DNA from: Caldinitratiruptor microaerophilus
GTDB taxonomy: Bacteria > Bacillota > Sulfobacillia > Symbiobacteriales > ZC4RG38
Assembly: GCF_025999835.1 (NCBI RefSeq)
Contig: NZ_AP025628.1
Span: 3,348,001 to 3,412,000 of the forward strand
Direction: 5' to 3'
DNA length: 64,000 nt
Shown here: positions 1 to 64,000 of the stretch, one piece after another
Layout of the letters: every line of letters starts with the position of its first letter
How positions within the stretch are numbered: position 1 is the stretch's first letter
Notes under the pieces: generated by a model
What the model was told of the DNA's origin: nothing
Databases searched by the model: none
Seen by the model: only the letters and a program-made list of their open reading frames with translations
Made by a program: the position numbers and the translations under genes

Positions 1-828
1 CTGGTCGGCGGCCGTCGACAGCTGCTCCGCGGCCGCCAGCACGGAGGTGGTGGCCGCGGTGATGCGGCCGATGAGGTTGCGCAGGTTGCCGACCATCTCG
101 TTGAACGCCCGGGCCATCGCGCCGATCTCGTCGCGGGAGCGGACGTCGACATGGTCCGCCGTGAGGTCGCCCGCTGCCAGTCGTGCCGCCGCCTGCGCCA
201 CCGCCGTCACGGGGCGCGAGATGGCACCGGCCAGAACGGCGGCCAGGGCCACGCCGAGAACGGCGGCGATCACCGAGGCGCCGACCAGGGCCGCCCGGGC
301 CCGGTCGGCCGTCTGCGTCGCCCGCTGCCGCTCCTCGGTCGCGATCGCCTGCTCGATCTCGATCAGCCGGGCGATCGCGCCGGTCAGGCGGACGCGGGGG
401 CCCCGCAGGGTGGTGGTGACGAGCTCGACCTTCTCCGCCTCGCCGTAATCGCGTGCGAAGACCGACTGGGCCGCCTGCTGGTACTCGGCCCGGGCCGAGT
501 CGATCTCATCCAGGATCTGCCTGGCCTCGGACGTCTTCACCACTTCGCGAAGGCGCGCGGCCGCCGCCCCCGCCGCCTGCGTGGCATCCTGGAACTCCCG
601 GGCGAACCGGTTCTCGCCGGTCACGAGGTAGCTCATCACCGCGCGGATCTGGTCCAGCGTGGCCGATTCCAGCTGGCGGGCCTGGATGATCGCCTCGTCG
701 ACGTGGTCTGTCAGGTCGACCATGTCCGCCTCCACGGTGACCAGGCTCAGGTACCCGGTCACTGCCACCGCGACGAGGAGGACGACCAGGCCCAGGAAAC
801 CTGCCAGGATCTTCGTGCCGATCTTCAC
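1..828 (-). CDS. Methyl-accepting chemotaxis protein, N-terminal part (cut by window edge)
   Basis: Partial gene: 276 codons are visible and the reading frame runs off the left edge. It starts with GTG, 8 nt after AAAGGAGGT. The protein begins VKIGTKILAGFLGL, an N-terminal membrane helix. A roughly 150-residue extracytoplasmic helical sensor follows, then a second membrane helix (AALVGASVIAAVLGVALAAV) near residues 180-205. Next comes a HAMP-type linker (ISRPVTAVAQAAARLAAGDL, then DEIGAMARAFNEM). The conserved signalling hairpin that binds CheA/CheW would lie outside the window. The ligand cannot be told from sequence. An energy or oxygen taxis role is possible in this respiratory neighbourhood, but nothing here shows it. 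Confidence 0.88.
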   Translation of the reverse strand, partial: MKIGTKILAGFLGLVVLLVAVAVTGYLSLVTVEADMVDLTDHVDEAIIQARQLESATLDQIRAVMSYLVTGENRFAREFQDATQAAGAAAARLREVVKTSEARQILDEIDSARAEYQQAAQSVFARDYGEAEKVELVTTTLRGPRVRLTGAIARLIEIEQAIATEERQRATQTADRARAALVGASVIAAVLGVALAAVLAGAISRPVTAVAQAAARLAAGDLTADHVDVRSRDEIGAMARAFNEMVGNLRNLIGRITAATTSVLAAAEQLSTAADQ

Positions 829-1053
829 GGGGCGGGACCTCCTTTGCGTCCGGGTCCCCGGTCATGGGTCGCTGGTCATGGGTCCCCGGTCATCCGGACG
901 AGGTTCGAAACGACGGGGCTGGAAGTTCTCGGAAGGCAAGAATACCCGAACTGGAGATCCCTGTCAACGGACCTGCCGGGGAGCGCCCGACGGGTGGTAC
1001 GCCGGGCTTTCACCCGGCTTCGTGCGGGTCCGGGCCTGCCCGGCACGCGGGAC

Positions 1054-1074
1054 GGCCCCCACGGGGTGGGGGCC
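1054..1074 (-). terminator. GC hairpin downstream of the small gene at 1106-1471
   Basis: A perfect 9-bp stem (GGCCCCCAC / GTGGGGGCC) with a GGG loop lies about 30 nt past the stop of the leftward gene and ahead of the chemoreceptor gene. No T-run follows, so intrinsic termination is uncertain. Confidence 0.45.
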
Positions 1075-1105
1075 GCCCGGGGTGGGGTCTGGGCAGGCGT
1101 GCGGA

Positions 1106-1471
1106 CTAGCGGCTCCGCTCGAGGCGCGCGGCGGCCACGATCTCCTGGCGGCGGATCGCCACGAAGGCGCCGGCCGGGATGGGGCCGGTCGGTTCCGTCA
1201 AGGCGAGCACGATCACGTCGGCCGTGACGCCGGCGAGGCGGCCGACGAAGACGCCGCTCGGGCCGTCGCCGCGGATCACGGCCGCCACGACCTCGCCGAT
1301 GTCGGCGGTGATGCCGTCCAGGATGACGTTGCTGACGACCTGACCGCCCTCGATCGGCGGGAGCGCCTCCTCCGGCTGCTCCTGCCGGCGGCGGGCGGGC
1401 CGCGGTCGAAACGTGACCGGCGGGGACAGTTCGGTCTGGACGGCGACCCCGTCCGCGAAGATGGTGGGCAT
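1106..1471 (-). CDS. Small conserved-looking protein of unknown function
   Basis: 121 residues starting at ATG (MPTIFADGV), with GGAGGT 9 nt upstream; a TTG one codon earlier is the alternative start. The first 45 residues are Pro/Arg-rich and probably disordered. The rest (GGQVVSNVILDGI, GVFVGRLAGVTADVIVLAL, GAFVAIRRQEIVAAA) alternates hydrophobic strands and looks like a small beta-barrel (Lsm-like or DUF2642-like). There are no membrane helices or catalytic motifs. It is a single-gene unit between the chemoreceptor and a long empty stretch. I do not recognise the family firmly. Confidence 0.6.
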   Translation of the reverse strand: MPTIFADGVAVQTELSPPVTFRPRPARRRQEQPEEALPPIEGGQVVSNVILDGITADIGEVVAAVIRGDGPSGVFVGRLAGVTADVIVLALTEPTGPIPAGAFVAIRRQEIVAAARLERSR

Positions 1472-1887
1472 CAAGTCAGCACCTCCACTGTGGGGTCCGA
1501 CGGTGCGGGGGGTCCTGTACGGGATCTGCGGGCGTCAGAGGCCCGCTCCTGTACGGCCGGGCCGGCCGGGCGGCCCGCCGGGGTGCGCGGTTCGGCCGGG
1601 GCGGGGGAGTCCCACGGAAAGTATATGCGTGTGCATGGGGGGTTGACATAACGACTGGACCGGCGCGGAAACGCCGGCACCCCCGCCGGGCGGGACGGGG
1701 GGGAATGGCCAATATGAACGACAGCGACCCTCGCTGGTGCCGCGGAGTGAGCTGAGAGCTGAGGTGTCCCGGGTGGACGAGGCCAAGACCTACGTGGTGC
1801 AGATCGCTACGACAAAGGAGCGCCCGGGATAACCTGGCGCCCCTTCGCATGCGTTGGGGTATGCGCCACTTGGGTCTGCGGGACCTA
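1472..1887. other. 416-base stretch without a clear gene
   Basis: It separates two leftward genes. On the plus strand a short open frame ends at 1830 with a protein-like tail (VDEAKTYVVQIATTKERPG). It has no convincing start or ribosome binding site, so it may be a gene remnant. A TTGACA-like hexamer near 1645 lacks a partner -10. No RNA gene was recognised. Confidence 0.4.
1835..1868 (-). terminator. Possible terminator hairpin after the hydroxyacid dehydrogenase
   Basis: On the minus strand TGGCG and CCCC pair with GGGG and CGCCA around an inner CGCATGCG palindrome, 20 nt past the dehydrogenase stop. The stem is interrupted and no T-tract follows. Confidence 0.35.
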
Positions 1888-2898
1888 CTACTTGCCAGCC
1901 GGGTGCTCCGGCCGGTCGAGCCCCCACGCCTCCGGGTTCACGGGCGTCGGCGGCCGGCGGCCTGTGAGGGCGGCGACGAGGTTCTCCGCGGCCAGCGTCG
2001 CCATGCGGGTGCGGGTCGCGATGCTGGCGCTGCCGATGTGCGGCAGAGCCACGACGTTGTCAAGCGTCAGGAGCGGGTGGTCGAGTGGCACGGGCTCCTG
2101 CTCCCACACGTCCAGCCCTGCGGCCCAGATCCGGCGGTGCTTGAGGGCGTCGTAGAGGGCCGCCTCGTCGACGATTCCGCCCCGGGCGGCGTTCACCAGC
2201 ACCGCGGTGGGCTTCATGAGGGCGAGCTCCCTGGCGCCGATCAGCCCCCGCGTCTCCGGCGACAGCGGCACGAGGACGACCACGAAGTCGGCCTCCCGCA
2301 GGAGGTCCGGCAGCGGCCGGTACTCGGCACCGAGTTCGGCCTCGGCCGCCGGGTCGCGGCGGCGGTTGTGGTAGAGGATGCGCATGGCGAACCCCCGGGC
2401 CCGCCGGGCCACGGCCTGCCCGATGCGCCCCAGGCCCACGATGCCGAGCGTCCGGCCGAACACGTCCTGGCCGGTGAGCATCATCGGCGACCAGGTCTTC
2501 CACTGCCCGGCGCGCAGCACGCGCTCGGCTTCCGGGATCCGGCGGGCGGTGGCCATGAGGAGCGCCCAGGTCAGGTCGGCGGTGGTCTCGGTCAGGACGC
2601 CGGGGGTGTTGGTCACGAGCACCCCCCGGGCGGTGCAGTCCGGGATCCGGATGTTGTCGTACCCCACCGCCATGTTGGCCAGGACCCGGAGCCGGGGCGC
2701 CCGGGCCAGCCGGGCCGCGTCCCACTTCTCGGTGAGCAGGGTGAGGACGCCGTCGACCCCGGCGATCTCGGCGTCGAGCACCTCCGCCGGTACGGCCTCG
2801 TCTTCCTTCTCCCACATCCGGTAGTCGCAGGCGGCGGCGATGATGTCGACGGCCTCCCGGGGGATCTTGCGGGTGATGTAGACCTGCGGTCGCGCCAC
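1888..2898 (-). CDS. D-2-hydroxyacid dehydrogenase (glyoxylate/hydroxypyruvate reductase type)
   Basis: 336 residues, a cytoplasmic NAD(P)-dependent reductase of 2-oxoacids. The GTG start ([13 protein letters not shown]) is chosen because GGAGGT lies 6-7 nt upstream; an 18-codon upstream extension has no such site. The Rossmann nucleotide-binding motif is [16 protein letters not shown]. The family's catalytic residues are all present: Arg in [10 protein letters not shown], Glu in DVWEQEPV and His in LPHIGSA. The tail [10 protein letters not shown] is typical of glyoxylate/hydroxypyruvate reductases, so reduction of glyoxylate or hydroxypyruvate is the best guess. Exact substrate and cofactor cannot be read. 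It appears monocistronic. Confidence 0.9.
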
Positions 2899-3105
2899 GT
2901 TTGAACCTCCACGAGGCGGCCGGGGCGCGGACGCCGGTGAGGGCGCGAGCACGCCGGGCCGCCGGATGCCGTTGAGTTCAATGTACGAGTAGGCGGAGGG
3001 CTTTCCTGCAGGCTCCCCGGCAACCGGCGACAGGGCCGGTCACTAAGAATACCCCGGCGGCTTCATGCTGGGGGCGCCAGCAATTGAACGACCGAACTCC
3101 ACAGT

Positions 3106-3122
3106 TATGGACTTTGTCCATA
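3106..3122. repeat. Perfect short inverted repeat in a low-G+C patch
   Basis: TATGGAC, TTT, GTCCATA form a 17-bp perfect dyad, and another GTCCATA lies about 20 nt to the right. It sits just beyond the winged-helix fragment, in sequence near 50% G+C against about 70% around it. It could be an operator or a mobile-element end; no use is shown. Confidence 0.4.
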
Positions 3123-3174
3123 TCCAGATCCTTACAAGTCCATAATTAGGGATGCCGATCCGTTGCGCTGAAGT

Positions 3175-3504
3175 CTACGGAGCATTTCCAAGCCCATTCT
3201 TGTTCCAGCGAGGACGTACGTAATAGCTTCCTCGACGGGTACCACGCAGTACCAACTCTCCGCGCTGATGCAGAAGAGCCTTTGCCTGGACAGACGAGAG
3301 CTGGCACAGCTCAGCAACCTCGCGGCGCGTGATTCGCCCGTGTGCCGCGCCATGTTGGAGCACCATCTGTTCTTGCTGTAGAGGCTCGAAGCCGCGAACC
3401 CGGACGTACGCCACGGCCGCGCCGCGCCCAGTGCGCTCGACCACCCCCGCGCGCTTGAAAAGGTACGAGGATGCCTCACCGGTCCCGACCGACGCCCTCC
3501 TCAA
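3175..3504 (-). pseudogene. Winged-helix (HTH) fragment, probably a remnant
   Basis: 109 codons from a TTG that overlaps the stop of the upstream ATPase gene. The recognisable part is RITRREVAELCQLSSVQAKALLH followed by GELVLRGTRRGSYYV. This resembles the C-terminal winged helix of putative ATP-binding/AlbA-type transcriptional regulators, with the preceding linker YVRVRGFEPLQQEQMVLQ. The large N-terminal ATP-binding part is missing, and the segment joining helix and wing is shorter than I would expect. Base composition is lower in G+C than its neighbours. I infer a decayed or horizontally acquired remnant; a small functional DNA-binding protein cannot be excluded. Confidence 0.5.
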
Positions 3505-5432
3505 CCCGAGTGTACCTGCAGGTCCGCCTGCACGTACCCGTCGCCCGCCCCCGGCGTCCGGAGGAGCCGCATGCCGTTCAAGATCACCAGGAGCACGCTC
3601 GCCTCGTGGATGAGCATCCCGCTGCCCAGGAAGACCACCCGGCCCAGGACGCCGGCCAGCAGCAGGACCACGACCGCCACGGCGAAGGCCACGTTCTGGC
3701 GGACCACGGCCAGGATCCGCCGGCTGAGCCCGATCGCGTACGGCACCATGTCCAGGCGGTCCGCCATGAGGGCGACGTCGGCGGCCTCCAATGCGGCCCG
3801 GGTCCCCGAGGCGCCCATGGCGATGCTCACGTCGGCGGTGGCGAGGGCCGGCGCGTCGTTGACCCCATCACCGACCATGGCCACCACGTGCCCCTGAGCC
3901 TGCAGGGACCGGATGGCGGCGACCTTCTCTTCCGGGAGGAGCCCTGCCCGGACCTCGTCGACCCCGAGCCGCCGGGCCACCCGCTCCGCCGCCGCGCGGT
4001 GGTCCCCGGTCAGCATCACGGTCCGCCGGACTCCGACCCGCCTGAGGGCCGCGACCAGGCCGGCGGCCTCAGGCCGGATCGGGTCGGTGATGCCGATGAT
4101 CCCTACCGGCACGCCACCGGCCGCCACCAGGGCGACGGTCTCACCCTCGGCCTCCCGGGCGGCCACCAGGGCCTCCTGGCCGGCCGTGAGGGCGATCCCG
4201 CGGGCGGCGAGGAGACGGCGGTTGCCGACGAGGATCTCCCCGGCCTCCCCCCGGGCCACGGCGCCGAGCCCGGGCTCCAGGGTCCATTCCGACGCTGGCT
4301 CGGGCTCGATGCCCATCGCCTTCGCATGGGCGAGGATCGCCGCCGCCAGGTGGTGCTCCGAGCGCTGCTCGGCCACCGCCGCGAGGGCGAGGACGCGGGT
4401 GGCGTCGCCGTTCAGCGGCACCACGGCCGTCACGCGGGGCTGTCCCATCGTCAGGGTGCCGGTCTTGTCGAAGGCCACCACGTCCACCTTGCCGATCCGC
4501 TCGAGCCGCTCGCCGCCCTTGATCAGGATCCCCTGGCGCGCGGCGCTCCCCAGGCCGGCCACCACGGCCACCGGGGCGGCCACCACCAGCGCGCCCGGGC
4601 AGCCGATGACCAGGAAGGTGAGGGCCAGTTCCACGTCCCGGGTCAGCAGGTAGAGCACGCCCGCCGCGGCCAGCACGGCCGGGGTGTACCAGCGGGCGAA
4701 GCGGTCCAGGAAACGCTGGACCTTGGGCTTCTGCTCCTGGGCCTCGGCGACGAGGTAGACGAGCCGGCTGAACGTCGTGTCCGGCCCGACGCGCTCCGCC
4801 ACGACCTCCAGGTAGCCGCCCCGGCTCACGCTACCGCCGAGCACCGGGTCGCCGGGGCCCACTTCCGCGGGCAGCGGCTCCCCGGTGAGGGCGGCGGTGT
4901 CGAGGGCGGCCCGGCCCGCCACGACGGTGCCGTCGACGGGGACCCGGTCGCCCGGCAGCACCACCACGGTGTCCCCGGGGCGGACGGCGGCGGCGTCGAC
5001 GACCTCGAGCGCCTCGCCGCGCCTCACCCGGGCGGTGCGGGGGAGGAGGTCGACCAGGGTCCGCAGCGCGGCCCGCGTGCGGGCAAGGGTCAGGCTCTCG
5101 AGGTAGCCCCCGAAGACGTAAAGGAAGGTGACCGCCGCCGCCTCCCACGTCTCCCGGATCCACAGCGCCCCCAGGGCGGCGACGCTGACCAGCAGCGGGA
5201 TGCTGAACTGCCCCGCCCGCAGCCGCCCCCACGCCTCGCGGGCGATGGGCGCGCCCGCGATCACGGCGGCGGCGGCCATGAGGCCGTCGTACAGGCCGGC
5301 TTGGGCGGCGGCGCCTGGGCTCACGAGCCGGACGGTCCAGGCGGCGGCGATGAGCGCCCCGGCAGCCAGCACGGTGAGCAGGTCGCCGTGGCGGGCCAGC
5401 CACCGGTGCAGCCTCTCGTGTCTGCAGGTCAT
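3501..5432 (-). CDS. P1B-type heavy-metal-transporting ATPase
   Basis: 643 residues, an integral membrane ATP-driven metal pump. Visible parts are N-terminal membrane helices (about residues 18-110), the actuator loop TGEPLP (183-188), and the metal-site helix with CPG at 278-280 (usual CPC/CPH/SPC). DKTGTLT follows with phospho-Asp 322, then GDGVNDAPALATADV. The nucleotide-site motif, normally SEHPLA, reads SEHHLA (359-363). There is no N-terminal HMA domain; the adjacent 75-residue HMA protein probably supplies it. Its ATG follows AAAGGAGGG. Cu(I), Zn or Cd are possible substrates; the CPG motif prevents a firm call. Probably cotranscribed with the HMA gene 82 nt upstream. Confidence 0.93.
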   Translation of the reverse strand: MTCRHERLHRWLARHGDLLTVLAAGALIAAAWTVRLVSPGAAAQAGLYDGLMAAAAVIAGAPIAREAWGRLRAGQFSIPLLVSVAALGALWIRETWEAAAVTFLYVFGGYLESLTLARTRAALRTLVDLLPRTARVRRGEALEVVDAAAVRPGDTVVVLPGDRVPVDGTVVAGRAALDTAALTGEPLPAEVGPGDPVLGGSVSRGGYLEVVAERVGPDTTFSRLVYLVAEAQEQKPKVQRFLDRFARWYTPAVLAAAGVLYLLTRDVELALTFLVIGCPGALVVAAPVAVVAGLGSAARQGILIKGGERLERIGKVDVVAFDKTGTLTMGQPRVTAVVPLNGDATRVLALAAVAEQRSEHHLAAAILAHAKAMGIEPEPASEWTLEPGLGAVARGEAGEILVGNRRLLAARGIALTAGQEALVAAREAEGETVALVAAGGVPVGIIGITDPIRPEAAGLVAALRRVGVRRTVMLTGDHRAAAERVARRLGVDEVRAGLLPEEKVAAIRSLQAQGHVVAMVGDGVNDAPALATADVSIAMGASGTRAALEAADVALMADRLDMVPYAIGLSRRILAVVRQNVAFAVAVVVLLLAGVLGRVVFLGSGMLIHEASVLLVILNGMRLLRTPGAGDGYVQADLQVHSG

Positions 5433-5514
5433 CGTGCATGCCCTCCTTTCGCTCCCGGGCCGGCGCCGGGGGTGATCTCCGGCCCCGGCCCGGGAGGGCG
5501 GGAGACAGTACTCT

Positions 5515-5742
5515 CTAGCTGCTGGGGCCCGGCAGGATCGCGGCCACCTCGAGGCCGAACTGGCGGACGAGCTCCCGGATGGCCTGTTCGGACAGCCGCC
5601 CTTCGTCGTACTCGACGTTCAGGGCGCCGGCCCCGAAGGCGACCCGCGCCGTCCGCATGCCGGGCAGCTTCTGCGCGGCCCTCTCAAGCTTGGCGGCGCA
5701 GTTCGGGCAGTTGAGGTTCCGCAGCATGATCATCTGGCGCAT
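5515..5742 (-). CDS. HMA-domain metallochaperone (CopZ-like)
   Basis: 75 residues, a stand-alone heavy-metal-associated domain. The metal site is NCPNCAAKLERA near residue 11 (CxxC, with the usual leading Met/Asn region MLRNLNCPNC). The beta-alpha-beta-beta-alpha-beta pattern continues through RTARVAFGAGALNVEY and EQAIRELVRQFGLEV. Small HMA proteins of this kind hand Cu(I) or Zn to P1B ATPases. Here it is the first gene ahead of a P1B ATPase that lacks its own HMA domain. ATG is preceded by AAGGAGGGG. An FNR-type palindrome lies 74-87 nt upstream. Confidence 0.9.
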   Translation of the reverse strand: MRQMIMLRNLNCPNCAAKLERAAQKLPGMRTARVAFGAGALNVEYDEGRLSEQAIRELVRQFGLEVAAILPGPSS

Positions 5743-5815
5743 GGGATCCCCTCCTTCCCCGGTCGGTACACCGGCCGTGCACCCTCATGATCGCCCGGGC
5801 AGGGGTGGCCGCGCC

Positions 5816-5829
5816 TTGACGCGCGTCAA
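5816..5829 (-). promoter_or_regulatory. FNR/DNR-type operator ahead of the HMA-ATPase operon
   Basis: The perfect palindrome TTGACGCGCGTCAA matches the FNR/DNR pattern TTGAC-N4-GTCAA. Reading leftward, a weak -10 (GATCAT, 5792-5787) ends 35.5 nt from the dyad centre, which places the box near -42.5, a class II activator position. A regulator with the matching recognition helix is encoded at 6230-6916. Site use is inferred. Confidence 0.6.
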
Positions 5830-6154
5830 TGGCGCGCGAAGGGCCGTCCGCAGCGGTGCCGGCCGGCGGCGGGCGGCCCGGTGGCGTGGGCGAAAGTGCG
5901 CTTCTCTTGAGGTGTGTACCCGGAGACGACATCGCCGATCACAAGGTGTTGCCGGCGGTAGGGTGCACCGATTTTGTCCCGGCGGCACCGCGACAGGTGG
6001 CACAGGAATTGTCCCGGTGAGGCTGCCAGAGCGCTTTCAACCGTCCCGGCACCCCGTCAAGGGCCCCTTGAGTAGACGGAAGACGCCCCGATCAGGACAT
6101 AACTACGGCCTTCTGTAAACCTTGGTGAGGCAAATGAGCTTGCCAGGATCGGTT

Positions 6155-6188
6155 TTGACCCAAGTACCCGCGGGGGTACATGGGTCAA
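6155..6188. repeat. 34-bp inverted repeat downstream of the FNR-type regulator gene
   Basis: Arms TTGACCCAAGTACCC and GGGTACATGGGTCAA pair over 15 positions with one mismatch around GCGG. It lies 42 nt past the regulator stop. It may act as a transcript-end hairpin (no T-run follows) or as a protein site, since its ends TTGAC/GTCAA resemble FNR half-sites at wrong spacing. Confidence 0.55.
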
Positions 6189-6229
6189 TACTTGTGCCGG
6201 CGGCTCCGGGGGCGGGAACCAAGACCGGG

Positions 6230-6916
6230 CTACCCCCCGGCGGCCCGGCGGAGCCCCTCCGGGTCGAGGACCACCACGGTGCGGGCGTCTGCCTGCCGGA
6301 TCAGCCCTCGCTCGGCCAGAGCCTTCAGCCGCCGGCTCAGGCTCTCCGGCGTCGTGCCCAGGCGAACCGCGATCTCCGCCCACGGCACCGGCACCCGCAG
6401 CCGGATCCCGTCGGGAACCCGGGTGCCGCCGGCCGCCATCCGCAGCAGTTCGGCGGCCAGCCGCTGGCCCACGTCCCGCAGGCCGAGGTCGGCGATGGTC
6501 TGCTCGGCGGCAGCGAGCCGCTGGGCGAGCACCTCCACGAGCCGCACCGCCACGTCGGAGTGTCTGCGGAGGATCGACTGGACCGCCTGCCGCGGGACCA
6601 GGCAGACGTCGGTGTCCTCGGCCGCCACGAGGTCGCCCTCACACCGGACGGGCGTGAACAGGGCCATCTCCCCCAGGAATTCGCCGGGCCCGAGGGCGCG
6701 CACGACCTGCTCCCGGCCGCTGCTGGTGGTGTACAGGAAGTTCAACCGCCCCCGGGCGACCACGACCAGGTGCTCGATCGGGTCGCCGGCAGCCAGCACG
6801 AGCTCCCCCTTGGCGTACCGCCGGTGGCGCATGGCCTCCCCCAGCTCTGCCAGTCCCGCGGCGGGCAGGACGCGGAAGATCGGCACGCCGGCGGCGCAGG
6901 ACGGGATCGTTTCCAC
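6230..6916 (-). CDS. FNR/DNR-type CRP-family transcription regulator
   Basis: 228 residues. An N-terminal cyclic-nucleotide-like sensor barrel (residues 12-120; GEFLGEMALFTP) is followed by a dimer helix and a winged helix. The recognition helix reads TTPESLSRRLKAL, carrying the E-xx-SR residues that in FNR/DNR proteins contact TTGAT/TTGAC half-sites. Only three Cys (in SCAAG, VRCEGD and DVCLV) are visible, so an FNR 4Fe-4S cluster of the E. coli type is unlikely; NO or redox sensing by heme (DNR-like) is possible. GTG start after GGGAGGT, 36 nt downstream of the small membrane protein, so it belongs to the leftward operon. Confidence 0.9.
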   Translation of the reverse strand: METIPSCAAGVPIFRVLPAAGLAELGEAMRHRRYAKGELVLAAGDPIEHLVVVARGRLNFLYTTSSGREQVVRALGPGEFLGEMALFTPVRCEGDLVAAEDTDVCLVPRQAVQSILRRHSDVAVRLVEVLAQRLAAAEQTIADLGLRDVGQRLAAELLRMAAGGTRVPDGIRLRVPVPWAEIAVRLGTTPESLSRRLKALAERGLIRQADARTVVVLDPEGLRRAAGG

Positions 6917-6952
6917 AGCACCACCTCCCGATCCGGGTGATCCTCCCGCCTG

Positions 6953-7291
6953 TCAACGGGTTCGCTGCAGCAGGGTCCGGATCCCCCCGTGGGTCTTCAG
7001 CCACAGCGCCAAGCCGAGGAGCAGGAGGCCGGTGACCCCGAGCGCCACCAGCAGGCCACGGCGCCGGCCCGCGCCTGTCACCAGGGCGATCGCCCCGATC
7101 AGCGCCGCCCCGGCGCCGCACCGGCCGCAGGTCGCGCACGAGCCCGGACACGCCTGGGCGGCCTGCGCCTGCAGGCTCATGCCCGCCGACCCGGCCAGGG
7201 CGAGCACGGCGGCAACCAGGCCCTGGAGGGTGCCGGTGCCGACCCTCCTCCAGGCGGCCCGGAGCCGGGCGAGAAAGGCGGCCTCATGCAT
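6953..7291 (-). CDS. Small Cys-rich membrane protein of the nos accessory operon
   Basis: 112 residues from the ATG that overlaps the polyferredoxin stop by 8 nt (MHEAAFLARLRAAWRRVG). It has an N-terminal hydrophobic helix (GTLQGLVAAVLALAGSAGM), then the motif CPGSCATCGRC near residues 47-57 and two closely spaced hydrophobic segments (GAALIGAIALV; GLLVALGVTGLLLLGLAL). The four-Cys motif placed next to the membrane could hold a metal or disulfides. No family is firmly recognised. Position between a NapH-like protein and the regulator suggests a role in electron transfer or copper handling for N2O reduction. Confidence 0.75.
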   Translation of the reverse strand: MHEAAFLARLRAAWRRVGTGTLQGLVAAVLALAGSAGMSLQAQAAQACPGSCATCGRCGAGAALIGAIALVTGAGRRRGLLVALGVTGLLLLGLALWLKTHGGIRTLLQRTR

Positions 7292-8201
7292 CGGCGGCAG
7301 CCGGCTCCAGGGCCGGCCGGTCAAGGACGGCGGGTTCGATGGCCGGCCCGCGGCCGTAGGCCAGCGCGTCATGCCGGCACACCTCGATGCAGTCCTTACA
7401 CAGGATGCACTGATGCCGGTTGATCCTCACGCCGCCACGGTCGGGCACGGGCGAGATCGCCCGCATGGGGCAGGCCGCGACGCAGCGGTGGCAGCTCTTG
7501 CAGTTGCCGGGGAAGTACTTGAGCTTCCAGGTGAAGCCGAACCGTGCCCCGATCGAGTGGACAAGGCTTTGCAGGGCCCCGACGGGGCACGCGAAGTTGC
7601 ACCAGCCCCGCCCGCCCTTCATGAACAGGCCGAACGCCACGAGCCACAGCAGGGTCACCAGGATGTAGGTGGAGCTGAGGGCCGTGAAGCTTCCGGTCAC
7701 CCCGAGGACCATGAGCTCGAACGTCTTGTAGTTGCAGAAGGCGCACCCGATGCCGCCGGCCAGGAAGGGCGTGATCACGTATCCGGCCAGGAAGCCGTAC
7801 CGGATGGCCGTGACGTTCACCTTGTCCAGAACGTCCATCTTGAACCGATCGGGCACGAGCCGGCTCAGGTACTCCGGGAGGGCGCCGGCGGCGCAGATCC
7901 AGCCGCAGAAGAGGGGGCCCATGAGCAGCGCGAGGCCCAGGATGACGAAGAAGCCGACTGTGCGCAGGCCGATCTCGCCGAACAGGTTCCCCCACTGGGC
8001 GGGGTTGGTCAGCCAGTTGATCTGCATGCGCAGGCAGAGGTCGCTGATGCTCCCCGCCGTCCGGGTCCCGGTGGCCCAGCCCCAGAGCCGCGTGAACAGG
8101 GCGAACGGGGCGTAGAACATCAGCAGGCCGGCGACGTAGCTCAGCAGCCGCCGGCCGTCGTGCCGGCGTGTGGTCGTGACGAAGGACGGTAGCCTGACCA
8201 T
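7284..8201 (-). CDS. NapH/NosR-like membrane polyferredoxin
   Basis: 305 residues. Several membrane helices (about residues 20-45, 78-110, 135-155, 165-200) carry the family's paired motifs GWICAAGALPEYL and CNFACPVGALQSL. Two 4Fe-4S sites follow in the C-terminal part: CKSCHRCVAACP and CILCKDCIEVC. NapH-type proteins take electrons from menaquinol and pass them to periplasmic or extracytoplasmic reductases, and they replace NosR in atypical nos systems. ATG overlaps the previous stop (TGATG), so it is translationally coupled to the secreted protein upstream. I infer it feeds the NosZ system encoded 5 kb away. Confidence 0.9.
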   Translation of the reverse strand: MVRLPSFVTTTRRHDGRRLLSYVAGLLMFYAPFALFTRLWGWATGTRTAGSISDLCLRMQINWLTNPAQWGNLFGEIGLRTVGFFVILGLALLMGPLFCGWICAAGALPEYLSRLVPDRFKMDVLDKVNVTAIRYGFLAGYVITPFLAGGIGCAFCNYKTFELMVLGVTGSFTALSSTYILVTLLWLVAFGLFMKGGRGWCNFACPVGALQSLVHSIGARFGFTWKLKYFPGNCKSCHRCVAACPMRAISPVPDRGGVRINRHQCILCKDCIEVCRHDALAYGRGPAIEPAVLDRPALEPAAADA

Positions 8202-8776
8202 CAGTGGTGGTGCCCCCCGTGTGCGCCCTGGCCGGCCCCTTCCATTTCGTGCGTTCCGGCGGGGGCGAAACTCGAGTTCACGATGCGAACGGGCACGAAG
8301 CCCAGCTCACGGCCGGTATCGGCGTCGTAGACCGCCAGGCGTCCGTCGCAGATCACGGGCTTGTCGCGCTCGGCGCGGGGCAGGGACACGAAGAGGTTCA
8401 GGCTGAACTTGAACCCGGGCGGGATCGGGTCGGCCACGGTCCGGGTGGCCTCCCTCCACCCGGTGTGGTTCACGCTCCAGGACTGGCGAAGCGGACAGCC
8501 CTCCAGCGCAAGGCGGATCCTGGGCGCCTCCTGGCCCTTGTTGACCACCGAGACCGCCATGCGGATGGAGCCCGGCTGCAGGATCCGCTTGAGGTAGCCT
8601 TGCTGCCGCAGGTCGACGGTGACGGGCTTCGGGTTCGCCGACGGGAAGCTGAGCGTGAAGTGCCGCTCCTCGAGAGCCCGGCTCACCTTCGCCCAGGACG
8701 CCACGGCGAAGGGAGCGGCAAAGGCGACGAGGGAGAAGACGGACGTGGCCACGAATCGGGCCATGGGTTTGCGCAA
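8201..8776 (-). CDS. Secreted/membrane-anchored protein with His/Met-rich tail, unknown function
   Basis: 191 residues from a TTG 8 nt after GGGAGGGG; an internal ATG four codons later is the alternative. The N-terminus (RKPMARFVATSVFSLVAFAAPFAVAS) is a signal peptide or anchor. The body looks beta-rich, with two lone Cys (EGCPL, VICDG). The last 20 residues include HEMEG, then GAHGGHHH, a plausible Cu or other metal ligand set. It is the first gene of the operon with the NapH-like protein, a Cys-rich membrane protein and an FNR-type regulator. An extracytoplasmic metal-donor or electron-transfer role is inferred, and no family is assigned. Confidence 0.75.
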   Translation of the reverse strand: MRKPMARFVATSVFSLVAFAAPFAVASWAKVSRALEERHFTLSFPSANPKPVTVDLRQQGYLKRILQPGSIRMAVSVVNKGQEAPRIRLALEGCPLRQSWSVNHTGWREATRTVADPIPPGFKFSLNLFVSLPRAERDKPVICDGRLAVYDADTGRELGFVPVRIVNSSFAPAGTHEMEGAGQGAHGGHHH

Positions 8777-8881
8777 GCAGACACCCCTCCCGCTGTGTAA
8801 GGCGCCGCGCCGGCGTGCGGCGGAGGCCGCGGTGCTGGGCGCCATTGTACCGGGGGGTGTCCAGCGGAAGAAAGGATCCGG

Positions 8882-8924
8882 TCGAACGATTATATTTTCG
8901 TATCCGATAAGTTCGAGAATCGGA
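8882..8924 (-). promoter_or_regulatory. Promoter and dyad operator of the leftward nos accessory operon
   Basis: Reading leftward there is a consensus -10, TATAAT (8894-8889), but no consensus -35 (CTCGAA at 17 nt). An inverted repeat TCCGAT-N10-ATCGGA (8924-8903) covers the -35 zone. Strong -10 plus a dyad at -35 suggests control by a bound regulator. A 105-nt leader would precede the TTG start. Confidence 0.6.
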
Positions 8925-9025
8925 ATTTCGGTGTAGGGCTTGGCCTCGCCTTCAGGTTGTCTTCAGCCGGGCGTGTCACTCTCGCTCCAGCGTGATGACA
9001 AAGCCGGTGAGAGGGGGCGCGGGAT

Positions 9026-9499
9026 GTGGTCAAGTCCCACCTGATGTTGGTCCATTTCCCGATCGCGCTGTTGTTCGTTGCTGTGGTCTTCGAGGTCATC
9101 GGGCACCTGCGCGGTCGGGAGGACTTCCAGAAAGCCGGACTCTACACGCTTCTGGCCGGTTTCGCCGGAGCCGTGCTGGCTGCGTTCACCGGGAAGGTCG
9201 CGGAGGAGAGCCTGGAAAGGTTTCTGACCCGGCGACCGGGCGGTCCCGCCCTGCTCGAGGCGCACGAGATCGCGGCCTACGCGACGGTCGGGATCTTTGC
9301 CGCGATCCTTCTCTGGCGCACTCTCGGCCGTCGCACCCTGCGGGGGTCGGTGCTCGTCGCCTACCTCCTGCTGGCGGCCGTGGGACTCGGAAGCCTCGGC
9401 GTGACCGGCTTCCTGGGCGGCGAGATGGCCCACCCGCAGGGACGGGGCGCACAGGCGCAGGCCGCCGCTGCGATGGGTCGCGACGCGGACGGGGACTGA
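9026..9499 (+). CDS. DUF2231-family membrane protein
   Basis: 157 residues beginning MVKSHLMLVHFPIALLFVAVVFEV at a GTG, with AGGGGG 8 nt upstream. Four membrane helices are visible (about residues 8-25, 38-58, 82-102, 110-130), with conserved His in the first helix (LMLVHFPIAL) and EAHEIAAYAT before the third. These are typical of DUF2231 proteins, which are thought to bind heme or take part in membrane redox chemistry. The tail (HPQGRGAQAQ) is hydrophilic. It is transcribed away from the NapH-like operon and may share its control region. Confidence 0.8.
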   Translation: MVKSHLMLVHFPIALLFVAVVFEVIGHLRGREDFQKAGLYTLLAGFAGAVLAAFTGKVAEESLERFLTRRPGGPALLEAHEIAAYATVGIFAAILLWRTLGRRTLRGSVLVAYLLLAAVGLGSLGVTGFLGGEMAHPQGRGAQAQAAAAMGRDADGD

Positions 9500-9624
9500 G
9501 AGCGCCTGGCCACCCTGGCGGTCCCGGAGGGGCACCCGCTCCGGCTGCGGTTCGCAGCCCGCACGGCCGGACCGTGTTGAGGCTTTTTTCCTTACAGGAT
9601 GCCTCCCCGAAAGCGTTCGTCACG

Positions 9625-9667
9625 GTGATGCACATCACTACCTGCCAGGACGGGCCGGATGTACAAT
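9625..9667 (+). promoter_or_regulatory. FNR-type box and -10 ahead of the NarL-type two-component genes
   Basis: GTGATGCACATCAC (9625-9638) carries the FNR core TGAT-N4-ATCA. The -10 TACAAT (9662-9667) ends 35.5 nt from the dyad centre, so the box sits near -42.5 where a class II activator would replace the poor -35 (TACCTG). Confidence 0.62.
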
Positions 9668-9740
9668 ACTTTCGGGCTAGACCGGGTGCGCCGACCGGCT
9701 TGCCGGGACGGCGACGTAACCCCGGCCCCGGTGACCGCGG

Positions 9741-11474
9741 ATGGATGTGTATCGCCGGCTCCGGACCCTGCGGTGGGTGGCCTTCGCCGTCCCGACCGCG
9801 GTGCTGGCGCTCGTCGTCTGCCTCTGGCGCAACCTCTTCCCCACCACGCCGTGGGCGGCGCTCGTGGCGGAAGTGGGGAGCATCGCCGCCGGATCGTACG
9901 TTTTCTCGATGTGGCTGTTCCGCTTGCTGAGAACCCTGCAGGCCGACATCCTCGACAAGAACTCGCAACTCGAGGCCCTCAACGAGGCAGCGATCAGCAT
10001 CTCGTCGGAACTCTCGCTGGATGCCGTGTTGCAGCAGGTGGTCGAGCGCGCCCGCCGGGTTGCGCGGGCGCGCTTTGCCGCGCTCCGGGTCCTGCCCGTC
10101 GACGGGGAGCCCGCCCATTTCCTCTACGCCGGCATCACTCCGGAGGAGCGGGCCCGGATGGGCCCGGAGCCCTGCGGGCGCGGCGTCCTGGGTGTGATCC
10201 AGGAGACCGGACGGGCCCTGCGGCTGAAGGAGATCCGGAGCCACCCCGCCTCGGTGGGCTTCCCGCCGGGGCATCCGGACATGCACACGTTCCTCGGCGT
10301 CCCGATCCTGTCACGGCGGACGGTGCTCGGCGTCCTCTACCTCACGGAGAAGGAGGGGGCCCCCGAGTTCACGGCGGCGGACGAGGAGGCGGTCACCCTG
10401 CTCGCGAACCAGGCGGCGGTGGCCATCCAGAACGCCCGCCTGTTCGAGAAGGAGCGGCGCACGGCCCAGTACCTGAAGCGGCTCCTGCAGACCTCTCAAG
10501 ACGCCATCGTCGTCCTCGCCTGTGACGGCACCGTCCGGTTCTGGAACCAGGGGGCGGAGTCGCTCTACGGTTACCCGGCCGCCGAAGCGATCGGAAGGGT
10601 GCTTCCGATGGTCCCGGTCCCGGACCGGCCCGCCGTCCTGGAGCGCCTCAGGGCCGTGACGCAGGGCGAGGCGGTTCCGAGCCAGGAGGCGTACCACCAG
10701 CGCAAGGACGGTTCGCTGGTGCCGGTCCTGGCTGCGCTTTCGCCGCTGCCGGCAGCTTGTGGGGACGAGGGCGGGGTCCTTCTCACCGTCAAGGATCTGA
10801 CCGCTCAGAAGCGCCTCGAGGCGCAGCGCCGGCGCCTGGCCCTCCTGGAGGAACGGGAACGGATCGGCATGGACCTCCATGACGGCAGCATCCAGTCCCT
10901 GTACGCGGTCGGCCTCACGCTCGAGACCGCGCGCCGCCTGCTGCCGCAAGGGGCGGAGGAGGCGGCGGTCCGGCTCGCGCAGGCCATCGGACAGCTGAAC
11001 GCCGTCATCCAGGACCTGCGCCGCTACATCCTGGGCCAGGGATCCCCCTGCGGGGCAGAGCGCCCCGTCGAGGAACTGCTGGTCTCGATGGCGCGACGGC
11101 TGGAGGAGCAGGACGCCCTGCACGTCACCGTCGACCTGCAGCCCGGGGTAAGCCACCTCCTGCCCCCCGACGTGTCCCCCCACGTGGCGCACATCCTCGG
11201 GGAGGCCGTCTCGAACGTGCTACGGCACAGCCAGGCCCGCCACGTGGCGTTCGGGCTGCGGCGGGAAGGGGAAGCCATCGTCCTCACCGTGCGGGACGAC
11301 GGCCGTGGGTTCGACGTGGCGGCGGCGCAGGAAGACGGACATTTCGGTCTCCGGAACATGCAGGTGCGGGCGGCTCTCCTCGGGGGCGAGTGCCGGGTGC
11401 GTTCCGCGCCCGGCAGCGGCACGGTCGTCGAAGTCCGGGTGCCGGTGGAGGTGGAGGTGGTGGGCCGTGTCTGA
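9741..11474 (+). CDS. NarL-family sensor histidine kinase (TM-GAF-PAS-HisKA_3)
   Basis: 577 residues. Two N-terminal membrane helices (12-30, 40-62) have almost no external loop. A GAF domain (about 80-235) and a PAS domain (243-355; RFWNQGAESLYGYPAAEAIG) follow. The HisKA_3 dimerisation helix has ERERIGMDLHDG with phospho-His 380. The ATPase domain has EAVSNVLRHSQ and DDGRGF. This kinase type works with LuxR/NarL-class response regulators, here the overlapping gene downstream. The lack of an external sensor loop points to sensing through GAF or PAS, perhaps redox or NO. An FNR-type promoter lies just upstream. Confidence 0.93.
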   Translation: MDVYRRLRTLRWVAFAVPTAVLALVVCLWRNLFPTTPWAALVAEVGSIAAGSYVFSMWLFRLLRTLQADILDKNSQLEALNEAAISISSELSLDAVLQQVVERARRVARARFAALRVLPVDGEPAHFLYAGITPEERARMGPEPCGRGVLGVIQETGRALRLKEIRSHPASVGFPPGHPDMHTFLGVPILSRRTVLGVLYLTEKEGAPEFTAADEEAVTLLANQAAVAIQNARLFEKERRTAQYLKRLLQTSQDAIVVLACDGTVRFWNQGAESLYGYPAAEAIGRVLPMVPVPDRPAVLERLRAVTQGEAVPSQEAYHQRKDGSLVPVLAALSPLPAACGDEGGVLLTVKDLTAQKRLEAQRRRLALLEERERIGMDLHDGSIQSLYAVGLTLETARRLLPQGAEEAAVRLAQAIGQLNAVIQDLRRYILGQGSPCGAERPVEELLVSMARRLEEQDALHVTVDLQPGVSHLLPPDVSPHVAHILGEAVSNVLRHSQARHVAFGLRREGEAIVLTVRDDGRGFDVAAAQEDGHFGLRNMQVRAALLGGECRVRSAPGSGTVVEVRVPVEVEVVGRV

Positions 11475-12192
11475 GTCGGAAGGCGGCCGGGTTCGCGTGC
11501 TGATCGTGGACGACCACGCGGTGGTCCGCGCCGGGCTGCGGGCGCTGGTCGAGATGGAAGGGCGCTTTCAGGTGGTGGGCGAGGCCGGCACCGCCCAGGA
11601 GGCGGTCGAGCGGGCGCTGGCCGACCCGCCTGACGTGGTGCTGATGGACGTCCGCCTCCCCGGGGAGAGTGGCATCGAGGCGTGCCGGGAGATTCGCGCC
11701 CGCCTTCCCGGTACCCGGGTCGTGATGCTCACCTCGTACCCGGACGAACAGGCGGTCGTCGCCTCCGTGCTGGCGGGCGCTTCCGGCTACCTTCTCAAGG
11801 ACATCGACCCGCGGGGCCTGCGGGACGCGCTCGAGATCGTGGCGCGGGGCGGGTCGCTCCTGAGCCCCGACCTGGTGACCCGGGTGCTGGCCGGAGTGCG
11901 CCGGCAGGCGGAGTCCGGGCCGGGCCCGGACGCCATCGAGCGGCTCACCGCCCAGGAGCGGCAGATCCTCACCCTGATCGCGGAGGGGAAGACCAACCGG
12001 GAGATCGGTGAGGTCCTCTACCTGAGCGAGCACACGGTCAAGAACTACATCAGCCGCCTGTTCGAGAAGCTCGGCCTCAGCCGGCGCTCCGAGGCGGCCG
12101 CCTATCTGGCGCGGTATGAACGCCGGGTCGGGCTCGGTCCGGCAGCCGGCGGGAGTACTGCGGGGGACGGGAACGGAGTCGGGGTGCGCTAG
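11467..12192 (+). CDS. NarL/FixJ-family response regulator
   Basis: 241 residues. GTG lies inside the end of the kinase gene (8-nt overlap) behind GGAGGTGG. The receiver domain has the acidic pair in LIVDDHAVVRAGL, phospho-Asp 61 (VVLMDVRLPG), Thr in VVMLTSYP and Lys in YLLKD. The C-terminal LuxR-type helix-turn-helix reads LTAQERQILTLIAEGK, then LSEHTVKNYISRLFEKL. It should bind DNA when phosphorylated by the adjacent kinase. The nos cluster is the likely target because of position; that is inference. Confidence 0.94.
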   Translation: MSESEGGRVRVLIVDDHAVVRAGLRALVEMEGRFQVVGEAGTAQEAVERALADPPDVVLMDVRLPGESGIEACREIRARLPGTRVVMLTSYPDEQAVVASVLAGASGYLLKDIDPRGLRDALEIVARGGSLLSPDLVTRVLAGVRRQAESGPGPDAIERLTAQERQILTLIAEGKTNREIGEVLYLSEHTVKNYISRLFEKLGLSRRSEAAAYLARYERRVGLGPAAGGSTAGDGNGVGVR

Positions 12193-12262
12193 GCCTTCCG
12201 ACGTACGAGCGCGTGTTCGCACCGGCCCGCATCGTAATCCCAAGGCATCAGGCGAATAGCAC

Positions 12263-12290
12263 GGAGGGGCAGGGGTACCGGCCCCTCCTT
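12263..12290 (+). terminator. Terminator after the two-component operon
   Basis: Stem GGAGGGGC / GCCCCTCC with a 10-nt loop, followed by TTCCTGTGTC, a weak T-rich tail, 70 nt past the response regulator stop. Confidence 0.65.
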
Positions 12291-12338
12291 CCTGTGTCAG
12301 TTTCACCGGTTCGGGCGGTGGGAAGTGAGCCCGAGCGG

Positions 12339-12358
12339 CCATCGTCCCAGGGCGATGG
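12339..12358 (+). promoter_or_regulatory. Inverted repeat ahead of the receiver-nosZ operon
   Basis: CCATCG and CGATGG flank TCCCAGGG, 46-65 nt before the receiver gene start. It is a candidate regulator site for the nos operon. No convincing -35/-10 pair was found (best -10 TACGCT, 12366-12371), as would be expected for an activator-dependent promoter. Confidence 0.35.
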
Positions 12359-12403
12359 CTTCCGGTACGCTCAAGGTAGCCACGAAGCAAGGGGGCGGTG
12401 CAG

Positions 12404-12817
12404 GTGGCCTCCCCCTCGACCGGCATCCGGGTCCTGATCGTCGACCCCCACCCCGGCGTCCGGACGGCCCTCGCGCAGGCTCTGGGAACCGCGCCGGGCA
12501 TCGGGGAGGTAAGGGCGGTCGGCGGCGCCGCCGAGGCGCTGGCCGCGGTCGGGACCTGGCGGCCCGACGTGGTGCTGCTCGAGACCAAGCGGCGGGGCGG
12601 GGACGGCCTGGACCTCCTGCGCCGCCTCGCGCGTGGGGGTGAGGGTCCGCCGGTTCTCGTGGTGACCTCCTATCCGGACGCACTCGAACGCCTGGAGGTG
12701 ATGCTCGCGGGAGGCAGCGGGTACCTGCTCAAGGACGTGGCCACCGAAGTCCTCGTCGCGGCGGTGCTGGGCGCCCACCGCACGAGGGAGACGGAACAAG
12801 GGAGGGATGACCGGTGA
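12404..12817 (+). CDS. Receiver-only pseudo-response regulator, coupled to nosZ
   Basis: 137 residues from the GTG 9 nt after AGGGGG; a GTG two codons earlier is less well spaced. It is a CheY-like receiver with no output domain. The phospho-acceptor Asp is replaced by Glu 60 (VVLLETKRRGG), and one residue of the acidic pocket is lost (IVDPHP instead of DD). The switch Thr (VVTSYP) and Lys (YLLKDV) are kept. Asp-to-Glu often mimics the phosphorylated state. Its sequence echoes the NarL-type regulator just upstream, suggesting duplication and loss of the DNA-binding part. Its stop overlaps the nosZ start (GTGA). Confidence 0.85.
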   Translation: MASPSTGIRVLIVDPHPGVRTALAQALGTAPGIGEVRAVGGAAEALAAVGTWRPDVVLLETKRRGGDGLDLLRRLARGGEGPPVLVVTSYPDALERLEVMLAGGSGYLLKDVATEVLVAAVLGAHRTRETEQGRDDR

Positions 12818-14811
12818 GACAAGGGAGAAAGCGCCTGGCCGCCCTGGCGGCGAGCATGGCCGTCCTGCTCGTCCTGGCCGGATGTACGCCGGGCAAGGGC
12901 GGCGGCGCGGGCGGCGCCGGCCCGAGCGGTCTCGGCGAGTCGGCGGATCAGATCATCAAGGCGCGCGGTCTCACCCCGGACGACGTGACGGCCGCCCTCA
13001 AGACCTACGTGCCGTCGGGCAAGTACGACGAGTTCGTGATGTTCTCGTCGGGCGGCCACTCGGGCCAGGTTCTGGTCATCGGGGTGCCGTCCATGCGGAT
13101 CCTGAAGATCATCGGGGTCTTCACGCCGGAGCCCTGGCAGGGGTGGGGGTACAGCGACGAGACCCGGGAGATCCTCAAGCAGGGGTCCATCGACGGCAAG
13201 GAGATCACCTGGGCCGACACGCATCACCCGGCGCTGAGTGAGACCAATGGAGAGTACGACGGCCAGTGGCTGTTCATCAACGACAAGTCGGGGGGCCGGG
13301 TGGCCGTCATTGACCTCCGGGACTTCGAGACCAAGCAGATCGTGAAGAACCCGCTCTTCATCAACGACCACGGTTCGACGTTCGTGACCCCCAACACGGA
13401 GTACGTGATCGAGGGTTCCCAGTACTCGGTGCCCCTCGGCTGGGAGTACGCACCACTGGAGCAGTACAAGGAGAAGTACCGTGGCCTCCTGACCCTTTAC
13501 AAGTTCGATCGTGAGAAGGGCCGCATCGACCTGGAGAAGTCCTTCTCGATCGAACTGCCGCCGTACTGGCAGGACCTGGCCGACGCCGGCAAGGGCGAAA
13601 GCGAAGGCTGGCTGTTCCTGAACTCCCTGAACGCGGAGATGGCCACCGGCTCCGGCGTGCAGGGGCAGCCGTTCTTCGAGGCCGGCACCGCAGGTCGCGA
13701 CATGGACTACCTCCACATCGTCAACTGGAAGAAGGCGGAAGAACTCGTCCGGGCGGGCAAGTTCGAGACGATCAAGGGGATGCGGGTCATCCGGCTGGAC
13801 ACGGCCGCCAAGGAGGGCGTGCTCTTCCTGGCCCCCGAGCCCAAGAGCCCGCACGGCGTCGACGTCGCCCCCCGCGGCGACTACATCGTGGTCTCCGGGA
13901 AGCTGGACCCGCACGTGACGATCTACAGCTTCAAAAAGATCCAGGAGAACATCGCCAAGGGCAACTTCGACCGGGACGAGTTCGGCGTGCCCGTGCTCAA
14001 GTTCCAGGACGTCATGGAGGCGCAGGTCGAACTCGGTCTCGGACCGCTCCACACCCAGTTCGACGACAAGGGCTACGCCTACACGAGCCTCTTCCTGGAC
14101 AGCGCCGTGGCCCGCTGGACGCTGGGGCCGCCGTACAACAACGAGGGCGGCTGGAAGCTGGTCGGTAAGATCCCCGTCCACTACAACGTGGGCCACATCG
14201 CGATGCCGGAAGGCGACACGGCCAAGCCGGCTGGCAAGTACCTGGTCTCCCTCAACAAGTGGTCCATCGACCGCTTCCTGAACGTCGGTCCCCTGCTCCC
14301 GCAGAACTTCCAGCTGATCGACGTGAGCCAGCCCGGCGACAAGATGCAGCTCCTGTACGACATGCCCATCGGCATGGCGGAGCCCCACTACGCCCAGATC
14401 ATCCGCGCCGACCGGCTGAAGGCCTGGGAGGTCTACCCGGAGGTCGGCTGGAACCCGGGCACGCAGTCCAAGGATCCCAACGCCGTGGAGCCCGGCAAGG
14501 AGCGGGTCGAGCGGCACGGGAACGAAGTGCACGTCTACATGACCGCGATCCGGAGCCACTACACGCCGGAGAAGGTCCAGGTCAAGAAGGGCGACAAGGT
14601 GATCTGGCACATCACCAACATCGAGCGGGCGCGCGACGCGACGCACGGCTTCGCCCTGCCGGGCTACAACATCCAGCTCAGCCTCGAGCCGGGGGAGACG
14701 CAGACGTTCTCGTTCGTCGCGGACCGTTCGGGCACGTTCACGTACTACTGCACGGAGTTCTGCTCGGCGCTGCACCTCGAGATGGCCGGATACTTCCTCG
14801 TGGAGCCCTAG
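12814..14811 (+). CDS. nosZ: Nitrous oxide reductase, lipoprotein (clade II) type
   Basis: 665 residues. It reduces N2O to N2 outside the membrane, the last step of denitrification. The N-terminus is a Sec-type lipoprotein signal with lipobox LAGC (Cys 24), not a Tat twin-Arg signal, which marks the atypical clade. A seven-bladed propeller carries the CuZ histidines: DTHH (137, 138), DHG (186), PHGVD (347), PLHTQ (413), a sixth His in HYNVGH (461 or 456) and PHYAQ (525). The C-terminal cupredoxin has CuA ligands His 611, Cys 646, Cys 650, His 654 and Met 657 (CTEFCSALHLEM). All needed ligands are present, so it should be functional. GTG start behind AGGGAGGG. Confidence 0.97.
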   Translation: MRQGRKRLAALAASMAVLLVLAGCTPGKGGGAGGAGPSGLGESADQIIKARGLTPDDVTAALKTYVPSGKYDEFVMFSSGGHSGQVLVIGVPSMRILKIIGVFTPEPWQGWGYSDETREILKQGSIDGKEITWADTHHPALSETNGEYDGQWLFINDKSGGRVAVIDLRDFETKQIVKNPLFINDHGSTFVTPNTEYVIEGSQYSVPLGWEYAPLEQYKEKYRGLLTLYKFDREKGRIDLEKSFSIELPPYWQDLADAGKGESEGWLFLNSLNAEMATGSGVQGQPFFEAGTAGRDMDYLHIVNWKKAEELVRAGKFETIKGMRVIRLDTAAKEGVLFLAPEPKSPHGVDVAPRGDYIVVSGKLDPHVTIYSFKKIQENIAKGNFDRDEFGVPVLKFQDVMEAQVELGLGPLHTQFDDKGYAYTSLFLDSAVARWTLGPPYNNEGGWKLVGKIPVHYNVGHIAMPEGDTAKPAGKYLVSLNKWSIDRFLNVGPLLPQNFQLIDVSQPGDKMQLLYDMPIGMAEPHYAQIIRADRLKAWEVYPEVGWNPGTQSKDPNAVEPGKERVERHGNEVHVYMTAIRSHYTPEKVQVKKGDKVIWHITNIERARDATHGFALPGYNIQLSLEPGETQTFSFVADRSGTFTYYCTEFCSALHLEMAGYFLVEP

Positions 14812-14828
14812 GGACACGGGGCCTGAAC

Positions 14829-14848
14829 GGCCGGCGGGGGCGCCGGCC
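14829..14848 (+). terminator. GC hairpin between nosZ and the nosB-like gene
   Basis: Perfect 8-bp stem GGCCGGCG / CGCCGGCC with a GGGG loop, 17 nt after the nosZ stop. There is no T-run; it more likely stabilises the abundant nosZ transcript or lets through partial readthrough than ends the operon. Confidence 0.45.
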
Positions 14849-14911
14849 CGCTGAGGGCCTGCGCCCCCCCACCCCGCGCACCGGACGTCCGGGGCCAAGG
14901 GAGGATCTGAC

Positions 14912-15532
14912 GTGATCACCACGAACGCCGCGCGCGTCCAACGCACCGGCCTGAGCCCCCTCCTCCGCGGGCTGGGGCTGGCCCTGGCTGCAGGGCTGCT
15001 CCTCTACTCCATGACGCTGCCGTGGTGGAGGATCGTCCTCCACGCGCCCCAGTACCCGAAGGGGCTCCAGGCGGTCGCGTACCTCACACGGCTGGAGGGC
15101 GACGTCGCCGAGATCGACACACTCAACCACTACATCGGCATGATGCGCCTCGACGACGCCGCGCGGCTGGAGAAGAGCCTCGTCCCCTACGTGCTCCCCG
15201 CTTTCGCGGCGCTGGCGCTTCTGGCCATCTTCCTGCGAGGGTGGTGGCGCTGGCTCGCCGCCCTTCCCCTGATCCTGTTCCCCGCCGCATTCGCGGCGGA
15301 CCTTCAGGCGTGGCTCTACATCGCCGGTCACACGCTGGACAAGCGCGCGCCCCTGAGCAGCAGCATCAAGCCGTTCACCCCGAAGCTCCTGGGAACGGGC
15401 AAGATCGCCCAGTTCGCGACCACCGCCTCCTTCGAGGCCGGCTTCTGGGTGGCCCTCGCTGCCGCGGTGCTGGCCGTGGTCGTGCTGCTCCAGCGTGAGC
15501 CGCGCGAGGGGAAAGGCAGGCGGAACGGATGA
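14912..15532 (+). CDS. nosB: NosB-like membrane protein
   Basis: 206 residues with four membrane helices (about 18-36, 92-108, 112-130, 172-192). A 50-residue outer loop carries QYPKGLQAVAYL and DTLNHYIGMM. Clade II nos clusters place a multi-helix protein, NosB, directly after nosZ, and this gene matches in position and topology. Its molecular role is unknown; it may help electron transfer or maturation. GTG start with AAGGGAGG upstream. Its stop overlaps the nosD start (ATGA). The name rests mainly on context. Confidence 0.7.
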   Translation: MITTNAARVQRTGLSPLLRGLGLALAAGLLLYSMTLPWWRIVLHAPQYPKGLQAVAYLTRLEGDVAEIDTLNHYIGMMRLDDAARLEKSLVPYVLPAFAALALLAIFLRGWWRWLAALPLILFPAAFAADLQAWLYIAGHTLDKRAPLSSSIKPFTPKLLGTGKIAQFATTASFEAGFWVALAAAVLAVVVLLQREPREGKGRRNG

Positions 15533-16956
15533 CCCGGTCCCGGGGGCTCCTGGCGGCGTGCCTGTGCCTCGGCCTGGCGGTCGCCACGCCCGCGAGGGCC
15601 TCGGAGGGCCGCACCCTGACGGTCTCGGCCGCCGGACCCTACGGGACGCTGGCGGCGGCCCTGGCGGCTGCCCGGCCCGGCGACACGGTCGAGGTCCGCG
15701 GGGGGCACCATCCGGGGCCGGTGGTCGTCGACCGCTCCGTCCGTCTGGTCGGGGTCGGCAGCCCCGTCATCGACGGCGGGCGCGAGGGGACCGTGGTGCG
15801 CATCACCGCCCCGGGGGCCGCGCTGGTGGGCTTCGTGGTCACCGGGAGCGGCGACAGCTTCGACCGGGAGGACGCCGGGATCGCCGTGGAAGCCCCCGGG
15901 GTCGTCGTGGAAGGCAACACGGTGCGTGACTCGCTCTTCGGCATCTACCTGCGGCGGGCGCACGGCGCGGTGGTGGCCCGCAACCGGGTGGAAGGCCGGG
16001 AGGCCGTCCAGGCGGGCGAGCGCGGGGACGCGATCCGGGTCTGGTCTTCGGACCGTGTCGTGTTGCGGGAGAACCGGGTGCGGCACGGGCGGGACGTGAT
16101 CCTCTGGTTCGTCCGGGATGGCGTCATGGAAGGCAACGAGGTCTCGGACAGCCGCTACGGAGTCCATCTGATGTACACGGCCGGCGTGCGGCTCGAGGGG
16201 AACTACCTCCACCACAACTCGGTCGGCGCGTACGCCATGTACTGCGAGGACACGATCATCCGGCGAAACCGGCTCGAAGACAACCGGGGGCCGAGCGGCT
16301 ACGGGATCGGGCTCAAGGACGCCGACTCGCTCACGGTCGAGGAGAACTGGCTCGCCCGCAACCGCGTGGGGGTCTACTTCGACAACTCCCCCCGGTCCTT
16401 CACGACCCGGAACCGCTGGCACCGCAACGCCCTCGTGGGCAACGACATCGCCCTGGCCTTCCTCCCGTCGGTCCGGTACAACGTCTTCCGCGACAACAGC
16501 TTCATCGACAACCACGAGCAGGTGGCGATCCAGGGCGGCGGCCACTTCGCCGGCAACGAGTGGGCGGAGGGCGGCCGCGGCAACTACTGGAGCGACTACG
16601 GCGGCTACGACCGGGACGGGGACGGCGTGGGGGACCTACCCTACCGGCCCCAGAGCCTCTTCGAGAGCCTCATGGACCGCCGGCCGGAGCTGCGGTGGTT
16701 CCTGCATAGCCCGGCGGCCTTGGCCGTCGACATGGCGGCCCGGGCCTTACCGGCGGTGGCCCCCCGGCCCAAGCTGGAGGATACCCGACCGCTCCTGGCC
16801 CCCGTCCTGCCCGCCTGGTACCATCCGGGCGGGGGTGGTGCGGATCCCCGGCTCCTGACGGTGTCGGCCCTGCTCGTGCTGCTCGGCGTGGCGGGGCTGT
16901 GGTGCGGGCTCGGCGTGAAAGGGGGGACCCGACTGTGGTCGAGGTCGAGCACCTGA
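15529..16956 (+). CDS. nosD: NosD copper-site maturation protein
   Basis: 475 residues. A signal peptide (RGLLAACLCLGLAVATPARAS) precedes a right-handed parallel beta-helix of repeated turns, e.g. VVVEGNTVRDSLFGIYL, MEGNEVSDSRYGVHLM and LEGNYLHHNSVGAYAM. This ends in GNYWSDYGGYDRDGDGVGDLPY, the family's conserved block. A C-terminal membrane helix (about 440-460) anchors it. With NosF and NosY it forms the ABC-type complex needed to assemble the CuZ site of NosZ. The 3' end overlaps nosF by 22 nt. Confidence 0.95.
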   Translation: MTRSRGLLAACLCLGLAVATPARASEGRTLTVSAAGPYGTLAAALAAARPGDTVEVRGGHHPGPVVVDRSVRLVGVGSPVIDGGREGTVVRITAPGAALVGFVVTGSGDSFDREDAGIAVEAPGVVVEGNTVRDSLFGIYLRRAHGAVVARNRVEGREAVQAGERGDAIRVWSSDRVVLRENRVRHGRDVILWFVRDGVMEGNEVSDSRYGVHLMYTAGVRLEGNYLHHNSVGAYAMYCEDTIIRRNRLEDNRGPSGYGIGLKDADSLTVEENWLARNRVGVYFDNSPRSFTTRNRWHRNALVGNDIALAFLPSVRYNVFRDNSFIDNHEQVAIQGGGHFAGNEWAEGGRGNYWSDYGGYDRDGDGVGDLPYRPQSLFESLMDRRPELRWFLHSPAALAVDMAARALPAVAPRPKLEDTRPLLAPVLPAWYHPGGGGADPRLLTVSALLVLLGVAGLWCGLGVKGGTRLWSRSST

Positions 16957-17654
16957 CCAAGCGGTACGGCCGGTTCGTGGCGGTGTCCGACGTGTCCTTC
17001 CGCGTGCCCGCCGGGTCCGCGGTGGCGCTGTGGGGGCACAACGGGGCGGGCAAGACGACGACGCTCCGGTGCGTGCTCGGCCTCGCCTCGTTCGAGGGCC
17101 GGATCACCGTGGACGGCCTGGACGTGCGCCGGCAGGGGCGGGAGGTGCGGCGCCGCATCGGCTACGTGCCGCAGCACCTGGCGCTGTACGACATGACCGT
17201 GAGCCAGATCCTGTCATTCTTCTGCGGCCTGCGCAAGGTCCCGCCGGAGCGGGCTCACGAGCTCCTCGAGTGGGTCGGGCTCGGGGGCATCGGGTCGCGG
17301 CCCGCCGGCACGCTCTCCGGCGGAATGCGCCAGCGCCTCGCCGTCGCCCTGGCCCTGGTGGCCGACCCCCCCGTGCTGGTGCTCGACGAGCCCACGGCCA
17401 ACCTGGACGCCCGGGCCCGGCAGGACCTCCTCGACCTCCTGGTGGCGCTGCGGCGAAAGGGGCACACGATCCTGTTCGCCTCTCACCGCCCGGGCGAGGT
17501 GCTCGACCTGGCCGACCAGGTGATCGTCATGGAGGACGGCAAGGTGAAGGCATCGGGACCGCCGCAGGCCCTGGCCCGCCTCGACCGGTCCGGGGTGGGC
17601 GTCGTGGACTTCGAGCCGGAGGGAATGCCATGGACCTCGCCGCGGTTGGCCTGA
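16935..17654 (+). CDS. nosF: NosF ABC-transporter ATPase
   Basis: 239 residues from GTG (VVEVEHLTKRYGRF); an upstream in-frame extension lies wholly inside nosD and is rejected. Walker A is GHNGAGKTT, the Q-loop YVPQH, the signature LSGGMRQRLA, Walker B VLVLDEPTANLD and the H-loop His is in FASHRPG. It powers the NosDFY complex for CuZ maturation, with NosY as the membrane part. Its stop overlaps the nosY start by 25 nt. Confidence 0.95.
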   Translation: MVEVEHLTKRYGRFVAVSDVSFRVPAGSAVALWGHNGAGKTTTLRCVLGLASFEGRITVDGLDVRRQGREVRRRIGYVPQHLALYDMTVSQILSFFCGLRKVPPERAHELLEWVGLGGIGSRPAGTLSGGMRQRLAVALALVADPPVLVLDEPTANLDARARQDLLDLLVALRRKGHTILFASHRPGEVLDLADQVIVMEDGKVKASGPPQALARLDRSGVGVVDFEPEGMPWTSPRLA

Positions 17655-18460
17655 TCGCGGGGCGGGAGCTGCGGGACTCCCTCCGTACCCGCTGGTTCGT
17701 GCTGTACACCGTCGCGTTCCTGGGGCTGGGGACGGGCCTCACCTACCTGGCCAGCTCACTGGGCGGATACAGCGGGCTCCAGGGTTTCGGGCGCACGGCG
17801 GCCGGGCTCGTGAACCTGGTGCTGCTGGTCGTCCCCCTGATGGGGCTCACGGCGGGGGCCCAGGCGGTGGCCGCCGAGCGCGAGCGCGGCACGCTCGCCT
17901 ACCTCCTGGCCCACCCGGTGACCCGGGGGGAAGTCCTGACCGGGAAGTTCCTGGGGCTTGTGGCCGCGCTGGCCCTCTCTCTGGCGCTCAGCTTCGGAGC
18001 GCTGGGCCTCGCCCTGGGCGCGACGGGGACGGGGGTGGGCGCGCTGCCCTTCGCGGGCTTCGTGGGCCTGACCCTCCTCCTGGGGCTTGTTTCGCTCGCC
18101 CTGGGGTCCCTGATCTCGGTCCTGGCCGCGCGCACGGCCGTGGCCCTGGGCGGCGCGGTGTTCGTCTGGCTGGGTCTCGTGTTCGCCGGCGACCTGGGCC
18201 TCATGAGCTCGGCGGTCCTGTTCCGGCTGGGGATCCGGGCCCTCTTCCTGAGCGCTTTCCTGAACCCGCTGCAGACCTTCAAGGTGGCGGCGGTGGCGCT
18301 CCTCCACCCGAGCCTCGACGTTCTGGGCCCGGTGGGGCTGTACGCCGCCGACACCCTCGGGCCGAAACTCCTGCCCGTGCTGACCGGCGTGCTCGTGCTG
18401 TGGGCGGCCGTGCCGCTCGTCCTGGCCCTGGTCTCGTTCACGGGGAGGGATGCAGCGTGA
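17630..18460 (+). CDS. nosY: NosY ABC-transporter permease
   Basis: 276 residues from the ATG behind GGAGGG inside the end of nosF (MDLAAVGLIAGRELRDSLRT). Six membrane helices are visible in the ABC2-permease arrangement, with the coupling element AAERERGTLAYLLAHPVTRGEVLTGK after helix 2. It is the membrane partner of NosF and NosD. Its stop TGA overlaps the GTG of nosL. Confidence 0.94.
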   Translation: MDLAAVGLIAGRELRDSLRTRWFVLYTVAFLGLGTGLTYLASSLGGYSGLQGFGRTAAGLVNLVLLVVPLMGLTAGAQAVAAERERGTLAYLLAHPVTRGEVLTGKFLGLVAALALSLALSFGALGLALGATGTGVGALPFAGFVGLTLLLGLVSLALGSLISVLAARTAVALGGAVFVWLGLVFAGDLGLMSSAVLFRLGIRALFLSAFLNPLQTFKVAAVALLHPSLDVLGPVGLYAADTLGPKLLPVLTGVLVLWAAVPLVLALVSFTGRDAA

Positions 18461-18921
18461 GGTGGCGGCAGGGGGTCGCCGTGGCGGCGCTGGCGGCCTT
18501 GCTCTTGACCGGCTGCCGCGGCGGGCGGGATCCGCGCCCGCCGGCGATCCGGTACGACCGCGACGTGTGCGCGGAGTGCGGGATGATCATCAGCGACGAG
18601 CGCTTCGCCGCGGCGTACGTCACGAAGAGCGGCGAGGCACGGTTGTTCGACGACCTCGGAGACATGCTGGTGTACGAGAAAAAAGATGATCAGGAGCCCA
18701 TCGCGTATTACGTGCACGACGTCCGCAGCCGCAAGTGGATTCCGGCAGAGGCGGCGTACTACGTGCGCGGGGAGTCCGTGAAGTCTCCGATGGGCTGGAA
18801 CATCGCAGCCTTCGAGAACGAGGCCGAGGCGCGGGAGTTCGCCGAGAAGACCGGCTCTCGGCTCATGACCTGGCAGGAGTTACGCGCTGCGGATCTAACT
18901 ATGCCTCATGCCCATAGGTAG
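18457..18921 (+). CDS. nosL: NosL copper-binding lipoprotein
   Basis: 154 residues. The signal peptide ends in lipobox LTGC. The hallmark CAECGMIISDERFAA supplies Cys and Met ligands for Cu(I), and FDDLGDML, VHDVRSRKWIPAEAAYYV and SPMGWNIAAFENEAEA are standard NosL segments. NosL hands Cu(I) to apo-NosZ through the NosDFY complex. GTG start 8 nt after GGGGAGGGA, overlapping the nosY stop. The last codons shift to lower G+C. Confidence 0.96.
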   Translation: MRWRQGVAVAALAALLLTGCRGGRDPRPPAIRYDRDVCAECGMIISDERFAAAYVTKSGEARLFDDLGDMLVYEKKDDQEPIAYYVHDVRSRKWIPAEAAYYVRGESVKSPMGWNIAAFENEAEAREFAEKTGSRLMTWQELRAADLTMPHAHR

Positions 18922-18978
18922 ATGGCAATAAACTAAACGAGTTTGACGAAAAAGGAACCGAGGAGGTCATGGTGAGGG

Positions 18979-19449
18979 ATGAAAAACAAGGGGACGATCG
19001 TTCACGAGACGGCAGGCGCCCGGCGCCGCAAGATCGCGCCGGCCGCGCTCCTCCTGGTGCTCGCGCTGGTCGCGGCGGGCTGCGGCGGGGGTACCGCCAA
19101 GAAGGAAGGCGGCGCCGGCGGCGGTGGCGGCGGCCAGGCGGCGGCCCAGAGCCTCGGCGGCGACGTCGCCAAGGGGAAGCAGGTCTACATGAGCACCTGC
19201 GCCTCGTGCCACGGGCCGAACGCCGAGGGCATGCCCGGGCTCGGCAAGAACTGGGTGACCAGCGAGTTCATCGCCAGCCAGACCGACCAGCAGCTCCTCG
19301 AGTTCATCAAGAAGGGCCGCCCGGCCACCGACCCGGCCAACACCACGAAGGTCGACATGCCCCCCAAGGGCGGTAACCCGGCGCTCACCGACGAGGACCT
19401 GATCAACGTCATCGCCTTCATGCGCTCGATCAACAAGGTGAAGAAGTGA
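18979..19449 (+). CDS. Membrane-anchored (lipoprotein) cytochrome c
   Basis: 156 residues. A Lys/Arg-rich start, lipobox VAAGC (Cys 35) and a Gly-rich flexible linker (36-60) lead to a class I c-type heme domain: heme motif CASCH (74-78), axial Met 127 in VDMPPKGG, and C-terminal helix EDLINVIAFMRS. Likely an electron donor tethered to the outer membrane face that passes electrons from the NapH-like quinol oxidase route to NosZ. It follows nosL by 57 nt with AGGAGG upstream. Confidence 0.93.
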   Translation: MKNKGTIVHETAGARRRKIAPAALLLVLALVAAGCGGGTAKKEGGAGGGGGGQAAAQSLGGDVAKGKQVYMSTCASCHGPNAEGMPGLGKNWVTSEFIASQTDQQLLEFIKKGRPATDPANTTKVDMPPKGGNPALTDEDLINVIAFMRSINKVKK

Positions 19450-19458
19450 GGCAACAAC

Positions 19459-19490
19459 CCAGGGACCCGCCCGGATGGGCGGGTCCCTGG
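19459..19490 (+). terminator. Strong hairpin after the cytochrome c gene
   Basis: A perfect 14-bp stem (CCAGGGACCCGCCC / GGGCGGGTCCCTGG) with a GGAT loop, 9 nt past the stop. GGAGG of the next gene follows at once, with no T-run, so it may be a partial terminator or an RNA-processing boundary. Confidence 0.6.
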
Positions 19491-19507
19491 CTGGAGGTGG
19501 ACAGACC

Positions 19508-20266
19508 GTGACGCGTGCTCCCTTCCTGATCGGCCTGGGGCTGGCGGCGCTCACGGCCGCCTGCGCCCCCTCGGCCGCGCCACCCAAGGCGCCGGCCGCT
19601 GCGGCGGTTCCCGCCGCCCCGGACCAGGCGGGCGAGCCCCCACCGCGCCGGGCAGTCACCCATCCCGCCCCTCCGGCCGACTTCCTCAGCTGGGTGCGGG
19701 ACCTGGACGCCCGGCAGGGCTGGCTCCTCGCCCATCGGGACGGGTTCTGGACTCCCGTGCTGGCCGGGAACGAGACGGTCGGCTGGAACGTCGCGCCGGG
19801 CGCCGGTGCCGTGGCCCTCCTGCTGGACGGCGACCCGCTTCACGCGGCCGGGCTCGACCACGACCGCCTGGATCCCGCGTCGTGGCAGCACCTCAGCCCG
19901 GGGGGCGAGCGGAAGGCCCATTCCCACCACGGGCCGGACGGGCACCGCCTGGTGCGCTTCGCCGCCGTCAACGTCCCGGCCGATCGCGTGGAGACCGAAC
20001 CTGCACAGGCCATCGAGACGCTGCTCAAGGCCAGGCCCGAACTCCTGGGGGCGAGCCCCCTCACCGGCCGGCCTGCCCTGGTGCTGCCGGGCGGTGACGG
20101 GGTGGAGGTCGGCCCGGGGACGCTCACCTTCTTCCTGCGGCTGGAACCCCTTCAGAAGGCGGGGCTCGATCCCGACCGGTTGAAGGGCTGGGAGCGGGTC
20201 CCGGCCGCGGACGGACGTCCGGAGATGATCACCCGAACGGTCGCCATTCCGGCTAGAACCGGCTGA
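19508..20266 (+). CDS. Lipoprotein of unknown function at the end of the nos cluster
   Basis: 252 residues from GTG behind GGAGGTGG; an upstream ATG lies inside the hairpin and is rejected. The signal peptide ends in lipobox LTAAC, followed by a Pro/Ala linker. The body contains two similar segments: DGDPLHAAGLDHDRLDPASW (about residues 110-129) and LEPLQKAGLDPDRLKGW (about 214-230), each ending a run of hydrophobic strands, so the fold is probably a duplicated domain. It has HSHHGPDGH in the middle, a possible metal site. No family is recognised. Position suggests a link with NosZ or cytochrome c. Confidence 0.75.
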   Translation: MTRAPFLIGLGLAALTAACAPSAAPPKAPAAAAVPAAPDQAGEPPPRRAVTHPAPPADFLSWVRDLDARQGWLLAHRDGFWTPVLAGNETVGWNVAPGAGAVALLLDGDPLHAAGLDHDRLDPASWQHLSPGGERKAHSHHGPDGHRLVRFAAVNVPADRVETEPAQAIETLLKARPELLGASPLTGRPALVLPGGDGVEVGPGTLTFFLRLEPLQKAGLDPDRLKGWERVPAADGRPEMITRTVAIPARTG

Positions 20267-21434
20267 GCCGGGTCGCGAGGGCCGCGTACCCTTCGCAGGC
20301 CCGGTACAGTTCTTCCAGGTCGACGTACTCGTCCGCGGTGTGGGCGACTTCCTCCCGCCCGGGGCCATAGCCGATGGTCGGAATCCCCATGCGCCCCATG
20401 CTCCCGGAACCGTTGGTGCAGAAGCGGTACGTGACCAGGCGTGGCTCTTGACCGGCGTCCCGCAGCGCCGCCCGGGCCCGGGTGACGAGCGGGTGTTCCG
20501 AGTCGATCCGCCAGGCGGGGGCGAAGTTGGGGGCGACGATCTCCCGGCCGGTGAAGGTGGTGAGACGGTCTTCGGCGATGGCGACGCGGGCCCGGAACTC
20601 GGGGTCGGAGGCGGCCAGCCGGTCGAGCACGGCTCGAACCTGACCGAGCACCGCCTCCGGCTCTTCGCCGACCACGAGTCGCCGGTCGACGGTGATCACG
20701 CAGCGATGCGGCACGACGGACAGGCCGGGGAAGGGCTCCGAGACGATGTCGGTCACCACGGCGATGGCGGGCCCGAGGAAAGGGTCGGTGGGCAGTTCGA
20801 GATCGGCGAGAGCCCGGATGACAGCAGCCATCTTCTCGACGGCGTTGATGCCCAGGGCCGGGTTCGAGGTGTGGGCGCTGCGCCCCAGCGTTTCGATGGT
20901 GAGTTCTGCCCGGCCACGCTGACCGACGGCGATATCGAGCCCGGTCGATTCCATGATCACCACGGATTCCGGCTGCAGCCGTTCGAGCACGCGCTCCAGC
21001 GCCGGACCCTCGACCGCCTCCTCGGCCACCGAGGCGCACACGTGCACCGTGCCGAAGTCATCGCCCGCCTGCGCCAGGAGCCCGACCCCGTACACGGCGG
21101 CGGCCAGGGCCCCCTTCATGTCGCTGGCGCCGCGTCCGTACAGGCGGCCGTCCTCCACGACGGCGGCGTAGGGCGGGTGCCGCCACCCGGACGGGTCTGC
21201 CGGGACCGTGTCCATGTGTGCGTCGAACAGGACGGAGGAACGGCCCCGGCCCCGGATGGTGCCGACGACGTTACCCCATTCGTCCACCCGGACCTCGTGG
21301 AACCCGAGCGCCTGCATCTGCGCCCGGACGAGTTCGGCCACGCCCCCCTCGCCGCCCGGCGGGCTGGGAACCTGGACCAGCCTCCGGGCGAACTCGAGGA
21401 GTTCCTGTTTCTGCGCCGCCCCGAGCTTCAGCAA
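20253..21434 (-). CDS. M20-family metallohydrolase (YgeY/ArgE-like)
   Basis: 393 residues from TTG; an in-frame stop just upstream rules out earlier starts. Zinc ligands follow the M20 pattern: His in FDAHMDTVPAD, bridging Asp in YGRGASDMKG, the catalytic Glu pair in SVAEEAVEG, and a C-terminal His in GREEVAHTADEYV. A lid/dimerisation domain sits in the middle (GRAELTIETLGRSAHTSNP). The order and wording of these motifs are closest to YgeY-type selenium-metabolism-linked hydrolases, though ArgE/DapE-like deacylases look similar. It overlaps the convergent lipoprotein gene by 14 nt. Confidence 0.88.
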   Translation of the reverse strand: MLKLGAAQKQELLEFARRLVQVPSPPGGEGGVAELVRAQMQALGFHEVRVDEWGNVVGTIRGRGRSSVLFDAHMDTVPADPSGWRHPPYAAVVEDGRLYGRGASDMKGALAAAVYGVGLLAQAGDDFGTVHVCASVAEEAVEGPALERVLERLQPESVVIMESTGLDIAVGQRGRAELTIETLGRSAHTSNPALGINAVEKMAAVIRALADLELPTDPFLGPAIAVVTDIVSEPFPGLSVVPHRCVITVDRRLVVGEEPEAVLGQVRAVLDRLAASDPEFRARVAIAEDRLTTFTGREIVAPNFAPAWRIDSEHPLVTRARAALRDAGQEPRLVTYRFCTNGSGSMGRMGIPTIGYGPGREEVAHTADEYVDLEELYRACEGYAALATRLSRF

Positions 21435-21534
21435 CGCTGCTCACATCCCCGGGAATGTAATTCACATATAGCCGCATGTATTCGTTTCGCGGGACGCCAG
21501 TCCTTTCCGAGGGTCGGTCGCCGACCGCTGCCCG

Positions 21535-21563
21535 TTGACACCGGCGCAGTGGCGGGGTATAGT
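21535..21563 (+). promoter_or_regulatory. rplJ promoter
   Basis: TTGACA (21535-21540), 17 nt, TATAGT (21558-21563): a near-consensus housekeeping sigma promoter directly before the L10 leader. Confidence 0.9.
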
Positions 21564-21569
21564 GAGGGC

Positions 21570-21730
21570 CGGCGGCCAGAGACAGCAGGTGCCTGCCCGG
21601 GCCATGCCCGGGGGGCGTAAAGGGGGGAGACCGGTGCCACCCCGGCGCCGGCCCCGGAGCCCGCCTGCCGAGGTCGGAGCAGCAAGGGGACGTGCTGCCT
21701 CCGTGCGTCTGGCCGGGGGCTTTTTCATTT
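21570..21730 (+). ncRNA. L10 (rplJ) autoregulatory leader
   Basis: The 5' leader has the two elements I associate with L10 leaders: CAGAGACAGCAGGTGCC near 21577 and GCCTGCCGAGGT near 21664, separated by strong hairpins. A distal stem (GGAGCAGCA / TGCTGCCTCC, 21676-21702) and a GC-rich block before TTTTT (21721-21725) look like the regulatory terminator. L10(L12)4 binding to this leader is known to lower rplJL expression. Confidence 0.75.
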
Positions 21731-21757
21731 CCGGTCCCGGAGGGGGTGACGATCGGG

Positions 21758-22294
21758 ATGCCGGTCCGGCCGGAAAAGGCGGCGGTCGTGGAGGAGCTCA
21801 AGGACAAGTTCCGCCGCGCCCGTGCCGTGGTTCTCGCCGACAACAGGGGCCTCACGGTGGCCGAGTCCACGAAGCTGCGCCGGCAGCTGCGTGAGGCCGG
21901 CGTCGAGCTCAAGGTGGCGAAGAACACGCTGATCCGGATTGCCGCCCAGGAGGTCGGAATCCAGGGCCTGGAGCCGCTGCTGTCCGGCCCCACCACGCTG
22001 GCGTTCGGGTACACGGACGAGGTCACGGCGCCGAAGATGATCAAGGAGTTCATCGCCCGTGACCGGAACCCCAAGCTCGAGGTCAAGGGCGGCCTGCTGG
22101 ACGGGCGGGTCATCGACGCCGAGGGCGTCCGCGCCCTGGCCGACCTGCCGCCCAGGGAGGTCCTCATCGCCCAGGTGATCGCCGGGGTGCAGGCGCCGCT
22201 CGCCGGCGTCGTGGGTGCGGTGAACGGCATCCTGGCCCAGGTCGTGTGGGCCATCGATGCCCGCATCCGCCAGCTCGAAGGGGCCACCGCGTAG
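21758..22294 (+). CDS. rplJ: 50S ribosomal protein L10
   Basis: 178 residues (MPVRPEKAAVVEELKDKFRR). It forms the base of the L7/L12 stalk on 23S rRNA. The N-terminal rRNA-binding part has ADNRGLTVAESTKLRRQLRE and KNTLIRIA, and a C-terminal helix (IAQVVWAIDARIRQLEG) binds L12 dimers. ATG is chosen; a GTG four codons earlier abuts the GGAGGGG and is too close. Confidence 0.97.
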   Translation: MPVRPEKAAVVEELKDKFRRARAVVLADNRGLTVAESTKLRRQLREAGVELKVAKNTLIRIAAQEVGIQGLEPLLSGPTTLAFGYTDEVTAPKMIKEFIARDRNPKLEVKGGLLDGRVIDAEGVRALADLPPREVLIAQVIAGVQAPLAGVVGAVNGILAQVVWAIDARIRQLEGATA

Positions 22295-22381
22295 GCGAGT
22301 CCTGCCGGGGCCGCGCCGGTGGCGGCCCCCCGTACGATCCGGTTCGCGGACACGCGTCGATCTGGAGGAGGTACATTCCCG

Positions 22382-22768
22382 ATGTCCAAGGTCGCGGAGG
22401 TCGTGGAGCTCATCAAGAACATGACGGCCCTTGAGCTGTCCGAGCTGAAGAAGGCGCTCGAGGACGAGTTCGGCGTCACCGCTGCCGCCCCGGTGGCCGT
22501 GGCGGCGCCCGGCGCGGCCGCCGCCGCCCCGGCCGCTGCCGCTCCGGCCGAGGAGAAGACGGAGTTCGACGTCATCCTCAAGAATCCCGGCGGCAACAAG
22601 ATCCAGGTCATCAAGGTCGTCCGCGAGATCACCGGTCTGGGTCTCAAGGAGGCGAAGGACCTGGTCGACGGCGCCCCCAAGCCCGTCAAGGAGAAGATCG
22701 CCAAGGCCGACGCCGAGGCCATCGCCGCCAAGCTCAAGGAGGCCGGCGCCGAGGTCGAGGTCAAGTAA
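22382..22768 (+). CDS. rplL: 50S ribosomal protein L7/L12
   Basis: 128 residues. An N-terminal dimer domain ([20 protein letters not shown]) and an Ala-rich hinge (about 38-60) lead to the C-terminal factor-binding domain ([21 protein letters not shown], then [15 protein letters not shown]). It recruits EF-Tu, EF-G and IF2. ATG lies about 10 nt after GGAGGAGG. Confidence 0.98.
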
Positions 22769-22792
22769 GACGGTACGCAGGATGCTCTGCAC

Positions 22793-22819
22793 GGCCCCGG
22801 GGTCCGTCGCCCCGGGGCC
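22793..22819 (+). terminator. Hairpin after rplL
   Basis: Perfect 10-bp stem GGCCCCGGGG / CCCCGGGGCC with a 7-nt loop, followed by a second GC stem near 22838-22860. No T-run. Likely ends or attenuates the rplJL transcript, since rpoB has its own promoter. Confidence 0.65.
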
Positions 22820-22911
22820 TGCGCCTGTCCGGACGCCGGGCCCGGCCCCGGACACGCGACTGCTCGGTGCCAGAAAGGACTCGGGCCGGCGGTCGAGTAC
22901 TCCTTTAGGGG

Positions 22912-25551
22912 GTGCGCTGGACACCCCACGCATTCCGCCCCGGCGCGTGGCCGGGTGGGGCGGCACTCCGTTGGCGGCTGGTGAGAGCGATCGTGGCAGC
23001 ACGCAGGAAGCATCGGGTACGGGGAAGGGCCGGTGCGCCGGCACCCGGCGGGCACGAGGTCGGGGGAACGGCGGCCCCGGCCGGTGCAGTCGTAGGGCAG
23101 CGGGAGGAAGCCGCCGCGGCCGAGGCCGCAGCCAGGGCCACCTCAGAGACCCGGGCAGTGCCGCTCGATCGCACCGGCATGGTCCTCCTCGGGGCGTCCC
23201 TGCTCCTGATCCTGATCCCGCCGTTCTTCCGGGGGCTCTTCTTCCCGCTCGAGCAGCTCGTCGCCCTGATGGCGGCGCTGGCGCTCTTCGCCGCGCGCTG
23301 GCTCACCCGCCCGCGTGGCGACGGCGTGGCCCTCGGGCCGCTCGACCTGGCCGTGGCCGGGCTCGCGGCGGCCTACGCCCTCAGCAGCCTGTTTGCCGCG
23401 GCGCCTCGGGCGGCGGTGCAGGACGTGGTCAAGTACCTCCTGTACGCTCTCCTCTTCTGGCTGGTCCAGGACCTGGCCCGGACCCGCCGGGAGAGGCTGT
23501 GGGTCATGCACGCCCTCGTTGCGGCGGCGCTCGGCGTCGCGGTGCTGGGTCTGGGCGCCGCGGCGGGGACCTTCCAGTACAGGGCGGCCTGGGAGGGCAG
23601 CCGGATCAGCTCCTCGCTCCAGTACCCGAACACCCTGGCCGCCTACCTGACGGCCGGTTACTTCGCCACCCTGGGGCTCTGGTCGTGGTCCGCCCGGCAG
23701 CGACCCGCCCTCGGCTTCCTGTACCTGCCTGTCGCCGCCTTCCTATTCATTGTCTTCGTCCACACCCTGTCCCGCGGCGCCTGGCTCCTCTTACCCGTCG
23801 TGGCTGCCATCTTCTGGGCGGCCTCGCCCCGCGGCGCGCGGCTCGGGGCGGCCCTGGCGGTGGTGGCGAGCGTGCTGGCTGCCGTGCCCGGAATCCTCCG
23901 TTTCCCGCAGGCGGTCAAGGCCGGCGCGCCGGGACCCGTGTGGCTGGCCGGCCTCGCCGGACCGGCGCTCGCGCTGGTGCTTCAGGCGGGGCTCCGGGCA
24001 CTGCTGCGTTTGCGGCCGCGGGCGCAGGCAGCGCTGCTGGTGGGTCTGGCGGTGGGGGCCGTCGTGGCCGCCTTCCGGGTGGTACCGGACCTGCGCGCGC
24101 CCGACGCCCTGGTCCAGCGCCTGCAGTCGATCCGGGTCGAGGACTACAGCGCCCGGTCGCGGATCGAGTGGACCTACGACGCGGTGCGGATCGCCCTGGC
24201 GCGGCCGGTCCTCGGCTGGGGCGGCGGCGGCTGGAACGCCGTGTACCTCGGCTTCCAGCGCTGGCCGTACTGGAGCACCCAGGTCCACAACCACTTCGCC
24301 CAGACCCTGGTCGAGGTGGGCGTCGTGGGCTTCGGGGTGTTCGTGGCGATGTGGCTCGCCTGGCTTTACGGGTGGTGGCGGGCCGCGCGGGCGGTGGCCG
24401 CGGCCACGCACGCGGGCGGGGAGGCCGCCGCTGCCGGAGACCCCGAGCGCGCGGCGCTGGCCGGCGTGCTGGCGGCCGGGCTGGCGCTCGGGGCGCACAG
24501 CGCCCTCGACTTCAACCTCTCCCTGAGCGCCGTGAGCCTCTACCTGTGGGCGCTCTTCGGGCTGGTGCGGGCGGCGGAGCGGGAGCGGGCCGGGGACCCG
24601 CAAGGGCTGGTCCTCACCGTGGTCCGGGCCGGCCGGCGCGGGCCGCGGGGGCACACCCGGGGAGGCGCGGCGCGCTGGGTCCCCGCCGGCGCGGCGGTGG
24701 TGCTGCTGGCCCTGGCGGGGAGCCTCGCCCTCGGTATCCGCACGGGCCGGGCGGCGGCCCGGGCGCTGCAGGACCGGCGGGTCGCCGAGGCCGCAGAGGC
24801 GTTCCGGCGGGCCGTGCGGCTTGACCCCCTGGAGGTCACGTACCGGATGGACCTGGGTTCGGCGCTGGAGTCGCTGGCCGCCCGGGAAAAGAACGAGAGC
24901 AAGCGGCGACAGCTTCTCCAGCAGGCCGAGCGGCAGTTGCGGCAGGGGGTCGACCTCGAGCCGTACAGCGCCAACTACCGCACGCTGCTGGGCCTGTACC
25001 TCCTGCGCAACGGACAAGTGGAGGAAGGGCTCCAGCACCTGGAGCGGGCCCGGGAACTGCACCCGCACGAGATCCAGCGCTACGAGACGCTGGCCCAGGC
25101 CTACGCGCAGGCGGGCCAGGCGCTGCTCGTCAAGGAGCCGGAGCGGGCCCGGGAGTACCTGCGGCGGGCCGCTGCGCTGCCGGAGGAAGCCGCCCGGGTG
25201 CGGGACGGGGAACCGGCGTGGGTGCCGACCTACTACCGGATGAAGCCGCCGACGGCGCGGCTGAACCTGGCCGTGGGGCAGGCCCGGGCGCTCCTGGGCC
25301 AGCTGGCTGAGGCCGAAGCCCTCCTGGCGGAGGCCGCGAAGGAGAAGGACCTGCAGCCCGAGGCCCTGGCGTGGCTGGCCGCAGTCCAGGGGGAGGCGGG
25401 CCGGAAGGCCGAGGCGCAGAAGACGGAGGCCGCCGGTCGGGCGGCGGGGGGGGCGTTCAAGGGGTACTACGACCGGGCGCGGCTGTACCTCACCGTGGCC
25501 CTGCACCCGGAGGTGCGCCCGGAGGAGCCGGCAACGACGACGGGCTCGTGA
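22912..25551 (+). CDS. O-antigen-ligase-family membrane protein with C-terminal TPR repeats
   Basis: 879 residues from a GTG with a poor ribosome binding site; GTG at 22981 is equally possible, and the first 80 residues are low-complexity. About a dozen membrane helices follow (from residue 90 to 560). The Wzy_C/O-antigen ligase block is HTLSRGAWLLLP and, after a large loop, GWGGGGWNAVYLGFQRW with VHNHFAQTLVEVG. After a last helix (VVLLALAGSLALGI, about 605), TPR-like repeats run to the end (AAEAFRRAVRLDPLEV, QLRQGVDLEPYSANYRTLLG, QHLERARELHPHEIQRY). It probably links surface glycans. Its place between rplL and rpoB is unusual. Confidence 0.8.
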   Translation: MRWTPHAFRPGAWPGGAALRWRLVRAIVAARRKHRVRGRAGAPAPGGHEVGGTAAPAGAVVGQREEAAAAEAAARATSETRAVPLDRTGMVLLGASLLLILIPPFFRGLFFPLEQLVALMAALALFAARWLTRPRGDGVALGPLDLAVAGLAAAYALSSLFAAAPRAAVQDVVKYLLYALLFWLVQDLARTRRERLWVMHALVAAALGVAVLGLGAAAGTFQYRAAWEGSRISSSLQYPNTLAAYLTAGYFATLGLWSWSARQRPALGFLYLPVAAFLFIVFVHTLSRGAWLLLPVVAAIFWAASPRGARLGAALAVVASVLAAVPGILRFPQAVKAGAPGPVWLAGLAGPALALVLQAGLRALLRLRPRAQAALLVGLAVGAVVAAFRVVPDLRAPDALVQRLQSIRVEDYSARSRIEWTYDAVRIALARPVLGWGGGGWNAVYLGFQRWPYWSTQVHNHFAQTLVEVGVVGFGVFVAMWLAWLYGWWRAARAVAAATHAGGEAAAAGDPERAALAGVLAAGLALGAHSALDFNLSLSAVSLYLWALFGLVRAAERERAGDPQGLVLTVVRAGRRGPRGHTRGGAARWVPAGAAVVLLALAGSLALGIRTGRAAARALQDRRVAEAAEAFRRAVRLDPLEVTYRMDLGSALESLAAREKNESKRRQLLQQAERQLRQGVDLEPYSANYRTLLGLYLLRNGQVEEGLQHLERARELHPHEIQRYETLAQAYAQAGQALLVKEPERAREYLRRAAALPEEAARVRDGEPAWVPTYYRMKPPTARLNLAVGQARALLGQLAEAEALLAEAAKEKDLQPEALAWLAAVQGEAGRKAEAQKTEAAGRAAGGAFKGYYDRARLYLTVALHPEVRPEEPATTTGS

Positions 25552-25570
25552 TCCTGATCCAGATTCGGTA

Positions 25571-25599
25571 TTGACAGCCGGAGGTGGGTATCGTATCAT
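25571..25599 (+). promoter_or_regulatory. rpoB promoter
   Basis: TTGACA (25571-25576), 17 nt, TATCAT (25594-25599). It starts 20 nt after the preceding gene and gives a leader of about 275 nt before rpoB. Confidence 0.88.
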
Positions 25600-25710
25600 A
25601 CACTACTGCGATCTCAGCTGCGCCGCGCGCGGCCGCACATCCCCGGCAGCGGCGGCGATGCTGACTGCGGGATGGAAGTGCATAAACGGTTTTGGAAGCG
25701 GTCACGAATA

Positions 25711-25775
25711 GGACATGTCCCCTGGTAGGACGCATTTACCAGTTCCCCGAGGGACTCCGGTAAGTGGCCTTTTTC
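25711..25775 (+). promoter_or_regulatory. Candidate attenuator in the rpoB leader
   Basis: A palindrome GGACATGTCC (25711-25720) precedes two hairpins that share bases. CTGGTA (25722-25727) can pair with TACCAG (25737-25742). TTACC and GTTCCC (25736-25747) can pair with GGGAC and GGTAA (25751-25763), followed by GTGGCCTTTTTCTTG. The second is a terminator with a five-T run, and the first would prevent it. Leaders of rpoBC operons are known sites of attenuation; this arrangement is my reading. Confidence 0.6.
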
Positions 25776-25879
25776 TTGTTTCGTGCCGGGTTTCCACTGG
25801 ATCAGCTTTCGCGGTGGGGTTGGGTCCAGACGGAGAGCGATCCCGGTGGGTAGTCATGCGGTAAGGAGGCCAAGCGTGG

Positions 25880-29614
<3,735 letters not shown>

Positions 29615-29638
29615 GGGTGCGAAGGGGGACGGTCGGGC

Positions 29639-33286
<3,648 letters not shown>

Positions 33287-33299
33287 GCGCAACGCAACG

Positions 33300-33336
33300 C
33301 GGCCGGTGGCGCGATCTTGCGCCGCCGGCCGTTCCT
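33300..33336 (+). terminator. Terminator after rpoC
   Basis: 13-bp stem CGGCCGGTGGCGC / GCGCCGCCGGCCG (one G-U pair) with a GATCTT loop, followed by TTCCTCTTG, 13 nt past the rpoC stop. Confidence 0.75.
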
Positions 33337-33391
33337 CTTGCACCCGTTCGCTTCCGGCGCGAAAATTTCAGCGCACCTCCCGGAGGGCGAC

Positions 33392-34039
33392 ATGACCGAG
33401 CACTACTTCACGCCGAGACCCCAGACGCCCCACGAAGAGGCGGAGTTCACGGCCGTGCTGCGCGGGATGGAGTTCCGCTTTCGCACCGACCGGGCCGTGT
33501 TCTCCCGGGAGCGGGTCGACCCCGGCACCCGGCTCCTGGTCGAAGCCATGCGGATCGGGCCGGCCGACACCGTGCTGGACCTGGGCTGCGGCTACGGAGT
33601 GCTCGGGATCGTGGCGGCCCGGCTCGCGCCGCAGGGACGTGTATATATGGTAGACATGAACGAGCGCGCCGCCCGGCTCGCGGAGGCCAACGCCGAGCGG
33701 AACGGGGTGCGCAACGCGGAGGTTCGGGTCGGGGATGGCACGGGCCCCCTGGCCGGCATCCGCTTCGACGTGATCCTGATGAACCCGCCCGTGCGGGCCG
33801 GCAAGGCGGCGGTGCACCGCCTGGTGGCCGAGGCGGGAGCGGCCCTGAAGCCGGGGGGCAGCCTGTGGGTGGTCATCGGCAACAAGCAGGGGGCCCCTTC
33901 GCTGAAGCGCCACCTCGGGGCGGTGTTCCGGGAACTGGAAGACGTGGACCGCAAGGGGGGCTACCACGTCTACCGGGCGCAAGGGTGGCTGGGGGTTCCG
34001 CGTGACGAAAGAATTGACGCCAACCCGGGACCAAAGTAG
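33392..34039 (+). CDS. RsmC/YbxB-like class I SAM-dependent methyltransferase
   Basis: 215 residues from ATG (MTEHYFTPRPQTPHEE) behind CGGAGGG; an upstream frame extension overlaps the terminator and is rejected. The SAM motif is VLDLGCGYGVLGIVAA, the acidic motif YMVDMNERAA, and the catalytic NPP motif VILMNPPVRAGK is typical of RNA/DNA base N-methyltransferases. The start block (FRTDRAVFSRERVDPGTRLLVEA) matches YbxB/RsmC proteins that methylate 16S rRNA guanine. In Bacillus the homologue sits between rplL and rpoB; here it follows rpoC. Confidence 0.9.
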   Translation: MTEHYFTPRPQTPHEEAEFTAVLRGMEFRFRTDRAVFSRERVDPGTRLLVEAMRIGPADTVLDLGCGYGVLGIVAARLAPQGRVYMVDMNERAARLAEANAERNGVRNAEVRVGDGTGPLAGIRFDVILMNPPVRAGKAAVHRLVAEAGAALKPGGSLWVVIGNKQGAPSLKRHLGAVFRELEDVDRKGGYHVYRAQGWLGVPRDERIDANPGPK

Positions 34040-34042
34040 AAT
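34014..34042 (+). promoter_or_regulatory. Promoter of the str operon
   Basis: TTGACG (34014-34019), 17 nt, TAGAAT (34037-34042), inside the last codons of the methyltransferase gene and 36 nt before the L7Ae-like start. Confidence 0.85.
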
Positions 34043-34077
34043 ATGAACGTGTGTCTCGGGCAGGAGGTACCCGGAAG

Positions 34078-34329
34078 ATGTCTTTGGAGCGTCTGAAGGC
34101 GGCCAGGAAGAAGACCATCGGCACCAAGCAGACGGCCAAGGCGATTGAACGGGGGCTCGCCCGGGTGGTTTTCGTGGCCCGGGATGCGGACACGGCGGTG
34201 ACCCGGGACGTGGTGGCTGCGGCGACCGCCCGGCACCTGGAACTCGTGTACGTCGACACCATGGCCGCCCTCGGCAAGGCGTGCGGGATCGACGTCGGCG
34301 CCGCGGCGGCGGCCATCCTCGAAGGTTAG
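34078..34329 (+). CDS. L7Ae/YbxF-like K-turn RNA-binding protein
   Basis: 83 residues from ATG ([21 protein letters not shown]) about 9 nt after AGGAGGT. It has the L7Ae/L30e fold signature: [26 protein letters not shown], then [25 protein letters not shown]. Members bind kink-turn RNA; Firmicutes carry this gene directly before rpsL. It is the first gene of the transcript that continues into rpsL. Confidence 0.93.
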
Positions 34330-34360
34330 AAACGGGAAGGGAGGTGTACGAGGCAGACCG

Positions 34361-34750
34361 ATGCCGACCATTCAGCAGCTCGTTCGCATGGGGCGCGAGG
34401 CGTTCGAGAGGAAGTCCAAGGCCCCGGCCCTGAAGGGCAACCCCTTCAAGCGGGGCGTTTGCACGGTGGTCAAGACCACCACGCCGAAGAAGCCGAACTC
34501 GGCGCTGCGGAAGATCGCCCGCGTGCGCCTGACCAACGGGATCGAGGTGACTGCCTACATCCCCGGGGAAGGCCACAACCTGCAGGAGCACTCCGTGGTG
34601 CTGGTGCGCGGCGGGCGCGTGAAGGACCTGCCGGGCGTGCGCTATCACATCGTGCGGGGGACGCTGGACTCCGCCGGCGTCGCCAACCGCAAGCAGGGCC
34701 GGTCCAAGTACGGTGCCAAGCGGGCCCAGAAGGGCGCCGCCCGCAGATGA
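34361..34750 (+). CDS. rpsL: 30S ribosomal protein S12
   Basis: 129 residues, a decoding-centre protein. The universal loops [18 protein letters not shown] and [16 protein letters not shown] are intact, with Lys at the streptomycin-sensitive site. Basic C-terminal tail [16 protein letters not shown] behind GGGAGGT. A 215-nt gap with no feature separates it from rpsG. Confidence 0.99.
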
Positions 34751-34965
34751 GCAGACGGTCTCATCGTCGGATGCGGGGAACCGGCTGGCAAGAGTAGTCG
34801 CACCCGAGACGAAGCCCCAGATCCGGCATACCCGACCGGGGGCGGGGGAAACCTACGCCCTGGCTTCGCGCCGTGCCGCCCGGCGCCCGCTGCCGGCGTG
34901 CCCGCGGGGCCGCGTGGGCCGGATCCGGGACTGGCCAGCCGGGACTCAGAAAGGGGGAAGGCTTC

Positions 34966-35436
34966 ATGCCGCGCCGTGGACCCGCTCCCCGCCGGAAGAT
35001 CGCGCCGGACCCCATCTACAACAGCGAGCTGGTGGCCCGGCTGATCAACAAGGTGATGTGGGACGGGAAGAAGTCCCTGGCACAGCGGATCGTGTACTCG
35101 GCCTTCGACCGGGTCGCCGAGAAGACCGGCAAGTCGCCGCTCGAGGTGTTCGAGGCGGCAGTGAAGAACGCGATGCCGCTGCTGGAAGTCCGGCCTCGCC
35201 GGGTGGGCGGTGCCACGTACCAGGTGCCGATCGAGGTGCGCCCGGAGCGGCGGACGTCGCTGGCGCTCCGGTGGCTGGTACAGTACGCCCGGGACCGCAG
35301 CGAGCGGACGATGATCGAGCGGCTGGCAAACGAGCTGATGGACGCTGCGAACGGCACCGGCGGTGCCGTCAAGCGGCGGGAGGAAGTGCACAAGATGGCC
35401 GAGGCGAACCGGCCGTTCGCGCACTATCGCTGGTAA
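34966..35436 (+). CDS. rpsG: 30S ribosomal protein S7
   Basis: 156 residues, the usual length ([20 protein letters not shown]). It nucleates assembly of the 30S head. The block [20 protein letters not shown] and the C-terminal [18 protein letters not shown] are standard. ATG about 9 nt after AAAGGGGG. Next gene fusA after 54 nt. Confidence 0.99.
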
Positions 35437-35490
35437 GCGGCCGGGTCTTGCCAACGGACCCTGAAGCTGACGGGAAAGGGGGGTAAGCGG

Positions 35491-37575
<2,085 letters not shown>

Positions 37576-37629
37576 GGGGAAATCGGGGGGGCGGAGCCCG
37601 CACCCCCAAAAGGGAGGACGCGAGAGGCA

Positions 37630-38817
<1,188 letters not shown>

Positions 38818-38834
38818 CTCCGCCGCGTGGGGTG

Positions 38835-38865
38835 GCCCCCCCGGGCACAGGCCGTCCGGGGGGGC
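38835..38865 (+). terminator. Hairpin between tuf and rpsJ
   Basis: 10-bp stem GCCCCCCCGG / CCGGGGGGGC with an 11-nt loop, 18 nt past the tuf stop. No T-run follows. A boundary or attenuation point between the str and S10 groups. Confidence 0.55.
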
Positions 38866-38892
38866 GTGCCCACCTATGAGGAGGGATGCGAG

Positions 38893-39213
38893 ATGGCGGC
38901 TCCCCAGCCCGGTCAGAAGATCCGCATCCGGCTCCGCGCCTTCGACCACAAGATCCTGGACGCTTCCGCCCAGAAGATCGTCGAGACGGCGCAGCGCACG
39001 GGGGCCCGGGTCTCCGGTCCGGTGCCGCTGCCGACCGAGCGGAGCGTGTTCACGATCCTGACCGCCCCGAACGGCGAGAAGGACATCCGCGAGCAGTTCG
39101 AGATGCGGACGCACAAGCGGCTGATCGACATCCACGATCCGAGCTCCAAGACCGTCGACGCACTGATGCGGCTGGACCTGCCGGCCGGAGTGGACATCGA
39201 GATCAAGCTGTGA
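38893..39213 (+). CDS. rpsJ: 30S ribosomal protein S10
   Basis: 106 residues ([20 protein letters not shown]). The loop [17 protein letters not shown] and [19 protein letters not shown] are universal. In some bacteria it also acts as NusE in antitermination. ATG behind GAGGAGGG. First gene of the S10 group. Confidence 0.99.
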
Positions 39214-39216
39214 GCG

Positions 39217-39237
39217 GCGGCGGGATTCGCCCGCCGC
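39217..39237 (+). repeat. Hairpin between rpsJ and rplC
   Basis: 8-bp stem GCGGCGGG / CCCGCCGC with an ATTCG loop, in a 189-nt gap that is long for this operon and otherwise carries no gene. No T-run. Perhaps a processing or attenuation element. Confidence 0.4.
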
Positions 39238-39402
39238 AGGTGGGTCCGGAAGGCATCATGTTGCAGCCCCGGGTCGCGGCGCCCGGGTGGGGCGCCGGCC
39301 ACCGGGCCGGCGGCACGGGCGCCGGCGCGAGACGGACCCGCTGGTCCCCGGCGGGCCGGTTCGCGGGCCCGGAGCGGCAACCGCTGATGAGGAGGTGCAG
39401 GC

Positions 39403-40050
39403 ATGAAGAAGGGGATCCTGGGCCGCAAGCTGGGCATGACCCAGGTGTTCGACGAGGCCGGCCGGGCGATCCCGGTGACGGTCATCGAGGCCGGGCCCTG
39501 CGTGGTGGTCCAGAAGAAGACCGCTGCCACCGATGGCTACGACGCCATCCAGGTGGGCTTCGGCGACATCAAGGAGAAGCACGTGAACCGGCCGCTCATG
39601 GGGCACTTCAAGAAGGCCGGGCTTCCGCCCCGGCGGTTCCTGCGGGAACTGCGCCTGGAGAGCGTGGACGGCTACGAGGTCGGGAGCGAGATCCGGGCGG
39701 ACATCTTCAGCCCGGGCGAGCTGGTCGACGTCACCGGACGCTCCAAGGGCAAGGGCTTCGCCGGCGGCGTGAAGCGCCACGGTTTCCACCGGGGTCCGAT
39801 GGCCCACGGCTCGAAGTACCACCGCGCCCCCGGTTCGCTCGGGTTCCGGGCGGCGGCGCGGGTGCCCAAGGGCCGCAGGCTGCCGGGCCGCATGGGCGGC
39901 GACCGGGTGACCATCCTGGGCCTGAAGGTCGTGCGGGTGGACCCGGAGCGGAACCTGCTCCTGATCAAGGGCGCGGTCCCGGGGCCGAAGGGGTCCCTGG
40001 TGATCGTGCGTGACTCCGTCAAGGCGACGGCACGGGCTGCGGCCCGGTAG
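39403..40050 (+). CDS. rplC: 50S ribosomal protein L3
   Basis: 215 residues ([20 protein letters not shown]). The peptidyl-transferase-reaching loop is [20 protein letters not shown], and [21 protein letters not shown] closes the barrel. ATG behind GAGGAGG; rplD follows after 18 nt. Confidence 0.99.
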
Positions 40051-40068
40051 AGGAGGGGGTGAGAAGCG

Positions 40069-40689
40069 ATGCCAACGGTACCGGTGTACAACAAGGACGG
40101 CCAGCAGGTGGGCGAGCTCACCCTGCGGGATGACATCTTCGGCCTGGAGCCGAATCCGCACGTCCTGCACCAGGTCGTGACCGCCTACCTGGCCAACCAG
40201 CGCCAGGGCACCCACGACACGAAGACGCGGGCCGAGGTGTCCGGCGGCGGCCGCAAGCCCTGGCGGCAGAAGGGGACCGGCCGGGCCCGGCAGGGTTCGA
40301 TCCGGGCGCCCCACTGGCGGCACGGCGGCATTGTCTTCGGGCCTCACCCCCGGAGCTACCGGATCGACGTGCCCGGGAAGCTTCGCCGGCTGGCCCTGAA
40401 GCAGGCCCTCTCGGACAAGGTCCAGGGCGGCAACTTCGTGGTGCTGGACGAGTACAAGCTGGAGAAACCCCGGACCAAGGCCGTGGTGCAGCTTCTCAAG
40501 AACTTCGGCGCCGACAGGGCGCTGATCGTGACCGCCGACGGCGACATCACCGTGTACAAGTCTGCCCGAAACATCCCGGGCGTAGGCGCCATGCGGGCTC
40601 GTGACCTGAACACCTACCAGGTCCTGCGGGCGCCCAAGGTGATCATCACGAAGGATGCGGTCGCGGTGGTCGAGGAGGTGCTCGGCTGA
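40069..40689 (+). CDS. rplD: 50S ribosomal protein L4
   Basis: 206 residues. The exit-tunnel loop is [19 protein letters not shown], followed by [20 protein letters not shown]4 autoregulates the S10 operon in some bacteria; no matching leader was recognised here. ATG after GAGGGGG. Confidence 0.99.
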
Positions 40690-40690
40690 G

Positions 40691-40975
40691 ATGGACGCCC
40701 GGGACATCATCATTCGCCCGTGGATCACGGAGAAGAGCACCGCCCTCATGCAGGACCGCAAGTACACCTTCGAGGTGCACCCCGACGCCAACAAGGTGCA
40801 GATCAAGAAGGCCGTCGAGGAGATCTTCAAGGTCAAGGTCCTGAAGGTGAACACCATGCGGGTCCCCGGCAAGCTGCGCCGGGTGGGCCGCTTCGTCGGG
40901 CGCAAGCCGGACCGGAAGAAGGCGATCGTGACCCTGGCGGAGGGCCAGTCCATCCCGATCTTCGAGGGCGTGTAG
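40691..40975 (+). CDS. rplW: 50S ribosomal protein L23
   Basis: 94 residues ([20 protein letters not shown]), at the tunnel exit, where signal recognition particle and trigger factor dock. Motif [20 protein letters not shown]. It starts one base after the rplD stop, with AGGAGG in the rplD end, so it is translationally coupled. Confidence 0.99.
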
Positions 40976-40994
40976 GAAGGAGGGAGCGGAAGGC

Positions 40995-41825
<831 letters not shown>

Positions 41826-41837
41826 GGGGGGACGGAG

Positions 41838-42122
41838 ATGGGGCGCTCACTGAAGAAGGGGCCCTACGTGGACGCCAAGCTCGCCCGGCGGATCGCCGAG
41901 CTCAACGAGAAGGGCGAGAAGCGCGTCCTCAAGACCTGGGCCCGGGACTGCACGATCATCCCGGAGTTCGTGGGCCACACCATCGCCGTGCACGACGGGC
42001 GAAAGCACGTGCCGGTCTACATCACGGAGGAGATGGTGGGCCACAAGCTGGGCGAGTTCGCTCCCACCCGGACCTTCAAGGGCCACGGTGGGATGACGGA
42101 GAAGGCCACGCGGCTCAAGTAG
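41838..42122 (+). CDS. rpsS: 30S ribosomal protein S19
   Basis: 94 residues ([20 protein letters not shown]), in the 30S head with S13. [21 protein letters not shown] and [15 protein letters not shown] are standard. 12 nt after rplB. Confidence 0.99.
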
Positions 42123-42138
42123 GGGGAGGAGGGTTCGC

Positions 42139-42480
42139 ATGGAGGCCAAGGCGGTCGCCCGCTACGTGCGTATCGCCCCCCGGAAGTGCCGCGTGGTGAT
42201 CGACCTGATCCGGGGGAAGCGCGTGGACGAGGCGCTGAACATCCTGCGTTTCGTGCCGAAGCGGGCCTCGGTGCCCATCGCCAAGGTGGTGAAGAGCGCC
42301 GCGGCCAACGCCGAGCACAACTACAACATGAACCGCGATCGCCTCGTCATCACGAAGGCGTACGTGGACCAGGGGCCCACGCTCAAGCGCTACCACCCGC
42401 GGCAGCGCGGGCAGGCCTTCCCGATCCTGAAGCGCACCTCCCACATCACCGTCGTGGTGGAGGAAAAGGAGGGCAAGTAA
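42139..42480 (+). CDS. rplV: 50S ribosomal protein L22
   Basis: 113 residues. The loop lining the exit tunnel is near [21 protein letters not shown]-terminus [20 protein letters not shown] is typical. Macrolide-resistance insertions are not evident. ATG after GGGGAGGAGG. Confidence 0.99.
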
Positions 42481-42484
42481 GGGC

Positions 42485-43258
42485 GTGGGTCAGAAGGTAC
42501 ATCCCAACGGCCTGCGGGTCGGTGTCTACCGGGACTGGAACTCGCGCTGGTTTGCGAGCAAGAAGGAGCTGCCGGAGCTCCTCGTCGAGGACACGAAGAT
42601 CCGGAAGTACATCAAGCGCACGTTCTACAACGCCGGCATCTCCCGCGTCGAGATCGAGCGCAGCGCCGGCCGCGTCCGGGTGATCATCCACACCGGCAAG
42701 CCGGGCATGGTCATCGGCAAGGGCGGCGCGGGGGTCGAGGAGCTCCGGAAGACGCTGGAGCAGATGACCGGCAAGCAGGTCAAGATCGACATCATCGAGA
42801 TCCGGGCGCCGGAGCTCGACGCCCAGCTCGTGGCCGAGAGCGTGGCCCAGCAGCTCGAGAAGCGGGTCTCCGCCCGCCGGGCCATGAAGCAGGCCATCAG
42901 CCGGGCGATGCGCCTCGGCGCCAAGGGCGCCCGCATCATCGTCTCGGGTCGCATCGCCGGCGCCGAGATCGCCCGCCGCGAGCGCGACTGGGAGGGGACG
43001 GTGCCCCTGCACACGCTGCGCGCGGACATCGACTACGGCTTTGCCGAGGCGAACACGACCTACGGCAAGATCGGCGTCAAGGTCTGGATCTACAAGGGTG
43101 AGTTCGGGCAGCAGATCGTCCCGGCCGAGACCGCCCGCGACCGGCGCGAGCGCGGCGGCCGGCGGGGCCGGGGCGGCGACCGGGGCCGGGAGGGCGGCCG
43201 CCAGCCGGCCGGCGCCGGTGCCGGGCGCGGCGGCCGCGGCGAGAGGAGGGGGCGGTGA
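42485..43258 (+). CDS. rpsC: 30S ribosomal protein S3 with Arg/Gly-rich tail
   Basis: 257 residues against about 210-220 usual. GTG start ([20 protein letters not shown]). KH domain [20 protein letters not shown], then [13 protein letters not shown]. The last 45 residues (from about 213) are an RG-rich extension ([19 protein letters not shown]), not part of the core fold and probably disordered and RNA-binding. Four nt after rplV. Confidence 0.99.
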
Positions 43259-43261
43259 GCC

Positions 43262-43765
43262 GTGCTGGCTCCCAAGCGTGTACAGTGGCGCAAGCCGCAC
43301 CGGAAGTCGAACCTCCGGGGCCGCACCAAGGGCGGGGCGTTCATCGCCTTCGGCGAGTACGGCCTGCAGGCGCTGGAGCCGGGTTGGATCACCGACCGGC
43401 AGATCGAGGCCGCCCGCGTGGCCATCACCCGCTTCGTCCGCCGTGGCGGGAAGCTCTGGATCAAGATCTTCCCCCACAAGGCCATCACGAAGAAGCCGGC
43501 CGAGACCCGCATGGGTTCCGGCAAGGGCACGCCGGAGTTCTGGGTGGCCGTGGTGAAGCCGGGCCGGATCCTGTTCGAGATGGCCGGCGTCCCCGAGGAC
43601 GTGGCCCGGGAGGCGCTGCGCCTCGCCTCGCACAAGCTTCCGGTGAAGACGCGGTTCGTGACGAAGGCGGATGCGCCGCCGCCCGACCGCGCGGAGCAGG
43701 CTCCGGCGGACGCCGCGCCGCAGCCGGCGGGCGCCGAGGCAAAGGCGGGTGGTGAAACCGAATGA
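43262..43765 (+). CDS. rplP: 50S ribosomal protein L16 with C-terminal extension
   Basis: 167 residues; the usual length is about 137-145. GTG start ([20 protein letters not shown]). Core motifs [11 protein letters not shown]-like [19 protein letters not shown] and [19 protein letters not shown] are intact. Residues 138-167 are an Ala/Pro/acidic extension ([16 protein letters not shown]). The stop overlaps rpmC (ATGA). Confidence 0.98.
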
Positions 43766-43962
43766 AGGCCAAGGAGATCCGCGAGATGAGCTCCGAGGAG
43801 CTCCGGGCCAAGGTGCGGAGCCTCAAGGAGGAGCTCTTCAACCTGCGCTTCCAGGCCGCCACCCAGAACCTCGACAATCCCGCCCGCATCCGGGCCGTGC
43901 GCAAGGACATCGCCCGGATCCTGACGATCCTGCGGGAGCGGGAACTGAAGGCGCAGACCTGA
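43762..43962 (+). CDS. rpmC: 50S ribosomal protein L29
   Basis: 66 residues, two helices ([40 protein letters not shown]). It sits beside L23 at the tunnel exit. ATG overlaps the rplP stop. Confidence 0.98.
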
Positions 43963-43975
43963 GGGGGTGGACGGC

Positions 43976-44239
43976 ATGACGGAGGCGCGTGGCCAGCGCA
44001 AGACGCGCGTCGGCACAGTGGTATCCGACAAGAACGACAAGACCATCGTGGTGGCCGTGGAGACCCTGGTGGAGCACCCCCTGTACAAGAAGCGGGTGCG
44101 GCGCACCAAGAAGTTCCATGCCCACGACGAGAAGAACGAGGCCCGGGTGGGGGACAAGGTCCGCATCATGGAGACCCGGCCGCTGTCGAAGCTCAAGCGG
44201 TGGCGGCTGGTGGAGATCCTCGAGCGGCCCGCTCGCTGA
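43976..44239 (+). CDS. rpsQ: 30S ribosomal protein S17
   Basis: 87 residues. The ATG ([20 protein letters not shown]) is chosen over a GTG three codons upstream because GAGGGG lies at normal spacing to it. OB fold with [19 protein letters not shown] and [20 protein letters not shown]. Confidence 0.97.
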
Positions 44240-44275
44240 CCCTGACCGGGGCCCGGAACCAAGGAGGGACGGGCC

Positions 44276-44644
44276 GTGATCCAGCCTCAGACGCGGCTGG
44301 TGGTCGCCGACAACACCGGCGCCAAGGAGATCATGTGCATCCGCGTGCTCGGCGGGTCCTTCCGGCGCTACGGCAACATCGGCGACGTCATCGTGGCCTC
44401 GGTGAAGGAGGCCACGCCCGGCGGCGTGGTCAAGAAGGGCGACGTGGTGAAGGCCGTGATCGTGCGCTCCCGCAAGGGCCTGCGCCGCCCCGACGGGTCG
44501 TACATCCGCTTTGACGAGAACGCCGCCGTGATCCTGCGCGACGACAAGGAGCCGCGCGGCACCCGCATCTTCGGCCCGGTGGCCCGGGAGCTGCGCGAGC
44601 GCGACTTCATGAAGATCATCTCACTGGCCCCCGAGGTCCTGTGA
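44276..44644 (+). CDS. rplN: 50S ribosomal protein L14
   Basis: 122 residues, GTG start ([20 protein letters not shown]) after [23 protein letters not shown] and [20 protein letters not shown] are universal. It binds the factor-binding region and the RsfS silencing factor in other bacteria. Overlaps rplX (GTGA). Confidence 0.99.
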
Positions 44645-44976
44645 GGGGGGTGACCGGGAAGGTGCACGTCAAGAAGGGCGACACCGTGGTCGTCATCACG
44701 GGGAAGGACAAGGACAAGCGGGGCAAGGTCCTGCAGGTCCTGCCGAAGGAGAACCGGGTGATCGTCGAGGGCGTCAACATCGTGAAGCGCCACACCCGGC
44801 CCCGCCCCGGGCTCACGCAGAGCGGGATCATCGAGAAGCCGGCCCCCATCCACGCCTCGAACGTCATGGTGTACTGCGAGCGCTGCGGGGCTCCCCGCCG
44901 TGCCCGGCACAAGGTGCTCCAGGACGGGCAGAAGGTGCGGGTCTGCGTGAAGTGCGGGGAGAGCTTCGACAAGTAG
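44641..44976 (+). CDS. rplX: 50S ribosomal protein L24, zinc-ribbon form
   Basis: 111 residues from the GTG overlapping the rplN stop; GTG codons 3 and 7 codons later are possible starts. KOW motif [20 protein letters not shown]. The C-terminal part has [19 protein letters not shown] and CVKCGESF, a CxxC/CxxC zinc ribbon. It initiates 50S assembly. Confidence 0.97.
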
Positions 44977-45001
44977 CGGGCGGGGAGGAGGTGCTGCGGA
45001 C

Positions 45002-45541
45002 GTGGCCCGGCTGAGGGAGAAGTACTTGAAGGAAGTCGTACCGGCCCTTCAGAAGCGCTTCGGTTACAAGAGCCCCATGCAGGTACCCCGTATCGAGAAG
45101 GTCGTGCTCAACATGGGCGTCGGCGAGGCGGTCCACAACGAGAAGGCCCTGGACGCCGCCGTGAACGACCTGGCGACCATCACCGGCCAGCGCCCGGTCA
45201 TCACCCGGGCCCGGAAGTCCATCGCCGCCTTCAAGATCCGGCAGGGCAACCCCATCGGCGCCAAGGTGACGCTGCGGGGCGAGCGCATGTGGGACTTCCT
45301 CGATCGCCTCATCCACGTCGCCCTGCCGCGGGTGCGGGACTTCCGCGGGGTGTCCCCCAAGGCCTTCGACGGGCGGGGGAACTACTCGCTCGGGCTGAAG
45401 GAGCAGCTGATCTTCCCGGAGATCGACTACGACAAGGTCGACAAGATCCGGGGCATGGACGTGGTGATCGTCACCACGGCCCGGACGGACGAGGAGGCCA
45501 AGGCGCTGCTGGCCGGCCTGGGGATGCCGTTCCGGGAGTGA
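45002..45541 (+). CDS. rplE: 50S ribosomal protein L5
   Basis: 179 residues, GTG start ([20 protein letters not shown]). It binds 5S rRNA and contacts P-site t[41 protein letters not shown] and [20 protein letters not shown] match the family. Behind GGGGAGGAGG. Confidence 0.99.
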
Positions 45542-45561
45542 CGGAAGGGGGGGGTACGAGC

Positions 45562-45747
45562 GTGGCAACCAAGGCATGGATCGCCAAGCAGCAGCGTGAG
45601 CCCAAGTTCAAGGTGCGCCGCTACAACCGCTGCAAGCTGTGCGGCCGGCCGCGGGCGTACATGCGCCGGTTCGGCATCTGCCGTCACTGCTTCCGCAACC
45701 TGGCGCACCGGGGCGAGATCCCCGGCGTGAAGAAGGCCAGCTGGTAG
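45562..45747 (+). CDS. rpsZ: 30S ribosomal protein S14, zinc (type Z)
   Basis: 61 residues, exactly the type Z length. GTG start ([20 protein letters not shown]). Zinc ligands are in [30 protein letters not shown] upstream. Confidence 0.98.
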
Positions 45748-45837
45748 CCTGCCAGTGGATTTGCGACCCCGCCAGGCCGGGGGAGGCTCCACGACCGGCA
45801 CCTCCGGAACCGGCTGGGGCGAAGGGAGGAACATGTT

Positions 45838-46236
45838 GTGGTCGTGTCCGATCCCATCGCGGACTTCCTGACCCGCATCCGCAACGCGAACCAGGTTTTC
45901 CACGAGCGGGTCGAGGTTCCCGGCTCGAAGATGAAGCGGGCCATCGCCGAGATCCTGAAGCGCGAGGGTTACATCCGCGACTACGAGTGGATCGACGACG
46001 GCAAGCAGGGCATCCTGCGCGTCTACCTGCGCTACGGCCCCGGCAAGACCCGGGTCATCCAGGGGCTCCGCCGGATCTCCCGGCCGGGCCTGAGGATCTA
46101 CGCCAAGCGGGACCAGATCCCGCGGGTGCTCGGCGGGCTCGGGATTGCCATCCTGTCGACCTCGCGCGGCATCATGACCGACAAGGAAGCCCGCCGCCAG
46201 GGCGTCGGCGGCGAGGTCCTGTGCTACGTCTGGTAA
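45838..46236 (+). CDS. rpsH: 30S ribosomal protein S8
   Basis: 132 residues. GTG start ([20 protein letters not shown]) 8 nt after AGGGAGGA; an ATG 5 nt earlier is out of frame. C-terminal [20 protein letters not shown] and LCYVW are invariant features. S8 represses the spc operon in some species. A 90-nt gap precedes it. Confidence 0.98.
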
Positions 46237-46252
46237 GGGGAGGAGGGTGAGC

Positions 46253-46792
46253 ATGTCGCGAGTCGGGAAGAAGCCGATCCCCATCCCCGCCGGCGTGGAA
46301 GTGAAGGTCGAGGGCAACACCGTCCGGGTGAAGGGGCCCAAGGGCCAGTTGGAGCGCCAGGTGCACCCGGACATGGAGGTCCGGGTCGAGGACGGCCACA
46401 TCGTCGTGCGGCGGCCCTCCGACGAGCGCCAGCACCGGGCCCTGCACGGGCTCACCCGCACCCTCGTCGCCAACATGGTGGAGGGCGTGACCAAGGGCTA
46501 CGAGAAGGCACTGGAACTGGTGGGTACCGGCTACCGTGCCGCCAAGACGGGCAACAAGCTCACGCTGACCGTGGGCTTCAGCCATCCGGTGGAGATCACC
46601 CCGCCGGCGGGGATCCAGATCGAGGTGCCCCGGCCCACCGAGATCCGCATCAGCGGCATGGACAAGGAACTCGTCGGCCAGTTCGCCGCGGACGTCCGGT
46701 CGGTGCGCCCGCCGGAGCCGTACCTGGGCAAGGGCATCCGCTACGTGGGCGAGAAGGTCCGGCGCAAGGTCGGCAAGACCGGCAAGAAGTAG
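46253..46792 (+). CDS. rplF: 50S ribosomal protein L6
   Basis: 179 residues from ATG ([20 protein letters not shown]), placed 8 nt after GGAGGAGG. Duplicated domain with [15 protein letters not shown] and the C-terminal [20 protein letters not shown]. It lies near the sarcin-ricin loop. Confidence 0.99.
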
Positions 46793-46806
46793 GGAGGACG
46801 CCCGGC

Positions 46807-47175
46807 ATGCTGGTGAAGGTGTCTCGAAACGAGGCGCGCAAGGTGCGGCACCTGCGGATCCGCAAGAAGGTCCACGGGACCGCCGAGCGCCCGCGGCTGA
46901 GCGTGTTCCGTTCCCACAAGCACATGTACGCGCAGATCATCGACGACGACAGGGGCCACACCCTCGTCGCCGCCTCCACGCTGGACCCCGAGGTGCGCCA
47001 GAAGGTCCAGTCGACCGGCACCGCGGAGGCAGCCCGGGTGGTGGGCGAGGTGCTGGCGGCCCGGGCCAGGGCGAAGGGCATCGAGCGGGTCGTGTTCGAC
47101 CGCGGCGGCTACCTCTACCACGGCCGGGTCGCGGCTCTGGCCGAGGGCGCCCGGGCCGGCGGCCTGGAGTTCTGA
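46807..47175 (+). CDS. rplR: 50S ribosomal protein L18
   Basis: 122 residues. It binds 5S rRNA with L5. [40 protein letters not shown] and the end GGLEF are standard. ATG after GGGAGGA, 14 nt after rplF. Confidence 0.99.
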
Positions 47176-47194
47176 GAAAGCAGGAGGGAGAAGC

Positions 47195-47695
<501 letters not shown>

Positions 47696-47739
47696 CACCG
47701 GCGCCCCGGGAAACCGGCTCGTTCAAGGTGGGAATTCCG

Positions 47740-47922
47740 GTGGCTGGTAAGCTCATCATCACCCTGAAGCGCGGCCTGGCGGGGAAGCGGTACGATCAGG
47801 TCGCCACGGTCCGTTCCCTGGGCCTCCGCAAGCCCGGCCAGTCGACGGAGAAGCCGGACAACCCGTCGGTCCGGGGCATGATCGAAAAGGTCCGCCACCT
47901 GGTGGACGTCCGGGAGGCTTGA
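47740..47922 (+). CDS. rpmD: 50S ribosomal protein L30
   Basis: 60 residues from GTG ([20 protein letters not shown]) with AAGGTGG upstream; a GTG four codons earlier has no proper site. [20 protein letters not shown] and [11 protein letters not shown] match the family. Confidence 0.95.
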
Positions 47923-47927
47923 GCCCG

Positions 47928-48407
47928 ATGCAGCTTCACGATCTGCGCCCCGCGCCGGGGTCCAAGCACCCCCGAAAGCGCGTGGGCCGGGGCATCGGCT
48001 CCGGGCACGGGAAGACCGCGACCCGGGGCACCAAGGGCCAGTGGGCCCGCACCGGCACGAGCATCCGCCCCGGCTTCGAGGGCGGCCAGATGCCGCTCCA
48101 GCGGCGGACCCCCAAGCGCGGCTTCACCAACGCGCCCTTCCGCAAGGAGTATGAGGTCGTCAACCTGTCGGCCCTTGAACGTTTCGAGGATGGTACCGTG
48201 GTCACCCCGGAGCTTCTGCGGCAGGCGCGGCTCGTGCACGGCGACCGGCCGGTCAAGATCCTGGGCCGGGGCGACCTGGCCAGGAAGCTCACGGTGCAGG
48301 CCCACGCCTTCAGCCAGTCGGCGATGGAGAAGATCGCCGCCGCCGGGGGGAAGGCGGAGATCCTCGGCCAGCCGGGGGACGACCGGCCGGCCGACGAGGT
48401 GAAGTAG
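47928..48407 (+). CDS. rplO: 50S ribosomal protein L15
   Basis: 159 residues from ATG ([20 protein letters not shown]) after GGGAGG. Basic N-terminal arm [19 protein letters not shown] and [17 protein letters not shown] are standard; the C-terminal globular domain ends [11 protein letters not shown]. Confidence 0.99.
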
Positions 48408-48408
48408 C

Positions 48409-49686
48409 GTGGCGCTCATCGACACCGTGCGGGCGTCCCTGCGAACGCCCGGGCTGCGGCGGCGCATCCTGATCACCATCGCGATGCTCCTGGTCTTTCG
48501 CGTGGGCGCCCACATCCCGGTGCCCGGGGTGCGGGCCGACGTGATCGAGCAGCTGTTCCGGGGCGGCGGTGGCCTTCTCGGGCTCATCGATGTGATCTCC
48601 GGTGGCGCGTTCCGCACGTTCTCCATCTTCGCGATGTCCGTCATCCCCTACATCAACGCGTCGATCATCATGCAGCTGCTCACGGTGGTCATCCCGCGGC
48701 TCGAGGAGCTGCAGAAAGAGGGCGAGGAGGGGCGCCGCAAGATCCAGGAGTACGTGCGGTACGGGACCGTCGTGTTGGCCGTGGTGCAGGGCTTCGGCAC
48801 GGCCGTGTTCGTCCGGAACCAGGGTGCGCTCGTGTCGGGGTCGTGGGGGTGGGTCGCGCTCATCGTGCTCTCCCTCACCGCCGGCACTGCCTTCCTCATG
48901 TGGGTGGGCGAGCAGATCACCGAGCACGGGATCGGTAACGGGATCTCGCTCCTGATCTTCGCCAGCATCGTCAGCCGGGTCCCGGCCGCGCTGGTGGGGA
49001 TGGCGGAGCTGGTGCGGACCGGCGCCCTGAACGTGCTTCAGGTGCTCGCCGTGATCGTCCTGGCCATCCTCATCGTGGCGTTCACGGTGGTGGTCACGGA
49101 GGGCGTCCGCAAGGTGCCGGTGCAGTACGCCAAGCGGGTGGTCGGCCGGCGGCTCTACGGCGGCCAGTCCACGCACCTGCCCATGAAGGTGAACCAGGCC
49201 GGCGTGATCCCGGTCATCTTCGCCCAGTCGCTTCTGGTCTTCCCGGTGACCGTCGCGAACTTCTTCTCGCAGACGCACCCGGTCGTGATGTTCATCAACC
49301 GCTGGCTCGGGTTCCAGAGCCCGATCTACCTGCTGCTGTTCGGGCTGCTGACCTTCCTGTTCACGTTCTTCTATACCGAGATCACCTTCCAGCCGGACCA
49401 GGTGGCGGACAACATCAAGAAGGCCGGCGGCTTCATCCCCGGCCTGCGCCCCGGCCGGCCCACGGCGGAGTACCTTGCCCGGGTGTCCAGCCGCATCACC
49501 TTCGTGGGCGCGCTGTTCCTGGCCGCCATCACCCTCCTCCCGTACGGCATCATCGCCATCACGGGGGTCCAGCAGGCGTACATCGGCGGGACGTCCCTCC
49601 TCATCGTGGTGGGCGTGGCCATCGAGACCATGCGCCAGGTGGAGGCGCACCTCGTGCTGCGGCAGTACCAGGGCTTCATGAAGTGA
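48409..49686 (+). CDS. secY: Protein translocase subunit SecY
   Basis: 425 residues with ten membrane helices, the Sec channel. Markers are DVISGGAFRTFSIFAMSVIP, PYINASIIMQLL, GIGNGISLLIFASIV and the cytoplasmic loop TEGVRKVPVQYAKRVVGRR. GTG start one base after the rplO stop, with coupling likely. Confidence 0.99.
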   Translation: MALIDTVRASLRTPGLRRRILITIAMLLVFRVGAHIPVPGVRADVIEQLFRGGGGLLGLIDVISGGAFRTFSIFAMSVIPYINASIIMQLLTVVIPRLEELQKEGEEGRRKIQEYVRYGTVVLAVVQGFGTAVFVRNQGALVSGSWGWVALIVLSLTAGTAFLMWVGEQITEHGIGNGISLLIFASIVSRVPAALVGMAELVRTGALNVLQVLAVIVLAILIVAFTVVVTEGVRKVPVQYAKRVVGRRLYGGQSTHLPMKVNQAGVIPVIFAQSLLVFPVTVANFFSQTHPVVMFINRWLGFQSPIYLLLFGLLTFLFTFFYTEITFQPDQVADNIKKAGGFIPGLRPGRPTAEYLARVSSRITFVGALFLAAITLLPYGIIAITGVQQAYIGGTSLLIVVGVAIETMRQVEAHLVLRQYQGFMK

Positions 49687-49698
49687 GGAGGGCTCGCG

Positions 49699-50349
49699 AT
49701 GCGGATCATCCTCCTGGGCCCGCCCGGCGCGGGGAAAGGCACCCAGGCCGCCGCCCTCGCCCGATCGGAGGGCGTGGCCCACATCTCCACCGGCGACATC
49801 CTCCGGGCCCACGTGCGCCAGGGCACCGAGCTGGGGCGGCTGGCGAAGGGCTACATGGATCGGGGCGAACTGGTGCCCGACGAGGTGATCCTCGGCATCG
49901 TGCGGGAGCGGATGCAGGAGGAAGACGCCCGCCGGGGCTACGTCTTCGACGGCTTCCCCCGCACCGTGGTGCAGGCCGACGGCCTGGGGCGGCTTCTGGA
50001 CGAACTGCAGCGGCCGCTCGAGGCGGTGGTGAACATCGCCGTGCCCGATGAGGTGCTGGTCGATCGTGCGGTCGGCCGGCGCGCCTGTCCGAAGTGCGGG
50101 GAAATCTACCACGTGCGGAACCGCCCGCCCCGCACCCCGGGCGTCTGCGACCGGTGCGGGGCGGAGCTGGTGCAGCGCGACGACGACAACGAGGCGACCG
50201 TCAGGAACCGCCTGGCGGTCTATCACCGGCAGACGGCGCCGCTCATCGACTACTACCGGGAGCGCGGCCTTCTCCGGGAAGTCGACGGGACCCGGAGCGT
50301 GGAGGAGGTCTCGGCCGCCATCCGGGCGGCCGCGGTGCCAGGCCGCTGA
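49699..50349 (+). CDS. adk: Adenylate kinase, zinc-lid form
   Basis: 216 residues. P-loop GPPGAGKGTQA, NMP site GDILRAHVRQGTELG, DGFPRTVVQADGL. The LID has CPKCGEIYHV and CDRCGAEL, the zinc-binding form common in Gram-positives. Interconverts AMP+ATP and 2 ADP. ATG after GGAGGG. Confidence 0.99.
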   Translation: MRIILLGPPGAGKGTQAAALARSEGVAHISTGDILRAHVRQGTELGRLAKGYMDRGELVPDEVILGIVRERMQEEDARRGYVFDGFPRTVVQADGLGRLLDELQRPLEAVVNIAVPDEVLVDRAVGRRACPKCGEIYHVRNRPPRTPGVCDRCGAELVQRDDDNEATVRNRLAVYHRQTAPLIDYYRERGLLREVDGTRSVEEVSAAIRAAAVPGR

Positions 50350-50368
50350 CCCACGGGGAGCGAGGCGC

Positions 50369-51115
50369 GTGATCATTCTCAAGTCCGCCCGGGAGATCGC
50401 CATCATGCGGGAAGCCGGGCGCATTGCGGCCCGCGTGCACGAGGCGCTCCGGGAGGCGATCCGGCCCGGGGTGGAGACCCGGGAGCTGGACGCTCTGGCG
50501 GACCGGCTCATCCGGGAGGCGGGCGGGGTCCCGACCTTCAAGGGGTACCACGACTACCCGGCCTCGATCTGCACGTCCGTCAACGAGGTGGTCGTCCACG
50601 GCATCCCGTCGTCCCGGCGCCTGCGGGAGGGTGACATCGTCGCCATCGACCTGGGCGTGACCTACCAGGGCTACGTGGGCGACTGCGCGTATACCTGGCC
50701 GGTCGGCGAGGTCTCCGACGAGGCGCGCCGGCTCCTGCAGGTCACGCAGGAAGCTCTCCAGCTCGCCATCGAGCAGTGCCGGCCCGGCCGGCACCTCGGT
50801 GACATCGGGCACGCGGTGCAGAGCCACGTGGAGGCGGCAGGGTTCTCGGTCGTGCGGGAGTACGTGGGCCACGGGATCGGCGCCAGCATGCACGAGGACC
50901 CGCAGGTGCCGAACTACGGGCAGCCGGGCACCGGCGTGGTCCTCCGGCCGGGCATGGTGCTGGCCATCGAGCCGATGGTCAACGCCGGTACGTGGGAGGT
51001 CCGGGTCCTGCCCGACCGGTGGACCGTGGTGACTGCCGACGGGCGGTACTCCGCTCACTTCGAGCACACGGTGGCGATCACCGAGGGGGATCCGCTCATC
51101 CTGACGCTACCATGA
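50369..51115 (+). CDS. map: Methionine aminopeptidase, type I
   Basis: 248 residues from GTG (IILKSAREIAIMREAGRIAA). Metal ligands: two Asp in DLGVTYQGYVGDCAYT, His in YVGHGIGASMHEDP, Glu in AIEPMVNAG and Glu in FEHTVAIT. Removes the initiator Met. 19 nt after adk; its stop overlaps the next small gene (ATGA). Confidence 0.98.
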   Translation: MIILKSAREIAIMREAGRIAARVHEALREAIRPGVETRELDALADRLIREAGGVPTFKGYHDYPASICTSVNEVVVHGIPSSRRLREGDIVAIDLGVTYQGYVGDCAYTWPVGEVSDEARRLLQVTQEALQLAIEQCRPGRHLGDIGHAVQSHVEAAGFSVVREYVGHGIGASMHEDPQVPNYGQPGTGVVLRPGMVLAIEPMVNAGTWEVRVLPDRWTVVTADGRYSAHFEHTVAITEGDPLILTLP

Positions 51116-51243
51116 AGAAGAAAACGCATCGTCCGGCCCCTACCGGGCCGGACGGCGACTTCTGGCCGTTCATGGTTCCGGCGTTCATCTTCCTGTACCT
51201 GCTGGGTCACGCCGAACGCATGACTTCCCTGCGGAAACGGTAG
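51112..51243 (+). CDS. 43-residue single-helix membrane peptide
   Basis: MKKKTHRPAPTGPDGDFWPF, then one hydrophobic helix (FMVPAFIFLYLLGHA) and a basic tail RMTSLRKR. The ATG overlaps the map stop (ATGA), so it is translationally coupled, and codons are mixed for G+C. Both termini are positive. No known family is recognised. A real gene is likely from the coupling and the Lys-Lys-Lys plus helix design, but it is short. Confidence 0.6.
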   Translation: MKKKTHRPAPTGPDGDFWPFMVPAFIFLYLLGHAERMTSLRKR

Positions 51244-51298
51244 CCCGTTCCAGGAAGAGGAGGCGAACCGTATATCCGGTGGATTCCGGTCGAAGCTA

Positions 51299-51327
51299 GT
51301 GACAAGAGGCGCGGACAACGCTAAAAT
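51299..51327 (+). promoter_or_regulatory. Promoter ahead of the KOW gene and infA
   Basis: GTGACA (51299-51304), 17 nt, TAAAAT (51322-51327), in the gap after the small membrane peptide. It would start a transcript into infA, rpmJ, rpsM and beyond. Confidence 0.65.
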
Positions 51328-51382
51328 CTCACCATTGGAGACGCGACAGCGGCAAGGCTCCGGAACGGGGCGGGACGGTGAA

Positions 51383-51692
51383 GTGGTGAAGGACAGCGCA
51401 GCACCCCTCCGGCCGGGCCAAGTGGTACGGTCGACGGCCGGTCGTGACCGCGGCGCCTGTTACCTGATCGTCCGAGCTCTCGACCAGCGCTTCGTCGCCG
51501 TGGCCGACGGCCTGTCCCGGACCGTCCGCAACCCCAAGCGCAAGAACCTTCGCCATCTCGTCTGGGTGGCCGACGCCCCCGAGCCCATCCGTTCCCGGCT
51601 GGAGGCTGGCGGGGCGGTGGGGGACGAGGAGATCCGGCAGGCGCTCTGGGCCGTCCAGTCGTGCGTGCCGGCGGAAGGGGGGTCGCCTCTCG

Positions 51693-51706
<14 letters not shown>
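51383..51706 (+). CDS. KOW-domain RNA-binding protein (L14e-like)
   Basis: 107 residues from GTG ([20 protein letters not shown]); the next GTG is equally possible. The KOW motif is [20 protein letters not shown], followed by [10 protein letters not shown]-like [20 protein letters not shown]. Firmicutes carry such a KOW protein just before infA. Residues after about 60 are an extra helical tail. Its end overlaps infA by 14 nt. Confidence 0.85.
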
Positions 51707-52069
<363 letters not shown>

Positions 52070-52264
52070 ACACCCGACCACGCTGACTCCAGGTCCGCAG
52101 ACCCCGCGCCGGGCGGGCGCGGCTGGGCGTTCCGGGCCCCTCTCCCCGGGGCGCCGCCCGCCGGGAGCTCAGGGTCACGGGCCTTGTGTCGCTCCGGATG
52201 TCCGCCTGCCTGCGGGCCACCCGGACGAGGATCGAGTAAGGGAAACGGAGGTAGGGCGTAGCGC

Positions 52265-52636
52265 ATGGCACGCATTGCTGGGGTCGACCTGCCGCGCGAC
52301 AAGCGCGTCGAGGCTGCCCTGCCGTACATCTACGGCATCGGCTGGAGCCGCAGCCGTGAGATCCTGGCCGCCACCGGGATCAACCCGGACACCCGGGTTC
52401 GGGACCTCACCGAGGACGAGGTGGCGCGGCTCCGCGAGTACATCGACAAGAACTACAAGGTCGAGGGCGACCTGCGTGCCGAGGTGCAGATGAACATCCG
52501 GCGCCTCATGGACATCGGCTGCTACCGCGGGCTGCGGCACCGCCGCGGGCTGCCGGTGCGCGGGCAGCGTACGAAGACGAACGCCCGCACCCGCAAGGGA
52601 CCGCGCAAGACGGTGGGCGCCAAGCGCAAGAAGTAA
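52265..52636 (+). CDS. rpsM: 30S ribosomal protein S13
   Basis: 123 residues ([20 protein letters not shown]). Helix-two-turn-helix core, [20 protein letters not shown] and the basic tail reaching tRNA ([16 protein letters not shown]). ATG after ACGGAGG. Confidence 0.99.
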
Positions 52637-52666
52637 GCACGTCATCGCGAAGGAGGTCCGTCGCTC

Positions 52667-53056
52667 ATGCCCCGCCGTCCGGCGCGAGCCAAGCGGAAGG
52701 AGCGGCGCCACGTCGACCGTGGCATCGCGCACATCAAGTCCACGTTCAACAACACGATCGTGACCATCACCGACCCGGCCGGGAACACCCTCACCTGGGC
52801 CACGGCCGGCAGCCTCGGTTTCAAGGGCTCCCGCAAGAGCACCCCGTTCGCCGCGCAGATGGCCGCGGAGGCTGCCGCGCGTCAGGCCATGGAGTACGGG
52901 GTGCGAGAGGTCGAGGTGTACGTCAAGGGGCCCGGCGCCGGCCGCGAGGCCGCCATCCGGTCGCTGCAGTCCGCCGGTCTCGAGGTGAGCGTGATCAAGG
53001 ACGTCACCCCGATCCCGCACAACGGTTGCCGGCCGCCGAAGCGCCGCCGGGTCTAG
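52667..53056 (+). CDS. rpsK: 30S ribosomal protein S11
   Basis: 129 residues. [40 protein letters not shown] and the end [16 protein letters not shown] are invariant. It forms the platform with S18/S6. ATG after GAAGGAGG. Confidence 0.99.
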
Positions 53057-53091
53057 CGCCGGCCACTGGCTGAGGAGGAGAGGATCGCAGC

Positions 53092-53718
53092 GTGGGACGC
53101 TACATCGGCCCGGTCTGCCGGCTGTGCCGGCGCGAGGGCGTGAAGCTCTACCTGAAGGGTGCGAAGTGCTACACCGACAAGTGCCCGGTCTCGCGGCGGC
53201 CCCATCCGCCCGGGCAGCACGGGACCGCGCGCAAGAAGCAGTCCGAGTACGGGCTCCAGCTCCGGGAGAAGCAGAAAGTCCGCCGCTTCTACGGCGTGCT
53301 GGAGCGGCAGTTCCGCCGCTACTTCGAGCTGGCCGCCCGCAAGAAGGGCGTCACCGGCGAGGTGCTGCTCCAGACCCTGGAGCGCCGGCTGGACAACGTC
53401 GTGTACCGGATGGGTCTCGCCGGCTCGCGCAAGGAGGCACGCCAGATCGTCCGCCACGGCCACATCGAGGTCAACGGCCAGAAGGTGGACATCCCGTCCT
53501 ACCTCGTGCGGCCCGGCGACGTGATCGCCGTGCGCGAGGGCTCCCGGGACCACGGGCGCCTCAAGGAGCTCGCGGAGGCGGGCGGCGCCCACACCGTGCC
53601 AGCGTGGCTGGAGGTCGACCTGCCCAACATGCGCGGCACCGTTCTCCGGCTGCCGACCCGGGACGAGATCGACCTGCCGGTGCAGGAGCACCTGGTCGTC
53701 GAGCTCTACAGCCGCTGA
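53092..53718 (+). CDS. rpsD: 30S ribosomal protein S4, zinc form
   Basis: 208 residues, GTG start ([20 protein letters not shown]). Cys residues in CRLC, then KCYTDKC, mark the zinc-binding variant. S4 domain [20 protein letters not shown]. Assembly initiator of the 30S body. Behind GAGGAGGAGAGG. Confidence 0.99.
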
Positions 53719-53785
53719 TGGCCCGGTTCCGGGCCCGGCCCCCCTGCGCCGTGGCCTGTGGAGGATTTGGGGGGGTATCGCCAAC

Positions 53786-54730
53786 ATGATCCTGGAGATG
53801 GAGAAGCCGCGGATCGAGACCGTCGAGATGACTGCCGACGGCTACGGCAAGTTCGTGGTCGAGCCGCTTGAGCGGGGCTACGGCATCACGCTCGGCAACT
53901 CGCTCCGGCGCATCCTCCTCTCTTCGCTGCCGGGTGCGGCTGTGACCGCGGTGAAGATCGACGGCGTCCTGCACGAGTTCTCCACCATCCCCGGCGTGGT
54001 GGAGGACGTCACGGACATCATCCTGAACCTCAAGCAGCTGGCCTTGAAGCTGTACGGCGACGAGCCCCGGATCATCCGCATCGAGGCGGAGGGCGAGCGC
54101 GAGGTCAAGGCCGGCGACATCCTCCGCGACCCGGACGTCGAGATCATGAACCCGGACCTGCACATTGCCACCGTCGACGGCGGGCGCCTGTTCGCCGAGA
54201 TCCACGTCGGGCGGGGCCGGGGGTACGTCCCGGCGGACCGCAACAAGACGCCGGACATGCCCATCGGGATGATCCCCGTCGACAGCCTCTTCAGCCCCGT
54301 CCGGCGGGTCAACTACACGGTGGAACATACCCGGGTCGGTCACGTCACGGACTTCGACAAGCTGACGCTCGAGGTCTGGACCAACGGGACGATCCGGCCG
54401 GACGAGGCCTGCTCGCTGGCCGCCAAGATCCTGACCGAGCACCTGACCCTGTTCGTGGGCCTCACGGACACGGCGGATCAGATGGAGATCATGGTCGAGA
54501 AGGACGAGAACGACCGGTCTCGCCTGCTCGACATGACCATCGAGGAGCTCGACCTCTCGGTGCGTTCCTACAACTGCCTGAAGCGCGCCGGGATCAACAC
54601 GGTGGGCGAGCTGGTGGCCAAGTCCGACGAAGAGATGATCAAGGTTCGCAACCTGGGGAAGAAGTCGCTCGAGGAGGTCAAGGCCAAGCTGGCGGCCCTG
54701 GGCCTCAGCCTGCGCCCCAGCGACGAGTAA
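53786..54730 (+). CDS. rpoA: DNA-directed RNA polymerase alpha subunit
   Basis: 314 residues. N-terminal dimer domain with [20 protein letters not shown] and [21 protein letters not shown]-terminal domain ([40 protein letters not shown]) that binds UP elements and activators. ATG behind a GGGGGG-containing site. Confidence 0.99.
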
Positions 54731-54754
54731 CAGTTCGGTTGGAGGGTCACGCCG

Positions 54755-55099
54755 ATGGCGCGGGGATACCGCAAGCTCGGGCGCCCCACGGACCAGCGCA
54801 TGGCGATGCTGCGGGCGCTGGTGACGGCGCTGTTCGACAAGGAGCACATCGAGACCACGACGACGCGGGCCCTCGAGGCCCGGCGCATGGCCGAGCACCT
54901 GATCACGCTGGCGAAGGCAGGCGGACTGGCCAACTACCGCCGGGCCCTGCGGGTCCTGTACGACGAGTCGGTGGCCAAGAAGCTGTTCGACCAGATCGGG
55001 CCCCGTTACAAGGACCGGGCCGGCGGATACACCCGGATCGTCCGGACGGTGCACCGCCGGGGTGACGCCGCCCCCATGGCCCGGCTGGAGCTGGTCTGA
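54755..55099 (+). CDS. rplQ: 50S ribosomal protein L17
   Basis: 114 residues ([20 protein letters not shown]). [20 protein letters not shown] and the end [14 protein letters not shown] are standard. 24 nt after rpoA, GGAGG upstream. Confidence 0.99.
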
Positions 55100-55107
55100 G
55101 ACGTGGT

Positions 55108-55140
55108 GGGCGCCCCGCCGGAGCTCCCGGCGGGGCGCCC
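55108..55140 (+). terminator. Strong hairpin after rplQ
   Basis: Perfect 14-bp stem GGGCGCCCCGCCGG / CCGGCGGGGCGCCC with an AGCTC loop, 8 nt past the rplQ stop. No T-run. Marks the end of the alpha operon, possibly with readthrough to the ecf genes 24 nt on. Confidence 0.7.
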
Positions 55141-55163
55141 CGGTCCATCCAGGGGGTGGTGGC

Positions 55164-56015
55164 GTGGCCGAGCCCTACGTCACGGTGGAGGACGTCACCT
55201 TCCGCTACCCGGGGGGCCCGTCGGGGCCCGTCCTCGCCCTCGACCACGTGGGCCTGACGGTCGATCGCGGCGAGTTCGTGGCCGTGGTCGGACCGAACGG
55301 ATCGGGCAAGAGCACCCTCGCCCGCATGCTGAACGTGCTGCTGCGGCCGGACGAGGGCCGGGTGCGAGTGGGCGGTCTGGACACCCGGGACGACGCCAAC
55401 CTCTGGCCCATCCGGGACCGGGTGGGCATGGTCTTCCAGAACCCGGACAACCAGATCGTGGCCGCGATCGTCGAGGAGGACGTCGCCTTCGGGCCGGAGA
55501 ACCGGGGCCTGCCGCCGGAGGAGATCCGCCGCCGGGTCGACGAGGCCCTGGCGGCGGTGGGGCTCACGGCCCTGCGCCACCGTCCGCCGCACCTTCTCTC
55601 GGGCGGGCAGAAGCAGCGTCTGGCCATCGCCGGGGCGCTGGCCCTGCGACCGGTCTGCCTCGTGCTGGACGAGCCGACCGCGATGCTCGACCCCCAGGGC
55701 CGCCAGGAGGTGCTGGAAACGGTCACCCGCCTCTGCCGCGAGGCCGGGGTGGCCGTGGTGCTCATCACCCACTTCATGGAGGAGGCCGTGCGGGCCGACC
55801 GGGTGGCGGTGATGGAGGGCGGGCGGGTGATCCTCACCGGCCCCCCGGCCGAGGTCTTCCGCCACGCCGACGTGCTCCGCCGCGCCCATCTCGACCTGCC
55901 CCCCGCCGTGCACCTGGCCGCCGCGCTGCGGGAGGCCGGGGTGCCGCTCGGGGCCGACCCCCTCACCCTCGACGACCTGGTGGACGAGCTATGCCGGTTG
56001 TACTCGACAACGTGA
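55164..56015 (+). CDS. ecfA1: ECF transporter ATPase EcfA1
   Basis: 283 residues from GTG (AEPYVTVEDVTFRYPGGPSG). Walker A GPNGSGKST, Q-loop MVFQNPDNQIVAAIVEEDVA, signature LSGGQKQRLAIAG, Walker B CLVLDEPTAMLD. With EcfA2 and EcfT it energises vitamin- or metal-uptake S components encoded elsewhere. Overlaps ecfA2 by 25 nt. Confidence 0.97.
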   Translation: MAEPYVTVEDVTFRYPGGPSGPVLALDHVGLTVDRGEFVAVVGPNGSGKSTLARMLNVLLRPDEGRVRVGGLDTRDDANLWPIRDRVGMVFQNPDNQIVAAIVEEDVAFGPENRGLPPEEIRRRVDEALAAVGLTALRHRPPHLLSGGQKQRLAIAGALALRPVCLVLDEPTAMLDPQGRQEVLETVTRLCREAGVAVVLITHFMEEAVRADRVAVMEGGRVILTGPPAEVFRHADVLRRAHLDLPPAVHLAAALREAGVPLGADPLTLDDLVDELCRLYSTT

Positions 56016-56869
56016 GCTTCGTGTACCACCCGGGCACCCCCCACGCCTGGCGGGCGCTGGACGGCGTGAGCCTCACCCTGGACGACCGCGAGGCGGTGGG
56101 GGTGATCGGGCCCACCGGCTCGGGAAAGTCGACCCTCGTGCAGCACATCGGGGCGCTGCTCCGGCCCACCTCGGGGCGGGTGTGGATCGACGGCGTCGAC
56201 ACCTCCGCCCGCCGCGCCGACCTCAGGGCCGTGCGCCGCAAGGTGGGGCTGGTCTTCCAGTATCCCGAACACCAGCTGTTCGCCGCCACCGTGCGGGAGG
56301 AGGTGGCCTTCGGCCCCCGGAACCTGGGCGTCCCGGAGGCGGAGGTGGAGGAGCGGGTGCGCTGGGCGCTGGAGGCCGTGGGGCTCGGGCCGGAGCTGCT
56401 GGACCGCTCGCCCTTCGCCCTGAGCGGCGGCCAGGCCCGGCGCCTCGCGCTGGCCGGCGTGCTGTCGATGCGCCCGCAGCTCCTGGTGCTCGACGAGCCG
56501 ACCGCCGGGCTCGACCCCCTCGGCCGGCGGGAGATGCTCGACCTGGTGCGGCGGCTGCACGAGGGCGGAATGGGGGTCGTGCTGGTCTCCCACTCCATGG
56601 ACGACGTGGCGGAGCTCGTCGGGCGGGTCATCGTGCTCGACCGGGGCCGGGTGGTCCTCGACGGGCCGGCGCGCGAGGTGTTCCACCGCCGGCAGGAGCT
56701 CGCGGCGCTCGGCCTGGACGCGCCGGCGGCGGCCCGCCTGGTCGACCTGCTCCGGGAACGGGGTTGGCCCCTGCCGGGCCAGGCGGTGACCGCGGCGGAG
56801 GCGGCCCGGGAGATCGCGGCGGTGCTGGCCGCCCGCGGGCAGGCCGCGGGGCCCCGGCCCGGGAGGTGA
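55991..56869 (+). CDS. ecfA2: ECF transporter ATPase EcfA2
   Basis: 292 residues from ATG (MPVVLDNVSFVYHPGTPHAW). Walker A GPTGSGKST, Q-loop LVFQYPEHQLFAATVREEVA, signature LSGGQARRLALAG, Walker B LLVLDEPTAGLD, H-loop VSHSMDD. Partner of EcfA1. The usual signature Gln-Lys is Ala-Arg here. Confidence 0.97.
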   Translation: MPVVLDNVSFVYHPGTPHAWRALDGVSLTLDDREAVGVIGPTGSGKSTLVQHIGALLRPTSGRVWIDGVDTSARRADLRAVRRKVGLVFQYPEHQLFAATVREEVAFGPRNLGVPEAEVEERVRWALEAVGLGPELLDRSPFALSGGQARRLALAGVLSMRPQLLVLDEPTAGLDPLGRREMLDLVRRLHEGGMGVVLVSHSMDDVAELVGRVIVLDRGRVVLDGPAREVFHRRQELAALGLDAPAAARLVDLLRERGWPLPGQAVTAAEAAREIAAVLAARGQAAGPRPGR

Positions 56870-56875
56870 GCAGGG

Positions 56876-57679
56876 GTGCTGGATCTCCAGCTGATCGGCC
56901 AGTACGTGCCCGGGACGAGCTTTCTGCACCGCCTGGACCCGCGCACCAAGCTGGTCGGCGTCATCGCTTACAGCGTCCTCATCTTCTTCCTGCGCGACGC
57001 CGTGGGCATCGGCCTGGCCTTCGCCCTCGCCGCCGCGGCGGTCGCAGCGGGCCGCCTCTCGCCCGCGCTCCTCCTGCGGGGCCTGCAGCCGGTGCTGGTG
57101 CTCCTCGTGCTGACCGTGGCCCTCAACGCCGTCCTCACCCCCGGCCAGCCGCTCGGGCGCCTCGGACCCGTCACGGTGACCCGGGAAGGGCTGGCGCTCT
57201 CCGCGCTCATGGCGGCCCGCCTGGTGCTGCTGGTGGTGGTCGCGTCGCTGCTCACCCTCACCACCACCCCGATCGCCCTGACCGACGGGGTGGAGCGGCT
57301 CCTGCGCCCCCTGAGCCGGGTCGGGGTGCCGGCGGCGGAACTGGCGCTCATGATGACGATCGCCCTCCGCTTCATCCCGACCCTGATGGAAGAGGCGCAG
57401 CGCATCCTCAAGGCCCAGGAGGCCCGGGGGGCCCGCCTGCGGGCGCAGGGCCCGCTGCGGCAGGTCCAGGCCCTCCTGCCGATCCTCGTACCGCTCTTCG
57501 TCGCCGCCTTCCGGCGGGCCGACGAACTGGCCGTGGCGATGGAGGCCCGCGGCTACCGCGGCGGTCAGGGCCGGACCCGGATGCGGGAACTCGCCTTCGG
57601 GCCGGCGGACGCCGTGGCGGCAGCGCTGCTCGCCGCCTGGGCCGGAGCGGTGATCGCGTGGCGGTGGTGGGGGAGTTGA
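56876..57679 (+). CDS. ecfT: ECF transporter transmembrane subunit EcfT
   Basis: 267 residues, GTG start (LDLQLIGQYVPGTSFLHRLD). About six membrane helices. The two Ala-Arg-Gly coupling motifs are in KAQEARGARLRAQ and AMEARGYRGG. It joins the EcfA pair to substrate-binding S subunits. Overlaps truA. Confidence 0.96.
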   Translation: MLDLQLIGQYVPGTSFLHRLDPRTKLVGVIAYSVLIFFLRDAVGIGLAFALAAAAVAAGRLSPALLLRGLQPVLVLLVLTVALNAVLTPGQPLGRLGPVTVTREGLALSALMAARLVLLVVVASLLTLTTTPIALTDGVERLLRPLSRVGVPAAELALMMTIALRFIPTLMEEAQRILKAQEARGARLRAQGPLRQVQALLPILVPLFVAAFRRADELAVAMEARGYRGGQGRTRMRELAFGPADAVAAALLAAWAGAVIAWRWWGS

Positions 57680-58437
57680 CGCGGACGATCAAGCTGACGC
57701 TGCGGTACGACGGCACGGCGTACGGCGGCTTCGCCCCCCAGCCGAACGCCGTCACCATCTCCGCCCTCCTGCGGGAGGCCATCCGCCGGGCGACGGGGGA
57801 GGTGCCGCGGCTCGCCGTCGCCGGCCGCACCGACGCGGGGGTGCACGCCCGCGGGCAGGTCGTGAGCTTCTCGACCGCCAGCCGGATCCCGGCCGACCGC
57901 TTCCCTCACGCGCTGAACGCCCACCTGCCACATGACGTGGTGGCGGTCGCCGCCGAGGAGGTGCCGCCGGCCTTCCACGCGCGATACGACGCGGTCTCGA
58001 AGGTGTACAGCTACACGATCGACAACAGTCCGTTCCCCGACCCCCTCCTGCGCCGGTACGCCTGGTTCGTGCCGCAGCCCCTCGACCTGGGCGCCATGCG
58101 GGCCGCCGCGGCCCTGCTCGTGGGCCGGCACGACTTCGCCGCCTTCCGGTCGACCGGGGGCGCGGCGAAGACGTCCGTGCGCACCCTGCACCGGCTGGAG
58201 GTCGCCGAGGTGCCGGGGGCGCCGGTGGTCGGGCGCCTCCTGCGGATCGAGGCGGAGGCGGACGGCTTCCTCTACAACATGGTCCGCATCCTCGCCGGCA
58301 CACTGGTGGAGGTCGGGCTGGGCCGGCGGAGCCTCGACGACGTCCGGGCCGCCCTGGCGACCGGGGACCGGACCCGGGCCGGTCGCACGGCGCCCCCGCA
58401 CGGGCTGTGCCTGGAAGCGGTCCGGTACCCGGAATGA
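57658..58437 (+). CDS. truA: tRNA pseudouridine(38-40) synthase
   Basis: 259 residues. The catalytic Asp 59 is in AGRTDAGVHARGQV. YDGTAYGGFAPQPN, FHARYDAVSKVYSYTIDN and FLYNMVRILAGTLVEVG fit TruA. The start is taken at GTG 57658 within ecfT, but GTG or TTG codons up to 18 nt later are possible. The order ecfA1-ecfA2-ecfT-truA-rplM is common in Firmicutes. Confidence 0.97.
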   Translation: MAVVGELTRTIKLTLRYDGTAYGGFAPQPNAVTISALLREAIRRATGEVPRLAVAGRTDAGVHARGQVVSFSTASRIPADRFPHALNAHLPHDVVAVAAEEVPPAFHARYDAVSKVYSYTIDNSPFPDPLLRRYAWFVPQPLDLGAMRAAAALLVGRHDFAAFRSTGGAAKTSVRTLHRLEVAEVPGAPVVGRLLRIEAEADGFLYNMVRILAGTLVEVGLGRRSLDDVRAALATGDRTRAGRTAPPHGLCLEAVRYPE

Positions 58438-58759
58438 GCGTGCCCCGCCGACCAGGCCCCGGACCCGTGTGCTTTGGACCCGATCGCGGTTCCAGACCCA
58501 TGGCGCCGGCTGCCCCGCCCCGCTTTCGAGGTCGATGGGCACCGGCGGGCCAGCCGACCGGGGGGTGGTGGTAGTCCCGCACCACGCACCACTTCGTTCT
58601 TGACGTGTTCCCGCCGGTAATCCTAAAATGAATCCTGTTGACCCGCGCCAGGAACCGACACGAGAGGGAACCGGCGCCCACCCAGCCCCGGCCGGACCCC
58701 CGGGGGAGCGGACGTAGCGTGGGTTACTCGGTCACTCGCCCGTGGGAGGGAAGTCACGG
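58438..58759. other. Gap between truA and rplM
   Basis: 322 bases with no gene. It contains the rplM promoter (58600-58629) and a 130-nt leader with a GC-rich block near 58685-58710 that might fold. An L13-type autoregulatory leader could be here, but I could not match a known pattern. Confidence 0.5.
58600..58629 (+). promoter_or_regulatory. rplM promoter
   Basis: TTGACG (58600-58605), 18 nt, TAAAAT (58624-58629), about 130 nt before the rplM start. Confidence 0.75.
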
Positions 58760-59191
58760 GTGCGCACAACGTACATGGCGAAGCCGGGCGAAGTCGAGCG
58801 CAAGTGGTACGTCGTGGACGCCGAGGGGAAGGTCCTCGGCCGCCTGGCTGCCCGCGTCGCTGCCATCCTGCGGGGCAAGCACAAGCCCACGTTCACCCCG
58901 CACGTGGATACGGGCGACTTCGTCATCGTGGTGAACGCGGACAAGGTACGCCTGACCGGCAGGAAGATGGACCAGAAGATGTACTTCCGGCACAGCGGTT
59001 ACCTCGGCGGGTGGCGCATGACCCCGGCCCGCCAGATGCTCGAGAAGCACCCGACCCGCGTCGTGGAGATGGCCGTGCGGGGGATGCTCCCCAAGAACCG
59101 GCTCGGCCGCAAGCTCTTCAAGAAGCTCAAGGTGTACGCCGGTCCCGAGCACCCGCACGCCGCGCAGAAGCCCGAGAAGCTGGACGTCTGA
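58760..59191 (+). CDS. rplM: 50S ribosomal protein L13
   Basis: 143 residues from GTG ([20 protein letters not shown]) behind GGAGGGAAG; an in-frame GTG six codons earlier would overlap that site. [20 protein letters not shown] and [20 protein letters not shown] are standard. Confidence 0.98.
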
Positions 59192-59213
59192 GCCGGGAAG
59201 GAGGTAGAGGCGC

Positions 59214-59612
59214 GTGGCAGTCGCAACCGCGGCCGTCTGGGCCACCGGGCGGCGCAAGAACGCCGTCGCCCGGGTGCGGCTTCTGCCCGGCACCGGCCGG
59301 ATCGTCGTGAACGGGCGGCCCTTCGAGGAGTATTTCCCCATCCGTGCCCTGCAGATCGTGGTCCGGCAGCCCTTCACCGTGACCGATACCGACGGCCGCT
59401 ACGACGTGCTGGCGAAGGTGGCCGGCGGCGGGATCTCCGGCCAGGCGGGCGCCCTGCGGCACGGAATCGCCCGGGCGCTGCTGAAGGTCGACGCGACCCT
59501 CCGGCCCCCGCTGAAGCAGGCCGGACTGCTCACCCGGGACCCCCGAGTCAAGGAGCGCCGCAAGTACGGCCTCAAGAAGGCGCGCAAGCGCCCGCAGTTC
59601 TCGAAGCGATAG
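59214..59612 (+). CDS. rpsI: 30S ribosomal protein S9
   Basis: 132 residues, GTG start ([20 protein letters not shown]). [34 protein letters not shown] and the C-terminal tail [12 protein letters not shown] that reaches P-site tRNA are intact. GGAGG upstream. Confidence 0.99.
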
Positions 59613-59623
59613 AGACGCACCGG

Positions 59624-59658
59624 CAGGGCCGGTCCGCGGACAGCGCGGGCCGGCCCTG
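59624..59658 (+). terminator. Hairpin after rpsI
   Basis: 14-bp stem CAGGGCCGGTCCGC / GCGGGCCGGCCCTG (one G-U pair), 7-nt loop, 11 nt past the stop. No T-run. Confidence 0.65.
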
Positions 59659-59767
59659 GTCGCCATCGTCCCCGGGCGCGGGAAACCCGCAGGCCCGTGG
59701 CAGGGAAAGTGTTTTGGGAGTAGAAGGGTACAAGCGAAATATACGATGCTCGGGAGGCGCAGGCTCT

Positions 59768-60739
59768 ATGAGCGCGAATCCGGTCGCCCAGCAGGGGGTT
59801 GCCGGTGGCCGCCACGGCGTCGACCTCGATTCGTGGGCATACTTCGGGGGCGAGTTCGTCCGGCTGCGGGACGCCAACGTCAACATCGCCACCCACGCCC
59901 TGAACTACGGCACCGGAGTGTTCGAGGGCATCCGGGCCTACTGGAACCCTGCGCAGAAGCAGCTGTACGGGCTGAAGGTCGAGGAGCACTACCGGCGGAT
60001 GGAGCGCAACTGCCGGCTGCTGAAGATCCGCCTTCCCGAGTCCCCGGCGAAGCTCACCGAGATCACGGTGGAGCTGCTCCGGCGTAACGGCTTCCAGCAA
60101 GACGTCTACATCCGCCCGATCGCCTTCAAGTCCTCGCTGGCGATCGGCGTGAAGCTCTCCGGCCTGGAGGACGCCTTCGGGATCTTCATGGCGCCGATGG
60201 GGGACTACATCGACACCCAGAAGGGCCTGCACCTCACGGTCTCGTCCTGGCGCCGGCTCGACGACAACGACATCCCCGGCCGCGGCAAGCTGACCGGCAG
60301 CTACCTGAACGCGGCGCTGGCCGTCGACGACGCCCGGAGCGCCGGGTTTGACGACGCCATCATGCTGACCGCCGACGGCCACGTGTCGGAGGGCTCCGCG
60401 GCGAACCTGTTCATGGTGCGCGAGGGCCGCCTCATCACCACCCCGGTCACTGACGCGATCCTGGAGGGCATCACCCGCCGGGCGCTCATGGAGATGGCCG
60501 GCGACCTGGGCATTCCGGTCGAGGTCCGCACCATCGACCGGACGGAGCTCTATCTCGCCGACGAGCTCTTCCTCTGCGGCACCGGGGTGCAGATCGCGCC
60601 GGTCACCCAGGTCGACTTCCGCCCCGTCGGCGACGGCAAGGTGGGGCCGATCGCCCGCCGCCTGCAGCAGGAGTACATCGCCGCCTGCCGGGGCGAGAAC
60701 GAGCGCTACCGCCACTGGATCGTGCCGGTGTACGCGTGA
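59768..60739 (+). CDS. ilvE: Branched-chain amino acid aminotransferase
   Basis: 323 residues from ATG (MSANPVAQQGVAGGRHGVDL) behind GGGAGG; an upstream in-frame extension is poor. Fold-type IV PLP enzyme: PLP Lys 174 in GRGKLTGSYLNA, NYGTGVFEGIRAY, EGSAANLFMVREG and FLCGTGVQIAPV. It interconverts Leu/Ile/Val and their 2-oxoacids. Monocistronic, with hairpins on both sides. Confidence 0.96.
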   Translation: MSANPVAQQGVAGGRHGVDLDSWAYFGGEFVRLRDANVNIATHALNYGTGVFEGIRAYWNPAQKQLYGLKVEEHYRRMERNCRLLKIRLPESPAKLTEITVELLRRNGFQQDVYIRPIAFKSSLAIGVKLSGLEDAFGIFMAPMGDYIDTQKGLHLTVSSWRRLDDNDIPGRGKLTGSYLNAALAVDDARSAGFDDAIMLTADGHVSEGSAANLFMVREGRLITTPVTDAILEGITRRALMEMAGDLGIPVEVRTIDRTELYLADELFLCGTGVQIAPVTQVDFRPVGDGKVGPIARRLQQEYIAACRGENERYRHWIVPVYA

Positions 60740-61045
60740 GCAGGACCCCGCCTGCACAGGACGTCGGGCCCCGCGCCGGGTGCGCGGGGCCCGGCGCGTC
60801 GGCCCGCGGCCCCGGGGATTCCCTGCCCCGTGCCGGCATGTCGATCTCCCCGCGCCGGGGTGGCGCCGTGCGGGTCACGTGGTGGTGGCCCGGGGGGTGG
60901 CTGCGGCCCTGGCTGGCGGTCAGGGGGCCGGCTGGCTGAGGCATACTACCCCCGGCATCAGCACCTTCGCCGTGCCGGGGGCCGTCGTGCGGAGCTGGCG
61001 GCCAAATCCCCGCCCACCCCCGGTGCGCGCCCGGGAGGCAGTGGC
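60740..61045. other. Gap between ilvE and the glycosyltransferase
   Basis: 306 bases, very G+C-rich, with no gene. It holds the hairpin at 60765-60793. A CATACT near 60950 is a possible -10 for the next gene, without a good -35. Confidence 0.5.
60765..60793 (+). terminator. Hairpin after ilvE
   Basis: Perfect 12-bp stem CGGGCCCCGCGC / GCGCGGGGCCCG with a 5-nt loop, 26 nt past the ilvE stop. No T-run. Confidence 0.6.
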
Positions 61046-62299
61046 ATGCGCGTCGTGATGCTGACGTGGGAGTACCCGCCGGCCCAGGTCGGGGGGATCT
61101 CGCCCCACGTCCTGGGTTTGTCCCGGGCCCTGGTGCGCCGGGGCGTGGCCGTCGACGTCCTCACGCGCGCGGCCCCGGGCGCCGCCGGGGTGGCCGAAGA
61201 GGACGGGGTGCGCGTCCACCGGGTGCACCCCTACTTCGGGAACGCGCTCGACTTCCCGGGGTGGATCATGCACCTCAACTTTGCCCTCGCCGAGGCCGGG
61301 ATCCGGCTTCTGGGCCGCAGCGCCCTCCAGCCGCCTGCCGGGGGCGCGGCGGAGGACGAGGTGGTGCTGCACGCGCACGACTGGGTCACCGCCTACGCCG
61401 GCCGCCTCCTGAAGCACGCGTTCCGGCTGCCCCTCGTGGCCACCGTCCACGCGACCGAGCACGGGCGCATGCGAGGTCTACACCATGCCGGACACAAATA
61501 CATTCATGACGTCGAGTGGTGGCTGACCTACGAGGCCTGGCGGGTGATCACCTGCAGCCGGGCCATGCAGCACGAGGTCCGGCGGCTGTTCGGCCTCCCG
61601 GAGGACAAGGTGCGGGTCGTGCCCAACGGCATCGACGTGCCGCCGCATGCCGAACGGCTCCCGGAAGGCGCTCCGCCCCGGGAATTCTTCGCGGCGCCCT
61701 GGGAGAGGATCGTCTACCACCTGGGGCGCCTGGTCCCCGAGAAGGGGGCCGGGGTGCTGCTCGAGGCCTTTCCCGACGTCCTGGCGGCGTTTCCCGAAGC
61801 CAAGCTCGTCATCGCCGGCGGGGGGCCGTGGGAGGGCGAGCTGCGGGCCCGCGCGGCCGCCCTGGGCCTGGGGCCGAAGGTGTACTTCACGGGCTACCTC
61901 CAGGATCCGGCGCGGTGGGCGCTCTTCCACTACGCCGACGTCGCGGTCTTCCCGAGCACGTACGAGCCCTTCGGCATCGTGGCGCTCGAGGCGATGACGG
62001 CCGGCACCCCGCTCGTGGTCTCCGACGTGGGCGGTCTGGCCGAACTCGTCGAGCACGGGGTGGACGGCCGCAAGGCGCTCCCGGGTCACCCCGATTCCCT
62101 GGCCGAGCAGATCAAGGCGGCGCTGGCCGACCCCGCCGGTTCCCGGGAGATGGCCCGGCGCGCGCGGGAGAAGGTCGCTGCGCGCTACACCTGGAGCAGC
62201 GTGGCCCGGGCAACCGCGGCCATCTACGAGGAGGTACTCCGGGAGTGGCGGCAGAGCCCCTGGGTGGAGCCCCCCCGGGCCGGTCAGCCTGCCGGATGA
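61046..62299 (+). CDS. GT4-family glycosyltransferase (glycogen-synthase-like)
   Basis: 417 residues from ATG (MRVVMLTWEYPPAQVGGISP), 7 nt after GGGAGG. GT-B fold: N-terminal VGGISPHVLGLSRALVRRGV and LHAHDWVTAYAGRLLK; C-terminal VPNGIDV, YHLGRLVPEKGAGVLLEAF and the EX7E-type PSTYEPFGIVALEAMTAGTP. The start motif resembles bacterial glycogen/alpha-glucan synthases, but a nucleotide-sugar transfer to other acceptors is equally possible. It is followed closely by a sugar-nucleotidyltransferase gene. Confidence 0.9.
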   Translation: MRVVMLTWEYPPAQVGGISPHVLGLSRALVRRGVAVDVLTRAAPGAAGVAEEDGVRVHRVHPYFGNALDFPGWIMHLNFALAEAGIRLLGRSALQPPAGGAAEDEVVLHAHDWVTAYAGRLLKHAFRLPLVATVHATEHGRMRGLHHAGHKYIHDVEWWLTYEAWRVITCSRAMQHEVRRLFGLPEDKVRVVPNGIDVPPHAERLPEGAPPREFFAAPWERIVYHLGRLVPEKGAGVLLEAFPDVLAAFPEAKLVIAGGGPWEGELRARAAALGLGPKVYFTGYLQDPARWALFHYADVAVFPSTYEPFGIVALEAMTAGTPLVVSDVGGLAELVEHGVDGRKALPGHPDSLAEQIKAALADPAGSREMARRAREKVAARYTWSSVARATAAIYEEVLREWRQSPWVEPPRAGQPAG

Positions 62300-62315
62300 C
62301 CGAGGGGGGCTGCCG

Positions 62316-63995
62316 ATGAAGGCGGTCATCATGGCGGGCGGTGAGGGCAACCGGCTCCGACCTCTGACGTGCGACCGCCCGAAGCCGCTCGTTCCCATCT
62401 GCAACCGGCCCGTCCTCGGGTATTCCCTGTCCCTGCTCCGCCGCCACGGGTTCGAGGGTGCCGTCGTCACGCTGGGCCACCGGGCCGGCCAGGTCGAGGC
62501 CTACCTGGCCGGAGAGCCCGCGTTCCCGCCCGAGCGCGAAGGCCCCTTGCGCCACGTCGTCACGTCGGTCGAGCCGGCGCCTCTGGGCACCGCGGGTAGC
62601 GTGGCCGCCGCGTGGCGTGCCGACCCGGTCGGGCTCGGCGGCACGCTGGTGGTGCTGAGCGGGGACGGCCTCACGGACATCGACCTGTCGGCCCTGGTGG
62701 CCTTCCACCGGGCGCGCCGGGCCCAGGTCACCCTGGCGGTCACCCGGGTGGCCGACCCGCGCGAGTACGGCGTCGTCGAGATCGCCCCCGACGGGGCGGT
62801 GACCCGCTTCCTCGAAAAGCCCGCCCGGGATGAGGCGTTCGCCGACACGGTCAACACGGGCGTGTACGTCCTGGAGGCCGAGGTCCTCGAACTCGTGCCG
62901 CCTCACCGGGCGTGGGACTTCAGCCGCGACCTCTTCCCCGCGCTCCTCGCCGGGGGGGCCCGGGTCTACGGCTGGGTGGCCGGTGGGTACTGGTGCGACG
63001 TGGGCGAGCCCAGGGCGTACCGGCAGGCCAACCTGGACCTCCTGGCCGGACGGACGGCGTTCCGGCCGCCCGGGGAGGAGGTCGCCCCCGGGGTGTGGCT
63101 GGAGGAGGCGGCGCGGCTCGACCCGCCGGCCCGGTTGGAGGGACCCGTGCTCCTCGGGCGGGGCGCCCGGGTCGAGGCCGGCGCGATCCTGGCCGGCGGG
63201 GTCGTGGTGGGGCAGGCGGCGCGGGTCGAGGCCGGCGCCCGGCTGTACGCGGCGGTCGTGGGGGAGGGGGCGGTGGTCGGCGCCGGGGCCGCGGTGACGG
63301 AGGCGGTGGTGGCCGCCGGGGCGCGGGTGGGCGCCGGGGCCGCGATCCACCGCGACGCCGTGGTGGGGCCCGGGGCGCGGATCGGCGAGGGCGCGTCCGT
63401 CCACCCCGGCGTGCACGTGTGGGCCGATCGGGGGGTCGCCGCGGCGGCGGAGGTCCGCCGCCACGTGATCTGGTCCGACCATGGCGCCGGGCCGGGCGAT
63501 CTCTTCCGCGGCACCTTCGGCACGGACCTTGACCCCGTGCGGGCGGTGCGGCTCGGCGAGGCGCTGGGGTCCGCACTCGGCCCGGGTCCCGTCGCGGTGG
63601 GCGCCGACCCCCACCCGGCCGCGGCCACCCTCGCCCGGGCGTTCGAGTCAGGCCTCACCTTCGCCGGCCGGCGGGTCGTCACCCTCCCCCCGGCTGGCCC
63701 GGCGCTACTCGCCTGGGCGGTGCGGCGCTGCGGCGCGGCCGGCGGGGTCCACGTGCCCGCGCCCGGGCCGGGGGGAACCGTGGAGCTGACCGTGGTCGGC
63801 CGGGGGGGAGGGAGCCTCACGCGGGACGAGGAGCGCCGCCTGGAGCGAGCCGCGGCCGGGCCGGGGCCTGTGGCCGGCGTGGGGGGCCCGGACGGCGAGC
63901 CGCCGGCTCCGGGCGAGGCGCGGCCGTTCCCCGAGGCGCCGCTCCTGTTCCTGCGGGAGACCGTGCAGCGCGCCGTGAGGGGGGCACCGGGGTGA
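62316..63995 (+). CDS. Sugar-nucleotidyltransferase / left-handed beta-helix with degenerate phosphohexomutase end
   Basis: 559 residues. The N-terminal nucleotidyltransferase domain (1-235) has MAGGEGNRLRPLTCDRPKPL, LSGDGLTDIDL and GYWCDVGEPRAYRQANLDLL, as in mannose-1-phosphate guanylyltransferases. Hexapeptide repeats follow (about 260-370; LLGRGARVEAGAILAGGVVV). The third part resembles only the first domain of phosphohexomutases (FRGTFGTDLDPVRAVRLGEA; GPVAVGADPHPAAATLARAF). Where the catalytic TASHN should be it reads GVHVPAPGPGG, with no Ser. Family members I know run about 800 residues, so this one is short and probably lacks mutase activity. A further GTG overlaps its stop at 63992. 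Confidence 0.85.
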   Translation: MKAVIMAGGEGNRLRPLTCDRPKPLVPICNRPVLGYSLSLLRRHGFEGAVVTLGHRAGQVEAYLAGEPAFPPEREGPLRHVVTSVEPAPLGTAGSVAAAWRADPVGLGGTLVVLSGDGLTDIDLSALVAFHRARRAQVTLAVTRVADPREYGVVEIAPDGAVTRFLEKPARDEAFADTVNTGVYVLEAEVLELVPPHRAWDFSRDLFPALLAGGARVYGWVAGGYWCDVGEPRAYRQANLDLLAGRTAFRPPGEEVAPGVWLEEAARLDPPARLEGPVLLGRGARVEAGAILAGGVVVGQAARVEAGARLYAAVVGEGAVVGAGAAVTEAVVAAGARVGAGAAIHRDAVVGPGARIGEGASVHPGVHVWADRGVAAAAEVRRHVIWSDHGAGPGDLFRGTFGTDLDPVRAVRLGEALGSALGPGPVAVGADPHPAAATLARAFESGLTFAGRRVVTLPPAGPALLAWAVRRCGAAGGVHVPAPGPGGTVELTVVGRGGGSLTRDEERRLERAAAGPGPVAGVGGPDGEPPAPGEARPFPEAPLLFLRETVQRAVRGAPG

Positions 63996-64000
63996 CCCCC

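Follow-up and report, generated by a model that had tools for sequence, protein, structure and literature searches.

The locus studied here lies in a 64-kb window of the Caldinitratiruptor microaerophilus genome (one contig of 3,599,694 bases); by the window we mean the whole stretch of DNA that was analysed, which has a GC content of 70.6%. On the minus strand, reading down from 8764, a small protein ending in GAHGGHHH, a NapH-like protein and another small protein come before a regulator gene, which is followed by a palindrome (box 1), an HMA-domain protein and a P1B-ATPase. On the plus strand, a DUF2231 protein is followed by a second palindrome (box 2), a GAF-PAS kinase, a NarL-type regulator, a receiver-only ORF, a Sec-type nosZ and more nos-type genes. 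The features are as follows.

3501..5432, minus strand: P1B-type heavy-metal ATPase, CPG in M4, HEAS near the C-terminus (TIGR01525/TIGR01512, above cut-off)
5515..5742, minus strand: HMA-domain metallochaperone-like protein with CxxC, 75 aa (PF00403)
5787..5792, minus strand: candidate -10 GATCAT, 23 nt from box 1; predicted start at about 5780
5816..5829, minus strand: box 1, TTGACGCGCGTCAA, TTGA-type operator upstream of the HMA/P1B genes; centre 5822.5
6230..6916, minus strand: CRP/FNR-family regulator, 228 aa (domain families, alignment, predicted fold)
6332..6355, minus strand: recognition-helix codons TTPESLSR, with P180 and E181 in CRP numbering (sequence comparison)
7284..8201, minus strand: NapH-like membrane 4Fe-4S protein, upstream of the regulator (family search)
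9625..9638, plus strand: box 2, GTGATGCACATCAC, GTGA-type operator upstream of the sensor kinase; centre 9631.5
9662..9667, plus strand: candidate -10 TACAAT, 23 nt from box 2; predicted start at about 9674
9741..11474, plus strand: sensor histidine kinase, GAF-PAS-HisKA_3-HATPase (domain search)
11488..12192, plus strand: NarL/FixJ-type response regulator (family search; start codon 11488 or 11497)
12398..12817, plus strand: receiver-only response-regulator-like ORF (by ORF reading), overlapping the nosZ start
12814..14811, plus strand: nosZ, Sec-dependent nitrous-oxide reductase (TIGR04246, 909.9 bits)

An initial sequence-only reading of this DNA had described two palindromic operators, each with its dyad centre 35.5 nt from the end of a candidate -10 and lacking a good -35. 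Our measurements agreed with this description: the palindromes are present at 5816-5829 and 9625-9638, the distance of 35.5 nt is identical for both, and no -35-like hexamer is found 16-18 nt upstream of either -10. When the -10 is taken as -12..-7, this distance puts each operator centre at about -42.5; an operator at the canonical -41.5 is separated from the -10 by 22 nt, and boxes 1 and 2 are each separated from it by 23. Both promoters, with their predicted starts, combine a centre near -41.5 with a poor -35, as class II CRP/FNR-dependent promoters do, and the class II-type architecture that had been suggested for them is further supported by the conservation of a 22-23 nt gap described below. 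The window contains three KTGAYNNNNRTCAM palindromes against 0.45 expected (at least three in 0 of 100 shuffles), and TACAAT occurs on its plus strand only once. As for the TTGACG of box 1, we considered it as an ordinary -35 and rejected it, since there is no -10 at 17 nt downstream.

The protein encoded at 6230-6916 belongs to the CRP/FNR superfamily, with a sensor barrel (PF00027, E 6e-21) and a Crp-type helix-turn-helix (PF13545, E 3e-16). Its predicted fold is an ordinary CRP/FNR fold that matches GlxR, Mtb CRP, DNR and HcpR at Z 16-18, with a high full-length rmsd because the domains are hinged differently. The E-xx-SR helix that had been noted earlier is indeed there, as LGTTPESLSRR, and together with the linked TTGAY-N4-RTCAA sites it corresponds to the TTGA-reading helix of FNR proper. 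The four cysteines that FNR proper ([4Fe-4S], E. coli type) requires were not found in this protein, whose only cysteines are C7, C92 and C105. Of these, C7 and C105 are invariant in seven aligned proteins. The switch probably works through the C7/C105 pair, by thiol redox, metal or Fe-S chemistry, and low oxygen or NO is a plausible candidate signal.

The downstream pump has the E1-E2 ATPase domain, the DKTGT motif and the CPx in M4 expected of a P1B-ATPase. In the family search it scores above the Cd-type cut-off of TIGR01512 and below the cut-off for the Cu type. All cassette pumps with a covered M4 have CPG as their CPx; a further pump encoded in this genome has CPC.

Orthologues of the window regulator with 61-71% identity were found in five relatives (G002, G005, G006, G012 and G034). 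In all of these except G005, and also in the more distant G019, HMA/P1B genes share a stretch with the regulator and are in every case preceded by TTGAY-N4-RTCAA; on the regulator stretch of G005, we found neither HMA/P1B genes nor the palindrome. We then used a set of 80 loci, retrieved from a named collection by the regulator alone. TTGAY-N4-RTCAA was present upstream of HMA/P1B in 13 of the 16 loci having such genes, and 15 of all 21 such sites fell within the 1.2% of bases upstream of HMA/P1B (binomial P of about 1e-24, which is overstated, as related genomes are not independent), while the reversed-pattern control gave 0 occurrences in the 80 loci. These loci span Bacillota and Actinomycetota, including Symbiobacteriaceae, Fermentithermobacillaceae, Erysipelothrix, Clostridiaceae, Tessaracoccus, Arthrobacter and Paeniglutamicibacter. 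A -10 with at least four matches stood 22-23 nt from the palindrome in 15 of 20 promoters versus 1.7 in shuffles, a count that 0 of 5000 shuffles equalled; since the sites were picked by their palindrome, the TTGA/TCAA columns are circular, but the -10 result and the upstream-placement result are not.

The pump-adjacent regulators among the 80 loci keep C105 and carry P, Q or K, not R180, before E-xx-SR, with the exception of L112, whose P1B is of another type, and with the helix of L093 lying outside the coverage. Most of the non-pump regulators are of the R-E type and do not have C105. C7 is less constant across the 80, being absent or unaligned in the Arthrobacter and Paeniglutamicibacter proteins. 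Judged by this phylogenetic footprint, box 1 is an operator that has been conserved for the FNR-family regulator encoded beside it, in line with the earlier proposal that the window regulator acts on the HMA/P1B-ATPase operon and so on metal handling. The same association may alternatively reflect another TTGA-reading protein, or repression. A second TTGA-type box, with GATGAT at 22 nt, was observed in G034 before a hemerythrin-like gene, which hints at an oxygen or NO signal.

The own genome, covered by pattern searches and in selected stretches, contained 64 KTGAYNNNNRTCAM palindromes, many of them intragenic (34 of 60). Across the 126 flanks of 63 of these palindromes, offset 22 had nine TANNNT occurrences, and each of the other offsets had between zero and two. 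With one mismatch allowed, GTGA sites with a TANNNT -10 at 22 nt numbered 14, versus 1 for the control. GTGAY-N4-RTCAC with TANNNT at 22 nt precedes nirK, encoding a copper nitrite reductase (TIGR02376, above cut-off). The other genes of this GTGA regulon encode a NorB-type NO reductase, a DUF2249 protein, two FeS-assembly-type proteins (one Mrp-like), a radical SAM protein, a cupin, a molybdopterin oxidoreductase, a formate-dehydrogenase-like protein and membrane proteins without a Pfam match. Single KTGAY..RTCAM sites are weak when taken alone, because coding regions of a genome so rich in GC also produce this motif.

Box 2, which stands before the kinase gene next to nosZ, is an exact match to GTGAY-N4-RTCAC, and these features fit its membership in the GTGA denitrification regulon, although its gap is 23 nt and that of the regulon is otherwise 22. 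A palindrome scan of the nosZ surroundings in the nearest relative, G005, returned no palindrome. In relatives, GTGA sites arranged in this way precede genes that we named by eye as DUF2249, hemerythrin-like, thioredoxin-like, SufB-like and multicopper-type. The same pattern search in the own genome found no genome-wide TTGA regulon, as the other TTGAY-N4-RTCAA sites are mostly intragenic or have no gene nearby; the exception, at 2,844,545, adjoins a paralogue with several cysteines and that paralogue's operon. The enrichment upstream of anaerobic genes that had been put forward as a check on the motifs was thus seen in the own genome for the GTGA motif and not for the TTGA motif.

Five clear CRP/FNR proteins are encoded in the genome. 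The helix of the window protein is of the P-E type, and those of the paralogues at 210,942 (SRETVTR), 2,302,651 (SREVVSR) and 444,939 are of the R-E type. In the published CRP/FNR code, R180 corresponds to G as the third base of the site, and Ser or Pro at 180 to TTGACnnnnGTCAA (PMC1274295); by this code box 2 fits an R-E-type paralogue. Summed by hand, GTGA versus control sites were 206 versus 46 in the 29 genomes that encode a relative of the 210,942 protein, and 40 versus 25 in the 12 that do not. Orthologues of this protein, about 50% identical, occur in the six nearest relatives, which have a GTGA excess; more distant relatives of it adjoin GTGA sites in G013, G017, G019 and G023, and in G019 a GTGA site precedes the related regulator's own gene. 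Judging from these comparisons, the R-E-type paralogue at 210,942-211,619 is the best candidate reader of box 2.

We therefore favour, with a probability of roughly 0.8, a model of two class II-type activator promoters that belong to two CRP/FNR-family regulons, with box 1 read by the 6230-6916 protein and box 2 by an R-E paralogue. This model builds on the sites, their spacings and conservation, the regulon content and the family assignments; the box 2 binder, the signal, the direction of regulation and the metal are what we infer from them. The switched-on 6230-6916 dimer would bind TTGAC-N4-GTCAA at about -42.5 from the start and recruit RNA polymerase to the -35-less promoter, so that the HMA protein and the P1B metal pump would be made. 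The R-E paralogue, for which 210,942-211,619 is the best candidate, would activate the denitrification regulon, including nirK, the NorB-type NO reductase, DUF2249 and FeS-assembly genes, and through box 2 would turn on the sensor-kinase/regulator pair beside nosZ. Points that count against the model include the 23-nt gap of box 2, already mentioned, and the fact that our searches turned up no orthologous kinase promoter in which box 2 itself could be footprinted.

The sequence-only reading had a single protein, the window FNR-type regulator, binding both boxes and jointly activating metal handling and the two-component pair. The equal 23-nt gap at the two boxes, the position of the regulator gene between them and the tolerance of some FNR-family proteins for G or T at the first base all speak for this, yet we consider it unlikely. 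The pump promoters beside the relatives of the window regulator are of the TTGA type and box 2 has GTGA half-sites; the base-reading position of these regulators holds P, Q or K rather than R180; and the own genome has many GTGA promoter sites but one TTGA cassette site. Moreover, the GTGA regulon occurs in relatives that have no window-type regulator at E 1e-20, where GTGA sites exceeded controls by 8 to 1 (G001), 7 to 0 (G003), 10 to 0 (G004) and 17 to 1 (G038), with an excess also in G013. The link from the window regulator to the two-component pair through box 2 is thus not supported, and boxes 1 and 2 are probably not targets of one regulator.

Within a two-regulon arrangement, the reader of box 2 may instead be the other R-type paralogue, 2,302,651 (SREVVSR), which we regard as less probable than 210,942. 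In its favour, the gene of 2,302,651 adjoins a GTGACTCCAGTTAC site that has TACCAT 22 nt away and stands before a formate-dehydrogenase-like operon; the distribution of 210,942 orthologues in the six nearest relatives with a GTGA excess, and of more distant 210,942 relatives beside GTGA sites in four genomes, argues against it. Degenerate palindromes do arise by chance, and the high intragenic share in the own genome agrees with that, but the TANNNT peak at offset 22, the conservation of box 1 across phyla and the absence of a -35 at both promoters make it very improbable that these palindromes are accidental and the promoters ordinary or read by other factors.

Several known systems resemble parts of the proposed two-regulon arrangement. 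In fixGHIS/ccoGHIS clusters under FixK/FNR boxes, a membrane ferredoxin, a P1B-ATPase with HMA and an FNR-type box occur together, as they do at the window locus; CcoI-type pumps, however, are copper pumps with CPC, whereas the window pump has CPG, and a BLAST search (1e-3) found no ferredoxin gene beside the other cassettes. The FLP of L. casei operates as a cysteine-pair switch, and C7/C105 of the window regulator may be a parallel to that pair, as compared by description. FLP, FlpA and FlpB of lactic acid bacteria are FNR-family proteins, often with a pair of cysteines in place of four (PMC5039431). A list of metal-homeostasis regulons includes FlpA (PMC3616900), and the title of a paper cited in PMC4229599 ties FlpA and FlpB to zinc uptake and oxidative stress. 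Their operator and targets differ, as far as known, from those of the window regulator, which in Bacillota and Actinomycetota is tied to HMA and a CPG-type P1B pump. HcpR1 of delta-proteobacteria and cyanobacteria, with Ser or Pro at 180, reads TTGACnnnnGTCAA (PMC1274295). The window regulator shares this combination of site and helix without R180, so that motif and helix class equal those of HcpR1, but HcpR controls hcp and frdX, and the conserved target here is a metal pump. The GTGA regulon, for its part, is similar to that of Bacillus Fnr in its GTGA half-sites and its anaerobic and nitrogen-oxide genes (consensus TGTGANNNNNNTCACA in PMC8151001, after Reents 2006). A Bacillus-Fnr-type cluster is unlikely in the 210,942 paralogue, as this has one cysteine only. 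A YwiC-like gene (assigned by eye) in G006 has a Bacillus-Fnr-like GTGA site.

In the literature, mostly openly readable papers, we found nothing relevant on a CPG-type P1B pump or on an FNR-type regulator beside one. We tentatively suggest, at somewhat less than even odds, that regulator, HMA protein and CPG pump form a cassette for metal export that spans phyla and has not been described before. Its FNR-family protein with two cysteines would sense redox, NO or metal through C7/C105 and switch on a distinct P1B subgroup, whose CPG transport motif would perhaps give it an unusual metal choice. The analysis sets apart two look-alike circuits and gives each a testable list of sites. In Bacillota and Actinomycetota it points to a conserved unit of regulator and pump, and it proposes a denitrification regulon in a nosZ-carrying Gram-positive bacterium, of which the kinase by nosZ is a likely member.

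The window holds a third palindrome, GTGATGTTCATCAA at 49285-49298, of the class comprising the TTGA-type operator before the HMA/P1B genes (box 1) and the GTGA-type operator before the sensor kinase (box 2). The palindrome TTGACTTTTGTCAA was observed at genome position 2,844,545 (6546-6559 of the DNA stretch L064), with TACGTT 22 nt away; this site adjoins a CRP/FNR paralogue that carries several cysteines near its N-terminus and has an LETAVR helix, and a membrane-protein operon that includes a UbiA-like gene stands downstream. In G034, a relative's genome encoding an orthologue of the window regulator, a TTGA-type box (L035:9989-10002) is flanked by the regulator and a hemerythrin-like gene; towards the hemerythrin-like gene, GATGAT stands 22 nt from this box.

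Neither operator type, TTGA or GTGA, was found in the divergent intergenic region (window 8764-9026), which contains a CCGAT/ATCGG-type inverted repeat near 8905-8925. The NapH-like protein is neighboured by a small protein ending C-terminally in GAHGGHHH (window 8201-8764), without a match in Pfam or NCBIfam. Further along, a receiver-only response-regulator-like ORF (window 12398-12817) overlaps the start of nosZ.

The M4 motif of the P1B pump (window 3501-5432) and of its cassette relatives reads CPG rather than CPC, SPC or TPC, and these CPG-bearing pumps of the cassette possibly form a separate pump subgroup.
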